Part shown: positions 1 through 64,000 of the stretch, piece after piece
Position numbering within the stretch: the stretch's first letter is position 1
Layout of the letters: every line of letters begins with the position of its first letter
Source: Glycocaulis albus
GTDB taxonomy: Bacteria; Pseudomonadota; Alphaproteobacteria; Caulobacterales; Maricaulaceae
NCBI RefSeq assembly: GCF_014639075.1
Contig: NZ_BMFS01000003.1
Coordinates: 186,001 to 250,000 of the forward strand
Direction: 5' to 3'
Length of the DNA: 64,000 bases
Notes under the pieces: generated by a model
Databases searched by the model: none
What the model was told of the DNA's origin: nothing
The model's input: only the letters and a program-made list of their open reading frames with translations
Made by a program: the position numbers and the translations under genes

Positions 1-773
1 GTGGCGGCAGCGAAGCCATTGAGGGCGCGGTGAAGGGCAACCCAGTGGGGGAGGCGGCTGCCTGGCTCTACTCGGCCGTGGTCGCGCCATTTGTTGATTT
101 CATCGTGCGCTATCGCTGGATCGCGCTGCTTATCCTCACCCTGATCGGTGCCTACCGGCTCAATGATTTCGTACTCGGCTTCATGGCCTATCCCTTCTAT
201 GTGGATATGGGCTATACGCTGTCCGAAATCGGCGCTGTTTCAAAGGTTTACGGCGTATTTGCCATGCTGGGCGGCGCCATGCTCGCCGGCATTGCCGCCA
301 CGCGCTGGGGTGTCTATCCGGTGCTGATGGTGGGCGCGATCATCAGCGCGGTATCCGCGCTGGCCTTCACCTGGCTGGCGCTTGTCCAGCCGACCGGCGA
401 GATCACGCTGGTCAATGGGGTGGCCATGACGCCCTGGCCGCAGGAAAAAGACCCGTCCATTCTATTTCTGACGCTGGCCATCACGGCAGAGAACGTGGCC
501 GGCGGCTGGGCTGGCACAGCCCTCATCGCCTATATGTCGAGCCTGACCAACCGGGCCTTCTCGGCGACGCAATACGCGCTCTTCAGTTCTTTCTACGCGC
601 TGCCGGGCAAGCTCTTTGGCGGGTTTTCCGGCATCATGGTGGACTCTCTTGGCTATGCCAATTTCTTCACCACCACCGCCCTCATCGGCGCGCCAGCGGT
701 ATTGCTGGTGTGGATCGTAATGCGCTGGCGGGCCGCGCGCGAGGTCGCCGCCCACAAGCCCCAGATCAGCTAG
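1..773 (+). CDS. MFS permease, AmpG-like, C-terminal part (5' end outside window)
   Basis: The reading frame is open to the left edge, so this is the C-terminal half of a longer gene; a GTG at position 30 is only an internal codon. About 247 visible residues hold roughly five to six hydrophobic segments, ending in a basic cytoplasmic tail (VMRWRAAREVAAHKPQIS). The sequence resembles the second half of AmpG-type major facilitator permeases, which import anhydro-muropeptides for cell-wall recycling; a family signature is the region around GLMAGIAATRWGV-like glycine-rich loops and the stretch SSLTNRAFSATQYALFSS, where ATQYALFSS is very typical of AmpG. The substrate is inferred from that similarity. 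Its stop codon overlaps the convergent malic enzyme gene by 8 nt. Confidence 0.75.
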   Translation, partial: GGSEAIEGAVKGNPVGEAAAWLYSAVVAPFVDFIVRYRWIALLILTLIGAYRLNDFVLGFMAYPFYVDMGYTLSEIGAVSKVYGVFAMLGGAMLAGIAATRWGVYPVLMVGAIISAVSALAFTWLALVQPTGEITLVNGVAMTPWPQEKDPSILFLTLAITAENVAGGWAGTALIAYMSSLTNRAFSATQYALFSSFYALPGKLFGGFSGIMVDSLGYANFFTTTALIGAPAVLLVWIVMRWRAAREVAAHKPQIS

Positions 774-3054
774 CGCTCACCGCGCTCTTCTCCGCCGACA
801 GGTCATGCGCAGCCAGGGCCGCGAGGGTGAGGATATCGGCCACGCCCGCACCGAGGCGCGCGATCTGGACCGGCTTTTCCAGACCCACCAGCATCGGGCC
901 CAGAACGGTTGCCCCGCCTGCGGCGCGTAGCAGCTTGGTGGAGATGGAGGCTGAATGGATGGCCGGCATGATCAGCACATTGGCCGGGCCGGTCAGGCGC
1001 GAGAACGGGTAAAGCCGGGTATGGTCAGGGTCGAGCGCCACGTCAGCGTTCATCTCGCCCTCGTACTCGAAATCGGGATTGCGCGCATCGAGCAGGCGGA
1101 CCGCCTCCTGGATTTTCTCCGAGCGCTCCCCGGCCGGATTGCCAAAGGTGGAGTAGGAAAGCAGCGCCACGCGCGGCTCCACCCCGAAGCGGCGCGCGGC
1201 GGCCGCCGCCTCGCACGCCATGTCGGCCATGGCTTCAGCGCTTGGAAACTCGGTGACATTGGTGTCGGCGATAAAAAGCGTGCGGCCGCGTGAGAGCACG
1301 AGCGACATGCCCATCACCCGCTCGCCGGGCTTGGGGTCCAGCGCCATCTGCACGTCCGCCAGCGCTTGCGCATAATTGCGCGTGGTGCCGGTGACCAGGC
1401 CATGGGCATCGCCCAGCGCCACCATGCAGGCGGCAAACACGTTGCGGTCATTATTGACCATGCGCTGCACGTCGCGTTTGAGATAGCCCTGCCTTTGCAG
1501 GCGGGCGAACAGCCAGTCGGCATACACCGCATTATGATCTGACAGGCGCGCATTGACGATCTCGATCCCGTCTTCAGGCACGCCGACAAGGCGCATATTG
1601 GCCCTGGTCGTTTCCTCCCGGCCGACCAGCACCGCCTTGCCGAGGCCTTGCGTCTGGAAGGCATGGGCGGCGCGGATGACGGTCGGCTCCTCGCCTTCGG
1701 CGAAGACAATCGTCTTGCGGTCGGCCGAGCGCACTTCCTCGTGCAGGGCCTGCAAAATGGCCGCTGTCGGATCGAGGCGCTGGGCGAGGGTCGCCTTGTA
1801 GGCCTCCATGTCCGCGATAGGGCGGCGGGCAACGCCTGAATCCATCGCGGCCTGCGCCACATAAGGGGGCACATGGCTGATCAGGCGCGGATCGAACGGG
1901 GCCGGGATGATATAATCCTTGCCGAAGCTCGGGCGTGATCCGTGATAGGCGGCCGCCACCTCGTCGGGCACATCCTCTCGCGCCAGCTCGGCCAGTGCGC
2001 GGGCAGCAGCAACCTTCATTTCCTCGTTGATCGTGCGCGCGCGCACATCCAGCGCGCCGCGGAAGATGTAAGGAAAGCCCAGCACATTATTGACCTGATT
2101 GGGATAATCGGACCGGCCTGTGGCCATGATCGCGTCCGATCGCGCCTCACGCACCTCTTCAGGCGTGATTTCGGGGTCCGGGTTCGCCATCGCGAAGATG
2201 ATCGGGTCGGCGGCCATGGATTTCACCATGGCCTTGGTCACTGCACCTTTCACCGACAGGCCGATAAAGCAGTCGGCCCCGTCCAGAGCCTCTTCCAGCG
2301 TGCGGCGGTCCGTATCGGCAGCATGGGCCGATTTCCACTGGTTCATGCCGTTGGGACGGCCCTTCCAGATGACGCCCTTGGTGTCACACAGGATGGCGTT
2401 GTCATGGGCAACACCCATGGACTTGATCAGCTCCAGCACGGCAATGCCGGCCGCACCCGCCCCATTCACGACGACCTTGAGGTCCTTGATGTCGCGGCCC
2501 GAAAGCTCGCAGGCATTGATAATGCCGGCCGCTGTGATGATCGCCGTGCCGTGCTGGTCGTCATGGAAGACGGGAATGTCGAGCAGTTCGCGCAGGCGCT
2601 CCTCGATGATGAAGCAGTCCGGCCCCTTGATATCTTCCAGATTGATGCCGCCGAACGTGTTGCCAAAGCGGCGTACGCATTCGACGAAGGCTTCAGGGTC
2701 GTCTTCCTCGACCTCGATATCAATGGCGTCGATATCGGCAAAGCGCTTGAAGAGAACAGCCTTGCCTTCCATCACCGGCTTGGAGGCGGCCGGCCCCAGA
2801 TCACCCAGTCCCAGAATCGCCGTGCCATTGGAGATGACGGCGACGAAATTGCCCTTGGAGGTGTAGTCATACACCGCATCCGGATTGGCGTGGATCGCCT
2901 TTACCGGCGCCGCGACACCAGGGCTGTAGGCCAGCGAGAGATCACGCTGGGTTGCCATGGGCTTGGTCGCGCGCAGGGCGATCTTTCCGGCCGGTGCCTG
3001 GCGGTGAAAGGCCAGGGCTTCTTCGTCATCCACGCGCGGCTTGCGATCAGTCAT
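766..3054 (-). CDS. maeB: NADP-dependent malic enzyme with C-terminal phosphotransacetylase-like domain
   Basis: 762 residues. It oxidatively decarboxylates malate to pyruvate, linking the TCA cycle to acetyl-CoA and NADPH supply. The N-terminal about 430 residues are the malic enzyme catalytic and NAD-binding region (KGNFVAVISNGTAILGLGDLG, DDQHGTAI, VVNGAGAAGIAVLEL dinucleotide fold). The C-terminal about 320 residues resemble phosphate acetyltransferase (KTIVFAEGEEPTVIRAA, then ADVALDP...FPFSRLTGPANVLIMP). This is the usual bacterial MaeB hybrid, in which the PTA-like domain is thought to be regulatory. The start at 3054 (MTDRKPRV) was chosen because family members begin there; an in-frame ATG at 3150 would add a non-conserved 32-residue lead. 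The gene is convergent with the MFS permease and divergent from mutS. Confidence 0.95.
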   Translation of the reverse strand: MTDRKPRVDDEEALAFHRQAPAGKIALRATKPMATQRDLSLAYSPGVAAPVKAIHANPDAVYDYTSKGNFVAVISNGTAILGLGDLGPAASKPVMEGKAVLFKRFADIDAIDIEVEEDDPEAFVECVRRFGNTFGGINLEDIKGPDCFIIEERLRELLDIPVFHDDQHGTAIITAAGIINACELSGRDIKDLKVVVNGAGAAGIAVLELIKSMGVAHDNAILCDTKGVIWKGRPNGMNQWKSAHAADTDRRTLEEALDGADCFIGLSVKGAVTKAMVKSMAADPIIFAMANPDPEITPEEVREARSDAIMATGRSDYPNQVNNVLGFPYIFRGALDVRARTINEEMKVAAARALAELAREDVPDEVAAAYHGSRPSFGKDYIIPAPFDPRLISHVPPYVAQAAMDSGVARRPIADMEAYKATLAQRLDPTAAILQALHEEVRSADRKTIVFAEGEEPTVIRAAHAFQTQGLGKAVLVGREETTRANMRLVGVPEDGIEIVNARLSDHNAVYADWLFARLQRQGYLKRDVQRMVNNDRNVFAACMVALGDAHGLVTGTTRNYAQALADVQMALDPKPGERVMGMSLVLSRGRTLFIADTNVTEFPSAEAMADMACEAAAAARRFGVEPRVALLSYSTFGNPAGERSEKIQEAVRLLDARNPDFEYEGEMNADVALDPDHTRLYPFSRLTGPANVLIMPAIHSASISTKLLRAAGGATVLGPMLVGLEKPVQIARLGAGVADILTLAALAAHDLSAEKSAVSAS

Positions 3055-3202
3055 GAGGGGTCCGTCATCTGGGTCGGGTTGGAGGCTCCGGCCAAGCCTA
3101 GACGCTCCGCCACCCAAAGCGAAAGCCTGTTTAGCCAGCGCAAAAGACACAGGCTCTGGCCTCGCCCCTTGCGGGCAGGAGGCGGAGGGTTAATTTGGCG
3201 CC

Positions 3203-5896
3203 ATGAGCCCGGACGCCAGCGCCCCATCCGATATCGCCAGCCGCACCTTCCCCAGCGCGGAAGGGGCGACGCCCATGATGGCGCAATTTCTCAGCCTTCG
3301 CGCGCAAGTGCCTGCTGAAGCACTGCTTTTCTACCGGATGGGCGATTTCTACGAGCTGTTCTTTGATGATGCAGTGCGCGCCGCGGCGGCGCTGGACATC
3401 ACGCTGACAAAGCGCGGCGAGCATCAGGGCGAGCCGATCGCCATGTGCGGGGTGCCGGTCCACAACGCGCAAATCTATCTGTCCCGCCTGATCCGGGCGG
3501 GCTTCAAGGTCGCCATTGGCGAGCAGGTTGAAGACCCGGCGGAAGCCAAGAAACGCGGATCGAAATCCGTGGTCGAGCGCGCCATCACCCGCATCGTCAC
3601 CCCGGGCACTTTGAGCGAGGATGATCTGCTCGATGCGCGCAAATCCAACCGGCTGGCCGCTCTGGCACGAGGCGCCGCCGGAGACATGGCGCTCGCCTTT
3701 GCCGATATTTCCGACGGCAGTTTCGGCTCGATCCGGCTCGAGCCCGGCGATATGGAGGCCGAGCTTGCCGCCCTGCAACCGGCTGAATTGCTGGTGCTGG
3801 ATGATGATGCGCGCACGCTGGCGCCGATCCTGGCCGGCACCACGATCACGGCGCGTCCGAAGGCCAAGTTCGAAGCGGGGTCTGCCGAGCGGCGGCTGAA
3901 CACCCATTTCGGCACGCTGAGCCTTGAGGGATTTGGTGATTTCTCGAAGGCGGAGCTTGGCGCGCTGGGCTGTCTTCTGGACTATCTGGAGCTGTCGCAG
4001 GCCGGGGCGGCGCCCAAGCTTGCCCCGCCGCGCCATTTTGAAGCCGGGGGCTGGCTCGCCATCGATCCGGCGGCGCGGGCAAGCCTGGAGATCGACCGCA
4101 CCCTTCAGGGTCAGCGCAAGGGCTCGCTGCTGGATGCCATAGACCGCACGGTTACCGCGCCGGGCGCGCGCCTTCTGGCCGAGCAGCTTTCACGCCCGTC
4201 CGCAAGCCGGGCCGGGATCGAGGCGCGTCTTGATGCGGTGGCCTTTCTGCACGAGCAGGCAGGTTTGCGCGATGCGTTGCGCGACAGCCTGAAAAGCGCG
4301 GGCGATCCGGCGCGCGCCCTGTCCCGGCTGTGCCTGGAACGCGGAGGGCCACGCGATCTGCTTGCACTGGCGCGCGCCCTGAAAGAGGGCGAGCGGATCA
4401 ATGCCGCCTTCGCGCGACTTGGCCGTGACAGCCTGCCCGCCGCGATTTCAGGTGCACTGGAGGCGATATCGCTCGCCGCCCGGCCCGAACTGGCAAGCCT
4501 TGTCGACCAGCTCTCCCGCGCGCTGGTCGAAGAGCCGCCCTTGCTGACACGCGATGGCGGCTTCGTGGCGCAAGGATGGGATCCGGCGCTCGATGAGCTG
4601 CGGACCCTGAAAGACCAGTCGCGCCGCGTCGTGGCGGGCCTGCAAAAGACCTATGCCGATCAGACCGGCATTACGGGTCTGAAGGTGAAGCACAATAATG
4701 TGCTGGGTTATTTCATCGAGGTCAGCGCGCGCCATGGCGAGACAATGATGGGGGTGGAGCCCTTCATCCATCGCCAGACCATGGCGAATGCCGTGCGCTT
4801 TACCACCACGGAGCTGGGCGAGCTGGAGTCGAAAATCGCCTCTGCCGGCTCGCGCGCCGTCGCGCTGGAGCTGGAAATATTCGCGCAGTTCTGCGGCAGG
4901 GTCGAAGGCCTTGCCGATGCCATACGGGCAGCCGGCGAAGCACTGGCCGCGCTGGATGTGTGGGCGGCTGCCGCGCACTGGGCCGTGGAGACGGGCGCGT
5001 GCAGGCCCGAGATCACGGACGGGGCGGAGCTCTTCATCGAAGGCGGGCGCCATCCGGTGGTGGAGCAGGCCCTGACCCGGACGGGCGAGGCGCGCTTCAC
5101 CCCGAATGACTGCCAGCTGGATGCAGACGGCAAGGCCGCCAGGCGACTGCTGCTGGTCACGGGGCCGAACATGGCCGGCAAATCCACCTTCCTGCGCCAG
5201 TGCGCGATCATCGTCATCATGGCGCAGGCGGGCCTGTTCGTTCCCGCACGAACGGTCAGGCTGGGACTGGTGGACCGATTGTTCTCGCGCGTGGGCGCCG
5301 CCGATGATCTGGCGCGCGGTCGCTCCACCTTCATGGCGGAGATGATCGAGACGGCGGCCATACTCAATCAGGCCACCCCGAAAAGCCTGGTCATACTGGA
5401 CGAGATCGGGCGCGGCACCTCCACCTGGGACGGGCTTTCCATCGCCTGGGCCACGGTAGAGCATCTGCATGCGGTCAATCGCTGCCGGGCGCTGTTTGCC
5501 ACGCACTACCACGAGCTGACGCGGCTGGCCGACGAGCTGGACGCGACCGGCAATGTTTCGCTGAAAGCGCGCGAGTGGAAGGGCGAGCTGGTCTTCCTGC
5601 ATGAGGTCGGCAGCGGTCCAGCCGACCGTTCGTACGGGGTAGAGGTTGCACGTCGTGCCGGCCTGCCCCATGCAGCGGTGCGCCGGGCACAATCCATCCT
5701 GTCAAAGCTGGAGTCCGATGGCAGCCCGGCAGCGGCTCTGGCCGAACTGCCGCTGTTTTCGGCGCAGGCGCCGGCCGCGCCGCCCAAGCCATCGAAGGCA
5801 CTGGAGCGCCTCAAATCCATTGATCCCGATGCGCTGAGCCCGCGCGAGGCGCTGGACGCGCTCTATGCGCTCAAAAATCTGACCGAAGAAGACTGA
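3203..5896 (+). CDS. mutS: DNA mismatch repair protein MutS
   Basis: 897 residues, normal for alphaproteobacterial MutS. It recognises base mismatches and small loops as a dimer and, through its ABC-type ATPase, starts methyl-independent or MutL-dependent repair. The N-terminal mismatch-binding domain carries the Phe-X-Glu motif in [14 protein letters not shown]. The C-terminal ATPase shows Walker A ([14 protein letters not shown]), Walker B with signature ([15 protein letters not shown]) and the TH-box (ATHYHEL). The last residues ([12 protein letters not shown]) match the usual MutS tail. It diverges from maeB across a 148 bp gap. A DUF2855 gene follows 43 nt downstream on the same strand, then glnD, so read-through is possible but not shown. 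Confidence 0.98.
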
Positions 5897-5939
5897 ACGC
5901 CAGACTGGCGATACCCCGCATTGCAAAGAGGAGACCGGC

Positions 5940-7031
5940 ATGGTCTGGGCACTGAGCATTGATCGCAGCGACATCACGAAGGCCAGCCTGGTGGAGGAGG
6001 CCCCGCGCCCCTTGCAGGCCGGCGAGGTGCGCCTCGCCGTGCGCCGTTTTGCCCTGACGGCCAATAATATCACCTATGCCGCCTTTGGTGAGGCGATGGG
6101 CTATTGGCGTTTCTTTCCGGGCGCAGACGGGGGCGGGCGCCTGCCGGTCTGGGGATTTGCCGAAATAAGCGAGAGCCGCCGCGAGGGCCTGAAAGCCGGT
6201 GAACGGGTCTATGGCTATCTGCCTGCTGCCAGTGAGCTGATCGTCACGCCGGGCAAGATCCGCCCCGAAAGCTTCGTCGACTTCGCCGCCCACCGCGCAG
6301 AACTGCCAGCGGTCTATAACCGCTATGAGCGCTGCGCCGCGATTCCCGCTTACGACCCGGCGCGAGAGGCCGCCCAGATGGTCTTGCAGCCCCTGTTTCT
6401 CACATCCTTCCTGATCGATGCCTGGCTGCGCGATGCCGAGTTCTTCGGCGCACAGCGGATCGCCCTGACCAGCGCGTCGAGCAAGACGGCGCTGGCGCTG
6501 GCATTCCTGCTAACGCGCAGCAAGCCCTCGGGTTTGCGCATCGAGGGGCTGACCTCGGCGCGCAATGCCGCCTTCGTGGACGCCAGCGGGCTTTATGATG
6601 ATGTCATCGCCTATGAGGACATCGGGTCGATGGACCCGGAACCGGCGCGGCTGATCGTCGATTTTGCCGGCTCGGCAGAGGTGAACCGCGCGCTGCACAC
6701 CCATGCGGGGGAAAGACTGAAAGCCAATATCCGCGTTGGCGGGGCGCACTGGGATGACAGCACGCCCGCACGGGGCCTTCCGGGCCCGAAGCCGGTCTTC
6801 TTCTTCGCACCTGACCATGCCCGCGACCGGATATCCCAATGGGGGCCCGACGGGTTCGCCAGGCGGCAGGGCGAGGCCTGGTCCAGCTTCGTGTCTGCGG
6901 CGGACACTCTTCTGGCCTGGCGCAGCCTTGAAGGCGCCGAAGCGGCACTGGACGCCTACGGGGCACTGGTGCAAGGCGAGGTGCCGGCCCGAGAGGCGCT
7001 CGTGGTGGAGGTGGAGGTGAAGGAGCGCTAA
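5940..7031 (+). CDS. DUF2855 family protein
   Basis: 363 residues, matching the usual length of DUF2855 proteins. The N-terminal part (LQAGEVRLAVRRFALTANNITYAAFG, then YWRFFP and PVWGFAEI) resembles the GroES-like half of medium-chain dehydrogenase/reductases, and the middle (RIALTSASSKTALALAFLL) resembles a nucleotide-binding fold with a degenerate glycine-rich loop. Family members are annotated only by the DUF name; a quinone-oxidoreductase-like activity is conceivable but not demonstrated. A good RBS (aaagaggag) lies just upstream of the ATG. It sits between mutS and glnD on the same strand, with no functional link obvious from that position. Confidence 0.8.
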   Translation: MVWALSIDRSDITKASLVEEAPRPLQAGEVRLAVRRFALTANNITYAAFGEAMGYWRFFPGADGGGRLPVWGFAEISESRREGLKAGERVYGYLPAASELIVTPGKIRPESFVDFAAHRAELPAVYNRYERCAAIPAYDPAREAAQMVLQPLFLTSFLIDAWLRDAEFFGAQRIALTSASSKTALALAFLLTRSKPSGLRIEGLTSARNAAFVDASGLYDDVIAYEDIGSMDPEPARLIVDFAGSAEVNRALHTHAGERLKANIRVGGAHWDDSTPARGLPGPKPVFFFAPDHARDRISQWGPDGFARRQGEAWSSFVSAADTLLAWRSLEGAEAALDAYGALVQGEVPAREALVVEVEVKER

Positions 7032-7111
7032 CCCACCGCGCTTCCCCCACTAAAGCACATAAAACAAAAGGATGGCTGACGGACGCTCCCGAAAAGCGTA
7101 AGACGCTCCCC

Positions 7112-9934
7112 ATGCGCTTATCTGCCCTTCCCGCCTCACTTGACGGCCTGCGCCTGCGCGCGGAGCTGGCTGCTGCCACCCGTGAGGGATGGGAACAGCC
7201 TGCCGCACGTCAGGCCGGTATCGGCCGGCTGAAGAAATTCATAACGGCCGGGCGCGCCCATGCCGCCAGCAAGCTGGACGGCAGAGGCGGCGGGCTGGAG
7301 GCAGCGCGTGCGCTTTCAGGCGTGATGAATGCAGCCATCCGCGCCCTGTTCGATTCGGTTGCCACCGATTTCGACGAGGCGGGCGCCACCGCGCCGGGCC
7401 TTGCCGTGTGCGCTCTGGGCGGGTGGGGCGCAGGCGAGCTCGCCCCGCAATCGGATATCGACCTGCTCTTCCTCACCGGCACGCCGCCACGCGAGGGCGC
7501 CGAGGCGATCGTGGAGCGCATGCTCTATGTTCTGTGGGATTGCGGGCTCAATATCGGCGGCGGCGCCATCCGCACCGTGGATGAAGCCCTGGCGCTGGCG
7601 GCCGATGACGTCTCGGAGCGCACAGCGCTTCTGGATCTTCGCTGGGTATCTGGCGATGAGCGCCTGGTGAGCACGCTGCGGCTGAAATTCGACCGCGCCC
7701 ACCGGGTTCAGGAGGCCATTGCCCCCTTCATCGCCGCCAAGCTGTCCGAGCGCGATACGCGCGTCGACCGGCAGGGCGATAGCCGCTATGCGGTCGAGCC
7801 CAATATCAAGGACGGCAAGGGCGCATTGCGCGACCTGCAAACCCTGCGCTGGCTGGCACAAGTGCTCTATGGCAATGACGCCATGGAGCGCTGGGTGGCG
7901 AGCGGCCTTCTGACCGTGAAGGATGTGGAGCGCTATCTGCGCGCGGAAGACTTCTACTGGGCCGTGCGCTTCCACCTGCACACGCTCAATGGCCGCAAGG
8001 ATGACCGGCTCACCTTCGACACCCAGCCGGAGATTTCCGCATTGATGGGCTATGCCGACAGCGAGGAGACGCTGGGCGTTGAAGATTTCATGCGCGACTA
8101 TTTCAAGCGTGCGATTGATGTCGGCGCGCTGACACGCCTTGTCTGTGCCAAGCTGGAAGCCGATGAGCTGAAAGACCCGCCTTCAGGGATTGGCCGCTTC
8201 ATGCCCGCAGACGGCGTGCAGGAAGCCGATGCAGCCCTGGAGGAAGCCGGCTTCGTGATCCGTTCAGGACGGCTGGCCTTTGCCGACCCGTCCCGCGTGG
8301 AGGAAGACCCGGTCCTGATGCTGACCCTGTTCGAGCTGGCCGCCGCGCGCCATCTCGACCTGCATCCGGATGCGGTGGCCCTTGTCTCGCGGTCTCTGCG
8401 CCTTGTGGACGAAAGCCTGCGGCAGGACACGCGCGCGGCACGCAGCTTCTTCGCCATCCTTCTGGAATCCGACGATCCGCGCATGACGCTGCGTGCGATG
8501 ACCGAGGCCGGCCTTCTGGGCGCCTACATCCCCGAGTTCGGGGATATCGTGGCGCGCACCCAGTTCAACATGTATCACCGCTTCACGGTAGATGAGCACA
8601 CGCTCAATGCGCTCGGCCTTCTACGTGAGATCGAGCAGGGCAAGCTGATCGCGGATCACCCGCTGGCGACCCGCATCTTCCCGGAAATCGCCCACAGGCG
8701 CGCCCTGCATCTGGCCGTGCTGCTCCACGATACCGGCAAGGGCAATGGTGATCAGTGTATCGAGGGAGCCGAGCGGGCACGCAGCGCCTGCGAGCGGCTT
8801 GGGATCGAGGAGGCGGAAACAGAGCTGGTGGCCTGGCTGATCGCCAATCATCTGGAGATGAGCGATGCAGCCCAGCGCCGCGATCTTTCCGATCCGCGCA
8901 CCGTGCTCGATTTCGCCGGCCGCGTGGCCAATCTGGAACGCCTGCGCCTTCTGACCGTGCTCACTGTGGTTGACATCCGCGCTGTGGGCCCGGGTGTCTG
9001 GAATGGCTGGAAGGCACAGCTTATCCGCGACCTCTATGAAGCCACAGCCGCCGTGCTGGCGGGCGGCGAGCGCGCTGACGAGGAGGAGGCGCGGGCACGC
9101 CTGCATGCGCGCGCCGACCGGGCCCGCACCCTGTTCCGTAACGAGATGGAGCGGATCGATCCCGGTTTCGGCCAGCGCTGGATCGCCAGCCTGGATGACA
9201 GTTACTGGCTGTCCTTTGCCGAAAGCGACCGCCTGCGCCACGCCGCCTTTGTCCGCTCGGCAGAAAGCCGTGGACGCGAGGTAGCTTGCGGGGTGCGGGT
9301 GGACAAGCGCCGCTCGGCGGCCGAAGTGCTGATACTGGCGCCCGACCGGGACGGACTGTTTGCCGACATCGCCGGCGCACTCGCCCTGGCCGGAGCCAAT
9401 GTTGTCGGCGCGCAGGTGGCCACGACCAGCTGGGGCGCGGCCTTTGACGTATTCTACGTGCAGGAGCAGGGCGGCAAGCCTTATGGCTGGTCGGACCTGC
9501 CAGCGCTCGACCGTCTGCGGGCAAGCGTGGAGGAGGCTGCGCGCACCGGGCTCGGGGGCGAAATCGTCATTCCGGCACGGCGCGTGGCGCGGCGCGAGGC
9601 GGCTTTCACCGTCAGCCCTTACGTCAAGCTGGAAGGTCAGGCAGCCGACGGCGCACTGGTGATAGAGGCGTCGGGCCGTGACCGGCCGGGCCTTCTGCAC
9701 GATCTTGCGCGTGCGGTCACAGATCTGGGGTTTTCCATACAGGCCGCCCGCATTGATGGTTACGGCGAACGGGCGGTGGATGTGTTCTACGTGACCGAAC
9801 AGGGGCGCAAGATAAGCGATCCCGAAAAGGAAAAGGCGCTCGTCAGCGCGATGATGGCCGAGCTCGGATCGGGCGAAGCCGGGGCCAGCGGGGCACCGTC
9901 ACGCCTGCGCGCCGAAGCCAGCGCGGGACGCTGA
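7112..9934 (+). CDS. glnD: [protein-PII] uridylyltransferase / uridylyl-removing enzyme GlnD
   Basis: 940 residues. This bifunctional nitrogen sensor uridylylates PII (GlnB/GlnK) when glutamine is low and removes UMP when it is high. Visible domains: nucleotidyltransferase with GGWGAGELAPQSDIDLLFL (metal-binding D-x-D), a GlnD PII-uridylyltransferase helical region, an HD phosphohydrolase domain (HLAVLLHDTGKG, with a second His later in IANHLEM), and two C-terminal ACT domains (APDRDGLFADIAGAL and GRDRPGLLHDLARAV). No clear Shine-Dalgarno precedes the ATG; the leader instead carries a 9-bp direct repeat (7082-7090 and 7102-7110) of unknown meaning. murJ begins 4 nt after the stop, a pairing seen in many alphaproteobacteria. 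Confidence 0.97.
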   Translation: MRLSALPASLDGLRLRAELAAATREGWEQPAARQAGIGRLKKFITAGRAHAASKLDGRGGGLEAARALSGVMNAAIRALFDSVATDFDEAGATAPGLAVCALGGWGAGELAPQSDIDLLFLTGTPPREGAEAIVERMLYVLWDCGLNIGGGAIRTVDEALALAADDVSERTALLDLRWVSGDERLVSTLRLKFDRAHRVQEAIAPFIAAKLSERDTRVDRQGDSRYAVEPNIKDGKGALRDLQTLRWLAQVLYGNDAMERWVASGLLTVKDVERYLRAEDFYWAVRFHLHTLNGRKDDRLTFDTQPEISALMGYADSEETLGVEDFMRDYFKRAIDVGALTRLVCAKLEADELKDPPSGIGRFMPADGVQEADAALEEAGFVIRSGRLAFADPSRVEEDPVLMLTLFELAAARHLDLHPDAVALVSRSLRLVDESLRQDTRAARSFFAILLESDDPRMTLRAMTEAGLLGAYIPEFGDIVARTQFNMYHRFTVDEHTLNALGLLREIEQGKLIADHPLATRIFPEIAHRRALHLAVLLHDTGKGNGDQCIEGAERARSACERLGIEEAETELVAWLIANHLEMSDAAQRRDLSDPRTVLDFAGRVANLERLRLLTVLTVVDIRAVGPGVWNGWKAQLIRDLYEATAAVLAGGERADEEEARARLHARADRARTLFRNEMERIDPGFGQRWIASLDDSYWLSFAESDRLRHAAFVRSAESRGREVACGVRVDKRRSAAEVLILAPDRDGLFADIAGALALAGANVVGAQVATTSWGAAFDVFYVQEQGGKPYGWSDLPALDRLRASVEEAARTGLGGEIVIPARRVARREAAFTVSPYVKLEGQAADGALVIEASGRDRPGLLHDLARAVTDLGFSIQAARIDGYGERAVDVFYVTEQGRKISDPEKEKALVSAMMAELGSGEAGASGAPSRLRAEASAGR

Positions 9935-9938
9935 CACG

Positions 9939-11540
9939 ATGCGGCTGTTGCGCAATCTGGGGGTTATCAGCATTCTCACGCTGGTGAGCCGCATCGCCGG
10001 ACTGGCGCGCGAGATTCTCACCGCCGCCAGGCTGGGTGCCGGGCCGGTTGCCGATACCTTCTTCCAGGCCATGACCATTCCCAACACGTTCCGGCGTGTC
10101 CTGGCCGAAGGGGCATTCAATGCGGCCTTCGTGCCGCTTTATGCCCGCGAGCTTGAGGACAAGGACCGGGCGGAGGCCGACCGGTTTGCTTCCGAGGCCC
10201 TGTCCTTCATGGCGACGTTTACCGCCCTTCTCGTGATCGCCTTCCAGGTGTTTGCGCCGTGGCTGGCCTATGTCTTCTTTCCCGGGCGGATAGGTGATCC
10301 CGACGGCATGATGCTGGCCGTCCTGCTGTTGCAGATCATGATGCCATACCTCCTGGCCATGGTGGTGACAGCGCTCATTTCCGGCGGGCTGAACAGTAAC
10401 GGCCGGTTCGCAGCGGCTGCCGGGGCGCCGGTCCTGCTCAACATCGCCATGATAGGCGTTCTGCTGTTCGATCTGGGTCCGCCCGAAGAGCTGGTCATCT
10501 GGCTGGCCTTCTCGGTGACGGCGTCGGGTGTGCTGCAGGTGGCCCTGCTGTGGACGGCAGCGATGCGTGCAAAGCTGCGCTTACGCCTCCTGCCGCCCAA
10601 GCTGACCCCGCGCGTGAAGCGCCTGATTGCGCTTGGCATACCTGGCGCGCTGGCCGCCAGCGCCATGCAGGTCAATGTCGTCGTCACCTCTTCCATCGCC
10701 ACGCTGGAAGAGGGAGCGCGTTCCTGGCTGAACTATGCCGAGCGGCTCTATCAGCTTCCGCTGGGCATGATCGGTATCGCGATGGGCATCGCGCTCCTGC
10801 CCAATCTGACGCGGCGCGTACGTTCGGGTGACGAGGCGGGCGGGCATTTCGCCATGAACCGGTCGATCGAGATTGCTCTGGCCCTTACCCTTCCGGCATC
10901 CTTCGCCTTTCTGGCGATCCCCGAGCTGATAACGGCCGGGCTTTACCAGCGTGGCCAGTTTACCACGCTGGATACATCCAATACCGCCATCGCGCTGGCG
11001 ATCGCAGGTCTCGGCCTGCCCGCCTTTGTGCTGGTGAAGGTATTGGCGCCGGGCTTTTTCGCCCGTGAGGACACAAAAACCCCGATGCGCTTTGCGCTCG
11101 CGGCCGTGGCGGTGAATTTCGTGTTTGCGATCACATTGTTCTTCGGCGGGCTGGGTTTTGTCGGGCTGGCCATCGCCTCCAGCCTTGCCGGATGGGTGAA
11201 TGCGGGCCTGCTAGCCGTCACGCTGCGCGCACGCGGGCTTCTGGTCATTGACGCCCGCCTTGTCCGAACCGTGCCAAAGCTGCTGCTGGCCTCGCTCATC
11301 ATGGCGGCAGCGGTCTGGGTGCTGGCGCGGGTCCTGCCACAGGGCGTGGCAGGCCTTTTTCCCATGCTGGGGGCGAGCTTCCACACGCTGATCACGCTCT
11401 TGCTGGTCGCCGGGCTGGGCGCGGGCCTGTTCGGGGCTGCCTGCCTGGCCCTTGGCGCAGTGCGGCCTTCCGAATTTGCAGAGGCACTGAAGCCACAGCG
11501 GGCCACCAAATCCCTGCCCGCAGGCGAGGATAATCCCTGA
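9939..11540 (+). CDS. murJ: Lipid II flippase MurJ (MviN)
   Basis: 533 residues with about 14 hydrophobic segments. MurJ moves lipid II across the inner membrane during peptidoglycan synthesis and belongs to the MOP exporter superfamily. The N-terminus (LRNLGVISILTLVSRIAGLAREILTAARLGAG, quoted here in parts: VSRIAGLAREIL) is the family hallmark, followed by GPVADTFFQAMTIPNTFRRVLAEGAFNAAFVPLY, whose core AEGAFNAAFVP is near invariant. It starts 4 nt after glnD and is very likely cotranscribed and translationally coupled. A GC-rich hairpin at 11572-11591 follows the gene but has no T-run. Confidence 0.97.
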   Translation: MRLLRNLGVISILTLVSRIAGLAREILTAARLGAGPVADTFFQAMTIPNTFRRVLAEGAFNAAFVPLYARELEDKDRAEADRFASEALSFMATFTALLVIAFQVFAPWLAYVFFPGRIGDPDGMMLAVLLLQIMMPYLLAMVVTALISGGLNSNGRFAAAAGAPVLLNIAMIGVLLFDLGPPEELVIWLAFSVTASGVLQVALLWTAAMRAKLRLRLLPPKLTPRVKRLIALGIPGALAASAMQVNVVVTSSIATLEEGARSWLNYAERLYQLPLGMIGIAMGIALLPNLTRRVRSGDEAGGHFAMNRSIEIALALTLPASFAFLAIPELITAGLYQRGQFTTLDTSNTAIALAIAGLGLPAFVLVKVLAPGFFAREDTKTPMRFALAAVAVNFVFAITLFFGGLGFVGLAIASSLAGWVNAGLLAVTLRARGLLVIDARLVRTVPKLLLASLIMAAAVWVLARVLPQGVAGLFPMLGASFHTLITLLLVAGLGAGLFGAACLALGAVRPSEFAEALKPQRATKSLPAGEDNP

Positions 11541-11644
11541 CAGGCGCGCGGCGCGCTTGAGCCTTGCCGCAGGCGCCGCTAAACCGGCGCCCTTGCGGGT
11601 CATTTCCCGCGCCCTGTTGTTCCCGTCATTCGAGTATCCAGCCC

Positions 11645-12682
11645 ATGAGCGACACCCCGACCGATTACAAAGGCCCTGAGCGCATCCTGTCCGGCATGCA
11701 GCCGACGGGCGCGCTGCATCTTGGCAATTATCTCGGGGCGCTGAAAAACTGGGTGGCGCTGCAGGAGCGCGGTGTGCCGTGCTTCTATTGCGTGGTGGAC
11801 ATGCACGCCATGACCATGCCGCACGATCCGGCCGCGCTGCCCGATGCCGTGCGCAATGTGGCGGCGGCCTATCTCGCCGCAGGCGTGGACCCGGCCCGCA
11901 GCGCGGTCTTTGCCCAGTCATCGGTGCGCGAACATGCGGAGCTCGCCTGGATATTCAACTGCGTAGCACGCCTGGGCTGGCTGGAGCGCATGACCCAGTT
12001 CAAGGACAAGGCGGGCAAGGATGCCGAGCGCGCGAGCGTCGGCCTTTTCACCTATCCTGTCCTGCAGGCGGCCGACATCCTCGTCTACAAGGCGACCCAT
12101 GTGCCGGTCGGCGAGGACCAGAAGCAGCATCTGGAGCTGTCGCGCGACATCGCCGCGCGCTTCAACCGTGATTTCGGCAAGGGCGAGGCGGTGTTCCCGC
12201 TGCCTGAACCCGTCATCATGCCCGATGGCGCGCGCATCATGTCGCTGAAAGACGGCACGGCGAAAATGTCCAAATCCGATCCCAGCGACAATGCCCGCAT
12301 CAACCTGGCGGACGATGCCGACACGATCGCCCGCAAGATCAGGAAGGCCAAGACCGACGCGGACGCCCTGCCCGCCAGCATCAAGGAGCTGGAGGGCCGT
12401 CCGGAAGCGAGGAATCTGGTCGGCATCTATGCGGCCCTGACCGGCAAGACCAGCCAGAGCGTTCTGGATGAATTTGCCGGGCAGGGATTTGGCGTGTTCA
12501 AGCCGCGCCTGGCCGAAGTGGCGGTGGAGTATCTTGCTCCCATCGCGGACACCTATGCGCGCCTCCTCTCCGATCGGGCCGAGATTGACCGTATCCTTGC
12601 CGCCGGAGCGGAAAAGGCGCGCTCTGTGGCAGAGCCTGTCATTGCCGAAGCGCGCGACCTGGTGGGCTACTGGCGCGGCTGA
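11645..12682 (+). CDS. trpS: Tryptophanyl-tRNA synthetase
   Basis: 345 residues. A class I aminoacyl-tRNA synthetase that charges tRNA-Trp in the cytoplasm. The HIGH-type signature appears as [17 protein letters not shown] near residue 20 and the KMSKS loop as [13 protein letters not shown] near residue 205. The start at 11645 ([10 protein letters not shown]) was chosen because the longer in-frame lead from 11564 is low-complexity and not family-like. It follows murJ by about 100 nt, a common alphaproteobacterial neighbourhood. Confidence 0.97.
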
Positions 12683-12860
12683 TCGCCGCCATGGCGTGAA
12701 AATTTACCGGCAGAGCTTGCGTATTGGCCCGGCGCGGACCACTTCTTGGCGTCAGGGGCTGGTGAGCTATCGCGGAGCGTTCACAAAATGGCCCCCGGGC
12801 AGCGTTCACACGCGCCCGATGATGATTGCTCCGCCAGAGGCCCTGTTGAACGGAATGTCC

Positions 12861-13535
12861 ATGACCCGCCCTGCCCCCCGCACCACCTTCTCCCACGCCC
12901 ATTTCCTTGCAGGCGCTGTCTCGGCAAGCGCCCTTCTTCTGGCCGCCTGCGGCGACTCCGTGACGCCTGCCGGTGATGAGGCTGCGCCGGAGGGCGCGCC
13001 CGTCCAGCAGGAAACGGCACCGGCCAGCAACGACAGCGCCGCGGCGCCTGAAATCATTGCGCCTGAAGTCCTGACCGGCTGGGTGCGCACCCCGCCGGGC
13101 GGGCGCGACGTAACCGCCGGTTATCTCACCTTGCGCGCGGGCGCGGAGGACGACCAGCTTGTCGGCGCGAGCTCGCCCATAGCCGCGCGCATTGAAATTC
13201 ACACCATGGAGGATGATGGCGAGGTGATGCGCATGCGCCAGGTCGAGGCTGTCGACCTGCCGGCCGGCACGGACGTCTCGCTGGCTCCGGGCGGAGATCA
13301 TCTCATGCTGTTTGGCGTCGATACCGCCTCTCTTGATGGCGAGGCGGAACTGACGCTGGAATTTGCCAGTGGCGCCACCAGCACGGTGCGCCTGCCCCTG
13401 AGCGCGTTTGCCCCGGAGGAAGATGCCGGAACCGCCGATCCGCACGCCGGGATGGATCATGGCGATGCATCCGAAGACGCGCATCATGGCGGCGATTATC
13501 ACGAACCCGCACCGGAAGAAGACGCAGGCGAGTAG
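12861..13535 (+). CDS. Copper chaperone PCu(A)C lipoprotein with His/Met-rich tail
   Basis: About 224 residues. A signal peptide ends in a lipobox (LLAAC, Cys30), predicting a lipid-anchored periplasmic protein. The core is a PCuAC domain, which binds Cu(I) through His and Met and delivers it to cytochrome oxidase: IEIHTM, then VMRMRQVEAVDLPAG and GGDHLMLFGV are the expected ligand segments. The C-terminus is an unusual His/Met/Asp-rich tail (HAGMDHGDASEDAHHGGDYH), probably an extra metal-binding site. ATG 12861 was preferred because GGA lies 6 nt upstream; in-frame ATGs at 12855 and 12819 are alternatives. It is followed by a strong terminator. Confidence 0.88.
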   Translation: MTRPAPRTTFSHAHFLAGAVSASALLLAACGDSVTPAGDEAAPEGAPVQQETAPASNDSAAAPEIIAPEVLTGWVRTPPGGRDVTAGYLTLRAGAEDDQLVGASSPIAARIEIHTMEDDGEVMRMRQVEAVDLPAGTDVSLAPGGDHLMLFGVDTASLDGEAELTLEFASGATSTVRLPLSAFAPEEDAGTADPHAGMDHGDASEDAHHGGDYHEPAPEEDAGE

Positions 13536-13554
13536 ACACGCCAGCTGAACGCAT

Positions 13555-13586
13555 AACGCCGCCGGAGATCATCCGGCGGCGTTTTT
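13555..13586 (+). terminator. Rho-independent terminator after the PCuAC gene
   Basis: Perfect 11-bp stem (acgccgccgga / tccggcggcgt) with a 5-nt loop (gatca), followed by a run of five T. It lies 20 nt past the stop codon and closes the trpS-side plus-strand block before the accessory islet. Confidence 0.93.
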
Positions 13587-13660
13587 GTGTGGGCCTGTTC
13601 TCCGCCACTGCCTTTCGCTAGAAACGTAGCGAGACACTACCAGATGTCGCGGGGGAGTGA

Positions 13661-14629
13661 GTGGCCGATCAGACGCAAGTCGGAACGAATTGGAGCGATG
13701 CAGAGCTCGACGCCATAATCGGCGACTATTTCCTCATGCTCGCAGCAGAGCTATCGGGGCAACCCTACGTTAAGTCGCATCATGCCAAGGCCCTGATGGA
13801 GGCTATCGGTCGGACCCATCGCTCCGTCGAGTTTAAACATATGAACATCTCGGCGGTTCTAGGCGAACTCGGCATGCCGACCATCCGCGGCTACCGCCCG
13901 AAGCGGAATTATCAGAACGCGATTTTTGATGCGGTGGACCGCTATGTCACCGCTCACCCCGAAGTTTTGGATTGGGGCGGGGTGGGAGTGGGCCTCGTGC
14001 ACACCGCCTCCCACGTACCCGAAGAAGCCGGACTTTTCGGAATGCATGAAGCGTCGGCGATGTTTGTGCACGAAGAGTCCTTCCCGCCGAGACGCTCCCC
14101 GGAAGATGCCAAAACTTTCGCGAGGCCTGAACCGCAGACGATTGTCATCGACGACAGCCCGCCAGTACCCGGCGCGCCGAGAGCGCCGCGTCCACCGGGC
14201 CTTGAGCGTCTCGTGCGCAAGTTCGATCCTGTTACACGAGACTTCCGCAACCGCCAGCTCGGCCTTGCTGGCGAATCCATGTTGGTCGACTTCGAACGCC
14301 GCAGGCTGGAGAAGCTCGACCGTCCAGATCTCGCTAGAAAGGTGCGCTGGGTGTCGCAGGAGGATGGTGATGGCGCTGGCTACGACATCCATTCCTTTAA
14401 CGCACGCGGCGAAGATCGCTTGCTGGAAGTAAAAACAACGCGCGGGCCGCGCACGACGCCCTTCTTCCTCACGCGCAATGAGGTTTCACTGGCTGAGGAA
14501 AGACCGGATAGCTTCCGGCTCTGCCGGCTCTACGAGGTTGCTCAGGCGCCACGCTTGTTTCGCGTGAAGCCGCCACTCGACTCTAACCTCACGCTGGAGC
14601 CGGAAGCGTGGCGGGCGTCGGTAGGTTAG
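13661..14629 (+). CDS. DUF3883 domain protein, putative restriction-type nuclease
   Basis: 322 residues, GTG start with a strong RBS (cgggggag) just upstream. Residues about 10-100 (WSDAELDAIIGDYFLML; EFKHMNISAVLGELGMPTI; GYRPKRNYQNAI) match an N-terminal module that I recall from McrA-like and other restriction-associated proteins. Residues about 190-300 are a DUF3883 domain: GLAGE (Glu205), GAGYDIHSF (Asp242) and LLEVKTTRG (Glu256, Lys258), the D...ExK spacing of PD-(D/E)XK nucleases. Such proteins often occur in defence islands, but cleavage activity here is inference. Base composition is visibly lower in GC than neighbours, and gene order around it (trpS/PCuAC to lepA) suggests an insertion. 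Confidence 0.75.
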   Translation: MADQTQVGTNWSDAELDAIIGDYFLMLAAELSGQPYVKSHHAKALMEAIGRTHRSVEFKHMNISAVLGELGMPTIRGYRPKRNYQNAIFDAVDRYVTAHPEVLDWGGVGVGLVHTASHVPEEAGLFGMHEASAMFVHEESFPPRRSPEDAKTFARPEPQTIVIDDSPPVPGAPRAPRPPGLERLVRKFDPVTRDFRNRQLGLAGESMLVDFERRRLEKLDRPDLARKVRWVSQEDGDGAGYDIHSFNARGEDRLLEVKTTRGPRTTPFFLTRNEVSLAEERPDSFRLCRLYEVAQAPRLFRVKPPLDSNLTLEPEAWRASVG

Positions 14630-14741
14630 AAATTGACCCTTTATGGAACATAGCCGTAGGGCATTGCGTTTCGCGTTGCAGTTGCGTTTTAGAGTTTTTA
14701 CTATTTTCCCTCAGCGAGCGACGTTCGAGGTTACAAGATCA

Positions 14742-14975
14742 ATGCACTCTGATCGCGAGAGATTCCGTGGCTGGCTGAACGCAGCTAACCAGTGCCTACT
14801 TCGAGACTATCTGATCGATTTCCATGATGCGGGACTCGAATCGGATGACCTTGAGCGATACTTCGCAGCTTTCGAAATGCCGCACGAATTCGTGCAATTC
14901 TACGCCTATAAGTACGACCTTCATTGGTTTGATGAATATACGGGCACAGTGGGTCCGATGAGGCGAATTTTATGA
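14742..14975 (+). CDS. Small hypothetical protein
   Basis: 77 residues from ATG 14742 (MHSDRERFRGWLNAANQ), with gagg about 11 nt upstream; an in-frame ATG at 14643 would give 110 residues, but the extra lead looks non-coding. The protein is acidic and aromatic-rich (FVQFYAYKYDLHWFDEY), with no membrane segment or motif I recognise. It follows the DUF3883 gene on the same strand within the lower-GC islet, so it may be its partner, but nothing in the sequence proves that. Convergent with lepA. Confidence 0.5.
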   Translation: MHSDRERFRGWLNAANQCLLRDYLIDFHDAGLESDDLERYFAAFEMPHEFVQFYAYKYDLHWFDEYTGTVGPMRRIL

Positions 14976-14994
14976 AAGCCTCTCGCGGCAATTC

Positions 14995-16803
<1,809 letters not shown>

Positions 16804-16868
16804 GGGCGGGGAAGTAGCACTGCCGGGGCCTTGCGCCAAGCGTATTAGGCGGCGCAGCAGGCGGGACT

Positions 16869-16887
16869 TTAAATCGTCACGATTTAA
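16869..16887. promoter_or_regulatory. Perfect 19-bp palindrome between lepA and the BLUF gene
   Basis: Nine-base half sites (ttaaatcgt / acgatttaa) flank a single central C. It lies 66 nt upstream of the BLUF start and 66 nt upstream of lepA, the right place for an operator acting on either promoter. The AT-rich ends stand out in GC-rich surroundings. The TTAA spacing (11) does not fit CtrA (7). The binding protein is unknown. Confidence 0.6.
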
Positions 16888-16952
16888 GGCTTATCTGTTG
16901 CCGGGATCGGGTGTGACAGGGGGCGGCGCAAGCCGACCCGATAAGGACATAC

Positions 16953-17414
16953 ATGAATATTTCACGCCTTGTTTATATCAGCACGGCCCACCCGGACCTG
17001 ATGCTGGCTGATCTCGACAGCATTCTGGAGACGGCACGCACGCGTAATGCGGCCGAAAACATTACCGGACTGCTGGTGTTCAACGGTTTCAACTTCATGC
17101 AGCTGCTGGAAGGACCAGCGGAAAGTGTGGAGCGCATATTCGCCTCCATCTGCAATGACGGGCGCCATACCGGCGTGGTCCGTGTCATGTCCGGCGAGAC
17201 AGATGCACGGGTGTTTGGCGACTGGGCGATGGCCTATGCCCGAACCGGTTCGGGGAGCGGGGCAGGCGCGTTCGCGCTGACCACGGATGCGCTCAAGGCC
17301 TACCTGCCCGAGGAGCTGCCGACCGATCTGCACATGCTGCTGGTCAGCTTCAACACCATGTCCGCCTTCGATGTGCGCCCGCCGGCTGGCGAGGACGTTC
17401 AGCCCGCGCAGTAG
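16953..17414 (+). CDS. Short BLUF-domain blue-light photoreceptor
   Basis: 153 residues. BLUF proteins bind FAD and switch state by hydrogen-bond rearrangement under blue light. The domain fills residues 1-100: Tyr8 (LVYISTA), Asn32 and Gln50 (NGFNFMQLLEG), and Trp91/Met93 (DWAMAY). The spacings Asn-Gln 18 and Gln-Trp 41 equal those of AppA (45, 63, 104), so all photocycle residues are present. No output domain is attached; the last about 50 residues are a short C-terminal cap, as in PixD/Slr1694-type proteins, which signal through partner proteins. Partner and output are unknown here. The upstream palindrome may regulate it. Confidence 0.93.
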   Translation: MNISRLVYISTAHPDLMLADLDSILETARTRNAAENITGLLVFNGFNFMQLLEGPAESVERIFASICNDGRHTGVVRVMSGETDARVFGDWAMAYARTGSGSGAGAFALTTDALKAYLPEELPTDLHMLLVSFNTMSAFDVRPPAGEDVQPAQ

Positions 17415-17471
17415 CGGAACGAACCGGGCAGCTCACGTATTGTTTCTCCAGACCTGGCCCGTCATCTGTCC

Positions 17472-17486
17472 TTAATCACGCCTTAA
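17472..17486. promoter_or_regulatory. CtrA-type binding site upstream of the DUF1134 gene
   Basis: Exact TTAA-N7-TTAA (N7 = tcacgcc), followed by CC as in many Caulobacter CtrA sites. It is 81 nt upstream of the DUF1134 start codon. CtrA is the cell-cycle master regulator of this lineage; its gene is not in the window, so binding is inferred from the motif only. Confidence 0.65.
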
Positions 17487-17567
17487 CCGGGGCGCAGCAT
17501 GGATGGTTGCGGGGCTGACAGGTGGCAGGCCCGCTTCCGGCCCTGCCTGTCCTTCACGGAGATTGCC

Positions 17568-18221
17568 ATGATGCGCCTTTCCACGATTTCCAGCCGCCCG
17601 GCGCGGCTTGCCGCCATCGCTGCAGCGTTGAGTCTTGTCATGGGCGCGTGCGCCACTGCGCCCGCGGGCAATGCACAAGCCCAGACCGGACAGCAGGATG
17701 CAGGCGAGCCGGGCGCGCAGGCCGCAGGCGAACGCCAGACCTATAACAGCACAGAAATAGTCGAGGCGGTGTCAGACTTCTTCGGCGTGACAGCTGAAGC
17801 TGCCGGGGTGCTGGTAGAGCGCATTTTCGCCGATCTGGGCGAGCCGGTCGGCTATATCATTGGCGAGGAAGCCTCCGGTGCGGTCGGTGTCGGCCTGCGC
17901 TACGGGCAGGGCGACATGGTGCTGCGCGGCGACACCGGCACGCAACGCGTCTACTGGCAGGGTCCGTCGGTGGGGTTTGATGCCGGCGGCAATGCGAGCC
18001 GGGTCTTCACCCTGATCTATGATCTTGAAGATCCCGACCGCATCTATCAGCGCTTTCCAGGCGTTGAAGGCACCGCCTATTTCATCGCCGGCCTTGGGGT
18101 GAACTATCAGCGGGCCGATTACATCACCTTGGCCCCGATCCGGTCCGGCGTCGGCTTCCGCGCAGGCGCCAATGTCGGCTATCTGGCCTATTCGCGGCGC
18201 CGCAATATCCTGCCCTTCTAG
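17568..18221 (+). CDS. DUF1134 (EipA-like) envelope-integrity protein
   Basis: 217 residues from ATG 17568, six nt after a GGAG. An N-terminal signal segment ends around LVMGACATAP; a Cys is present but the residues before it make a poor lipobox, so secreted or lipid-anchored forms are both possible. The rest is DUF1134 (VSDFFGVTAEAAGVLVERIF; GVGLRYGQG; VYWQGPSVGFDAGGNASRVF). The Brucella member EipA is a periplasmic protein needed for envelope stress resistance, and I recall it being described as under CtrA control, which fits the CtrA-type site upstream here. Its stop shares the tetranucleotide ctag with the convergent MFS gene. Confidence 0.85.
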   Translation: MMRLSTISSRPARLAAIAAALSLVMGACATAPAGNAQAQTGQQDAGEPGAQAAGERQTYNSTEIVEAVSDFFGVTAEAAGVLVERIFADLGEPVGYIIGEEASGAVGVGLRYGQGDMVLRGDTGTQRVYWQGPSVGFDAGGNASRVFTLIYDLEDPDRIYQRFPGVEGTAYFIAGLGVNYQRADYITLAPIRSGVGFRAGANVGYLAYSRRRNILPF

Positions 18222-19555
18222 CGGCCGGAGACGGGTTTCAGACTGACAGCCAGAATTACGGCTGCCAGGCTGCATAGCCCCAGAAACCCCAGCGCATATC
18301 CGGCACCGAAACTGAATGCGGTGCCGGATGCCGCCCCCATGATCAGCAGCAGGACGCCAATTACCGTGTTGGATACGGCCGTGTAGTGCGCGCGCGTTTC
18401 CTCGCTTGCCAGATCAACCAGATAGGTGGACCGGCCCAGACGCACGCCCTCATGGGCGAGCGATAGCAGGAACACGGCGCCGGCATAGAATACCGCCATC
18501 TCCGCCAGCGGCAGGCCAAGGAGCAAGGCGGCCAGGACGCACCCCGCGACAAGAGCCGCCAGCAGGCCTGCACCGGCCATGACCAGCCGGCTGGACGCGT
18601 CTGCGGCCCGGCCCCAGACCCAGCCGCCCAATGCGCTGGCCAGCGCACCGGCCAGCAGAAAGCCGCCAAGGCCTGACAGATCCGCGCCGGACTGTTCCTG
18701 TGCAATGGCAACGTAGAAGGGCGTGGCGAGCGCAGTGGATATCAGAAGCGCACGGACAAGGAGGAAATTACGCAAATCCGGCTCCCGCCAGACAAGGCCG
18801 AGTTGCTCCCTTACCGCGTCGAACGCGTTGACGCCGCCATCGGTCGAGCCCGGCGCTTCGGCGAGCAGGAGATAAAGGCCCGCCGCCAGCAACCACAACC
18901 CGGCAGCCACGCCCAGCAAGCCGGCAAAGAACAGTGCGCCCGGCTCGCTGCCATTGGCTTCCATGATCATCAGCCAGACGCCCAGCCCGCTGGCAGCGGC
19001 ACCGCCGAGGCTGGCACCGTACCCGGCCACCGCGCCGCGCCGGGCTTTTGAAACCGTCTTGCCCAGCACATCCTTGTAGGACACCGAGGAGACGCCCCGG
19101 CTGAGCGCAAACAGGGCGAGCGTTACCAGCACGCCAAGGCCGAGCGGCCAGCCTTCCAGTGTCAGCGCGCACAGCGCCATCAGCACAAGGGCAGCGGCCT
19201 GCCCGGCAGAGCCCAGAGACCAGAAGAATTTGCGGCGCGGCCGCTGGCGGATGATGCGGGCGATGAAGAGCTGGGGTAGCAGAGCCAGAGCCTCGCGCAC
19301 CGGCGAGAGAAGGCCGACGATCACGGCAGGCGCACCCAGAGCGGTCACCATCCAGGCGAGCACGATCTTGGGGTCCATAAGCCGGTCGCCGGTCTTGGTC
19401 AGGGACAGGACCAGGGCCGAAAGGACGAAATTGCGCGGCTGGTGCGCGCAGGCCTTGTCGGGGATGTCAGCGCACATCCGGCCCTCATCCTCATCGCGGA
19501 GGAGGGCATAGACGGGCCGAGCGGCCTTGTCGGCAATGTCTCCTGCCTGGTCCAA
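18218..19555 (-). CDS. MFS transporter
   Basis: 445 residues starting at TTG 19555, directly behind the pheT stop codon. The stretch DEDEGRMCADIPDKACAHQPRNF is, as far as I recall, conserved in this family ahead of the first membrane segment, which supports the upstream TTG start over internal ATGs. About 12 hydrophobic segments follow (GAPAVIVGLLSPVREALALLPQLFIA is a clear early one). The substrate is unknown; related proteins in marine alphaproteobacteria are annotated only as MFS permeases. Stop overlaps the convergent DUF1134 gene by 4 nt (ctag). Confidence 0.85.
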   Translation of the reverse strand: MDQAGDIADKAARPVYALLRDEDEGRMCADIPDKACAHQPRNFVLSALVLSLTKTGDRLMDPKIVLAWMVTALGAPAVIVGLLSPVREALALLPQLFIARIIRQRPRRKFFWSLGSAGQAAALVLMALCALTLEGWPLGLGVLVTLALFALSRGVSSVSYKDVLGKTVSKARRGAVAGYGASLGGAAASGLGVWLMIMEANGSEPGALFFAGLLGVAAGLWLLAAGLYLLLAEAPGSTDGGVNAFDAVREQLGLVWREPDLRNFLLVRALLISTALATPFYVAIAQEQSGADLSGLGGFLLAGALASALGGWVWGRAADASSRLVMAGAGLLAALVAGCVLAALLLGLPLAEMAVFYAGAVFLLSLAHEGVRLGRSTYLVDLASEETRAHYTAVSNTVIGVLLLIMGAASGTAFSFGAGYALGFLGLCSLAAVILAVSLKPVSGR

Positions 19556-21949
19556 TCAGCCCCTCAGCCTTGCGCCCTGCTTCTCTGCCGCCGCGACTAT
19601 GCGGCTGGACACCGCTTCGATTTCTGCGTCGGTGAGGGTCTTGTCAGACGGCTGGAGCGTGACCTCCACCGCCAGCGAGACATGGCCCTCTGGCACGCCC
19701 TTGCCCGCATAGCGATCAAAGAGTGCGACATCGGATATAAGCTGTTTGTCGGCCCCGGCCAGCGCGCGCAGGAGATCGCCTGCTGCGGCCTCCTCCGGCA
19801 CCAGGAAGGCGAAATCGCGCCGCACGGGCATCAGGTCGCTCATGGCCAACGCCGGGCGGGATTTGAGCGCCTTCGCCTTCGACGCGGGAATGGCATCCAG
19901 GAAGATTTCCGCTGCGAGTACGCGGCCTTCGACGCCCAGGCTCTTCAGCACGCCGGGATGGATTTCGCCAAACTCCGCGAGGACATTTTTCGGGCCCAGC
20001 CGCAAGACGCCCGACCTTCCGGGGTGCCACCAGCTGCGTGCCTCCGGCGCTGCCTGCAGATTGGCCACCGGCGCGCCGGTCGCTTCAAGAAGGGCCAGCG
20101 CATCGGCCTTGGCATCAAACACGTCCGGCTGGCCTCCGCCCGTCCAGTCGCGCGGCGTGACGGTCTGGCGAACAATAGAAACGACCGTTCGTTGGCCTGT
20201 GGGGGAGTCATCGAGATATATCGGTCCGGCTTCAAAATAGCGCGGATCCTCAAGCCCCTTGTCGAGACTTTTCTGCAGAGCTGTCAGCAGGTGAATGAGC
20301 GCTGACGGGCGCATCACATTGAGCTCGGACGAGATCGGATTTGCCAGCTTCAGCCCCGCGCCATGCCCGCCGAACAGTGCCGCCTCGTCCTCATGGCAGA
20401 AGGACCAGGTGACAGCTTCCTGATAGCCCCGGTTTGCGGCGGCGCGGCGCGCGGCGCGCACCCGGTTCTGCATCGGCGTTGCAGGCGCCTCGAAGCGTCC
20501 GGCCGGGCGCTTCAGGCTGGTGGCAGGCAGGCGGTCATAGCCCTCGATACGGGCCACTTCCTCGATGAGATCGGCGCCTTGCGTGCAGTCGCGCCGCCAG
20601 CTTGGCACGCTGACCGTCCAGACCGGCGCTGACCGGTCCACGCCAAAGCCCAGAGCGGTGAGGATGCCCGCAATACGGTCATGCGACATGTCGAGACCGG
20701 TCAGGCGGCCGACACGCACTGGATCGAACTGGATCGGCGCCGGGTCGGCAGGCACTTCTCCAGCCACATAGACGTCAGACGCCTCCCCGCCGCACAGCTC
20801 CAGGATCAGGCGGGTGGCCAGTTCCAGACCCGGCAGGACCGAGCCCGTATCCACGCCGCGCTCGAAGCGATAACGCGCATCGGAGACAATACCCGTTTCA
20901 CGACCGGTCGTTCGTATATTGGACGGATCGAACCACGCGCTTTCGATGAACACATCAACGGTAGTGCCCGAGCAGCCGGAATACTCGCCGCCCATGATGC
21001 CGCCAAGGCCGAGACACCTGGTATCATCGGCGATCACGCAATGGTGGGACTGCGGGTCATACTCCCGGCCATCCAGCGCCTCGAACCGGTCTGCCTCGCC
21101 ATGCCCCATACGCGCACGAATGGTCGTGCCGATCTTGGCAAGATCATAGACGTGAAGCGGCCGCGCCCGCTCCACCGAGATCAGATTGGTGATATCGGCC
21201 AGCGTGTTGATGGGACGAAGGCCGATGGCTTTCAGGCGCTTTTGCAGCCATTCCGGCGACGGACCATTCTTCACACCCTTGACCACCCGGCCCGCAAACA
21301 CGGGGCAGGCTTCCGGCCAGGCCGTTTCGATTGTCACCGGGCAGGGAAAACTGCCTTTCACCGGCTCGATGGCGGCGTCCTTGAATGTGCCCACACCGGC
21401 CGCGGCTAGATCGCGGGCAATACCGTGCACGCCCAGCCAGTCGGGCCGGTTCGGCGTCACTTCAAAGTCGATGACAGGATCATTGAAGCCCAGCGCCTCG
21501 GCGGCCGGTGTGCCGACGGCCCAGTCGCCTTTCAGATCGGCAATGCCGTCATGGTCCTCGCCGGCTTCCAGCTCCTTGGTGGAGCAGAGCATGCCATGGC
21601 TTTCCACGCCGCGTATCTTTCGTGGCTTGGCATCGAGCGCGAAATCGAGCCCGGGAATATACGCGCCCAGCGGCGCATAGATCGCGGTCATGCCGGCGCG
21701 GGCATTGGGCGCGCCGCAGACGATCTGCTTGACGCCGTCGACCGTTTCCACCGTGCAGACGCGCAGCTTGTCCGCGTCCGGGTGCGGTTCGGCGGCTTTC
21801 ACATGGGCGACCGTGAACGCAGCCAGCCTGTCAGCCGGATTGTCGATATGCTCGATCTCGAGACCCGCCATCGTCATCGCGTCAGCGATCTCGGCAAGGC
21901 TCTTGTTCGTCTCAAGATGTTCCTTGAGCCAGGAAAGGGTGAATTTCAT
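19556..21949 (-). CDS. pheT: Phenylalanyl-tRNA synthetase beta subunit
   Basis: 797 residues, full length. With PheS it forms the (alpha-beta)2 enzyme that charges tRNA-Phe. Domains in order: N-terminal B1 and an EMAP-like tRNA-binding domain ([10 protein letters not shown]-type region near residue 60, GAPNARAGM), B3/B4 editing domain, B5 domain ([18 protein letters not shown]), class II-like core, and a C-terminal ferredoxin-fold anticodon-binding domain ([22 protein letters not shown]). Separated from pheS by a membrane-protein gene, which is unusual for the normally adjacent pheST pair. Confidence 0.97.
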
Positions 21950-21966
21950 GACAATCGCGCTCGCAC

Positions 21967-22560
21967 TTAAAGGCCTTGAGCGCCAATGCGCTCGAACAGA
22001 TCATAATCGGGTGCGGGACAGGCCCGGACGCTGTGCGCCCCGGCCCCGACGCCGCGTGTTTCAGCAATCCAGCACCGTTCAAAAACCGAGCAGTAGCACA
22101 CCGATACATCCCAACTCGTCCACTCCGCCCCCAGCGCAGCGCCCTGCTCGGAGCTGAGCGCCCCGGCGGGCCAGTGGAAGCTGATCGCCTCGACCGTCTC
22201 ACCGGCTGCAACCACCCGGCCGATCATCGTCGTCCAGGACAGGTCGAAACCTTCGGGCAGCAGCTCGATGATCGGCGCAATGTCCTCACTCGGCTGACCC
22301 AGCCGCGTCAGGCTGACTGACGAGATGATCGCCGGGCCGACGCCCGCATTGCGTATACGCAGGCCGATGGAGGCCATGTCGCCATCGCGGGTCTGGAAGC
22401 CATCGATCTGGATTGCGGGCAGAACGCTTGCGTGCTGCTGGGCCCGCATGACGCGGGCCTGGTCCCAGCTGACATACAGTGCTGCCACGCCGACAATGAT
22501 GGCCGTGATCGAACCGACGGTTTCAAACCGCAGCCGGGCGCGGGAGGGTTTGCGTGCCAT
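21967..22560 (-). CDS. Single-pass membrane protein between pheS and pheT
   Basis: 197 residues from ATG 22560, two nt before the pheS stop. A basic N-terminus ([11 protein letters not shown]) is followed by one membrane segment ([16 protein letters not shown]), giving a cytoplasmic N-terminus and an exported domain. The signature [14 protein letters not shown] ... [19 protein letters not shown] is shared by a family of unnamed alphaproteobacterial proteins with this layout (TM, then ASV-P, then NxGVGPA). Later cysteines ([11 protein letters not shown]) may form disulfides. Function unknown. It is 17 nt from pheT and surely in the same transcript. Confidence 0.8.
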
Positions 22561-22561
22561 C

Positions 22562-23644
22562 TCAGCTGAGCCCCGTTGCCAGATTCGCCTGCAGAAGCGG
22601 CGAGAAGCCATAATGGGAAAGCCAGCGCGGGTCCGGCTCGAAGAAGGGGCGCAGATCGCTCATCCCGTATTTCAGCATGGCAAGACGGTCGACCCCCATG
22701 CCGAAGGCAAAGCCCTGATAGACATCCGGGTCCAGCCCGCACGCCCGAATCACGTTCGGGTGGACCATGCCGCAGCCCAGAATCTCCAGCCATTTATCGC
22801 CAGAGCCGACCTTTACCGCGTCGCCGACGCGCTCATAGCGCACATCCATCTCCGCGCTCGGCTCGGTGAAAGGGAAGTGGTGGGGACGGAAGCGCACCTC
22901 CACCTCATCGGTCTCGAAAAAGGCCGCGATGAAGTCGATCAGGCACCCTTTGAGGTGACCCATATGGGTGTCCTTGTCGATCACCAGCCCCTCAACCTGA
23001 TGAAACATTGGGGTATGGGTCTGGTCCCAGTCACAGCGATAGACCCGGCCCGGCGCGATGATACGCACCGGCGGCTCTGAATTCATCAGCGTGCGGATCT
23101 GCACCGGCGAGGTGTGGGTGCGCAGGAGCCTGGCCGTGCCGTCCTCGCCCTTCTCCATGAAGAAGGTGTCGTGGGTGTCGCGCGCGGGGTGATCGGCGGG
23201 GAAGTTCAGCGCGGTGAAGTTATGAAAATCATCTTCCACGTCCGGGCCTTCAGCGACGGCAAAGCCCATATCGGCGAAGATCACGGCGAGCTCTTCCATC
23301 ACCTGGCTCACCGGATGCAGCGAACCTTTCGGCTCGCGCGGGGCAGGCAGGGTGATGTCCACGCGCTCTGAGGCCAAAGCCGCATTGAGCGCGTCCGCCT
23401 CAAGGGCGGTCTTTTTTGCCTCGATAGCGCGGGTGAGGCTGTCTTTCAGGCCGTTGAGCGCCGGGCCGAACACCTTGCGTTCATCAGGGCTCATGGAGCC
23501 GAGATCGCGCATTTTCAGGCTGACCTCGCCCTTCTTGCCGAGCGCGGCGACGCGCACCTCTTCGAGCGCAGGAATATCGCCTGCAGCGTCAATCGCAGCC
23601 ATGTAGCGCGTGTCCAGCGCCGCAAGATCATCAAGTGTCGTCAT
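22562..23644 (-). CDS. pheS: Phenylalanyl-tRNA synthetase alpha subunit
   Basis: 360 residues. Catalytic subunit of class II PheRS. The N-terminal coiled-coil arm (about residues 1-90) is followed by the core with motif 2 ([18 protein letters not shown]) and motif 3 ([17 protein letters not shown]). Start ATG 23644 ([11 protein letters not shown]) follows a ggga; the ATG 13 codons upstream adds a lead not seen in the family. The gap to rplT holds the rplT terminator and no Phe-rich leader peptide, so classical attenuation is not evident. Confidence 0.97.
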
Positions 23645-23751
23645 CGCTCGTCCCGTTTCGTCGGTGCGGCCTGCCGGGGCCATATGGATATCAGCCGGGT
23701 CTTAGACCTTTTTGGCGGCGGGGTTCAAACCCTGGCGCGAGGCAGACAGAC

Positions 23752-23785
23752 AAAAGCCCGCCTGCGAGGCTCGCAGGCGGGCTTT
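23752..23785 (-). terminator. Rho-independent terminator after rplT
   Basis: Perfect 15-bp stem (aaagcccgcctgcga / tcgcaggcgggcttt on the plus strand) with a 3-nt loop. Read on the minus strand it ends in a TTTT run, the orientation expected for rplT. pheS lies beyond it, so pheS probably has its own promoter or depends on read-through. Confidence 0.9.
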
Positions 23786-23826
23786 CCTGATCCGTTGAGG
23801 GCTGGTGGCCAGCCCGGACCTGCCAC

Positions 23827-24186
23827 TTACGCCTTGAGAGCCGAACGCGCCTGGTCAGCCAGGGCGGTAAAGGCTTCGGGCTCACGAATGGCGATATCGG
23901 AGAGCACCTTGCGGTCAAGCTCGATACCGGCCTTCTTGAGCCCGTTCATAAACGTGGCATAGGTCAGGTCGTTCAGGCGGGCAGCGGCATTGATGCGCTG
24001 GATCCAGAGCGAACGGAAATTGCGCTTCTTGGCGCGGCGGTCGCGGTAAGCGTACTGGCCGGCCTTCTCGACTGCCTGATTGGCAGCACGGAACGTGTTC
24101 TTGCGGCGGCCATAATAGCCTTTGGCGGCCTTGATCACCTTGCGGTGACGGGCGTGGGTAGCGGGTCCTGAGGAAACGCGAGCCAT
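23827..24186 (-). CDS. rplT: 50S ribosomal protein L20
   Basis: 119 residues, standard length. It binds 23S rRNA and is essential early in 50S assembly. The basic N-terminal half ([20 protein letters not shown], then [14 protein letters not shown]) and the globular C-terminal part ([36 protein letters not shown] in pieces) are canonical. It follows rpmI by 44 nt, the normal order. Confidence 0.99.
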
Positions 24187-24230
24187 GATGTCAGTCCTTC
24201 AAACGTTGGGTGTACGTACCGGCCAGCGCG

Positions 24231-24434
24231 TTAGCGGCTGTAGGGCAGGTAGTGTTGTTTCACGATCTTCGCGTCAGGCGCCGCCAGAGTGTCGGTGCCG
24301 CGCTTCTGGCGGATTTGCTTGGGCGTCCGCTTGATCATGCCGTGACGTTTGCCGGACTGGGCGGCCAGCACTTTGCCGGTCCCGGTCACCTTGAAGCGCT
24401 TCTTGGCGCCGCTTTTGGTCTTCATCTTCGACAT
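24231..24434 (-). CDS. rpmI: 50S ribosomal protein L35
   Basis: 67 residues, highly basic. The sequence [20 protein letters not shown] and [13 protein letters not shown] is typical of L35. It starts at ATG 24434, directly behind a purine-rich gagaccgaa. Normally preceded by infC; here a 590-codon gene lies between. Confidence 0.98.
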
Positions 24435-24589
24435 TTCGGTCTCCTGATATGGGTGCCGGGCGCTGGCGCGCGGCGAGCCGTTAAACGGCCAGCAGGCATG
24501 TCGTGGGCCTGACTGACCGGACGAAAGAGCGCGTGGTTATACGCAAGAAGGCGCAAAACGCAAGCGTCTGGCGCCTTCCCCGTACATAA

Positions 24590-26362
24590 TCAGCGCGGCA
24601 GCTCTTCGGTCGTGATGTGAAGGCGCGCCGGGGCCGGTTCGGACCCGTACGTGCCGGCATATATACGATAGAAGCCCGGCTCGCCGTCCAGGCTGAGACC
24701 GGCATTCAGGCCGATCGACCCGTCATCATTGCAGCGCCATGTGCCGTCAGGCAGCTGCACCGCCAGCGTCGTGTCACGCTCGGCATCGAAATAGACCGCA
24801 AACGGTGCGGCGGAATCCGGTGCCCAGTTGATGACCAGGCTCGGCTCGCGGCTGACATAGCCGACACAGTAATCGGTAGAGCGGAAACCGGCCTGATAGG
24901 CCCGCAGCGGCCCGCCGGCCTCAAGTTCGAGCTCGTAGGGTACGCTGCCGGAGGCCGGGTCAAGGGTGAAGGCGCCAAAACGCGGGTCGAGCGAGGGGTC
25001 CACACGCGTCGATACCGCCTCCGGGCCAAAGCCCGTTTGCGAGATGTAGACCGTGGCCGTGGCCGTTTCTTCCGGTGAGAAGGTCGCGGCATAGATGTCG
25101 TAAACGCCGTCAGGGCCGTCATCGACTGTCACGCCGGGATTGAGGTCGCCTGCGCCATCATCATTGCACCACCAGCCGCCATCCGGCCCGTTGACCAGAA
25201 GCAGGGTGTCGGCATCGCTCCCGGCGGAAATGAAGAGCGGCTCGCCATTGCCCGTCCAGGTCAGGCGCATGGTGGGTTCACGCGTGATATAGCCATAACA
25301 ATAGCCCTCGATCACGGTGTGGTCTGCGAGCGCCTGATCGGCGCGCACAGGACCGCCAGCCTCCACACCCATCGCGAACGGATTGGGCGAGAAGCCCGCG
25401 CGCAAACGGTGTGCGCCGTGATGGGGCTGTCCGGAGACGTCCACCGAGTTGTCGACACCGGCATAGCCGATTTCCGAAACGTGCAAGGTGGCGGTCTGCG
25501 CACCCGCCTCGCTGAACGTGCCGGCCCAGATCAGATAGTCGCCCGATTGCGGTTCAGAGAAAACGACACCCGGGTCAAGATTGCCCGCGCCGTCATCATC
25601 ACAATGCCAGCTTCCGTCGGGAGCCAGCACGGCGATGGTGCCATCGCGCTCGCTCTCGGTGGAGATATAAAGCTGATAGCGCCCGGCACGGTAGGTCAGG
25701 CGGGCGCTCGGCGCCTCTGCGCCAAACCCTGTGCAGCTGGAGCCAAGCGGGCCAAAGCGCACATCGCCGCCCTGCGCAACCTCGATGCTGGCGGGATCAT
25801 CGCGGAAACCGGCGCGCAGGGACAGCGATGCTCCCGCCGGCGCCTCTGCATTGACCGTGCGGGCAAACGGGTTGGCATCCGAATAGGCAAGCTCGGAGAT
25901 GTGCAGGGCCGCCTCCGGATAGCCGATACCGGCCGAATAGGTGGCCACCCATATTTCGTAACGGCCGCTGGAGGGGCTTTCGACCGTAACACCGGGATTG
26001 AAGCCGCTTGCCCCGCCATCATCATCACACAGCACGTCGCCGCCGGGCGTGCGCACAGCCAGAGCCGTGTCGGCCTCGGACGCGGCCGATATCATCAGAT
26101 CAAACACATCGCCGGCATCCTCGTAGGTGAGAACAAAGCTCGGATCCTCGGTAATGAAACCCACACACCCCGAGCCGCCGAGGCGCGAAGCGCGCATGGC
26201 GCCGCCTGCCTGCACAGCAAAGGTGCGTGGATCCTCGGGAAAGCCCGCAGAGAGCGTGACCGAACCGTGGCGGCCTTCAGCCGTTCCGGCCGGTGTCTGG
26301 CTGACAGCCTGCGGCGCGGCGATGGCTGCAGCCAGCACGCCGAGAGATACGAGATATTTCAT
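24590..26362 (-). CDS. Secreted protein of four PPC-like repeats
   Basis: 590 residues. A clear signal peptide (KYLVSLGVLAAAIAAPQAVSQ) predicts export. The mature protein is four tandem repeats of about 125-130 residues (about 31-157, 175-298, 315-444, 458-586). Each has a first Cys in a CxG[FY] context (66, 210, 355, 499) and a second in a C[DN]DDG motif (112, 254, 399, 544), always 44-46 apart, suggesting one disulfide per repeat. The motif is followed by GFNPGV, NLDPGV, DLNPGV or GLNAGL, and each repeat ends in YxIWAxTFS-like and LHIS-like strands. The fold resembles bacterial pre-peptidase C-terminal (PPC) beta-sandwiches; acidic DDDG may bind calcium. No catalytic domain is present. Function unknown. 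Confidence 0.8.
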   Translation of the reverse strand: MKYLVSLGVLAAAIAAPQAVSQTPAGTAEGRHGSVTLSAGFPEDPRTFAVQAGGAMRASRLGGSGCVGFITEDPSFVLTYEDAGDVFDLMISAASEADTALAVRTPGGDVLCDDDGGASGFNPGVTVESPSSGRYEIWVATYSAGIGYPEAALHISELAYSDANPFARTVNAEAPAGASLSLRAGFRDDPASIEVAQGGDVRFGPLGSSCTGFGAEAPSARLTYRAGRYQLYISTESERDGTIAVLAPDGSWHCDDDGAGNLDPGVVFSEPQSGDYLIWAGTFSEAGAQTATLHVSEIGYAGVDNSVDVSGQPHHGAHRLRAGFSPNPFAMGVEAGGPVRADQALADHTVIEGYCYGYITREPTMRLTWTGNGEPLFISAGSDADTLLLVNGPDGGWWCNDDGAGDLNPGVTVDDGPDGVYDIYAATFSPEETATATVYISQTGFGPEAVSTRVDPSLDPRFGAFTLDPASGSVPYELELEAGGPLRAYQAGFRSTDYCVGYVSREPSLVINWAPDSAAPFAVYFDAERDTTLAVQLPDGTWRCNDDGSIGLNAGLSLDGEPGFYRIYAGTYGSEPAPARLHITTEELPR

Positions 26363-26442
26363 GAGGACCCCCTTATGGACGCTGCGCGTTCGAATGCGAC
26401 GGCAGCGACACTAGGCCCAACAAGGGGGGCGTGCCTAGCCGC

Positions 26443-26479
26443 AAAAAAGCCGGCAGCGCGGGCCCGCTACCGGCCTTTT
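26443..26479 (-). terminator. Probable terminator after infC
   Basis: On the minus strand AAAAGGCCGG-TAGCG pairs with CGCTGCCGGC-TTTT, with one bulged G and one G-T pair, and runs into six T. It lies between the infC stop and the repeat-protein start, so infC is probably not cotranscribed with rpmI-rplT here. Confidence 0.7.
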
Positions 26480-26526
26480 GCAGATTTTCCAGACTGACAG
26501 CCCGAAACCGTCATGGGCAAAAAGCC

Positions 26527-27066
26527 CTAGCGCGGCGCCATCACCATGATCATCTGACGGCCTTCGAGCTTGGGCTCGAACTCCACCTTGGCAATATCGC
26601 CAAAATCGGCCTTGACCCGGTCAAAAATGACCATGCCGCGATCCTGGTGCGCCATTTCGCGGCCCCGGAAGCGCAAGGTGATCTTCACCTTGTCACCGTC
26701 CTCGAAGAAGCGCCGCATCGATTTGGTTTTCACCTCGTAATCGTGCGTGTCGATATTGGGACGCATTTTTATCTCTTTGATATCCTGCGTCTTCTGCTTC
26801 TTGCGGGCCTCCGCCTTCTTCTTCTGCTCGGCATATTTCAGCTTGCCGAAATCGGCCAGCTTGCAGACAGGCGGGTTGGCGGTCGGTGACACTTCGATAA
26901 GGTCGAGTCCGGCCTCGGCCGCAGCATCCAGCGCGGCCTCGATAGGCATCTCACCTTGTTTTTCGCCATTTTCGTCAATCAGGAGCACTCGCGGTACGCG
27001 AATGTCTCCATTGATGCGCGGCCCGTCCTTCTTGGCAGGCGGCGCGGCGTGGGGGCGTCGGGCTAT
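26527..27066 (-). CDS. infC: Translation initiation factor IF-3, ATA start
   Basis: 179 residues. IF-3 binds the 30S subunit and checks start-codon and initiator-tRNA pairing. Conserved segments: [39 protein letters not shown], the basic linker ([17 protein letters not shown]) and the C-domain [16 protein letters not shown]. Family N-termini require a start near ARRPHAAPP; the codon there is ATA at 27066-27064, with AGGAG seven nt upstream. No ATG, GTG or TTG gives a family-like start: the next in-frame ATG (27291) adds 75 Cys-rich, non-conserved residues overlapping the next gene's tail. Rare start codons in infC are known to permit autoregulation (AUU in E. coli). Confidence 0.95.
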
Positions 27067-27073
27067 GCGTCTT

Positions 27074-27078
27074 CTCCT
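27074..27078 (-). promoter_or_regulatory. infC: Shine-Dalgarno that fixes the infC ATA start
   Basis: Minus strand reads AGGAG, then seven nt, then ATA. This optimal spacing, together with the conserved protein N-terminus, is the reason for choosing the rare initiation codon. Confidence 0.8.
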
Positions 27079-27211
27079 GTTACAGCGCCGGACCGGGGAG
27101 CCAAATCGTGCTCCCGCTCCCGGCAGACAAAACTCTTCAACGGTGTCAACGCGCGATATCGCGTTTCCGATGCATGCGCATATCGTGAGATGGCTGGTAA
27201 AATCAAGACAT

Positions 27212-28198
27212 TCAGGCCGCTTCCGGGCTACGCGCGAAACCGCCCGCCACACGCATGGACTGCACGGCTTCGGCAACCGAAATCTGTGCAAGTGTCGGGG
27301 CGTGCATGAGAATTACGCTTTCAGGGCCGCGCGGAGAGGCCATGTGAGGCGCCTCGGCACCTGGATGAAACATGACAGCCGGTGAGCCGGCGGCGACGAG
27401 AAGGTGCAAAAGGTCCACATCCTCGCCGAAGGAAAAGCTTGCTTTCCGGCCGAGCCCGGCCAGCTGGACAAGGTTGGCACGGCCCGTGAGGTCGCGCGCG
27501 CCGGGTGTGACGTGCGCGATATAGCGGCCAATCTCGCGCGTGGACGGGCCACCTACCATGACCGGTTCCACACCCTGCTCCTTGAGCGCATGGGCCAGCG
27601 AGGCCCAGCGCTCCTTCGGCCAGCGGAAGGCGGGCTGGAATTCATCGCCTGCAGGCGCAAACAGGGCATATCGGCCCTGAAGCCCGAAATAGGCCGGCTC
27701 CAGCGTGCGCGAGCGCTTGGCGACAAAATCCACCCAGTCCAGCATGGGAGGCGGCGCCTCGCCCAGCCGGTGGCCGGTACGGCCAATGCCGGCCCGGCCA
27801 AGCTGATCGGCAATCTGTTCGGACGGGTGATCGGGTGATTTGGGATCCGGCGCGCTGTCAATCCACTGGCCGCGTGACAGGCGCATCGCGCCCTTCAGCT
27901 TGCGGGCCGCGTCCGACGCACACAGATCGTAGACGAAATCAAACTTGGAGGCGCGGGCAAGCTTGACGCGCTCGATAAACCCTTTCTTCGCGGTCTCGCG
28001 AAGGGTTGTCTCCACCGCGTTGAAATAGGGGCAGTATTTCACCAGGCCTTCATATTCCGGCGTGGTGAGAAAGGTGATACGCGCCTTGCGATGATGCTCA
28101 CGGATCAGGCGCGCAGCCGCCATCATGCGCACGGTTGCACGCAGATCGCCCTCATGGACGACCAGTACCTGTTCCTTGGGCGGCTCGTGCTCAATCAT
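27212..28198 (-). CDS. Glycosyltransferase family 9 (heptosyltransferase-like)
   Basis: 328 residues. GT9 enzymes transfer heptose or related sugars to the LPS core at the cytoplasmic face of the inner membrane. Seen here: an N-terminal Rossmann start ([26 protein letters not shown]), [19 protein letters not shown], a central [28 protein letters not shown] (the PGA/KRWP nucleotide-sugar region) and a late [15 protein letters not shown]. The usual GxGD loop of classical WaaF/WaaC is changed to EGDL, so acceptor and donor are uncertain. It overlaps the upstream GT4 gene by 4 nt (ATGA), indicating a two-gene operon. Confidence 0.8.
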
Positions 28199-29352
28199 GG
28201 GCGATAGTCTAGAAGTTCCCGGTATACCCGCAAGGTCGATCCCTGCAGCGCCTCGCGCGAATAATGGGCGATAACACGTTGGCGCGCCAAATGCCCGCGC
28301 ATTTTTTTTGTGGCGGGGTCAAGCTCGAGTACAGTCTTGAGCCGCGCGGCAAGTTCCCCGGCATTGCCGGGCGCAAACAGCCAGCCTGTTTCGGTGCCGG
28401 CAAGGATTTCCAGCGGGCCGCCATGCGCGGCCGCGATAACAGGACGTTCCATGGCCATGGCTTCGGCAAGGGTGCGCCCGAAAGCCTCCGGCTCGATGGA
28501 CGGCGTAATGACAATATCAGCTGCCATATAAGCGGTGGCCATGTCAGACAGATGGCCCGGCAGGACCAGGGCGACCCCCGACCGGGCAGCGTGTTCGCGC
28601 AACTGGTCCACATAGCCGTCACGCCCCTGCGCATCGCCGGCGCACACCAGAACAGGCGCGGGGCCGGGCAGGCGGCCGGCAAGCGCGGCCACCGCATCAA
28701 TGGCCAGAATCTGCCCTTTCCAGCCCGTCAGGCGCGCAGGCAGGAGAATGAGGGGCGCCTCGCGCCCGTCCAGCCAGGCGGCACGCAACCCCTCCACCTG
28801 CAAAGGGTCTGCAAGGGCCGGGTCGAGCCGGGACAGGTCAACGCCGCGCGGAATGACATGCAGGTGAGACAGGTCTGGCCGCTTTTGCGCCAGCACGGCG
28901 GCATGCTCGGCCCGCACGTGATCGGCGATGAAGTGCGAGTTGGCGATGACGGCATCGCCGCGTGCCATGGCCGAATTGTAAAGGCGTTTCAGGCCCGAGC
29001 GCGCATTATAGGTTCCGTGATAGGTAGTGACGAACAGCGTCCCCGTATCGCGGGCGGCCCACAGGCCGCTCCAGGCAGGCGCGCGGGAGCGCGCATGGAT
29101 GATGTCGACCCCGCGCTCGCGCACGATCGCGGCCAGCCTGCCGGCATTGGCCCGGATCGTCAGCGGGTTCTTGGTTTTCATGTCGAGGCGCAAGAGCTCT
29201 CCACCTGCCGCCTGCAGCTCGTCCTCCAGCCGCCCGCCAAGGCTGGCCACAAGCGCTTGCCCACCAGCAGCATTTATCGCCTGCGCGACATCGATGGTGG
29301 TGCGCTCGGCACCGCCCGCTTCAAGCTCGGGAATAAGCTGGAGGATCTTCAT
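28195..29352 (-). CDS. Glycosyltransferase family 4
   Basis: 385 residues with the GT-B architecture. The N-terminal donor-side loop is IPELEAGGAERTTIDVAQAI, typical of GT4; HARSRAPAWSG and TYHGTYN follow; the C-terminal nucleotide-sugar domain shows ILLPARLTGWKGQ and the ExxxGRTLAEAMAMERPVIA motif (EAFGRTLAEAMAM). Likely builds a surface or LPS polysaccharide together with the overlapping GT9 gene; the sugar is unknown. Divergent from an alpha/beta hydrolase gene across 112 nt. Confidence 0.88.
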   Translation of the reverse strand: MKILQLIPELEAGGAERTTIDVAQAINAAGGQALVASLGGRLEDELQAAGGELLRLDMKTKNPLTIRANAGRLAAIVRERGVDIIHARSRAPAWSGLWAARDTGTLFVTTYHGTYNARSGLKRLYNSAMARGDAVIANSHFIADHVRAEHAAVLAQKRPDLSHLHVIPRGVDLSRLDPALADPLQVEGLRAAWLDGREAPLILLPARLTGWKGQILAIDAVAALAGRLPGPAPVLVCAGDAQGRDGYVDQLREHAARSGVALVLPGHLSDMATAYMAADIVITPSIEPEAFGRTLAEAMAMERPVIAAAHGGPLEILAGTETGWLFAPGNAGELAARLKTVLELDPATKKMRGHLARQRVIAHYSREALQGSTLRVYRELLDYRP

Positions 29353-29464
29353 GAACGGGTATTTTCCAGATCAATGTGCGGCAAGGCGGTTGAACCATCC
29401 GGTCCGGCTCATAATGATGGTGCAGGCAGGGCGCAAACGCCAGAACACATGCAAAGGCTCCCCG

Positions 29465-30220
29465 ATGCCGCAATATCTTCACCGCAAGGATGGATCACGC
29501 CTCGCTTATAAGCGCCATGCCGGCAAGGGGCCGGGCGTTATCTGGCTGGGGGGCCTGCGCTCGGACATGGAGGGCACCAAGGCGCTCGCCCTGGACGGCT
29601 GGGCAAAACGTGAGGGCCGCGCCTTCGTGCGCTTTGACTATTTTGCCCACGGCCAGTCCGATGGAGACTGGCGCGCGGCGCGCGTCGGGCTGTGGCGTGA
29701 GGACGCGCTTCAGGTCATTGACTCGCTTGGCAAGGGGCCGCTGATCCTTGTCGGATCGTCGATGGGCGCCTGGACCGCCCTGCTGGCGGCATTGGCGCGG
29801 CCGGAGCGTGTCGCGGGGCTGGTCCTGATCGCGCCAGCGCCGGATTTTACCGAAAGGCTGATGTGGGCCGGGTTTTCAGACCATGTCCGCGAAACCATCA
29901 TCACCCGGGGCGAATGGGCGCAGCCATCTGAGTATGGGGAGCCGCTTGTCATCACGCGCGGACTGATCGAGGAAGCACGCCAGTGGTTGCTCATGGATGG
30001 GCAGATCGGCTTTGAGGGGCCCGTACGCATATTGCAGGGCATGGCCGATACCGACGTGCCCTGGCAGCATGCGATGGCGCTTGCCGGCACACTGACCTCG
30101 AACGACGTGTCCGTCCATATCAGCAAGAGCGGTGATCACCGCCTGTCCACACCTGCCGATATCGAAAGGCTGATAGCCAGCGTCGACGCGCTGTGCACAA
30201 CTCTCGAAAGCGCGGGATAA
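29465..30220 (+). CDS. Alpha/beta hydrolase
   Basis: 251 residues. The nucleophile elbow is LVGSSMGAWTALLAAL (GxSxG, Ser as nucleophile), the acid is likely the Asp in GMADTDVPWQHA, and the His is in SGDHRLSTPAD. VIWLGGLRSDMEGTKA and FDYFAHGQSDGDW mark the oxyanion-hole strand. It resembles the palmitoyl-protein thioesterase ABHD10-like group common in alphaproteobacteria (GGLxSDMxGTKA), so an esterase or thioesterase role is plausible. Convergent with the NtrZ-like gene, 3 nt between stops. Confidence 0.88.
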   Translation: MPQYLHRKDGSRLAYKRHAGKGPGVIWLGGLRSDMEGTKALALDGWAKREGRAFVRFDYFAHGQSDGDWRAARVGLWREDALQVIDSLGKGPLILVGSSMGAWTALLAALARPERVAGLVLIAPAPDFTERLMWAGFSDHVRETIITRGEWAQPSEYGEPLVITRGLIEEARQWLLMDGQIGFEGPVRILQGMADTDVPWQHAMALAGTLTSNDVSVHISKSGDHRLSTPADIERLIASVDALCTTLESAG

Positions 30221-30223
30221 AAG

Positions 30224-30790
30224 CTAGAAGCGGAAGGCCGATTCAAAGCGCAGCTGCGGCGTACGGCGGTCAGCCTCCTCGCCAAACACGTCTTCCTCCG
30301 GCGAGGTGAAGCGGAATTCACCGCCAATGCGCACCCGGTCGGTCAGGGAGTAGAACGCACCCGCGCTCACATCCTGAAGCTCGAAGGACTGGCCGCGCAT
30401 GCGCTGGGAAATGCCCAGCGAAATGCCCCAGCGTTCGCCGGCGGAAAAGCGGAACTGCTCGGCCTGCTCTCCCCACACCGAGGCCATCGTGCCTGCAGGC
30501 GCCATGGTGAAGCGCTGCTGCCAGGCTGTTGCAGAGGCCGTGGGGCGATCCGGGACCGACAGAAGGGCGGCCTCGCGGCGGGCCTCTTCCTCACGCGCAG
30601 CCCGGGCCTGCTCGGCCTCTGCCTGTTCGGCAAGGTCCTGAAGACGCTCAAGCGAGGTCAGATCGGAAAACGCCGTGCCGCGCAGATTGAAGCCGTCGGA
30701 CGCCCCCGCATCCTGTGCGAGCGCAGACGGTGCGATGGCAAGGGCCATCACAACCGGCAGGGCCGACAGGACTGACAGGCGAAGGCGCAT
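30224..30790 (-). CDS. NtrZ-like periplasmic protein
   Basis: 188 residues from ATG 30790, the first with a good signal peptide (LSVLSALPVVMALAIAPSALAQ). A low-complexity, probably helical Ala/Glu/Arg segment (QAEAEQARAAREEEARREAA) joins to a C-terminal beta-rich domain: VPDRPTASATAWQQRF, RWGISLGISQR, LQDVSAGAFYSLTDRVRIGGEFRF. This resembles the NtrZ family, whose Caulobacter member is a periplasmic modulator of the NtrY sensor kinase, though this protein is longer because of the charged insert. No ntrY is in the window. Assignment moderately sure. Confidence 0.6.
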   Translation of the reverse strand: MRLRLSVLSALPVVMALAIAPSALAQDAGASDGFNLRGTAFSDLTSLERLQDLAEQAEAEQARAAREEEARREAALLSVPDRPTASATAWQQRFTMAPAGTMASVWGEQAEQFRFSAGERWGISLGISQRMRGQSFELQDVSAGAFYSLTDRVRIGGEFRFTSPEEDVFGEEADRRTPQLRFESAFRF

Positions 30791-30885
30791 GGCGTTCTCC
30801 GATACTCGAATATCCCATATACGCCAGCAATGCGGCAAACCCAACAGGGTTGCCCTGGATGAAATGCGAATTCGCCCGGAGCGTG

Positions 30886-32124
30886 TCAAAAGCGCAACCC
30901 TGCTTCGAGGAAAAGGCGTGCGCGTTCGCGTGTACGCGTGATGCGTGCACCGCCGGACAGTTCAGCTTCACCGGACCGGGTGTGCGCAATGCCGGCACCC
31001 AGAATGAGCCCGGACTCAAAATAGCGCGAGGCTCCGGCCAGCACGCTTCGGCTGTGGGCGTGAACCAGGCCAGAGCGCGCCTGTGACATTTCCAGGCTGA
31101 AGAGCCAGTCACCGCTTTCGTAAGCGAGGCTTGCCGCTTGCGCGCTGTAGCGGGCGCCGGAAACGCCGTCATTGCTCAGTAGGGTGCTGAGCCCGGCCGT
31201 CCAGCCCCCCTGGGAGCGGACCAGGCGCGCCGATACCGCCCACGGATCGTCAAAGAAGGCGCTGTCGGCGCCCGTGGCGCGCCCGTGCGACAGGCCAAGC
31301 CCGGCCGTCCAGCGCACGCCGGTGGCGGCAAAGCGGTGATCGAATGACAGGCCAAGCTCGGCAATGTCGCGCACGCTGGCTGCGGCGAGCGTGCCCGGCT
31401 GGCGGGCGGGCCGGCAAAAACTCGCCCCGCACACATCCCCATCAGGGGTGAAGGAGGCAGAGGCGCGAAAGCCCGCGAGCCGGACACTGCGCAGCACGAG
31501 CTTGGGCGCATGACCGGACAGCGTATTGGCGGTGGAGGCCAGATTGCGCCCTGACGGGTCGATGCGCGCGGCATCGGCGCGCATCAGCCAGAACGCACCG
31601 GGCAGGGGCTCGCTTTCCAGCGCTGCCGCGCCCGGTCCGTAGCCGCCGCGGATCTCGACAAGACCGCCGCGCCAGTAGGCAAAGGCGGTTTCAACAGCCA
31701 GGGCCGGATCATCACCGGAAATGCCAGGCACAGCTGCAAACCCGGTAAAGGCCCCGACCGGGGCCAGCCCGCCCGCATCGAAACAGTCTGCCGCGCCCGG
31801 CGGGCAATGGCCGGTGGTCTGTGCCAGGCCGGCCCGGCCGGAATCGCGGCGCAACACCAGCCCGCCGGCAAAGCCCACCCGGCTGGTGTTCTCAAGAATA
31901 CGTTCCGCTGTGTAATCAAGCCGGACTTCCCCATAGGGGCCGGAACGGGCAGCACCGGCGCCGGCCGGCGCGAGCACAATATCGGCGCCCAGCCGGATAT
32001 CGGTATCAAACCAGGGAGTGCGCTCCTGCGCGGACGCTGGCAATGCCGGCAGGGCGAGAGCCAGAATAGGCGCGGCCGCGAGAATCCTGAAGGCCCGAAC
32101 ATGAGCGCGAAGCGCTGGTATCAT
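30886..32124 (-). CDS. Outer-membrane beta-barrel (porin-like) protein
   Basis: 412 residues from ATG 32124, the start that puts a signal peptide first (RILAAAPILALALPALPASAQ). The mature part alternates short amphipathic strands and turns, with many Gly, Tyr and Ala, and ends in the outer-membrane sorting signature RLFLEAGLRF with a C-terminal Phe. It matches the general Gram-negative porin layout (GPYGEVRLDYTAERI; LVLRSVRLAGFRASASFTPDG), including cysteine pairs (HCPPGAADCF; VCGASFC) that may close loops. Substrate unknown. Same strand as the NtrZ-like gene, 95 nt apart. Confidence 0.75.
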   Translation of the reverse strand: MIPALRAHVRAFRILAAAPILALALPALPASAQERTPWFDTDIRLGADIVLAPAGAGAARSGPYGEVRLDYTAERILENTSRVGFAGGLVLRRDSGRAGLAQTTGHCPPGAADCFDAGGLAPVGAFTGFAAVPGISGDDPALAVETAFAYWRGGLVEIRGGYGPGAAALESEPLPGAFWLMRADAARIDPSGRNLASTANTLSGHAPKLVLRSVRLAGFRASASFTPDGDVCGASFCRPARQPGTLAAASVRDIAELGLSFDHRFAATGVRWTAGLGLSHGRATGADSAFFDDPWAVSARLVRSQGGWTAGLSTLLSNDGVSGARYSAQAASLAYESGDWLFSLEMSQARSGLVHAHSRSVLAGASRYFESGLILGAGIAHTRSGEAELSGGARITRTRERARLFLEAGLRF

Positions 32125-32439
32125 GGCTCTTCTCTCGCGGCCTCGCCGTGGCGCCCCCGCTTTCCCCCGGACGCGCGCTGACAAGATGCGGGAGGCCTGT
32201 CGGCGCGGTCAAGCTGCCGGAACGGTGTCCGGCAGGCTTGCCGCCTGAACTGTCACAAGAGTGCAACGGTATTGATGATGCGGGGCGGCACGGTACGCGC
32301 GCTCACATCGCTCTGGCCACGGTGTGAACGCATGCTATAGAAGCAGGAGACGGGTTGCGCTTGCCTCCGCTCTGGTCTTTTGTGGCGGCTGGCAGGATGC
32401 GCCCATATAAGCATTGTCTATTTCCCGGAGGTTTGCCCC
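32125..32439. other. 315-bp divergent intergenic region
   Basis: Lies between the porin-like gene (minus) and the DUF3576 gene (plus), so it must hold promoters for both. I see one isolated CTGTCAC at 32250-32256, a half Pho box with no second half, a ctatag at about 32334, and a cggagg RBS at 32426-32431 before the DUF3576 start. No gene or strong hairpin is evident. Confidence 0.6.
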
Positions 32440-32925
32440 ATGCTCTCACGGCCGCTTGTAACGGTTCTGAGTATTGTCGCCGTCGCCAGCATGGTGGCCG
32501 GCTGCGCATCCCGCTCGAGCACCGAGCGCGAAAATCGCGGATTTTTCGGCGGCCTGCTCGGCAGCGGCACGCAGGCGGACGGGCCCGACGCGGGCATTGG
32601 TGTCAACGCCTATCTCTGGCGCGCCTCGCTGGACACGCTGTCCTTCATGCCGCTCGAGCAGATCGATCCGTTCGGCGGCGTTATCATCACCGACTGGTAC
32701 GCCAACCCGGAAGCCCCCGAAGAGCGCTTCAAGGCGACGGTCTATGTGCTTGACAGCCGCCTGCGCGCAGACGCGCTGAGCGTCCAGCTTTTCCGTCAGG
32801 CCCGCGATCCCTCGACGGGCGACTGGACCGATGTGGTTGTCGATCAGGGCACCCGCATCCAGGTGGAAAATGCCATTCTGACGCGGGCCCGGCAGATGCG
32901 GATTTCCCAGCTCCCCGGCTCCTGA
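32440..32925 (+). CDS. DUF3576 lipoprotein
   Basis: 161 residues from ATG 32440, nine nt after cggagg. A signal peptide with lipobox VAGC (VASMVAGCASR) predicts a lipid-anchored envelope protein. The body matches DUF3576: GVNAYLWRASLDTLSFMPLEQIDPFGGVIITDWY in parts, then RFKATVYVLDSRLRADALSV and IQVENAILTRARQMRI. In Caulobacter relatives the order is, from memory, DUF3576-leuS-lptE-holA; here leuS is missing and lptE follows after 32 nt. A role in envelope biogenesis is inferred from that company. Confidence 0.88.
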   Translation: MLSRPLVTVLSIVAVASMVAGCASRSSTERENRGFFGGLLGSGTQADGPDAGIGVNAYLWRASLDTLSFMPLEQIDPFGGVIITDWYANPEAPEERFKATVYVLDSRLRADALSVQLFRQARDPSTGDWTDVVVDQGTRIQVENAILTRARQMRISQLPGS

Positions 32926-32957
32926 CCGGGCAGGGATGGCGCGAGGACGGACAGGCA

Positions 32958-33500
32958 ATGCGTAAAGTCCCGGTTTCAGTTCTGACTGCCGCCGCCTGTC
33001 TGGTGTTGTCGGCGTGTGGCTTTCAGCCTCTCTATTCGGGCCGGGCCATCGAGACACTCGACAATGTCACGGTCAGCGTCTCTGGCGATGAGCGCCTGTC
33101 CTATCTGACCGAATCGGCGCTGCTCGAACGGGTCGGGGTCTCGCAGGGCGAGGCCGGCACCCTTTCGATCACGCTGCGGACAGCCCAGCAGCCGCTTGGC
33201 CGGTCGACGGAGGGCCAGGCCACGCGGGTGGCGCTGAACATCCGGGCGAGCTATCGGCTTTCGGGCGCCAATCCGCTCAGTGGGCGCGTGACCGAGCGCG
33301 TTGTCTTTGAAACGCCGCGGGAGCCATACGCTCTTATTGCAGCCCGGACCAATGCCGAACGGCGCGCCGCGGAAATCGTCGCCGACGCGATTGTCCGCGA
33401 CATACTGGCGGGCCTTCGCCAGCAAGGGTCTGCCCGCACACGCCCGCAGACAGTTCCGGCCGGGAATGAGGAGCCGGACATGGATGAGGGGCCGTGGTGA
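32958..33500 (+). CDS. lptE: LPS-assembly lipoprotein LptE
   Basis: 180 residues. LptE plugs the LptD barrel and helps insert LPS into the outer membrane. Signal peptide with lipobox LSAC followed by the hallmark GFQPLYSG. The rest has the expected alternation of strands and two helices (ESALLERVG; YRLSG; AAEIVADAIVRDILAGL). The C-terminal 25 residues are hydrophilic and likely disordered. holA starts inside its last codons (overlap 7 nt), a conserved alphaproteobacterial pairing. Confidence 0.92.
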   Translation: MRKVPVSVLTAAACLVLSACGFQPLYSGRAIETLDNVTVSVSGDERLSYLTESALLERVGVSQGEAGTLSITLRTAQQPLGRSTEGQATRVALNIRASYRLSGANPLSGRVTERVVFETPREPYALIAARTNAERRAAEIVADAIVRDILAGLRQQGSARTRPQTVPAGNEEPDMDEGPW

Positions 33501-34528
33501 AGCCGTCTGGCGGCTCTATTGACCGGCTTTTGAAGTCGCCGCCTCCCGAGATGCGTGTCTTCGTGATCTTCGGCCCGGATTCCGGCCTGGTAAGGGAGCG
33601 CGCGCAGATCCTGTCCCAGGCCATTGCCGGCGACCCCGATGATCCTTTCAACGTCACCCGGCTGAGCGATGAGGACATAAAGTCGGACACCGCCGCGCTT
33701 GCCGATGCGATGGCGGCCATGTCCATGATGGGCGGAGAGCGCCTGGTACGGGTGCGCCTTTCGGCGGACAGTGCGCCGGTGGCGCGCTGGATCAGCGAAT
33801 TCGAGGCCGGGTCCATGCCTGCAGAAGGCCGGCTTGTGGTCGAGGCGGGCAATCTCACCAAGGCCTCGAAACTGCGCAAGGCCGCCGAGGACGGCAAACG
33901 GTCTGCGGCCATTGCCTGTTATGAGGACAATGCACGCGACCTGATCGCCCTTGCCGAGGAAAGCTTCCAGGCTGCAGGGCTGTCCCTCGCCGGAGAGGCA
34001 CGCCACGCGCTGGCAGGCATTCTGGAGGGCAATCGGGAGCTGGCCCGCTCCGAGATAGAAAAGCTGATGCTTTACAAGGGCTTCGATGGCGGGGAGGTGA
34101 CGCTGGAAGACCTGGCGGCGATTTCCACCGAAAGCGGCGATGCCGCACTCGACAAGATTGTCGATGCCGCTCTTTGCGGCGAGCCGGGCGAGGCCGACCA
34201 GCAATACCGGCGTGCGCTTGATTCAGGCGCCAGCCCGGTAGCCATTGTGCGCGCCCTGCAGCGCCGGATCGACCAGATAGAACGCTATCACCAGCTGGGC
34301 GGGGACCAGGCGGCCCTTGCAAGGGCGGGCGCACCGCGTTTTGGCCCGCCCGCGCAACGCTTTCAGGCGGCCGCAAGGGCCTGGACCCGGACGCGGATAG
34401 CCCGAGCGCGCGATATCGCGTTTGAAACCGAGCGCGCCATCAAGCGCTCCGGCTCTCCGGCTGAAGCGCTGGCAGGCGAAACCCTGTTACGGCTCGCCCG
34501 CGCAGCATCACCGCAAAGGACGCGCTAG
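33494..34528 (+). CDS. holA: DNA polymerase III delta subunit
   Basis: 344 residues, GTG start at 33494 (GTG 33497 is an equally possible start). HolA is the clamp-loader subunit that opens the beta clamp. Conserved: MRVFVIFGPDSGLVRERA at the start, the helical second domain around ARHALAGILEGNRELARSEIEKL (NRELARSEIEKL is the strong match) and a C-terminal collar domain (IVRALQRRIDQIERYHQL). Its stop codon overlaps the parB stop on the other strand at ctag (34525-34528). Confidence 0.95.
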   Translation: MVKPSGGSIDRLLKSPPPEMRVFVIFGPDSGLVRERAQILSQAIAGDPDDPFNVTRLSDEDIKSDTAALADAMAAMSMMGGERLVRVRLSADSAPVARWISEFEAGSMPAEGRLVVEAGNLTKASKLRKAAEDGKRSAAIACYEDNARDLIALAEESFQAAGLSLAGEARHALAGILEGNRELARSEIEKLMLYKGFDGGEVTLEDLAAISTESGDAALDKIVDAALCGEPGEADQQYRRALDSGASPVAIVRALQRRIDQIERYHQLGGDQAALARAGAPRFGPPAQRFQAAARAWTRTRIARARDIAFETERAIKRSGSPAEALAGETLLRLARAASPQRTR

Positions 34529-35430
34529 CGCGAAGACAGCCGGCGGCACAGATCGTCGAGCTGTTCCAGCGTGGAATAGCGCACGCGGATTTCGCCAGCT
34601 TCCCCGCGATGGGAAATTTCGACATCCAGGCCAAGACGCTCGGCGAGATCGGCTTCAAGGGCGCGCGTATCGGCGTCCTTCTGGGCCTTTTCCAGTCCGC
34701 CACCACGCGCCTTGCGCTCAGGAGCGTGTTCCTTTCGGGCCAGCGCCTCGGCGCCGCGCACGGACAGGCCGCCCGCAATGATCCTCTCTGCGAGGGCAGA
34801 CGGGTCGCCCGCCGTGGCTATGGCACGCGCGTGGCCTGCGGACAGGCGTCCGGCCTCGAGATGGTCGAGGACGGGCTCGGGCAGGGCCAGAAGGCGCAGC
34901 GTGTTGGCGATGTGGGCACGCGACTTGCCGACTGCGCGGGCGACATCCTCCTGGGTATGGCCAAAAGCCTCGATCAGCTGGCGATAGCCGCGCGCTTCCT
35001 CCACTGCATTAAGATCCTGGCGCTGCACGTTCTCGACAATGGCGATTTCCAGCGTTTCACGATCGGTAAACTCACGGATGACAGCGGGAATCTCATGCAG
35101 GCGGGCACGCTGTGCAGCACGCCAGCGGCGCTCGCCGGCCACAATCTGGTAGTGCCCGGTCTTACCGGGCGCGGGGCGCACCAGAATGGGCTGCAACACG
35201 CCGCGTTCGGCGATCGAGGCGGACAGGGCAGCCAGCTCGTCCTCGGAGAAGCGCTTGCGCGGCTGATCGGGATTGGCCTCGATCAGATCAAGCGCAAGCG
35301 GCTTCGGGGCGGAACCGGACGCTTGACCGGAGCGGCTCTCATCTGCACGCAGGCTGTCTGCTTCCTCGCCTTCACCCAGAAGCGCGGAAAGGCCGCGGCC
35401 GAGGCCGCGCGGGCGTTCCTGCGCGCTCAT
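34525..35430 (-). CDS. parB: Chromosome-partitioning protein ParB
   Basis: 301 residues. ParB is a CTP-dependent clamp that loads at parS and spreads along DNA. The N-terminal domain carries the CTP-binding boxes (LSASIAERGVLQPILVRP, then AGERRWRAAQRA), the centre a helix-turn-helix (EDVARAVGKSRAHIANTLRLLALP) and the C-terminus a dimerisation helix (STLEQLDDLCRRLSSR). An early GLGRGLSALLGE is the usual N-terminal ParA-contact motif. Overlaps parA by 4 nt. parS-type sites lie 1.4, 2.0 and 3.9 kb upstream. Confidence 0.98.
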   Translation of the reverse strand: MSAQERPRGLGRGLSALLGEGEEADSLRADESRSGQASGSAPKPLALDLIEANPDQPRKRFSEDELAALSASIAERGVLQPILVRPAPGKTGHYQIVAGERRWRAAQRARLHEIPAVIREFTDRETLEIAIVENVQRQDLNAVEEARGYRQLIEAFGHTQEDVARAVGKSRAHIANTLRLLALPEPVLDHLEAGRLSAGHARAIATAGDPSALAERIIAGGLSVRGAEALARKEHAPERKARGGGLEKAQKDADTRALEADLAERLGLDVEISHRGEAGEIRVRYSTLEQLDDLCRRLSSR

Positions 35431-36278
35431 GCCGGCACCGCTTCAGCGGGCCTGCGCTCCTGACGGACGAGCTCGCGGGCGAGCCGCACATAAGCCTGGG
35501 AACCGGGGCAGGCGAGATCGTAGAGCAGGACCGGCTTGCCGAAGGACGGCGCCTCGGAAACGCGCACATTGCGCGGTATGACCGTCTCATAGACCCGGTC
35601 ACCGAAATGGGCGCGCACATCGGCGGCCACCTGGCTGGAGAGATTGTTGCGCCGGTCATACATTGTCAGCACAACCCCTTGAATAGTCAGGCTTTTATTG
35701 AGGTTGCCACGCACCAGATCGACCGTTCGCATTAGCTGGGAAAGGCCTTCCAGGGCAAAGAACTCGCACTGCAGCGGCACCAGCACGGAATCGGCCGCCG
35801 TCATCGCGTTCACGGTCAGCAAGTTCAGGGATGGCGGGCAGTCAATGAGGATATAGTCGCAATGGGTAGCCCGTGCCCCCAGGAAGCGGCGGAACTTGTC
35901 GACCGCATGGCGCAGCCGATAGGAACGGCGCGGCGCGGCCGACAGCTCCAGCTCGGCGCCCGACAGATCCACATCGGACGGGATTATGCCAAGACCGGGC
36001 ACGGCGGTGTCGACAAGGGCCTCTTCGATGGGCCGCTCATTGACCAGCACGTCATAGCTGGTGGCCTTGCGCTCGGTGCGCGGTACACCCAGCCCCGTGG
36101 AGGCGTTTCCCTGGGGATCAAGGTCGAGCACGATCACGCGCTTGCCGATGGCCGCCAGAGCCGTAGCCAGATTGATGGCTGTTGTGGTCTTGCCGACTCC
36201 GCCCTTCTGATTGGCGATGGCAATGACTTTGGGCGCACCGGCGCGCGGCGCTGTATCGGAACGGGGATCAACGGACAC
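35427..36278 (-). CDS. parA: Chromosome-partitioning ATPase ParA
   Basis: 283 residues. ParA forms ATP-dependent DNA-bound gradients that pull ParB-parS complexes after origin duplication. Deviant Walker A: ANQKGGVGKTTTAINLATAL (signature lysine in KGGVGKT). Walker B-type region DYILIDCPPSLNLLTVNAM and the switch I region DLDPQGNASTGLG are present. The N-terminal about 15 residues are variable. Overlaps rsmG by 11 nt and parB by 4 nt, so rsmG-parA-parB form one translationally coupled unit. Confidence 0.98.
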   Translation of the reverse strand: MSVDPRSDTAPRAGAPKVIAIANQKGGVGKTTTAINLATALAAIGKRVIVLDLDPQGNASTGLGVPRTERKATSYDVLVNERPIEEALVDTAVPGLGIIPSDVDLSGAELELSAAPRRSYRLRHAVDKFRRFLGARATHCDYILIDCPPSLNLLTVNAMTAADSVLVPLQCEFFALEGLSQLMRTVDLVRGNLNKSLTIQGVVLTMYDRRNNLSSQVAADVRAHFGDRVYETVIPRNVRVSEAPSFGKPVLLYDLACPGSQAYVRLARELVRQERRPAEAVPA

Positions 36279-36921
36279 GGCTCAGCCTTTCAATGCGGAT
36301 AATGGCGGCTTCATCGCTGGTAATGCTTGGATGAAGGCTCGCTTCGAAGTTCCAGCTTTTACGCGCGGCGGTCAATTCCTCCGCATGCCGGGCACCCTTG
36401 GGAATCAGCGCAATTGCGCCGTTTTCCACATATGGTGCCATCAGACCCAGCAATTTCTCCAAAGGCGCCACCGCGCGGGCCGTCACGACATCACATACCG
36501 GCACCGGTTCGAGCGCCTCGACCCGGTCACAGATGACGTCTGCAACGGCCTCCACCCCCGTTTCGGCGAGCACAGCACGCAGAAAGGCCGCCTTTTTGCC
36601 AATCGATTCAACCAGGGTGACGCGACCGCCCGGAACCGCACGCCCGGCCAGCCCGAACGCAATTGCCACGCCCGGAAACCCGGCGCCCGCCCCGATATCG
36701 AGCCAGCGGCTCGTCCCCGGCGGGGCCAGATCCACAAGCTGCCAGCTATCGAGCGCGTGCCGGAACCAGAACTCATCCAGTGTCGCGCGGCCGACAAGGT
36801 TGGTGTGGGCGGACCACTCCGATAGCAGGCGCCGCCAGATGATAAAGCGCTCCAGTGTTTCACGTGAAACACCGGTATCCGCCCGAAAGGCCTCGGCGCC
36901 GTACGTCCGTTCGTGACTCAT
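36268..36921 (-). CDS. rsmG: 16S rRNA (guanine-N7) methyltransferase RsmG (GidB)
   Basis: 217 residues. Methylates G527 of 16S rRNA using SAM. SAM-binding motif WLDIGAGAGFPGVAIAFG; DVVTARAVAPLEKLLGL is the catalytic-side motif. The N-terminal GVSRETLERF is where the DNA encodes a perfect 16-bp parS palindrome (36856-36871). Overlaps the mnmG stop by 1 nt. Confidence 0.96.
   Translation of the reverse strand: MSHERTYGAEAFRADTGVSRETLERFIIWRRLLSEWSAHTNLVGRATLDEFWFRHALDSWQLVDLAPPGTSRWLDIGAGAGFPGVAIAFGLAGRAVPGGRVTLVESIGKKAAFLRAVLAETGVEAVADVICDRVEALEPVPVCDVVTARAVAPLEKLLGLMAPYVENGAIALIPKGARHAEELTAARKSWNFEASLHPSITSDEAAIIRIERLSRVR
36856..36871. promoter_or_regulatory. parS site 1 (exact 16-bp palindrome)
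   Basis: tgtttcacgtgaaaca, identical to the conserved bacterial parS consensus. It lies inside rsmG, read as VSRET, about 9.5 kb from the putative origin and next to parAB. Confidence 0.95.
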
Positions 36922-38819
36922 CAGACTGCCCGGCGCCGGTCCAGCCGCTTCACGCTGGCCAGCAGCGCTGTCAGCGCGCCTGGCGTCACGCCTTCAACCC
37001 GGCCGGCCTGGCCCAGCGTCGCCGGGCGGGCGCGCTCCAGCTTCTCGCGCACCTCGTTGGAGAGGCCGCCAACCGCGCGATAATCAAAGTCGGCGGGAAT
37101 ACGCACGCCCTCATCGCGGCGGAAGGCCATCACATCGGCTTCCTGCCGGTCCAGATAGCCGTAATACACGGCCTCGTTCTGCATCTGCGCAGCAATCGCT
37201 GGTTTGAGCGCCGCCACGTCCGGCCAGACCCGGCACACCGCGTCCCACCCCACCTGCGGATGCGCGGCAAGCTCCATGGCGGAACGGCGCTTTCCGTCCT
37301 GATTGATCGAGAGGCCCGCCCTCGCGGCCTCCGCAGGGGTGAGCGTCAACCGTTCCAGAAGCTCCCGGGCGGTCGAAAGGGCCTCAGCGCGCGCCGCGAA
37401 CGATGTTTCACGTGAAACACTCGCCGCGCCGAGACTGATCGCAAGAGGTGTGAGACGCTGGTCGGCGTTGTCGGCCCGAAGCGACAGGCGGTACTCTGCC
37501 CGTGAGGTGAACATGCGATAGGGCTCCGTCACGCCCCGCGTGATGAGATCATCTATCATCACACCGATATAGGCCTGCGAACGGTCCAGCGCGAAGGGCG
37601 CGGAACCGGCAGCGGCCAGCGCGGCGTTGAAGCCCGCCATCAGCCCTTGGGCGGCGGCCTCCTCATATCCCGTCGTGCCATTGATCTGACCAGCCAGCCA
37701 CAGACCGGGCAGACGCTTCACGCCAAGCGTGGCATCCAACTCGCGCGGATCAACATAGTCATACTCGATCGCATAGCCGTAGCGGCGGACCTTCACCCGC
37801 TCCAGCCCCGGAATGGTCTGCAGGAAAGCGTCCTGGATATGGTCGGGCAGGGAGGTCGAAATACCGTTGGGATAGACGGTGTCATCGTCCAGCCCCTCCG
37901 GCTCCAGGAATATCTGGTGGCTGGTACGGTCGGCAAACCGCACCACCTTGTCCTCGATTGACGGGCAGTAGCGCGGGCCACGGCCGGCAATCTTGCCGCC
38001 ATAGACCGCCGAGTGACCCAGATTCTCCTCGATGATCTTGTGAGTCTGAACGGTCGTGCGCGTGATCCCGCAGGCGATCTGCGGAACCGTGATCCGGTCA
38101 TTCAGGAAAGAGAAGGGCGTTGGCACATCGTCGGCGGGCTGCATGTCGAGCCCCGCCCAGTCAATCGTTGAGCCGTCGAGCCGCGCGGGCGTGCCTGTCT
38201 TGAGCCGGCCCATGGAGAGGCCCAGCCCGTAGAGCCGGTCAGCCAGGCCGATAGAGGGCGCATCGCCCACGCGCCCCGCCGGAATACGCTCATCGCCGCG
38301 ATGGATGACACCTTTGAGGAAGGTGCCGGTCGTCAGCACCACTGCGCCAGCACGGTATTCGCGGCCTTCGGCGTCCACGACGCCACTGCACACGCCGTCC
38401 GCCACCCGCAAATCCTCAGCGGCGGCTTCAACAATGTGCAGATTGTCCTGAGCGGCCAAAGCGGCCTGCATCGCCTGGCGATAGAGCTTGCGGTCAGACT
38501 GGGTGCGCGGCCCGCGCACGGCCGGGCCCTTGGAGGCGTTCAGCATGCGGAACTGGATACCGGACGCGTCCGTGACGCGCCCCATAAGGCCGTCCAGCGC
38601 GTCCACTTCACGCACCAGATGGCCCTTGCCGAGCCCGCCAATGGCCGGGTTGCAGCTCATCTCGCCAATGGTCGCCGCCTTGTGGGTGAGGAGCAAGGTT
38701 GCCGCGCCCAGACGCGCAGCCGCGCTCGCGGCCTCGCAGCCTGCATGGCCACCGCCGATCACGATCACATCCCATTGGCGTTGCGCGGCCTCAGCCGGCG
38801 TAAGCAAATCTCTGGTCAT
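36921..38819 (-). CDS. mnmG: tRNA uridine-5-carboxymethylaminomethyl modification enzyme MnmG (GidA)
   Basis: 632 residues. With MnmE it uses FAD and NADH to modify U34 of several tRNAs. FAD-binding N-terminus [21 protein letters not shown]; further marks are [36 protein letters not shown] and the C-terminal helical domain ([31 protein letters not shown] in parts). Start 38819 ([13 protein letters not shown]) fits the family. Carries an exact parS at 37404-37419, read as SVSRETSF. Confidence 0.98.
37404..37419. promoter_or_regulatory. parS site 2 (exact 16-bp palindrome)
   Basis: tgtttcacgtgaaaca, identical to site 1, 548 bp from it. Inside mnmG, again read as VSRET in the gene's frame. Confidence 0.95.
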
Positions 38820-38895
38820 GGCTTTCTTTGGTCCGGCCCAGCCCGCCGGGGAGCGCGTCCATACCTGATCGGCGGCGCCAAGTCGAGTTACCGGC

Positions 38896-40221
38896 CTATT
38901 TGCCGATGCAGAACTGGCTGAACACGCGGTCCAGCACGTCCTCGATATCCACCGCACCGGTAAGCTCGCCCAGCGCGCGGATTGCCCGGTTCACTTCTGC
39001 GCCTGCCAGCTCCGGGCGCGAGGCCAGAAGCGATAACGCCTCCTCCAGCGAGCCAAGGGCCCGCTCAACGAGCTGTCGATGGCGGGCACGCGACAAGGGC
39101 GCCGCCTCGGCCCCGCCCAGCCTTGCTACCAGCTCGCCGTCCAGCCAGGCGTTGAAAGCTTGCAGGCCCACCGCCTGCGTGACTGAAACCGCAAAGCTGG
39201 CCACGCCCTCCGGCACGGCAAGGACCGCGCTTCCCAGATCGGTCTTGTTCAGCAGCACGGCATCGCCGGGGCGCAGCATGGCGATGTGTGCCATATCCAG
39301 CGTTTCACGTGAAACGTCGATCATGAGGCAGCGCATGTCGGCGCTCTCGGCCCTGGCGAGCGCCCGGCGCACGCCCTCGGCCTCGATCGTGTCGGATGCT
39401 TCACGCAAGCCGGCGGTATCGGCCATGTAGACGACGAAACCGGCCCGTATCAGGCGCACTTCGACAATGTCGCGTGTGGTGCCGGGAATATCGCTGACGA
39501 TGGCGGCCTCGCGATTGGCCATATAGTTGATAAAACTGGACTTTCCGGCATTGGGCTCGCCGATTACCGCTATCGTGAAGCCGTCGCGTATGCGCTCCCC
39601 GCGATGGTTGTCGGCGAGATGCGCGCGCATGCTGGCGCACAGGGCCTGCAGAGGCGGGCCTGCCCGCTCCGACAGGCCTTCGGGTACATCATCCTCGTCG
39701 GGAAAGTCGATTTCACCCTCAATGGCCGCGAGCGTCTCGATCAGCGCCTCGCGCCACTCGCCATAGAGCGAAGCCAGAGCGCCGCCCATCTGGGCCAGCG
39801 CCTGCAGGCGCTGCGCTTCGGTCTCGGCGTCAATCAGGTCCGCCAGACCTTCGGCCTCTGTCAGATCCATCCGGCCATGGGCAAAGGCGCGCCGTGAAAA
39901 CTCGCCCGGTTCCGCCGGGCGCAAACCTTCGGCCATGAGGGCCTCGATGAGCGCCGCGATGACGGCGGGACCACCATGAATGTGAAACTCGGCAACATCC
40001 TCGCCGGTAAAGCTAGCAGGGCCGGGAAACCAGAGCAGCAGCGCCGTGTCTATGGTCGTGCCGTCAGGGCGCGTCAGTGCTCTCAGCGCGGCACGCCGCG
40101 GCGCCGGCAGCCCGTCCGCCAGAACAGAGAGAACCCGGCCTGCATCCGGCCCGGAAGCGCGCACCACGGCAATGCCTGCGCGCCCGGCACCACTCGCCAG
40201 AGCGAAAATCGTATCGGTCAT
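38896..40221 (-). CDS. mnmE: tRNA modification GTPase MnmE (TrmE)
   Basis: 441 residues. Potassium-activated GTPase partner of MnmG. N-terminal tetrahydrofolate-binding domain ([25 protein letters not shown]), helical domain, and an inserted Ras-like G domain with [15 protein letters not shown] (G1), DIPGTTRD (switch I) and [10 protein letters not shown] (G3); NKTD (G4) is in LLNKTDLG. The C-terminal CIGK with its functional Cys is present. A near-parS (14/16) sits at 39301-39316, read as DVSRETLD. Confidence 0.97.
39301..39316. promoter_or_regulatory. parS-like site 3 (14 of 16 bases, palindromic)
   Basis: cgtttcacgtgaaacg: the inner 14 bases equal parS and both outer bases differ symmetrically, keeping a perfect palindrome. 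Inside mnmE, read as VSRET. Weaker-affinity parS variants of this sort are known in Caulobacter. Confidence 0.8.
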
Positions 40222-40231
40222 GGCGCGGCGT

Positions 40232-40471
40232 CTAGCTGCCGGACTTGCCGCCAGCGGCCTGGTTCATCAGCGACATGAACTGTTTCTGCCATTCCCCACC
40301 CATGCTCATCCAGTTGCGCATAAGCGCATCGGGTTCAAGCGCCTCGATATTCGCACTCATCCGCTTGCTCATTTCGCCGACGAGCTGTTCGTTGAGCGGA
40401 GTCACGTCGGGCAGACCGAAAAAGGCCCGCGCCTCGGCCGGGGTGCAGTCGATTTCGATATTGACCTTCAT
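40232..40471 (-). CDS. DUF6489 family protein
   Basis: 79 residues from ATG 40471. The N-terminus MKVNIEIDCTPAEARAFFGL and the aromatic tail (EWQKQFMSLMNQAAGG) match a small alphaproteobacterial family (DUF6489) often found near mnmE; it looks like a soluble helical protein with a phasin-like character. Function unknown. Ends 10 nt from mnmE's start and probably shares its transcript. Confidence 0.85.
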   Translation of the reverse strand: MKVNIEIDCTPAEARAFFGLPDVTPLNEQLVGEMSKRMSANIEALEPDALMRNWMSMGGEWQKQFMSLMNQAAGGKSGS

Positions 40472-40552
40472 GCCTGCCTCGTCTTGGTTCGGGGGATGGT
40501 GCCTTGTGCGCCGACCATAAGCCGCTCCGCGCCGGAAGCCAAAGGAGACAAC

Positions 40553-41233
40553 ATGTCCGCCGAAACCCTTACCATTTCCACCAAGGACGGCAGCTTCGGC
40601 GCCTATGCGCGCGGGACAGGCCCCGCCATCATCGTGATCCAGGAAATCTTCGGCATCAATCAGGTGATGCGCGATATCTGCGACGATCTGGCCGCCAGCG
40701 GGTACCGGGCCATCTGCCCCGACCTTTTCTGGCGGATCGAGCCAGGCATCGAGCTGACCGACCAGACGGACGCCGAATGGAAGCAGGCTTTTGATCTGTT
40801 TGGTAAGTTCGATCCAGACAAGGGCGTCGAAGACATCGCGGCCACCATCGCCCATGCGCGCGGCGAGGGGGCAGCGAAGGTTGGTGCCGTCGGTTACTGC
40901 CTGGGCGGGCTGCTGGCCTATCTCACGGCGTGCCGCACGGACTGCGATGCGAGCGTCGGCTATTACGGCGTCGGCATCCAGGACCGCCTGGGCGAGGGCG
41001 GCAAGATCACCAAACCCCTGCTGCTACACATTGCCGGCAAGGACCAGTTTGTGCCGCCGGAGGCGCAGAAGGCCGTTATGGACGGGCTGAAATCCAATCC
41101 TAACGTGGAAATGCATCATTATCCGGAGCGCGACCACGCCTTTGCCCGCGTCGGCGGTGCCCATTTCCATCGCGGCGACGCCGAAACGGCCAATAACCGC
41201 ACCATGGCGTTCTTTGACAAGCATCTGGGGTAG
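40553..41233 (+). CDS. Dienelactone hydrolase family protein
   Basis: 226 residues, strong RBS (aaaggag) six nt before the ATG. Catalytic triad of the family is visible: Cys in GAVGYCLGGLLAYL, Asp in AGKDQFVPPEAQ, His in PERDHAFARVG; the Glu of VIQEIFGINQVM is also family-typical. These enzymes open lactones such as dienelactone in aromatic degradation, but many homologues have other esterase roles. No aromatic-degradation genes are nearby. Divergent from the DUF6489 gene. Confidence 0.92.
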   Translation: MSAETLTISTKDGSFGAYARGTGPAIIVIQEIFGINQVMRDICDDLAASGYRAICPDLFWRIEPGIELTDQTDAEWKQAFDLFGKFDPDKGVEDIAATIAHARGEGAAKVGAVGYCLGGLLAYLTACRTDCDASVGYYGVGIQDRLGEGGKITKPLLLHIAGKDQFVPPEAQKAVMDGLKSNPNVEMHHYPERDHAFARVGGAHFHRGDAETANNRTMAFFDKHLG

Positions 41234-41301
41234 GGGGCTGGGCTGGTCATCAGCCACCTTATGCGGGTGGACTGTCTTATGTGCGGCTTGCCTCTCCACC
41301 G

Positions 41302-41425
41302 GGGTCCCCCGCCCCGACGGGGGACCCATGGGAAAAACCCAGTGCGTGGACATGGACCCCGGCTCAGGGGCCGGGGACCCGGATATGGTTCTTAGCTTTC
41401 GCCGGAATGACGAAGGGCGAAAGAC
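41302..41425. repeat. Palindromic intergenic repeat element
   Basis: Two hairpins between convergent genes: a perfect 9-bp stem (gggtccccc 41302-41310 / gggggaccc 41319-41327) and a 7-bp stem (ccccggc 41357-41363 / gccgggg 41370-41376), followed by ctttcgccggaatgacga. That tail and the ggacccc/ggggacc blocks resemble extragenic palindromic repeats scattered through many alphaproteobacterial genomes. May serve as a bidirectional terminator. Confidence 0.6.
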
Positions 41426-41431
41426 CTAGCC

Positions 41432-42061
41432 CTATTCCGCGCTTGCCTTTTGCCAGCTTTCCAAGGCCGTCAGCCGCTCCCAATAGGCCTGTATGGCGGG
41501 TGGCGCGTCTTTCAGCTGGCGGATAATCTTCAGTAAATACAACAGGTAACCGACTGATATGTCGGCAGCCGTAAAGCGGTCAGCGGCCAGCCAGTCGCGG
41601 CCTTCGAGCCCGCGCGTCGCGATCAGCTGAAGATGCTTTTCAACTTCCTTCTTGGCCCAGCGGGCGATGCCCTCATTGCGCTGGGCTTCGGGCAGGAGGG
41701 TGGTATGGGCCAGCAGCAAGTTCACCGGCATGCCCAGCGAGCCCTCGGCATAGTGCAGCCATTCCAGATAGCGCGGGTAACCGGATTCAGACGGGTCCAC
41801 ACGCAAAGGCGTCGGGCCGTATCGATTGATGAGGTATTCCAGGATCGCAACCGATTCCAGGATCACCGTGTCACCGTCTTTCAGGGCCGGGATTTTCTGT
41901 AAGGGGTGGATCTTGCGGTATTCATCGCCGCCCACATTGCCCCGGTCAAAGGCCACACGCTCCAGCCGGTAATCCAGCCCCATCTCCTCCATCGCCCAGC
42001 GGGCGCGGATGGAACGGGTCATGGGGGCGTGGAACAGGATCAGGTTTGCGTCGTGGCTCAT
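41432..42061 (-). CDS. Glutathione S-transferase family protein
   Basis: 209 residues. Thioredoxin-like N-terminal domain (NLILFHAPMTRSIRARWAMEEMGLDY in parts), with the glutathione gamma-glutamyl site LQKIPALKDGDTVILESVAI (ES pair), and an all-helical C-terminal domain containing LAADRFTAADISVGYLL, the N-capping box typical of GSTs. The catalytic Ser/Cys position is unclear (PMTRS). Substrate unknown. Follows rho on the minus strand by 144 nt. Confidence 0.92.
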   Translation of the reverse strand: MSHDANLILFHAPMTRSIRARWAMEEMGLDYRLERVAFDRGNVGGDEYRKIHPLQKIPALKDGDTVILESVAILEYLINRYGPTPLRVDPSESGYPRYLEWLHYAEGSLGMPVNLLLAHTTLLPEAQRNEGIARWAKKEVEKHLQLIATRGLEGRDWLAADRFTAADISVGYLLYLLKIIRQLKDAPPAIQAYWERLTALESWQKASAE

Positions 42062-42205
42062 CGCTTCAAGCTCCAGATCAACAAAATGGACCTGACCTCC
42101 CGAAGAACCAGCCAGATCAGAACCAACGTAAGTCTGCTCATGAGAAACACCTTTCTGAACAACGCGTCCAGAGTGAGGTGATTTGAATGGGGGGTGGCTA
42201 AAGCC

Positions 42206-43534
42206 CTACGTATTCATCGAGTCGAAGAACTCGTCATTGGTCTTGGTTTCTTTCAGTTTGCCAAGCAGGAAGTCGATCGCGTCCTGCGGGCCCATCGGGT
42301 TGAGGATGCGGCGCAGCACATAGGTCTTGGCGAGATTCTTCTTGTCGACCAGCAGCTCCTCTTTCCGGGTGCCGGATTTGAGGATGTCGATGGCCGGGAA
42401 GACGCGCTTGTCGGCGACTTTCCGGTCAAGGACAATCTCGGAATTACCCGTACCCTTGAACTCCTCGAAAATCACCTCGTCCATGCGGCTGCCGGTATCG
42501 ATGAGGGCGGTCGCGATGATCGTCAGCGAACCGCCTTCCTCGATATTGCGGGCCGCGCCGAAGAAGCGCTTCGGGCGTTGCAGGGCGTTGGCATCCACAC
42601 CGCCAGTCAGCACCTTGCCGGAGCTTGGCACCACCGTGTTGTAGGCGCGGCCAAGGCGGGTGATGGAATCCAGAAGGATCACCACATCGCGGCCATGTTC
42701 GACCAGACGCTTGGCTTTCTCGATCACCATTTCGGCGACCTGGACGTGGCGCGTGGCCGGCTCGTCGAAGGTCGAAGCGATAACCTCGCCCTTCACGGTA
42801 CGCTGCATGTCGGTCACTTCCTCCGGGCGCTCATCGATGAGCAGTACCATGAGGTAGCATTCCGGGTGATTGGTCTCGATGGCGTGGGCGATATTCTGCA
42901 GAACCATCGTCTTGCCCGTGCGCGGCGGGGCGACGATCAGCGCGCGCTGGCCCTTGCCGAGCGGTGCAACGATGTCGATCACGCGGCCCGTACGGTCCTT
43001 CTTGGTCGGGTCCGGGTTTTCCATGATGAACCGGCTCTCGGGATAGAGCGGGGTCAGATTGTCGAAATGGACCTTGTGCTTGGCCTGATCGGTGGGCTGG
43101 AAGTTGATCGCGTTGACTTTGAGAAGCGCGAAATAGCGCTCGCCATCGCGCGGCGCGCGAATCTCCCCGTCCACCGTGTCGCCATTGCGCAGGCCGAATT
43201 TGCGGATCTGGTTGGGCGACACATAAATATCGTCCGGCCCGGCCAGGTAGTTGGCCTCTGGCGAGCGCAGGAAGCCGAACCCGTCCTGCAGCACTTCCAG
43301 CGTGCCGCCGCCATGAATCTCCACGCCTTCCTCGGCCAGCGCCTTCAGGATCGCAAACATCATGCCCTGCTTTCGCAGCGAGGCGGCGTTCTCGATATCG
43401 AGGCTCTCGGCGAGCTGGAGAAGGTCTGCCGGAGACTTTTCCTTCAGCTCCTGCAAGGACATGCGCCGTCCATCAGGGGTCGGCGTTGCGATGTCGTCGA
43501 GATCGGTTTCGGGGGTGTCGTTCTGGTCGGTCAT
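42206..43534 (-). CDS. rho: Transcription termination factor Rho
   Basis: 442 residues from ATG 43534. Hexameric RNA helicase that ends many transcripts. The short variable N-terminus (to about residue 25) is followed by the Rho N-domain ([19 protein letters not shown]), the RNA-binding cold-shock-like domain ([22 protein letters not shown]), Walker A ([15 protein letters not shown]), Walker B ([15 protein letters not shown]) and the Q/R-loop regions near [19 protein letters not shown]. The 274-nt region upstream holds no gene and could be a long leader; rho leaders often carry autoregulation. Confidence 0.98.
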
Positions 43535-43808
43535 GGGGAGATCTTTTTGTAGAGCGGACGGAATAATGAACAGCCGGGGCCGGGAACGGCCGTCAAGATA
43601 AGCAGCCATGCCTCTGGACCAATGCCCCGGCATGTTCTGCTGGTTCCTGGCCCGCGATCGCCAGCTGTGAGGCCTGCGTGCGGGTGCTGATGTGTTCTCG
43701 AGGGCGTGCACATTGGCAAAGCGGTCCGCCTGCAACTGCACGATAAGGGGGGAAGCCGTCCGCAAGCGGCCGGTTACCGGCTAGGCGTGACACATGGCCG
43801 GGCCGGCG

Positions 43809-44255
43809 TCAAGCAAAAGGCTTCAGTATCGCCAGAAGCACAATGATGATCACCGCAATCGCCGGGACTTCGTTCATGATGCGCCAGAATTTCTCGCTGC
43901 GCGGGCGTTCCCCCGCGGCAAAGCGTCTTGCGCTGGCAGCGTAAAAGCCGTGAATGCCGGACAGCGCAATGACAAACGCCAGCTTGGCATGGAACCAGCC
44001 CTGGCTGAACAGGGCAGGGTTAGCCGCGATCATCAAAACGGCAAAGAGCCAGACCGCGACAAGCGCCGGGCCCATGATGATGCGATTGAGGTTCTTTTCC
44101 TGGGTGAGAAGCGCCGCCTCCAGCTCCCCGCCAGGCTGTGCCGTGTGGTGGTACACGAACAGGCGCGGCAGGTAGAGCATGCCGGCCATCCAGAAGATCA
44201 CGGCTATGATGTGCAGGGCCTTAAGCACATCATAATGGGGCAGGAGGAAATCCAT
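43809..44255 (-). CDS. hemJ: Protoporphyrinogen IX oxidase HemJ
   Basis: 148 residues with four membrane segments. HemJ is the heme-dependent oxidase that converts protoporphyrinogen IX to protoporphyrin IX in most alphaproteobacteria. Typical: YDVLKALHIIAVIFWMAGMLYLPRLFVYH (quoted in parts: FWMAGMLYLPRLFVYH), with conserved His in LKALHI, and WFHAKLAFVIALSGIHGFY. Its start overlaps the hemH stop by 1 nt, giving the last two steps of heme synthesis side by side. Confidence 0.93.
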   Translation of the reverse strand: MDFLLPHYDVLKALHIIAVIFWMAGMLYLPRLFVYHHTAQPGGELEAALLTQEKNLNRIIMGPALVAVWLFAVLMIAANPALFSQGWFHAKLAFVIALSGIHGFYAASARRFAAGERPRSEKFWRIMNEVPAIAVIIIVLLAILKPFA

Positions 44256-45319
44256 CAGGCGGCCTCGGGCTTGCTTTCCGCTGATTTATAAACCGCTTCG
44301 CGGCAGGGGCAGCGGCCAAATTCAGCCGGGCATACTGGCGTGCCTCCAGGCGGCTTCAGCCCAACCGGGCCGTTGAGTGCCGAAACCACCAGGCCGGCCA
44401 GTGCCTTGATGAAATCCGGCGTTACGCCCAGAGCCGGCACGCGCGCATAGCCCGCTGCGCCGTGCTCATGCGCCAGCTCGGCATATTCCTCGTCCAGCTC
44501 CACGAGTGTCTCGATATGCTCGGACACAAAGGCGATCGGCGAGAGGATGATGTGTTTTCCCTCCTTGGCCGCCTCTTCCACCGTCTCTTCGGTCGACGGC
44601 CCAATCCATTCAAGCGGGCCGACCTTGGACTGGAAACAGGTGATGTGGTCGCTCAGCTCCGGCAGTAGCGCGGTTACCGCCTTCACCGTCTCCTCAACCT
44701 GCCACTGATAGGGGTCGCCGCGCTGGATCGTCACCTCTGGCAGGCCATGGGCGGAATGAAGCACGCGCACATTCTGCGGCCTTCCCGCCTTCTCCCAGGC
44801 TTCGCGGATCAGACCGGCATGGGCGGCGATAAAATCAGTCTCGCGCGGAAAACAGCATATCGTGCGGCCTTCCGGCCCGCCTGCATCCCGCCAGGCTTTC
44901 AGCGAGCTCGCGGTCGTCGTTGTCGAGAACTGCGGATAGAGGGGGAGCAGAACTATTTCGTCAGCGCCCCAGGCCTTCACCGCCTCCACAGCCTCATGGG
45001 TAAACGGGTGCCAGTAGCGCATGGCGAGAAAACAGCGGATCTCATCGCCGGGCAGGGCTTTATTGAGGGCTGCCGTGAGCGCTTCGGCCTGACGGGTGGT
45101 CTCCGGCACGATGGGTGAGCCGCCGCCCATCTTGGCGTATTCTTTTGCTGCCTTGGGCCCGCGCGTGGTGGAAATAAGCCAGGCGAGCAGTGGCCGGACA
45201 GGCCACGGCGCATAGATGATAGCCGGATCATTGAAAAGATTGCGCAGGAAAGGCTTCACGCTGTCCTGACCATCCGGCCCGCCCAGATTGAACAGTACGA
45301 CAGCGATTTTGCGGCTCAT
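44255..45319 (-). CDS. hemH: Ferrochelatase
   Basis: 354 residues. Inserts Fe(II) into protoporphyrin IX to make heme. N-terminus KIAVVLFNLGGPDGQDSVKPFL is canonical; FLAMRYWHPFTHEAVEAV, VRVLHSAHGLPEVTIQRGDPY (active-site His in SAHGLP) and LSPIAFVSEHIETLVELD (E/H pair) follow. The C-terminal cysteine-bearing tail (VCPAEFGRCPC) could hold a [2Fe-2S] cluster as in some ferrochelatases. Coupled to hemJ. Confidence 0.97.
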   Translation of the reverse strand: MSRKIAVVLFNLGGPDGQDSVKPFLRNLFNDPAIIYAPWPVRPLLAWLISTTRGPKAAKEYAKMGGGSPIVPETTRQAEALTAALNKALPGDEIRCFLAMRYWHPFTHEAVEAVKAWGADEIVLLPLYPQFSTTTTASSLKAWRDAGGPEGRTICCFPRETDFIAAHAGLIREAWEKAGRPQNVRVLHSAHGLPEVTIQRGDPYQWQVEETVKAVTALLPELSDHITCFQSKVGPLEWIGPSTEETVEEAAKEGKHIILSPIAFVSEHIETLVELDEEYAELAHEHGAAGYARVPALGVTPDFIKALAGLVVSALNGPVGLKPPGGTPVCPAEFGRCPCREAVYKSAESKPEAA

Positions 45320-45347
45320 GACTGCCTCCGGCTTGGCTTGACGCGCG

Positions 45348-46373
45348 CTACTGCCCGCGGATGAGCGCCAGCAGCTCGCTTACATGTTCAGGCGGCACAT
45401 CAGGATTGATGCCGTGTCCGAGATTGAAGACATAGGGCCGCCCCCTCCATGCGTCGAGCAAACGGCTGACCTCCGATTTCAGCGCCTCACCGCCCGCCTT
45501 GAGCACTGCCGGATCGAGCTGACCCTGCACGGGCATCGAGCGCGGCAAGTTCGCTACAGCCCACTCGGTATCCAGCCCGTGATCGGTGGCTATGGCGTCA
45601 ATCCCGGTTTCTCCGGCATAGCGCACATAGTGCGGGCCGGCCCCTTTGGGAAAGCCGATGACCGGGGCAGTGATACCGGCAGCGCGCAGCCGCTCCACAA
45701 TGCGCCGCGTCGGCGCGATGACCACACGGTTGAACAGGGGCGCAGGCAGGCCTTCAGCCCAGCTTTCGAAGATTTTCAACACATCTGCGCCGGCCTTTGC
45801 CTGAGCGATGAGATAATCAGCCGTCGCATCGGCAAGGTTGGCGAGGAGCCGGTCAAACGTCTCTGGCTCGCTCCAGGCGGCGGTGCGCGCCTTCCAGCGG
45901 TCTTTCGATCCACCGCCCTCAATCATGTAGGTCGCCACAGTCCACGGGGCGCCGGCAAAGCCAATAAGCGTGCAGCTGTCAGGCAGGCCTGCGCGCACGC
46001 GTTTCAAGGTCTCACACACCGGTGACAGCCGGTCGGCAGCCCCTTGCGGCCCAAGAGCTGCCAAAGCCTCGAGACTCATTGGCGCCAGGCGCGGGCCCTC
46101 ACCCTTCTCAAACCAGACCTTCTGGCCCATGGCATGGGGGATGAGCAATATGTCGGCAAAGACGATGGAGGCATCGAAGCCGTAGCGGCGGATGGGCTGC
46201 AGCGTCACTTCGGCAGCCGCTTCCGGGCTCAGGCAGAAGGCAATGAAATCAGGCTGCTGCGCACGCACGGCCCGGTATTCGGGCAGGTAGCGGCCCGCCT
46301 GCCGCATGAGCCAGACCGGCGGTGTCTTCAGGGTCTCTCCACCCAGAACCTTCAAAAGTGCGCGTCCGGTCAT
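45348..46373 (-). CDS. hemE: Uroporphyrinogen decarboxylase
   Basis: 341 residues. Removes four carboxyls from uroporphyrinogen III in heme synthesis. Signature PPVWLMRQAGRYLPEYRAVR, then FADILLIPHAMGQKVWF, GFAGAPWTVATYMIEGGGSKD and NLGHGINPDVPPEHV at the end. It starts exactly at the left border of the putative replication origin, as hemE does in Caulobacter, and is transcribed away from it. Confidence 0.98.
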   Translation of the reverse strand: MTGRALLKVLGGETLKTPPVWLMRQAGRYLPEYRAVRAQQPDFIAFCLSPEAAAEVTLQPIRRYGFDASIVFADILLIPHAMGQKVWFEKGEGPRLAPMSLEALAALGPQGAADRLSPVCETLKRVRAGLPDSCTLIGFAGAPWTVATYMIEGGGSKDRWKARTAAWSEPETFDRLLANLADATADYLIAQAKAGADVLKIFESWAEGLPAPLFNRVVIAPTRRIVERLRAAGITAPVIGFPKGAGPHYVRYAGETGIDAIATDHGLDTEWAVANLPRSMPVQGQLDPAVLKAGGEALKSEVSRLLDAWRGRPYVFNLGHGINPDVPPEHVSELLALIRGQ

Positions 46374-46535
46374 GGACCACTACCCCTTCATATGATCGGA
46401 TCCTGCCAGCCAGCACCTGGCGGGGGGCCTGGGTGATTTCTTCCATACCTTTTTCTTTTAATGGAAAAAGAAAATTTGGGAGGAGATGAGTCGTAGGCCT
46501 GTCAGCATCGTGGAAAACGCTGTTTCCTTACCGTG

Positions 46536-46544
46536 TTATCCGCA
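46536..46544 (+). promoter_or_regulatory. DnaA-box-like nonamer
   Basis: TTATCCGCA, one mismatch from TTATCCACA. On the opposite strand at 46557-46565 lies TTGCCCACA (two mismatches), arranged symmetrically within the 46542-46571 dyad. Confidence 0.6.
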
Positions 46545-46571
46545 GATTTCACACCCTGTGGGCAAATCTGC
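46542..46571. repeat. Dyad symmetry in the origin gap
   Basis: gcagattt / aaatctgc, eight perfect pairs, with inner caca / tgtg and a three-base asymmetry (ggc). It overlaps the DnaA-like nonamer and could fold as a cruciform or hold paired initiator boxes. It has no T-run, so it is not a terminator. Confidence 0.6.
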
Positions 46572-46608
46572 CGCACTGGCGGACATGCGCGCTGTGTTGA
46601 TTTTGCGA

Positions 46609-46623
46609 TTAACCCAAAATTCA
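46609..46623 (+). promoter_or_regulatory. Second CtrA-like site (one mismatch)
   Basis: TTAA-N7-TTCA (N7 = cccaaaa), 21 bp from the perfect site, i.e. about two helical turns, which would place both on one DNA face. Confidence 0.45.
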
Positions 46624-46629
46624 TATTGT

Positions 46630-46644
46630 TTAACAATTTATTAA
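46630..46644 (+). promoter_or_regulatory. CtrA box in the putative origin
   Basis: TTAA-N7-TTAA exact (N7 = caattta). In Caulobacter CtrA bound at Cori blocks replication in swarmer cells; this is the expected place and motif. Confidence 0.7.
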
Positions 46645-46842
46645 GCTGGCAGGCCGGCCGGGGATAGAAGATGCAGCTATCAGGGTTATGCCGGGCAGCT
46701 CCACACGCCATGCTTTTGCGCCGGGCGTGTTATGCGCCGTCGTGGATGAGCGGGGATGGGCTGTGCGTGAATCCGGGCTGCACCGGAGTCGGGGCTGCGC
46801 GCCCGGCATTAGCGGGGACAGGCTGAGCACGTTGCCGACAAC

Positions 46843-46851
46843 TTGTTCACA
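46843..46851 (+). promoter_or_regulatory. DnaA-box-like nonamer
   Basis: TTGTTCACA, one mismatch from TTATNCACA, 76 nt before the PPDK-regulator start. Confidence 0.45.
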
Positions 46852-46926
46852 GGCCGGGCGGAACGGGCTAACGCTTGATCTGACACCCGACGGGACCGGG
46901 ACCAAACCGCCTTCAGGAAGGATACC

Positions 46927-47784
46927 ATGCCAGCTTCCCAGCGCGCGCCGGACATAAAGACCTATTTTCATGTTCACATGATCTCCGATTCCACGGGTGA
47001 GACACTGATGAGCGCCATGCGCGCATCGGCCGCCCAGTTTGAACGGGGCCAGCCAATAGAACATCTCTTCGCGCTGGTGCGCTCGCCGCGCCAGATGGAC
47101 CGGGCGCTGGAGCATGTGGCGGCCTTTCCGGGTGTTGTCATGTACACCGTGGTCAATACCGAGCTGCGCGAGGCTCTGGAAACACGCTGCGCGGAGCTTT
47201 CCATTCCTGCGATCGCCCTTCTTGATCCGATCGAGACCACGCTCTCAGCCTATCTCGGCGCGCCCATGACGGGCCGGGCCGGTGCCCAGCGTACGCTCGA
47301 TGCGGATTACTACAGGCGTATCGAGGCGATGAATTACTGCATGGCCCATGATGACGGGCAGGGTGATGATCTGGCGAGCGCGGATGTGATCCTGCTGGGC
47401 ATCAGCCGGACCTCGAAAACCCCTACTTCTATTTATCTGGGCAATCGCGGTGTGCGGGCAGCCAATATTCCGCTGGTGCCCGAAACACCCCTGCCACCCG
47501 ATCTGTTCTCGCTGAAAAAGCCCGTTCTGGTAGGGCTTTATGCCACGCCTGAGCGGATAATCCAGATCCGGCGCAACCGGCTCCTGAACCTGAATGAGGA
47601 CCGCTCGACCGAGTATGTTGATGAAGGTGCGGTCAAGGACGAGCTGATTTTCGCCAAGCGCCTGTTTGCACGCCACAATGTTCCCTCGATTGATGTCACG
47701 CGGCGATCCATCGAGGAGACAGCGGCCAAGATCATCAATCTTCTCACCGAACACCGGGGCAAGATGTCAGGGGGCAAGCCATGA
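46927..47784 (+). CDS. Pyruvate,phosphate dikinase / PEP synthase regulatory protein (DUF299)
   Basis: 285 residues. Bifunctional kinase/pyrophosphorylase that switches PPDK (or PEP synthase) by Thr phosphorylation. N-terminus FHVHMISDSTGETLMSAMRA is typical; the P-loop is GISRTSKTPTSIYLGNRG; later DLFSLKKPVLVGLYATPERIIQIRRNRL is conserved (core LVGL-x-PERL). RBS aaggat lies before the ATG. First gene right of the putative origin, in the position of RP001/CC_0001 beside Caulobacter Cori (from memory). Starts a chain of genes that overlap by 4 nt each. Confidence 0.95.
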   Translation: MPASQRAPDIKTYFHVHMISDSTGETLMSAMRASAAQFERGQPIEHLFALVRSPRQMDRALEHVAAFPGVVMYTVVNTELREALETRCAELSIPAIALLDPIETTLSAYLGAPMTGRAGAQRTLDADYYRRIEAMNYCMAHDDGQGDDLASADVILLGISRTSKTPTSIYLGNRGVRAANIPLVPETPLPPDLFSLKKPVLVGLYATPERIIQIRRNRLLNLNEDRSTEYVDEGAVKDELIFAKRLFARHNVPSIDVTRRSIEETAAKIINLLTEHRGKMSGGKP

Positions 47785-48368
47785 CGGAGCTGGTACTGGC
47801 CTCCGGTTCGGCATCAAGGCGCGCCATTCTGGAAAAGGCCTGTGTTCCCTTCACCATAGATCCGGCCGATATCGATGAAGGCGCGGTGAAGGCGCGATTT
47901 GCCGGAACGCCGGCCGCGCTCGCGCTGGAGCTTGCCCGGCAGAAGGCACTTGCGGTTTCGCCGCGCCAGGCGGGGAAACTCGTGCTGGGCGCCGATCAGG
48001 TGCTGGAATTCGAGGGCCGGGCCTATGACAAGTCGCGCGATCATTCAGAGGCCCGTGCGCGCCTAGAAATGTTGCGCGGCAAGGCTCATGCGCTTGTCGG
48101 CGGGCTGGTACTGGCGCGCGATGGCGAGATTGTCTGGCAGCATCAGAGCCGTTGCGAGATGCAGATACGCGAGGTCTCCGATGCCTTTCTCGACCGGTAT
48201 ATGCGAGAGGCCGGGCCGATCCTGACTGCGGGCGTGGGCGGTTACGCCTATGAAGGCCTCGGTGCCCAGCTCTTTGAGCGGGTTGAGGGCGATTTCTTCG
48301 CGGTTCTGGGCCTGCCACTCCTGCCCTTGCTCGGTGCCTTGCGCCAGCACGGTGTGCTTGAGCCATGA
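47781..48368 (+). CDS. maf: Maf family nucleotide pyrophosphatase
   Basis: 195 residues. Maf proteins hydrolyse canonical or modified nucleoside triphosphates such as dTTP, UTP or m7GTP, limiting their use. N-terminus ELVLASGSASRRAILEKACV is the Maf signature; LGADQVLEFEGRAYDKSRDH and the late AGGYAYEGLGAQLFERVEGDFF-like segment (GVGGYAYEGLGAQLFERVEG) complete it. Its bases suggest YceF/Maf class uncertainly. Overlaps its neighbours by 4 nt on both sides. Confidence 0.94.
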   Translation: MTELVLASGSASRRAILEKACVPFTIDPADIDEGAVKARFAGTPAALALELARQKALAVSPRQAGKLVLGADQVLEFEGRAYDKSRDHSEARARLEMLRGKAHALVGGLVLARDGEIVWQHQSRCEMQIREVSDAFLDRYMREAGPILTAGVGGYAYEGLGAQLFERVEGDFFAVLGLPLLPLLGALRQHGVLEP

Positions 48369-49201
48369 CCGGGCCCGGTCTGAAAGCCGGAGTGGCCGGC
48401 TGGCCGGTCGCCCACTCGCTCTCGCCGCTGATGATGGAGGCGTGGCTGGCCGATGCCGGCCTTGCCGGGAGCTATGAACGCATTGCTGTAGAGCCTGACG
48501 CGTTTGCCGCCACCGTGTCGCGCCTGCGCGATGAAGGGTATTGCGGGATCAATGTCACCCTGCCGCACAAAGAAGCTGCGCTCGCTCTGGCCGATGAGGC
48601 AAGCGAGGGCGCGCGCGCCTGCGGCGCGGCGAATGTTCTTATGTTTGGCGCCAGCGGTGTATCGGCTGACAACACCGATATTGCCGGCGTCCGGGCCGCG
48701 CTTGATGAGGCGGGCTGGCAGGCGGGAACGGGCCCTGTAGTACTCATCGGTGCTGGCGGAGCGGCACGGGCAGCGCTTCATGTGCTCACGGCTGACGATA
48801 CGCCGGTCCGGATCATAAACCGCAATACGGGCCGGGCGGCACAGCTTGTCCGCTCCATGGGCTGCGCGGCTGAAGTTCACGCGCTGGCGGACGCAGGGGC
48901 AGCGCTTGAGGGCGCGCGCCTCGTCATCAACGCGACCTCGCTTGGCATGACCGGCCAGCCTGCCCTGACCTTGCCGCTCGACATTCTGCCCGCCAGCGCG
49001 GCCGTCTTCGACATGGTGTACGCACCGCTCGAGACGCCCCTTCTGAAGCAGGCGCGGGCGCGCGGGCTGAAGAGCGCGGACGGGCTTTCCATGCTGATCG
49101 GACAGGCCCGCCCGGCCTTCGAGATGTTCTTTGGCCAGCCGGCGCCTGCCGGTACGCCGGTCAGGGCCATGCTGGAGGCCGCGCTGGAGGTCCGCACATG
49201 A
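48365..49201 (+). CDS. aroE: Shikimate dehydrogenase
   Basis: 278 residues. NADPH-dependent reduction of 3-dehydroshikimate in aromatic amino acid synthesis. Substrate site [16 protein letters not shown] and [17 protein letters not shown] (Lys catalytic, SLSP motif), NADP fold [16 protein letters not shown], and [19 protein letters not shown] at the C-terminal end. Overlaps maf and coaE by 4 nt. Confidence 0.97.
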
Positions 49202-49806
49202 TTACCGTCGCGCTGACAGGCTCCATAGGCATGGGCAAAAGCACGACCGCCTCGCTGTTTGCGGCCGAAGGCATACCCGTCTTCGATGCGGACGCAGCGG
49301 TGGCCGACATGTATGCGCCAGGCGGCGAGGCGGTGACACCGCTCAGCATGGCCTTTCCAGATATTGTGGCTGACGGGTGTGTGAACCGGGACAAGCTGAG
49401 CGCTCATCTGAAAAGGCAGCCGGACGATTTCGCGCGCCTTGAAGCCATCGTGCACCCGCTGGTAGCCGCCCGCCGCGCCGCTTTCCTGGAACAGGCCCGC
49501 GCTGACGGCGCCTGGTGTGTGCTGTTCGACATTCCGCTCCTGTTCGAGACGGGGATGGAGGCCCATGTCGATGTGGTCGTGGTCGTGTCGGCCCCCGCGG
49601 ACATCCAGCGGACACGGGTGCTCGCCCGCGACGGCATGCATGCTGAAAAGCTGGACATGATATTGTCCCGGCAGACCCCGGATGCGCACAAGCGCGACCG
49701 GGCCGATTTCGTCATCGACACATCAAAAGGTGTGGATGATGCCCGCCATCAGGTGCGCGCCATTCTGGATGCCTTGCGCAAACGCCGTCAGAATCCCGGC
49801 CCATGA
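49198..49806 (+). CDS. coaE: Dephospho-CoA kinase
   Basis: 202 residues. Last step of CoA synthesis. P-loop [31 protein letters not shown] (acceptor site), [16 protein letters not shown] and [23 protein letters not shown] are all family-typical. Overlaps aroE and dnaQ by 4 nt, so it is translationally coupled in the origin-proximal operon. Confidence 0.97.
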
Positions 49807-50489
49807 GAGAGATCATTTTCGACACCGAGACCACAGGCCTCTACCCGCTCGAGGGCGACCGGGTGACCGAGCTGGGCTGTGTGGAGGTCTTCAACATGAT
49901 CCCCACCGGCCGCGAGTTTCATGCGCTCATCAACCCTGATCGCGATATTCCTGCCGAGGTCACCGCGATCACCGGGCACACGCGCGAAATGCTGCGCGAC
50001 AAGCCCCATTTTGAAGAGGTGGCACAGGACTTCATCGACTTTGTGGGCGATGCGGTGATGGTAGCGCATAATGCGCCCTTCGACCGCGGCTTCATCAATA
50101 TGGAGCTGACGCGCGCCGGCCTCGACCCCTATCCCGACAGCCGCTTCAAGGATACGGCGGCCATGGCCCGCGAGCGCTTTCCAGGCTCGCCGGCCAATCT
50201 CGATGCGCTGTGCAAACGCTTTGATATCTCGCTGGAAAGCCGCACCAAGCACGGCGCCCTGATCGACGCCTACCTGCTGGCCGAAGTCTATCTGGAGCTT
50301 AATGGCGGGCGCACGCGCGCGCTCGACTTTGCCGGGCTGGAGGGCAGAGACCGTACGGTACGCTATGCGCCGCGTCCGCCGCGCCCGGCGGCGCTGCCGC
50401 AGGCCAGCACAACAGAAGAGCGTGCCCTCCATGCGGCGTTCGTTGCCGAGATGGGAGAGGCACGCATCTGGAAAAAATTCGGCGTATAG
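49803..50489 (+). CDS. dnaQ: DNA polymerase III epsilon subunit (3'-5' proofreading exonuclease)
   Basis: 228 residues. DEDDh exonuclease that proofreads for the replicative polymerase. Exo[18 protein letters not shown] (Asp, Glu), Exo[20 protein letters not shown] (Asp), Exo[19 protein letters not shown] (His, Asp). Followed by a linker and a C-terminal hydrophobic segment that in E. coli contacts the alpha subunit. Last gene of the five-gene coupled run; convergent with secB, 10 nt apart. Confidence 0.97.
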
Positions 50490-50499
50490 ACGGCCCTGA

Positions 50500-51003
50500 T
50501 CAGGCGTTGCCGGCCGGCGGGTTTGCAGCGCCACCTTGCGCGCGCTGGGCCAGCTGCTGGCGGTAGAGGGCCGCAAAGTCCACCGGCTCCAGCATCAGGG
50601 GCGGGAAGCCGCCATTCTGCGTTGCGCTGGCGACGATCTCGCGGGCAAAGGGGAAGGTCAGGCGCGGCGCCTCGACCAGCAGGAAGGCTTCACGCGCCTG
50701 CTCGTCCATGCCGCGGATCTGGAACAGGCCAGCATAGCTCAGCTCGCACACAAACAGGGTCGCGTTTTCACGCTGCGCCTTTGCCGACAGCAGAAGTTCC
50801 ACCTCGAAATTCTCGCTGTCCAGGGCGCGCACGCGCACATCAATCCCCAGATCGATATTGGGCTGGGCCGCACTGCCGCGCAGCGTGTCCGGCGCGCCGG
50901 GGTTTTCAAAGGAGAGGTCCTTCACGTACTGCCCCAGTATTCTCACGCTCGGCCCGGCGGGCGGGTTGGCGCTCTGGTCGGGTGTGTTGGGGGTGTCAGC
51001 CAT
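50500..51003 (-). CDS. secB: Protein-export chaperone SecB
   Basis: 167 residues. Tetrameric cytosolic chaperone that holds preproteins for SecA. GPSVRILGQYVKDLSFENPGAP is the family N-terminal motif; VELLLSAKAQRENATLFVCELSYAGLF and LLVEAPRLTFPFAREIVASATQNGGFPPLMLEPVDFAALY (core PFAREIVASATQNGGFPPL) follow. The acidic SecA-binding tail of enterobacterial SecB is replaced by a Gln/Ala/Asn tail. Divergent from the Tim44-like gene across 254 nt without an evident feature. Confidence 0.97.
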   Translation of the reverse strand: MADTPNTPDQSANPPAGPSVRILGQYVKDLSFENPGAPDTLRGSAAQPNIDLGIDVRVRALDSENFEVELLLSAKAQRENATLFVCELSYAGLFQIRGMDEQAREAFLLVEAPRLTFPFAREIVASATQNGGFPPLMLEPVDFAALYRQQLAQRAQGGAANPPAGNA

Positions 51004-51257
51004 GATCGGTGCAAGCTCCTGTGGACGTTTACCGGCTTTTTGTATCGAAGTGCCGGCAGCAGGGCTGGAATGTGCCCGCTTCCCTTTGCAAGGTCTGGGC
51101 GGGTAGCATGGCGCGCCCTGGCGGGCAAGCCGGTGTTCGGTGGCGCCCTGTCAAACCGCAGCCTGCATTGCACGGGCTGACCTGAGTGGCCTGACGGCCT
51201 ATATGGTTAGGCAGGGACGGGCACAGATACCGCCGGAGCCCGGTGGCAAAGAGGTGC

Positions 51258-51941
51258 ATGCGCGTGGAATTGTTGCAGATACTCTTTTTCGCGGGCCTTG
51301 CCGTGTTCATCGGCATAAGGCTGTACATGGTGCTGGGCCGCCAGGTCGGGCGCTCGCCCGAAGAACATGCGCGTGAAGAGGCCGAAAAATCTGTCGCCCG
51401 CGAGGCGTCTGTGCCGGCCCGCGAAACGGCCGGTATCCAGGATGCATCCGCGCCGGCGGCAGCGGCGCTGAGCGCCGTTGATGTCGAGGAGGCCGCCTAT
51501 GATGGCCTTGAGGCCATTGCGGATGCCGACCCGGGCTTTGACGCGGCAGAGTTTGTCCAGGGCGCTCGCGCGGCTTATGGCATGATTGCCGGCGCGTTCG
51601 CGCGCGGGGATGTGGATGCTCTCGAGCCATTGCTGGCTCCGCGCGTGATGAAAGCCTATCGCGAGGCGATCGAGGCGCGCGCCGCCAAGGGTGAAACCCT
51701 GACGACCGAGATTGACCGCATCAAGGAAACGCGGCTGCAGGAAGCTTCCCTTAACGGGCCCAAGGCCAAGATCAAGGTGCGATTCGTCGCCGAGATCGCC
51801 CATGAGACCCGCGCTGCCGACGGCAGTGTGGTTTCAGGCGATATCGCGGCGCTGCACCCGGTAGCGGAGATCTGGAGCTTTGAGCGCGATGTCACGAGCG
51901 ACAACCCGAACTGGCGGCTTTCCGCCGTGCGCCCGGCCTAG
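51258..51941 (+). CDS. Tim44-like membrane protein
   Basis: 227 residues from ATG 51258, four nt after AGAGG. One N-terminal membrane segment (ELLQILFFAGLAVFIGIRLYMVLG), a charged low-complexity linker (residues about 35-80), then a Tim44-like domain (FVQGARAAYGMIAGAFARGDVDALEPLLAPRVMKAYREAI in parts; TEIDRIKETRLQEASLNGPKAKIKVRFVAE). RLYMVLGRQVGRS-like starts are usual for this alphaproteobacterial family (R-LG-R-G). Related TimA proteins in some alphaproteobacteria support membrane-protein function and are inner-membrane. The gene next to secB fits a protein-translocation theme, but this is inference. Confidence 0.87.
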   Translation: MRVELLQILFFAGLAVFIGIRLYMVLGRQVGRSPEEHAREEAEKSVAREASVPARETAGIQDASAPAAAALSAVDVEEAAYDGLEAIADADPGFDAAEFVQGARAAYGMIAGAFARGDVDALEPLLAPRVMKAYREAIEARAAKGETLTTEIDRIKETRLQEASLNGPKAKIKVRFVAEIAHETRAADGSVVSGDIAALHPVAEIWSFERDVTSDNPNWRLSAVRPA

Positions 51942-53115
51942 TGCGCTTGCGGCGCTCTGTCTGACCCTTGTCCTGACAGCCTGTGCCAGCGTGCCGGACG
52001 CGCCCTCCACGGGCCCGCGCCCGCCTGCTGCGTCTTCGCTCGATCTGCGTGTTCTGCCAGGCTTCGATGCGCTTGAAGGCTGGCAGACCCATGATGCGCG
52101 TGCTGCCCTGTCCTCTTTCGGGCAGAGTTGCACCGCGATCCTGCGCCGGCCCGCCGACAGGCCCCTGAATGACCGTGCACCCCATGCGGGCCGTGCCGGC
52201 GACTGGCATGATGTGTGCCGCGAGGCCTTGTCGCTGCTCGCCGGCAATCTGGATGCCCGAAGCGCCCGGCAGTTCTTTGAGGCCCGCTTCCGCCCTGTGG
52301 CCGTTGGCGGCGAGGGCCGCCTGACCGGCTATTACGAGCCGATGGTCGAGGCGCGCTACTACCCTGATCCGGAATTTTCCATGGCAATACGGGCGCGGCC
52401 GGGCCTGTCTCCGCGCGGGGACATGTCCCAGCTCATAGCCGGTCTGGATGCAGCCCGGTTCGGCGGGGCGGACGAGGCGCGCCCGCGCGCCGAGATCGAG
52501 GCGATGAATATCGGTGTGCCGCTGGCCTGGGGGCGGCCGATAGACGTGTTTTTCATGCAGATTCAAGGCTCCGGACGCCTGGTCTTTGATGATGGCTATC
52601 AGCGCCGCGCGGCCTTCGCGGCCCATAACGGGCACCCTTATGTGTCTATCGGGCGGCTGCTGCTGGACCGGGGCGAACTGCCGCCGGGACAGGCATCGAA
52701 ACACCATATCGAAAACTGGCTGATCCGTAATGGCCCGACCGCCTGGACACCGCTGTTCAACGAAAATCCGCGCTATGTGTTCTTCGACCTGCAGGAGATT
52801 GCCGATCCGGGTGCCGGCCCGATGGGATCGCAAGGTGTACCGCTGACGCCGATGGCGAGCCTCGCCATTGACCCGGCCTTTCATGCCTGGGGCGTGCCGG
52901 TCTTCATACAAGGGGAGGTGTCCGGGCAAGGACGCTGGAACGGGCTGGTCATTGCGCAGGATGCCGGCGGGGCGATCACAGGGCCCGTGCGGGGTGACCT
53001 TTTCTTTGGCTGGGGTGACGAAGCCGGACAGACAGCCGGGCGGCAGAACAGTTTTGCCCGCTGGCACCTGCTCTTGCCGAGCCATCTCGCAGCGCGCCTT
53101 GCGCGCACCTCATGA
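51889..53115 (+). CDS. mltA: Membrane-bound lytic murein transglycosylase A
   Basis: 408 residues. Cleaves peptidoglycan glycan strands, releasing 1,6-anhydro muropeptides. A signal peptide with lipobox LTAC (LCLTLVLTACASV) predicts an outer-membrane lipoprotein. Domain signatures: GRLTGYYEPMVEARYYPD, PIDVFFMQIQGSGRLVFDDG, and the 3D-type motif AQDAGGAITGPVRGDLFFGWGDEA with its catalytic Asp. Start ATG 51889 lies 53 nt inside the upstream gene with GGAG 11 nt before it; a TTG at 51880 is less likely. Coupling to the Tim44-like gene is likely. Confidence 0.95.
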   Translation: MSRATTRTGGFPPCARPSALAALCLTLVLTACASVPDAPSTGPRPPAASSLDLRVLPGFDALEGWQTHDARAALSSFGQSCTAILRRPADRPLNDRAPHAGRAGDWHDVCREALSLLAGNLDARSARQFFEARFRPVAVGGEGRLTGYYEPMVEARYYPDPEFSMAIRARPGLSPRGDMSQLIAGLDAARFGGADEARPRAEIEAMNIGVPLAWGRPIDVFFMQIQGSGRLVFDDGYQRRAAFAAHNGHPYVSIGRLLLDRGELPPGQASKHHIENWLIRNGPTAWTPLFNENPRYVFFDLQEIADPGAGPMGSQGVPLTPMASLAIDPAFHAWGVPVFIQGEVSGQGRWNGLVIAQDAGGAITGPVRGDLFFGWGDEAGQTAGRQNSFARWHLLLPSHLAARLARTS

Positions 53116-53121
53116 GGGGTC

Positions 53122-53679
53122 ATGGCGGGTCCGAGGCGCACCCTGACAGCGGAAGAGCGTGCCTTGTGGCGCAAGGTCTCGCGCACGGCGCGGCCGCTGC
53201 CGGGTGAGCGTGCGCGGGTTGCACTCCCATCCTCTGCGGAGGATTTTGCAAGCCTGCTCAAGCGGCCTTCGGGAAGTGCAATTGGCGCCCTCAACACCGG
53301 CGCAGCGCGCCCGCCTGTCGAACGCGGCGGCGAGCGCAAGGTACGCCGCGGGCGCGTGGAGATTGACGCGCGCATAGACCTTCACGGCGAAACCGCGGCC
53401 CGTGCCCGCCAGATGCTCCTGGCCTTCCTGTCGCGCGCGGCGATCAAGGGTCATCAGACGATTCTCGTGATAACCGGCAAGGGCGCGGGCATGCGGGCCG
53501 AGGATACGCGCCGGTTCGAGCCATGGCAGGCTGATGCGCCTTCTTTGCCCGGCGTGTTGCGCCGGTCGCTCCCCTTATGGCTTGCCGAGCCGGAGTTCTC
53601 GGTGCTCGTCAGCGGCTATGCGTCAGCCCATGCGCGCCATGGCGGCTCGGGGGCCTTCTATGTCATGCTGCGCCAATGA
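53122..53679 (+). CDS. Smr/MutS2-type domain protein
   Basis: 185 residues, six nt after mltA. A basic, flexible N-terminal half (RRTLTAEERALWRKVSRTARPL is typical of this alphaproteobacterial family) precedes a C-terminal Smr domain: IDLHGETAARARQMLLAFL (the LDLHG motif), ILVITGKGAG and PEFSVLVSGYASAHARHGGSGAFYVML. Smr domains bind or nick nucleic acids; stand-alone versions act in RNA surveillance in some bacteria. Overlaps queG by 4 nt. Confidence 0.9.
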   Translation: MAGPRRTLTAEERALWRKVSRTARPLPGERARVALPSSAEDFASLLKRPSGSAIGALNTGAARPPVERGGERKVRRGRVEIDARIDLHGETAARARQMLLAFLSRAAIKGHQTILVITGKGAGMRAEDTRRFEPWQADAPSLPGVLRRSLPLWLAEPEFSVLVSGYASAHARHGGSGAFYVMLRQ

Positions 53680-54809
53680 GCACTGCCAGCCTTAGCGAGA
53701 CGGTGCGGGCGATGGCCCGCGAGGCCGGATTTGACGGCGTGCGCATCACCCGCGCCGATACGCCCTGGGAGGCGGGAGACCGGCTTCGCGCCTTCGTGGA
53801 GGCGGGTCATCACGGCAGTATGGGCTGGATGGAAGACACGCTGGAGCGGCGTGTCCACCCCACTGCCATGTGGCCGGAGGCCCGCTCGGCGGTGGTGGTG
53901 GGGCTCAATTACGGGCCGGACCATGATCCGCTGGAGGATCTGAAGAACACCGGCCGCGCCGTCATTTCGGTCTATGCGCGCAACCGGGATTATCACGATC
54001 TTCTCAAAAAACGCCTCAAACAGATGGCCCGCGCCTTTCATGGCGAGACGGGCAAGGGCGTGAAGGTCTTTGTCGATACCGCGCCGCTGATGGAAAAGCC
54101 GCTCGCGGCCCTTTCCGGTCTGGGCTGGCAGGGCAAGCATACAAATCTGGTCAGCCGGGACTGGGGCAGCTGGCTGTTTCTGGGCGTGATGCTGACCGAG
54201 GCCGAGCTTGAGCCCGACGCGCCGGAAACCGATCATTGCGGGTCGTGCCGGGCCTGCCTGGATATCTGCCCCACAGACGCGTTCCCTGCACCCTACAGGC
54301 TCGATGCGCGCCGCTGCATCTCCTATCTCACCATCGAACACAAGGGGCCGGTACCGCGCGAATTCCGGGCCGCAATGGGCAACCGCATCTATGGCTGCGA
54401 TGATTGCCTGGCGGTGTGCCCCTGGAACAAGTTTGCCGCGCGCACGGCCGAAACCGCCTTTCATGCCCGCGCCGAGCTGGAAGCACCCTTGCTGGCGGAG
54501 CTTTCGCGGCTGGATGATGCCGGGTTCCGGGCCTTCTTCACGGCCTCGCCCATCAAGCGCATTGGACGGGACAGGTTTGTACGCAATGTGCTGATTGCGC
54601 TCGGCAATGATAGCGGTGCGGCGGCGCTGGACGCGGTCCTGGCACGGCTGGATGATGAGAGCGCGCTGGTGCGCGGCGCGGCGGTCTGGGCCCTGTCGCG
54701 CCTGGATGCGGCGCGCTTTGAAGCTGAACGTGAGACGCGGTTGCCGGCCGAAACGGATGGGGATGCCGCCGCCGAATGGACGCGTTCAGATGCAGGCGCA
54801 GGCGGCTGA
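53676..54809 (+). CDS. queG: Epoxyqueuosine reductase QueG
   Basis: 377 residues from ATG 53676, overlapping the Smr gene stop (ATGA). Cobalamin- and [4Fe-4S]-dependent last step of queuosine synthesis in tRNA. N-terminal catalytic domain with HHGSMGWMEDTLERRVHP and VVVGLNYGPD; then WQGKHTNLVSRDWGSWLFLG; two clusters CGSCRACLDICPTDAF and CDDCLAVCPWNKFA; a C-terminal HEAT-like repeat (NVLIALGNDSGAAALDAVLARLDDESALVRGAAVWAL in parts). Complete QueG layout. Confidence 0.97.
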   Translation: MSTASLSETVRAMAREAGFDGVRITRADTPWEAGDRLRAFVEAGHHGSMGWMEDTLERRVHPTAMWPEARSAVVVGLNYGPDHDPLEDLKNTGRAVISVYARNRDYHDLLKKRLKQMARAFHGETGKGVKVFVDTAPLMEKPLAALSGLGWQGKHTNLVSRDWGSWLFLGVMLTEAELEPDAPETDHCGSCRACLDICPTDAFPAPYRLDARRCISYLTIEHKGPVPREFRAAMGNRIYGCDDCLAVCPWNKFAARTAETAFHARAELEAPLLAELSRLDDAGFRAFFTASPIKRIGRDRFVRNVLIALGNDSGAAALDAVLARLDDESALVRGAAVWALSRLDAARFEAERETRLPAETDGDAAAEWTRSDAGAGG

Positions 54810-54881
54810 AGGGTTTTCCCCGGTGCAGGCACTGCCTACATGAGCGCAGGTTTCATTTCTCCCAGACTGCAAGGACCGCCC

Positions 54882-56183
54882 ATGACCGATCTGTCGCCGC
54901 GCGAAATTGTTTCTGAACTGGACCGGCATATTATCGGCCAGCATGAAGCCAAGAAGGCGGTGGCTATCGCGCTGCGCAATCGCTGGCGCAGGAAGCGTGT
55001 TGATGAACATTTGCGCGCCGAGATCACGCCGAAAAACATCCTGATGATCGGCCCGACCGGGGTCGGCAAGACGGAGATTTCAAGGCGTCTGGCCAAGCTT
55101 GCCGGCGCGCCTTTCCTGAAGGTGGAGGCTACCAAGTTCACCGAGGTCGGCTATGTCGGGCGCGATGTTGACTCCATCGTGCGTGATCTTGTCGAGATCG
55201 CGATCTCGCTGGTACGCGAACGCCGCCGCGAGGAAGTGCGTCCGCGCGCGGAGGAAGCGGCTGAAAAGCGCGTCCTGGACGCGCTGGTCGGCCCCGGTGC
55301 CAGCACGACTACGCGCGACAGCTTCCGGCGCAAGCTTCATGCCGGGGAGTTGGCCGACAAGGAGATAGAGATCGAGCTGGTTGATGATGCCAACCCGTTG
55401 CAGGGGCTGGACCTGCCGGGCATGGGCGGTGTCGGCATGATCAATCTGGGAGACATGCTGGGCAAGGGCATGGGGCGGCGTCGCAAGACTATCCGTACCA
55501 CCGTGCGGGAGGCCTATGATCCGCTGCTGCAGGAAGAGGCTGACCGGCTTCTCGACGACAGCCAGATCCAGGCCGAAGCGGTAAGACTGACCGAGAATGA
55601 AGGCATCGTCTTTCTGGACGAGATCGACAAGATTGCAGCCCGTTCCGAAGCGCGCGGGGCCGATGTGTCCCGCGAAGGCGTACAGCGTGACCTCCTGCCC
55701 CTGATCGAGGGGGCAACCGTGGCCACGAAGTATGGCCCGGTGAAGACCGACCATGTGCTGTTCATCGCCTCGGGTGCGTTTCACGTGACCAAGCCGAGCG
55801 ACCTGTTGCCGGAGCTTCAGGGCCGTCTGCCGATCCGTGTCGAGCTGAAAGCCCTGACCCGCGATGATTTCCGCGCCATACTGACCGAGCCGGAAGCGAG
55901 CCTTGTCACCCAGTATATCGCCCTGATGGCCACGGAAGGGTTTGAGCTAAGCCTTGATGACAGCGCGATCGGGGCGATTGCCGATTATGCCGCGGAAGTG
56001 AATGCGAGCGTGGAGAATATCGGCGCGCGCCGGCTGCACACCATTCTGGAGCGCCTGGTGGAGGAGATCAGCTATACGGCGTCTGACCGTTCGGGCGAAA
56101 CGCTGGTGATCGATGCCGATTACGTGCATGAGCGCGTGAAGACGCTGGCTTCGAACGCCGATCTGTCGAAGTTCATCTTATAG
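54882..56183 (+). CDS. hslU: HslU, ATPase subunit of the HslUV protease
   Basis: 433 residues from ATG 54882 ([20 protein letters not shown]), with AAGGA seven nt upstream; an ATG at 54840 adds 14 non-family residues. AAA+ unfoldase that feeds HslV. Walker [16 protein letters not shown], pore loop [20 protein letters not shown] (GYVG), Walker [16 protein letters not shown], sensor region [24 protein letters not shown] and the C-terminal NADLSKFIL that docks into HslV. All functional sites look intact, yet hslV, normally adjacent, is not in the window. Confidence 0.97.
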
Positions 56184-56199
56184 GCCGAACGGCGCTTTT

Positions 56200-56246
56200 C
56201 CCTCGTCCTTCGAGACGCTTCGCTGCGCTCGCCCTCAGGACGAGGG
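56200..56246. repeat. Palindromic extragenic repeat after hslU
   Basis: Perfect 10-bp stem (ccctcgtcct / aggacgaggg) enclosing cgagacgcttcgctgcgctcg, itself with a small cgag/ctcg stem. This arrangement closely resembles a family of REP-like elements seen widely in alphaproteobacteria. It sits between the convergent hslU and L,D-transpeptidase genes and could act as a bidirectional terminator. Confidence 0.65.
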
Positions 56247-56278
56247 TGGCAACCCGCACCAAATTCGCGTTTCGTCCC

Positions 56279-56782
56279 CTAAGCCTGGATTTCCAGCGTG
56301 CTGGCTGTGGTCATGTCCCTTAGCAGCTCCAGAAGCTCATCGCGCGCCAGCGCGATGCAGCCCTCGGTCGGCTTGTAATCATCGCTGGCGCAATGCAGGA
56401 AAATCGCCGACCCCATGCCCGGCACGGGCGGATTGTCGTTATGGCCAAGCACCACAACGACATCATAAAGCCCGTCCTGGCGCGTCATCACCTCGTGGCT
56501 CGCCGGCCAGGGGAGGCGCACCGGCCGGTTATAGGCGGGATCGGCGGGCGCATCGCACCAGCCATCATCAGGCCGGATCGGCTGCAAGGGCAGCGCGGTT
56601 TGCGGTTTCTCCAGCCTGTCCGGGCGCCACAGGGCGCGCCGGACAGGCCAGATGCCTGCCGGGCTGGCCCCGTCCCCTTCGCGCTTGTCATGGGCTGGAA
56701 TGACGCCTGAACGGCCAAGCGCGCAGCGCAAGGTCTTGCCTCCAGCCCGCAGCTTGCCACCGGTGTGTGCAACGATCTTCAT
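56279..56782 (-). CDS. L,D-transpeptidase (YkuD)-like protein
   Basis: 167 residues. The motif FLHCASDDYKPTEGCIALAR is the catalytic region of YkuD-family L,D-transpeptidases: His then G-C with the nucleophilic Cys, although Ser/Thr-His-Gly before the Cys is replaced by Thr-Glu-Gly. Ahead of it GRSGVIPAHDKREGDGASPAGIW matches the family's KREGDGxTPxG stretch. No signal peptide is evident, typical of this short subgroup, so the site of action is uncertain. Role presumed in peptidoglycan cross-linking or editing. Confidence 0.88.
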   Translation of the reverse strand: MKIVAHTGGKLRAGGKTLRCALGRSGVIPAHDKREGDGASPAGIWPVRRALWRPDRLEKPQTALPLQPIRPDDGWCDAPADPAYNRPVRLPWPASHEVMTRQDGLYDVVVVLGHNDNPPVPGMGSAIFLHCASDDYKPTEGCIALARDELLELLRDMTTASTLEIQA

Positions 56783-56899
56783 GGCTTAAGCTTGGCGCGG
56801 TGATGCGCCCGAAGGCAAGCGGCGGCAGGCAGTTGGCGTGAGCGGGCAACGCGCACTATGTATGCTTACTGCGCCTATCGCATGGAGGTTTGACCCGTC

Positions 56900-57586
56900 A
56901 TGGCCGGTGAAAAGACGGTTCTCATTATCGATGACGACACGGACCTGCGCGAGGCGCTTGCCGAGCAGTTTGCCCTGGAAGACGGGTTTGCCGTTCTGAC
57001 CGCTGCCAATGCCGGTGAGGGTATGGAGCGGGTGCGGCGCGACAATCCTGATATTGTCATCTTCGATGTCGGCCTGCCTGATCAGGACGGGCGGGATGCC
57101 TGTGCCGCCCTGCGCGAGGAAGGCGAGAACGTGCCGATCATACTTCTGACCGCGCAGTCGGGCGATGAGGACCATGTAAAGGGTCTGCAGTCCGGTGCCA
57201 GCGACTTTCTGGCCAAGCCGATTGCCTTCCGGGTCCTGCTGGAACGGGTACGCACCCAGCTGAGGCGCTATGAGTCCTCTGAGGATGCTGTTCTCAATAT
57301 CGGGCCTTACGTGTTCACGCCCGGCATGAAGCAGCTGGTCAATCAGGAAGGCAAGCGTATCCGCCTGACCGAGAAGGAAACCAGCATTCTGAAATATCTC
57401 TACCGCGCGGGCGGCCAGCCCGTGGCCCGCGAGGAATTGCTGGACCGGGTGTGGGGCTATCACCGCGAGGCCAACACCCACACGCTGGAAACCCATATCT
57501 ACCGGCTGCGCCAGAAGATTGAGCCGGACCCGGGCAAGGCGCGCCTGCTGGTCACCGATACGGGCGGTTACCGGCTTCAGGCCTGA
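56900..57586 (+). CDS. OmpR-family response regulator
   Basis: 228 residues. Receiver domain with acidic pair Asp12/Asp13, phosphoacceptor Asp56 (IVIFDVGLPD), Thr84 and Lys106; C-terminal winged helix (RIRLTEKETSILKYLYRAGGQPVAREELLDRVWGY in parts, ending ETHIYRLRQKIEPDP). No kinase gene is adjacent, so it is an orphan here. Targets unknown. RBS ggagg lies 11 nt before ATG. This family (GxxGxxxxLTxKExxIL-KYLYRA) is common in Caulobacterales, with no assigned name that I can confirm. Confidence 0.95.
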   Translation: MAGEKTVLIIDDDTDLREALAEQFALEDGFAVLTAANAGEGMERVRRDNPDIVIFDVGLPDQDGRDACAALREEGENVPIILLTAQSGDEDHVKGLQSGASDFLAKPIAFRVLLERVRTQLRRYESSEDAVLNIGPYVFTPGMKQLVNQEGKRIRLTEKETSILKYLYRAGGQPVAREELLDRVWGYHREANTHTLETHIYRLRQKIEPDPGKARLLVTDTGGYRLQA

Positions 57587-57599
57587 TTACCAGGCCTGA

Positions 57600-58391
57600 T
57601 CACATGGGGCGGCCGAGCTTTTCGATCAGCATGCGGCGCAGCTTGCGCATGCCGCCAACCCAGCGGTCGCGGTCCTGCCCCTTGGTGGCGACATAGCCGG
57701 GCGTGTTTTCGTGTGTCATGACGAGGAAGCGCCGGTCTTCCATGGCCTTGAGAAGTATCTGCGCGACCTCCTCCGCTTCGAGATAGCCGCCCAGCCCTTG
57801 CGCTCCGCCTTCAATGCCCTCCACCAGGGGCGTTCTGACCCCTTCCGGGCACAGGCAGTGGACGTTCAGCCCCTCATCACCATGGGTGATGGCCAGACAC
57901 TCGGCAAAGGAAACGGCAGCGGCCTTGGTGGCTGAATAGGGCGCATCGCCGATCTGGGCGAGCAGGCCGGCGGCCGAGGCCGTTATCACGAAATGACCCT
58001 GCCGGGCGGCGATTTTGCGGGCAAGATGGCGCGCGGCAAACACGCTTCCCATGACGTTGACCTGCCAGCACAGGTTCCAGGCCGCGTTGGGCGCATCGCC
58101 TGCACCCCATCCCGGCCCGTCGGTCACGCCAAGGCCCGCATTGGAGATGTAGACATCAACCGGGCCCAGCGTACGCTCGACCTTGTTGATGAAGCGCACC
58201 AGGGCGGCCTCGTCGCCGACATTGACCGCCTCACCGACACCGCCAAGGGCCTTGCCTGCATCGGATGCGGCAGTGGCGTTCAGGTCGGCAATGGCGATGC
58301 GGGCGCCGCGCGCATGCAGGGCCTTTGCCACAGCAAGCCCGATACCGCTGGCGCCGCCCGTCACGATGGCCGTTTTGCCGCTCAGATCCAT
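57600..58391 (-). CDS. Short-chain dehydrogenase/reductase
   Basis: 263 residues. Classical SDR: cofactor motif TGGASGIGLAVAKAL near residue 11, NAG motif (ISNAGLG), catalytic Ser (ITASAAGLL) and YxxxK (YSATKAAAVSF). The ADLN acidic residue after strand 2 favours NAD. The C-terminal extension (GYVATKGQDRDRWVGGMRKLRRML) is characteristic of an SDR subgroup with unknown substrates. Convergent with the regulator gene, 13 nt apart. Confidence 0.93.
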   Translation of the reverse strand: MDLSGKTAIVTGGASGIGLAVAKALHARGARIAIADLNATAASDAGKALGGVGEAVNVGDEAALVRFINKVERTLGPVDVYISNAGLGVTDGPGWGAGDAPNAAWNLCWQVNVMGSVFAARHLARKIAARQGHFVITASAAGLLAQIGDAPYSATKAAAVSFAECLAITHGDEGLNVHCLCPEGVRTPLVEGIEGGAQGLGGYLEAEEVAQILLKAMEDRRFLVMTHENTPGYVATKGQDRDRWVGGMRKLRRMLIEKLGRPM

Positions 58392-58556
58392 TTACTTTCT
58401 CCTAACTCTGGTCTGCAGTCAGACTAGACGGTGCAGGCCGGTTGGCAATCATGGCCGCCGGTGCCGGTCAGCTGCGGGCTGCTCCGGACTGTTTACGGTT
58501 GAGCAACCTTCCACCTATAGTGTTGTTCACTGAATCAGTTCACTGGATTTATTACA

Positions 58557-59111
58557 TTGTCTGTTGAGTTCCAGCGTCTCGCAGCGCTGCGCGCCTGCGC
58601 CATACTCGATACAGAACCGCATCCGGCATTCGACTGCCTGACGCGTGCGGCAACGCTTGCGTTTGACGTGCCGATCTCGCTCATTTCCCTCGTTGACGCG
58701 GAGCGGCAGTGGTTCAAGTCGGCGCTCGGGGTCAATGTCCGTGAAACGGCCCGTTCCATCTCGTTCTGCAGCCATACCATTGAAGGGTTTGAACCCATGG
58801 TGGTTCCCGATGCTGCGCGGGACCGGCGCTTTGCCTGCAATCCGCTGGTAACGGGCGCGCCGCATGTGCGTTTTTACGCCGGTGCACCGCTTATCGAAGC
58901 GGATGGCTATGCGCTCGGCACGCTGTGCATTCTGGACACAAAGCCGCGTACACTGTCCGCCGGACAGCTGCGCCTGCTGGGACATATGGCTGACGCTGTC
59001 ATGCACGCCATTGAGGCGCACCGGCAAAAGCTGGAGCTGAAGGAGCTGATGCGGCGGCTCAAAGGGCACAGCTCGGAGAGAGCCGCCGAAACGGTGGCGC
59101 GGCGGGCCTGA
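58557..59111 (+). CDS. Stand-alone GAF-domain protein
   Basis: 184 residues, TTG start at 58557 (family N-terminus LAALRACAILDTEPHPAFD begins a few residues in). One GAF domain (residues about 15-155): ISLISLVDAERQWFKSALG, ETARSISFCSHTIEG, FYAGAPLIEADGYALGTLCILD. A C-terminal helix (AIEAHRQKLELKELMRRL) ends the protein with no kinase, GGDEF or HTH output. Such domains are sensors, often attached to kinases; here it must act in trans or be a remnant. Direct repeat gttcactg (58525-58532, 58538-58545) precedes it. Confidence 0.85.
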   Translation: MSVEFQRLAALRACAILDTEPHPAFDCLTRAATLAFDVPISLISLVDAERQWFKSALGVNVRETARSISFCSHTIEGFEPMVVPDAARDRRFACNPLVTGAPHVRFYAGAPLIEADGYALGTLCILDTKPRTLSAGQLRLLGHMADAVMHAIEAHRQKLELKELMRRLKGHSSERAAETVARRA

Positions 59112-59117
59112 ACCGCT

Positions 59118-59537
59118 TCAGGCCGCGGCAGACACTGTTGCGCCCACAATCGCGCAGACGATCAGGAGGGCTGCCTCATACTCCTCCACGCTGTGGGGCT
59201 TGCGCACGCTGGAGGCGACATTGGGAAACTGGCTGGAGGCCGGTCCCAGGCGCGAGACATCACCTGAAAACACGATGACGGGAATGGTCCGCCACTCAGG
59301 CGATTCCAGCAGGCGCTCCAGTATCCAGATTCCATCCTCACCGGGCAGGCGCAGATCCAGCACGACGCAGTCCGGCAGCGGGCCATCCGCCAGTTTTGCC
59401 AGTGCCTCGTGCCCGCTGGCGGCGCGCGCCACCGTGCACTCGGGCGATTTGCGTACCAGCATGCCGGCAAACAGTTCTGCTTCGGTATCGTCATCCTCGA
59501 CCAGAAGTATGCGTGCCGGATGTGTGGTGCTGCCCAT
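59118..59537 (-). CDS. Single-domain response regulator
   Basis: 139 residues from ATG 59537. Only a receiver domain: acidic DDD (15-17), phosphoacceptor Asp61 (VVLDLRLPGEDG), Ser/Thr in VIVFSGD and the Lys in VRKPHSVEEY. No output domain, like CheY or DivK types. It faces the GAF gene tail to tail (6 nt apart), so the two may form a sensing pair, though not cotranscribed. Partner kinase not in the window. Confidence 0.93.
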   Translation of the reverse strand: MGSTTHPARILLVEDDDTEAELFAGMLVRKSPECTVARAASGHEALAKLADGPLPDCVVLDLRLPGEDGIWILERLLESPEWRTIPVIVFSGDVSRLGPASSQFPNVASSVRKPHSVEEYEAALLIVCAIVGATVSAAA

Positions 59538-59688
59538 GGGTGATCCGCCCTGCAAGCCCTTTGAGCCAAGCCTAGGGGCGGAAGGCGCGTCCCGGCAATC
59601 CCTAATTGCGTGCTGCAGCGCGAATTCCGGCAGGATGCCGCCCGCGCTCAACGGCGCGGCGGCCAGACCCCGGGAAGCCGGGAAAGAA

Positions 59689-59765
59689 TGGTGTCCCCGA
59701 CAGGATTCGAACCTGTGGCCCCCAGATTAGGAATCTGATGCTCTATCCTGCTGAGCTACGGGGAC
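59689..59765 (-). tRNA. tRNA-Arg (anticodon CCT)
   Basis: Full cloverleaf on the minus strand: acceptor GTCCCCG/CGGGGAC, D-arm GCTC...GAGC, anticodon stem TCAGA/TCTGG around loop TTCCTAA (anticodon CCT, reading AGG), T-arm ACAGG-TTCGAAT-CCTGT, discriminator A. The 3' CCA is encoded (59689-59691). 77 nt with CCA. No integration signs (direct repeats or integrase) seen beside it. Confidence 0.97.
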
Positions 59766-59850
59766 ACTGGCGCGGACATTAGCCAATGGCGCCCGGCCTG
59801 TCATGACGGATGTCGCACAGGCGCGGGCGGCCGACGCCCCGGCAGGCAAT

Positions 59851-60711
59851 CTATTGCGGCAGGGTGAAGCTGTAGTCGTGACGGGAAAGCGGCTCCAGAT
59901 TGCCTGTTTCGTAGGTATCGACCCGGACCTCGCCGCCCTCCAGCACAGTAAACACGCGATACATCGGCGTGTGGTGCGTTTCATCGGGTATCTTGGTGCG
60001 TTCCAGCGCCGGGATGTGAAGATAGTGGACGTGGCCGATCTGACGGGAGTGAACGGTCCGGTCCATGTCCATGTGCAAATCACCGGAAATCACGGCCGCA
60101 AGATTGGCCTGACCGACAACTTCCTGAAAACGCGGATTTTGAACCCCCTTGTCGGCGTCTTCCGGGTACACGCCTGCCTGGGCAGCATGAACGACCAGGA
60201 AGACGGGCCGCGGCGCGGCAGCCGCGATCTGCTCCACTATCCAGTCAATGCCGTCATCGTTGAAGTCCCGGCCAAAATCGGGAGAGGCGTGCACCATGAC
60301 GACCGGCCCCGGATCACGCACATAGCTCGGTTCGGTAATGTCCGGATTCCACTGGCGGGCAAATTCGAGATAGCGCTCGACAGTGTCGTTATGCTCTTCA
60401 TTGCCCATGATCGGATAAAATGGCCGGGTCAGTGATTGCAGGGCCGGCGTGACATTCTCGTACTGTATCCCGGTGCCCTTGTGGGCGATATCGCCTACCC
60501 CGACCACAAAATCGATACGCCCGGATTCCGCCAATGCATTGACGTCCACAACGGCCGCTTCCACGCCGGGAAACAGGGCGCACGGTTTGGGCTCGGCATC
60601 GCCCAGAACCGCGAAGCGGAGCAATACCGGGTCGTGGGCGTTGTCCTGCGCGACGGCTCCGCCCGCCAGTGCCAGCGCCGCGATGAGCGCGGCGGCAAAT
60701 CCCTTGATCAT
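59851..60711 (-). CDS. Secreted metallophosphoesterase
   Basis: 286 residues with a signal peptide (KGFAAALIAALALAGGAVAQ), so periplasmic or secreted. Calcineurin-like motifs in order: FAVLGDAEPKP (D), VVGVGDIAHKG (GDxxH), IMGNEEHND (GNEEH, the GNH motif), VVHAAQAG (H) and VISGDLHMDM (GDxH). The active site binds two metals and hydrolyses phosphoesters. It diverges from a TonB-dependent receptor; a Pho-box-like array lies between them, suggesting use in phosphate scavenging. Confidence 0.9.
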   Translation of the reverse strand: MIKGFAAALIAALALAGGAVAQDNAHDPVLLRFAVLGDAEPKPCALFPGVEAAVVDVNALAESGRIDFVVGVGDIAHKGTGIQYENVTPALQSLTRPFYPIMGNEEHNDTVERYLEFARQWNPDITEPSYVRDPGPVVMVHASPDFGRDFNDDGIDWIVEQIAAAAPRPVFLVVHAAQAGVYPEDADKGVQNPRFQEVVGQANLAAVISGDLHMDMDRTVHSRQIGHVHYLHIPALERTKIPDETHHTPMYRVFTVLEGGEVRVDTYETGNLEPLSRHDYSFTLPQ

Positions 60712-60852
60712 CTTGCTTTCATTCCCTGAGTTGCGAAACCGGCCGGCAGCCGCACCAGACCTTGCCCGGTTTCTGTGACAGAGGCGTGAATCGGCGCTTC
60801 ACTGCCGGAGCAGGGGCCAGATGCTGCCTCCCGTCATCAAACCGACGCGCAT

Positions 60853-60918
60853 TCGTGACCCCGCCGTCATCGAAACATCACCAAGACTTCACCGATCCGT
60901 GACCGGCGTGTCACCGGG
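60853..60918 (+). promoter_or_regulatory. Six tandem 11-bp Pho-box-like units
   Basis: Units start at 60853, 60864, 60875, 60886, 60897 and 60908: tcgtgaccccg, ccgtcatcgaa, acatcaccaag, acttcaccgat, ccgtgaccggc, gtgtcaccggg. Positions 4, 6 and 8 are T, A and C in all six, position 5 is C or G, position 7 C or T. PhoB boxes are 11-bp direct repeats with TGTCAY-type cores. A tctaac sequence at 60925-60930 could be the -10 of the receptor gene. Confidence 0.6.
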
Positions 60919-60993
60919 CCTGTGTCTAACGCCTCTGAACCGGATGCATGAGTGCAGCCCGGCTTTTTGACGTTATTCAGGGGGACTTCACCG

Positions 60994-63780
60994 ATGACGA
61001 TACGCAATCTGCGCCTGTCGGGCGTATCTGCAGCCGTGCTCGCACTTGGCCTCAGCGCGATGGGCGCCGATGCGCTTGCCCAGCATCAGCTCACCGGCCG
61101 TGTGGTCGATGAACGCGGCAATGGCCTTCCGGGCGCCCGTGTCAGCGTACCGGAGCTGGGCCTGACCACTTCGACCGACCGCCGTGGCGAGTTCACCTTC
61201 CTCTCCCTGCCTGCAGGCGAGGCCCGGCTCGAGGTCAGCTATCTCGGCCTGCCGCCTGGCGTAAGGGGTGTCAACATCTCGGCCAGCGACATCAATACGG
61301 TCACGTTCACGCTTGCCGACTCGGCCGATGGCGTGGAGCGTATCATCATCACCGGCCAGATCCTCGATTCGGCCGCGCGGGCCCTGAACCAGCAGCGCAC
61401 CAATAATGCCACCACGAATATCGTGTCGGCTGACTCCATCGGCCGCTTCCCCGATGCCAATATCGCCGAGGCGCTTCAGCGCGTGCCGGGCTTTGCCGTG
61501 GCGCGCGACCAGGGCGAAGGCCGCTTCATCAATCTGCGTGGCGCGCCGGGCGATTTCACCGGCATTTCGGTGGACGGAGTGCAGATCGGATCGCCCGACC
61601 CGACCACACGCGCGGTCGATCTGGATACCATCCCGTCCGACATTGTCGCGGCGCTGGAAGTCTCCAAGACCCTTCTGCCCAACCAGGACGCGGATTCGAT
61701 TGCCGGTTCGGTCAATCTGGTGACACGCTCGCCATTCGACCGGCCAGGCCTGAACATTTCCGGTCAGGCGGGTCTCAGCTATAACGAGTTCGGCGACGGC
61801 AATGACCGGCGCGCCTCGGGCACCATCTCCAACACATTTGGCAATGACCGTTTCGGCGCGCTGCTCTCGGCGAGCTATTCGCGCACTGACCGCCAGGTCG
61901 ACAATATCGAATCCAGCTGGATTATCGAGGATGTGGCGGGTCAGGACGTGTTCCTGGTCGATGAGCAGGAGTTCAAGGACTATGACACGGTGCGCGAACG
62001 CACCGCGCTCACCGGCTCGCTGGAATTCCGCCCCGATGATGCAAACCGCTTCTTCCTTACGGGCAGCTATTCGCGCTTCCGCGATGATGAATTCCGCAAC
62101 ACGCTTCTCATCATCTATGCCGATGGCGATCTGCAGCCGGGCGCCACGGACGGCAATGCCACCTGGAACGAGTCGCGGATCGAGAAAGAGCTGCGCCACC
62201 GTATCGTGCAAAACGAGATCACCACGATACAGGTGGGCGGCGAACATCTGATCGGTGGCGGCGAACTGGATTACTCGCTCTCCTATGCACGCTCCGAACA
62301 GTTCAACCCGCGCCGTGCCCAGTTTCTGTTCCGCTCCTCGATCCGGCCGGATCTGAGCTATGACTTCTCGAACGCCGACAGCCCGGCCCTGTCGCTGTTC
62401 ACGTCCGGCGAGCACCTGGACCTTTCCGGCTACGGGTTCCGCGAAAACGTGTTCCGCGGCCAGACGACCGAGCAGGACGAGATCGCCGCACGCATCAATT
62501 ATGCTTTCAGCGGCTCCTTCCTTGCCAACCCCACCGAGTTCCGCACCGGCGCAGCCGTGCGCAGCCGTGAGGTCACCAACGATAATGAGCAGTATCGCGA
62601 CCGCCGCGGCAGCGCCAACCCCGGCCAGCCGATCTCGGCCTTCCTGAGCACCGAGCGCTCGCAGAACTTCAGCTATTTCCTTGGCAACAAGTATGATCCG
62701 TCGGCTGTGACCGCTTACTGGAATGCCAATGAAGCCCAGTCTACGGACGCAGCCTCTCGCCGGGTGCCGCAATCCACCACGGCGGACTATGGTGCCGAAG
62801 AGCGCATTTATGCCGCCTACGGCATGGCGACGGTGGAAGCCGGGGCCACCCGGATCGTGGCAGGTGTGCGTGTGGAGCACACGCAGTTCGAGGGCTCCGC
62901 TCCCTTCATCGATGACAACGAGAATATCAGCATCAACCGCGTCAGCCGGGATTATACCAACTGGTTCCCGAACCTGACCGTGCGTCATGAGTTTTCCGAC
63001 AATCTGATCGGCCGGGTCGCCCTGACTCGCGCGATCAGCCGTCCGCGCTATCAGGATGTGGTGCCGCGGGTGGAGGAAGGTGACCGCAGCTCGCTGCCGG
63101 TCAGTGTCAGCCGTGGCAATCCGGACCTGCGCGAGACCATGTCGAACAATTTCGATGCGGGCCTTGAATACTATTTCACCCCGCTCGGCCTCGCCGCGGT
63201 CAATGTGTTCTACAAGGATCTCGAGGACTATGAGTTCACCCTCGTCCGCAACGGGACGTATGACGGGCTCGCGGCAGAAATCTCGCAGGCGGAAAACGCG
63301 CCGGACGGGTATATCCGCGGCGTGGAGCTGACCTACCAGCAGCAATTCACCTTCCTGCCGGGCCTTCTGTCCAATACGGGCGTGTTGGCGAACTACACCT
63401 ATACGGATGCGGAGATCACGCTGGCTTCGGCCATCTCGGGCAGCCGTACACGCATCCTGCCCGGTCAGTCGGATACGACGCTGAACCTTGCGGTCTTCTA
63501 TGAAACCGAGCGTTTCAGTGCCCGCCTGTCCTGGAACGACCGCTCCGACTATCTCAATGAGGTCAATGGCGAGGATTCACGCCTCGACATTTACTGGGAA
63601 GGCCGCAGCCAGCTCGATTTCTCGGCCAGCTATGATGTGAATGAGCGGCTGGGCGTGTTCTTCGAAGCGAAGAACCTCACCAATACCGAAGGTGTGCGCT
63701 ATGCGGGCGATCGCAGCCGCGTGATCGAGCGCGAGGCGTTCGGTTACACGCTGTTTGGCGGTCTGCGCTTCAACTTCTAG
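60994..63780 (+). CDS. TonB-dependent receptor (Caulobacter/Xanthomonas type)
   Basis: 928 residues from ATG 60994 behind gggga. Signal peptide (LSGVSAAVLALGLSAMGADALAQ), then a carboxypeptidase-regulatory-like domain (TGRVVDERGNGLPGARVSVP; residues about 31-115), then the plug (SADSIGRFPDANIAEALQRV, DQGEGRFINLRG; the family signature) and a 22-strand barrel ending YTLFGGLRFNF with terminal Phe. Receptors of this group import large or complex nutrients using TonB energy. The neighbouring phosphoesterase and the Pho-box-like array suggest a phosphorylated substrate, such as an organophosphate; this is inference. Confidence 0.95.
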   Translation: MTIRNLRLSGVSAAVLALGLSAMGADALAQHQLTGRVVDERGNGLPGARVSVPELGLTTSTDRRGEFTFLSLPAGEARLEVSYLGLPPGVRGVNISASDINTVTFTLADSADGVERIIITGQILDSAARALNQQRTNNATTNIVSADSIGRFPDANIAEALQRVPGFAVARDQGEGRFINLRGAPGDFTGISVDGVQIGSPDPTTRAVDLDTIPSDIVAALEVSKTLLPNQDADSIAGSVNLVTRSPFDRPGLNISGQAGLSYNEFGDGNDRRASGTISNTFGNDRFGALLSASYSRTDRQVDNIESSWIIEDVAGQDVFLVDEQEFKDYDTVRERTALTGSLEFRPDDANRFFLTGSYSRFRDDEFRNTLLIIYADGDLQPGATDGNATWNESRIEKELRHRIVQNEITTIQVGGEHLIGGGELDYSLSYARSEQFNPRRAQFLFRSSIRPDLSYDFSNADSPALSLFTSGEHLDLSGYGFRENVFRGQTTEQDEIAARINYAFSGSFLANPTEFRTGAAVRSREVTNDNEQYRDRRGSANPGQPISAFLSTERSQNFSYFLGNKYDPSAVTAYWNANEAQSTDAASRRVPQSTTADYGAEERIYAAYGMATVEAGATRIVAGVRVEHTQFEGSAPFIDDNENISINRVSRDYTNWFPNLTVRHEFSDNLIGRVALTRAISRPRYQDVVPRVEEGDRSSLPVSVSRGNPDLRETMSNNFDAGLEYYFTPLGLAAVNVFYKDLEDYEFTLVRNGTYDGLAAEISQAENAPDGYIRGVELTYQQQFTFLPGLLSNTGVLANYTYTDAEITLASAISGSRTRILPGQSDTTLNLAVFYETERFSARLSWNDRSDYLNEVNGEDSRLDIYWEGRSQLDFSASYDVNERLGVFFEAKNLTNTEGVRYAGDRSRVIEREAFGYTLFGGLRFNF

Positions 63781-63805
63781 GGTACGAAACCGGCAGTTGG
63801 CCATG

Positions 63806-63837
63806 AAAGGGCGCGGGAAACCCCCGCGCCCTTTTTT
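63806..63837 (+). terminator. Rho-independent terminator after the TonB-dependent receptor
   Basis: Twelve-bp perfect stem (aaagggcgcggg / cccgcgcccttt) with a 5-nt loop (aaacc) and a six-T run, 25 nt past the stop. Confidence 0.93.
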
Positions 63838-63904
63838 GCTGTCCTGCGCCGGGTAACCGGCATGTGACTGGAAATTTGCGGCAACACGGCGCTATATGGT
63901 GTCC

Positions 63905-64000
63905 ATGCGCGCTTTTATCGCCAGTCTTGTGGTTCTCGCCTTTGCCGTTACCGGCACGGCCAATTGCGCGCTGGCGCAACCGGCTGCCATACCGGCTGAA
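63905..64000 (+). CDS. Start of a secreted protein (3' end outside window)
   Basis: ATG 63905 begins MRAFIASLVVLAFAVTGTANCALAQ, a signal peptide cut after LAQ, followed by PAAIPAE at the window edge. An ATG three codons earlier (63896) is an alternative start. The frame stays open to 64,000. In Caulobacterales such receptors are often followed by a phytase gene, but the 32 visible residues cannot show this. Separated from the receptor by a terminator. Confidence 0.55.
   Translation, partial: MRAFIASLVVLAFAVTGTANCALAQPAAIPAE

Follow-up and report, generated by a model that had tools for sequence, protein, structure and literature searches.

The window, that is, the whole stretch of 64,000 nucleotides of Glycocaulis DNA analysed here, carries two divergently oriented genes, one for a metallophosphoesterase on the minus strand and one for a TonB-dependent receptor on the plus strand (Table 1). 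An earlier note on this DNA had placed its repeats in such a divergent phosphoesterase/TonB-receptor region, and the domain matches agree with that description. The starts of both genes were judged by eye (receptor ATG at 60994; phosphoesterase ATG at 60711, minus strand). A tRNA-Arg (CCT) gene is located at 59689-59765, just downstream of the phosphoesterase. The same tRNA-Arg sequence was seen by eye upstream of the receptor in two other Glycocaulis genomes, G001 and G002, which are without the phosphoesterase gene.

Table 1. Features of the receptor-phosphoesterase intergenic region and its flanking genes (window coordinates)
Feature	Position	Strand	Basis
Metallophosphoesterase, likely signal peptide (by eye)	59851..60711	-	PF00149, E = 5e-8
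Two-unit PHO-box-like site GATTCACGCCT CTGTCACAGAA facing the phosphoesterase	60771..60792	-	Similar boxes before orthologues
Outlying in-phase unit CCGTCATCAAA	60831..60841	+	Sequence; matching register in G003, G001 and G002
Degenerate in-phase position CCGACGCGCAT	60842..60852	+	In phase, without T at position 4
Unit TCGTGACCCCG, first of six, weakly conserved	60853..60863	+	Alignment
Five conserved PHO-box-like 11-bp units CCGTCATCGAA ACATCACCAAG ACTTCACCGAT CCGTGACCGGC GTGTCACCGGG	60864..60918	+	In phase in G003, G001, G005 and G002
Candidate -10 hexamer TCTAAC	60925..60930	+	Exactly 10 bp past the last GTCAC
TonB-dependent receptor, TIGR01782 subfamily, N-terminal CarboxypepD_reg; presumed target gene	60994..63780	+	Domain matches

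Between the two genes, six 11-bp units are arranged head to tail over 66 bp (60853-60918), in the order TCGTGACCCCG CCGTCATCGAA ACATCACCAAG ACTTCACCGAT CCGTGACCGGC GTGTCACCGGG. All six units carry T, A and C at positions 4, 6 and 8, with exact 11-bp phasing, and the coordinates and phase given in the earlier note were found to be right. The register reaches further upstream to 60831, giving eight positions, seven of which have T[CG]A[CT]C. PHO boxes have been defined as 11-nt direct repeat units with the core CTGTCAT in E. coli and GTTCACC in Streptomyces coelicolor (PMC4415409). The units of the array display GTCATC, ATCACC, TTCACC, GTGACC and GTCACC at the corresponding place, and against the minimum of at least two 11-nt direct repeat units for a PHO box, there are six consecutive units here and eight positions in register.

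The strength of the repetition was evaluated in 338 kb of DNA of the same genome, a non-random background composed of the 64-kb window and 14 hand-chosen stretches, two of them chosen for pst genes. When six 11-bp units with at least three perfectly conserved columns were counted with no motif assumed, the array was the sole place found. The same count at periods of 9, 10, 12 and 13 gave 2, 0, 1 and 0 places, respectively, and five places were obtained for five units at period 11 with three perfect columns. Tandem Repeats Finder did not report an array at 60853-60918, even at a score of 30, because the core columns alone repeat. A tandem repeat array without a regulatory role was discarded, as likeness over whole units is missing and the repetition is confined to the core columns. 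By repetition alone, the array is notable but not overwhelming, and it is conservation that decides. The sequence GACTTCACCG occurs again at 60984-60993, just before the start codon and 99 bp (9 x 11) past its copy in the array, which is probably a coincidence.

In four of the five other genomes of the genus (G003, G001, G005 and G002), five units are found in one phase before the receptor, the third unit of G002 carrying TCAA. The remaining genome, G004, has two receptor copies, and the arrays are degenerate in both. The distance from the beginning of the five units to the receptor start is approximately 130-142 bp in the window, G003, G001 and G002; in G005, it is 199 bp to the start of the receptor match. 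In the alignment of the five species, the T and A columns are invariant and spaced exactly 11 bp, and the fourth of the five conserved units reads TGAY rather than TCAY in every one of them. Conservation is weaker in the first unit (60853-60863) than in the five that follow. The outlying unit CCGTCATCAAA has counterparts in the same register in G003 (CTGTCACCAAA), G001 (CTGTCATCAAA) and G002 (CCGTCATCGAA). In G005, a similar element, located by eye, precedes the first conserved unit by 24 rather than 33 bp and is therefore out of phase. All five species of the alignment share an outermost CYGTCAYC element, with this shift in G005. The receptor of G005 is just 31-32% identical to that of the window (L058 8422-11358), and its neighbour genes are syntenic. 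Since the array is kept next to a receptor of approximately 32% identity, the operator was apparently retained as the receptor diverged or was replaced, and a receptor swap under a retained operator is possible.

Regarding the gene that the array serves, matches to the phosphoesterase were obtained in six of 61 genomes, namely the own genome, G003, G005, G053 and two remote ones. No match was found in the genomes of G001 and G002, both of which have the array. The array is therefore assigned to the receptor, and its role as a phosphoesterase operator was ruled out on the same ground. The earlier note had proposed a low-phosphate regulon covering both flanks. The comparisons support that proposal and refine it: the conserved array serves the receptor, and the phosphoesterase has a weaker two-unit candidate box of its own. 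Boxes were also found before the phosphoesterase copies of G003 (GTTTCACCGCC TTGTCACAAAA) and G005 (GTTTCACTATG CTGTCACACAA). In G053, where the protein is 67% identical, the candidate box is weak. Two-unit scores of 11.7-13.8, such as that of the phosphoesterase box, arise by chance in some regions, so the case for this box is its conservation in three genomes.

Matches above the curated cut-offs for PhoB (TIGR02154) and PstB (TIGR00972) were obtained in the own genome, and other open reading frames of the cluster resemble phoR, pstC, pstA and phoU (named by eye). Upstream of pstC, four 11-bp units are present, TTGTCGCAAAA CTGTAACGCGA CCGTCATATTT GGGTGATCGAT, and four such units precede pstC in five genomes of the genus. 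In Caulobacter, pstC-pstA-pstB-phoU-phoB is PhoB-dependent (PMC11208175). From this and from the conservation, we infer that the pstC units represent a PHO box. A matrix built only from the pstC promoter units of the genus, a check of the kind suggested in the earlier note, was scored on each strand of the 338 kb. For 4, 5 and 6 units, the array ranked second, behind pstC alone. With 2 and 3 units, it ranked just 8th and 6th, respectively. The best windows of this matrix begin at 60831 and take in the poor unit at 60842. When read on the minus strand, the array also ranked 3rd to 5th with 4-6 units, because GTGAC and GTCAC are complementary; therefore, its orientation rests on conservation and on the -10 element.

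The reverse search, with a matrix derived from the receptor array, recovered pstC weakly: with four units, it came sixth among the distinct places. A model restricted to the receptor array (R1) gave a self-match in the own genome with E = 8.6e-23 and a next match of 0.44, with 150 of 503 first-look candidates scored. It does not list pstC and is locus-specific, being silent on the number of Pho sites. When the receptor and pstC arrays were aligned jointly, the register was lost, and no model was built from this alignment.

With 4-6 units, the best match of the receptor-array matrix outside the array was just upstream of a PF12849 (pstS-like) gene. As a PHO array, this match was discounted, since it is largely a palindrome with 9-bp arms and its phase in G003 is off by one base (by eye). 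The palindrome, AAGATGTCACACAGCTGACATCTT (L074 9587-9610, own C4), is shared by G003 and G001; a hairpin and an inverted PHO-like site are both conceivable. Among the regions upstream of pstS-like genes (own and 14 others), most of the distant ones had no clear array. The pstS-like gene itself (own C4:54764-58675) lies outside the pst operon, after ABC transporter genes that look, by eye, to be of the phosphonate type.

Conservation beyond the genus was assessed with a pooled matrix of Glycocaulis receptor and pstC units, by comparing the best three-unit score at period 11 with those at nine other periods. At the level of the order, 25 of 30 homologue loci were scored, one of them from the same genus (G004); the own locus, three training loci and one partial gene were excluded. 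The mean score was 15.0 at period 11 versus 1.1-2.8 at the nine other periods, and a score above 14 was reached by 15 of the 25 loci at period 11 and by none at any other period. After re-estimation of the starts from open reading frames, the mean was 14.3, with 13 loci above 14 at period 11. As a control, 20 other TonB receptors with weaker matches were hand-picked from the same genomes (two are near-identical and one has an uncertain start). Their mean was 4.2 at period 11 and 0.5-3.2 at the others, with one of 20 above 14 at period 11 and one at period 16.

The best 80 homologues among the GTDB matches listed, a set that includes a single Glycocaulis record and no fewer than two pairs of near-duplicates, gave a mean of 9.1 at period 11 versus 1.5-2.8 at the other periods. 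Scores above 14 were obtained for 21 of these 80 at period 11 and for 0-2 at the others. Twelve of the 80 are Bacteroidota by title, and just one of these scored above 10. Homologues in other genera reach 5-8 positions under a maximal-sum rule that admits poor units, and many have 2-4. All these counts ignore kinship among the loci, with estimated starts and with distant arrays called by one matrix. The 11-bp periodicity, the persistence of which in close relatives was at stake in the earlier note, is kept in distant receptor homologues and, within the genus, in four of the other five genomes.

The promoter geometry was also evaluated. The 10-bp spacing between the last GTCAC and the candidate -10 hexamer is repeated in G003 (TCTAAC), G001 (TTTAAC) and G002 (TGTAAT). 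No clear -10 was seen at the expected place in G005 (TCGGTT) and G004 (TCGATT). The N10 spacing is that of E. coli phoA (TATAGT) and pstS (TATTTT), as read from the MG1655 record. Among 35 of 108 regions, those with an array score of at least 18, the -10-like score peaked exactly 10 bp after the last GTCAY, with a mean of 1.55; both the -10 weights and the rules for trimming the array end were our own. The next-best offset, eleven bases further, scored 0.60. The peak at offset 10 was reached by none of 20,000 shift permutations, also when the six Glycocaulis entries were left out. A search for a plain sigma-70 promoter in 60600-61050 found none, an absence of little weight given that shuffles expect just 0.1.

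The array shares its head-to-tail 11-bp units, GTCAY core and -10 at 10 bp with E. coli phoA and pstS. The four positions of E. coli pstS include an imperfect third one, CTTACATATAA, which resembles CTTACGCCTAT in G003. The E. coli sites differ in their fewer units (2 and 4), their AT-rich linkers and in not having a TonB receptor as target. With the PhoP operators of S. coelicolor (pitH2, glpQ1 and glpQ2), the array has in common the 11-nt direct repeats, the GC-rich GTTCACC core and an extent of up to six units over 64 nt, divided into core and ancillary units (PMC7866108, PMC4415409). PhoP is actinobacterial, and the target genes are others. Six units had been considered unusually long for PhoB. 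Their number is indeed unusual, yet six footprinted units, four core and two ancillary, have been described over 64 nt at pitH2 (PMC7866108), and the array would therefore be a long PHO-box operator that is ordinary in kind. Likewise, the units are GC-rich compared with the enterobacterial box, as had been remarked, but this is not odd given the GTTCACC core of S. coelicolor (PMC4415409).

For Caulobacter crescentus, the PhoB regulon comprises, besides the pstC operon, various TonB receptors, a phytase and a phosphodiesterase; the passages of that account cited here give no operators for the TonB receptors (PMC11208175). One Caulobacter stalk receptor, CC0171, is reported to be constitutive (PMC2996285). 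Among the matches listed for open-licence PubMed Central, no title or abstract was seen that describes PHO boxes before this receptor family.

Taken together, we consider it probable (about 0.88) that the array is a long PhoB operator, formed by several PHO boxes end to end and comprising up to eight 11-bp half-sites, of which five are strongly conserved; it would switch on the receptor under low phosphate. The low-phosphate reading, put forward in the earlier note as a coherent one, appears well supported by comparison: the pstC matrix, the conserved periodicity and the presence of PhoB and PstB in the genome all point to it. Under scarce phosphate, PhoR would phosphorylate PhoB, dimers of which would bind head to tail along the units. 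The promoter-proximal units, located 10 bp upstream of the poor -10 TCTAAC, would recruit RNA polymerase for transcription of the receptor, and the additional upstream units would probably raise cooperativity or occupancy. The phosphoesterase would probably be induced at the same time through the two-unit box on the opposite strand. Genuine PHO boxes are in some cases found at genes that do not respond to phosphate (PMC4415409), and in E. coli many PhoB sites, mostly intragenic, are inert (PMC10294691).

Other explanations were weighed against this operator. A different OmpR/PhoB-family protein with a similar 11-bp recognition might bind the array in response to another signal; direct repeats are common as sites of OmpR-family regulators, and eight OmpR-type DNA-binding domains (Trans_reg_C) are encoded in the own genome. 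Such a regulator is unlikely, since the matrix built from pstC alone finds the array (the reverse search finds pstC weakly) and phosphatases and phytases adjoin many genes of this receptor family. That the periodicity arose by chance in GC-rich intergenic DNA could be argued from the silence of Tandem Repeats Finder at score 30 and from the five places with five units and three perfect columns, but it is already contradicted by the conservation, the matrix ranking and the period controls, and it deserves practically no weight.

A further question is how much of the array matters. The promoter-proximal 2-4 units may suffice, the upstream ones being decaying remnants, as the poor or variable units at 60842 and 60853 and the many homologues with 2-4 units would suggest. 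We regard this as possible but rather doubtful, given that all five species of the alignment have the outermost CYGTCAYC (in G005 not in phase) and that 5-8 positions are also reached in other genera, even if the maximal-sum rule admits poor units. A long PhoB operator at the receptor would make this genome a natural series of operator lengths, with 2 units at the phosphoesterase, 4 at pstC and 8 positions at the receptor. The series lends itself to studying how PhoB output depends, in strength or threshold, on operator length.

The neighbourhood of the receptor family was analysed in hand-picked loci. The analysis drew on 42 of the 80 named loci, most of them Pseudomonadota, which yielded 78 downstream open reading frames; the scan covered 47 of them, belonging to 39 loci. 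In raw counts, Phytase (PF02333) was found in 15 of the 47, Metallophos in 8, and PhoD and a purple-acid-phosphatase domain in 2 each. On the upstream side, 45 of 84 open reading frames were scanned, and GGDEF was the commonest family (10 of 45). Among the 25 of 43 upstream families shown, inorganic pyrophosphatase appeared three times and phytase, PhoD and alkaline phosphatase once each. A PF02333 phytase was found in none of the six Glycocaulis genomes, which rules it out as the local partner in this genus.

The role of the receptor is likely the uptake of organic phosphorus under phosphate limitation. It would import a phosphorus-containing ligand, such as an organic phosphate, into the periplasm, where phosphoesterases would release phosphate for Pst. 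To our knowledge, few TonB receptors have known phosphorus substrates, and this family provides a concrete, testable candidate for one. More tentatively, long phased PhoB operators of 5-8 positions might be conserved in this one TonB-receptor family across Pseudomonadota as a cooperative, threshold-setting Pho output, the family being a dedicated importer of organic phosphorus (e.g. inositol phosphates) that acts with neighbouring phytases and phosphoesterases. The apparently widespread Pho control of the family is a more useful finding than the array itself. By promoter evidence together with gene neighbourhood, a large and poorly annotated family of TonB receptors would be linked to phosphorus scavenging well beyond one genome.
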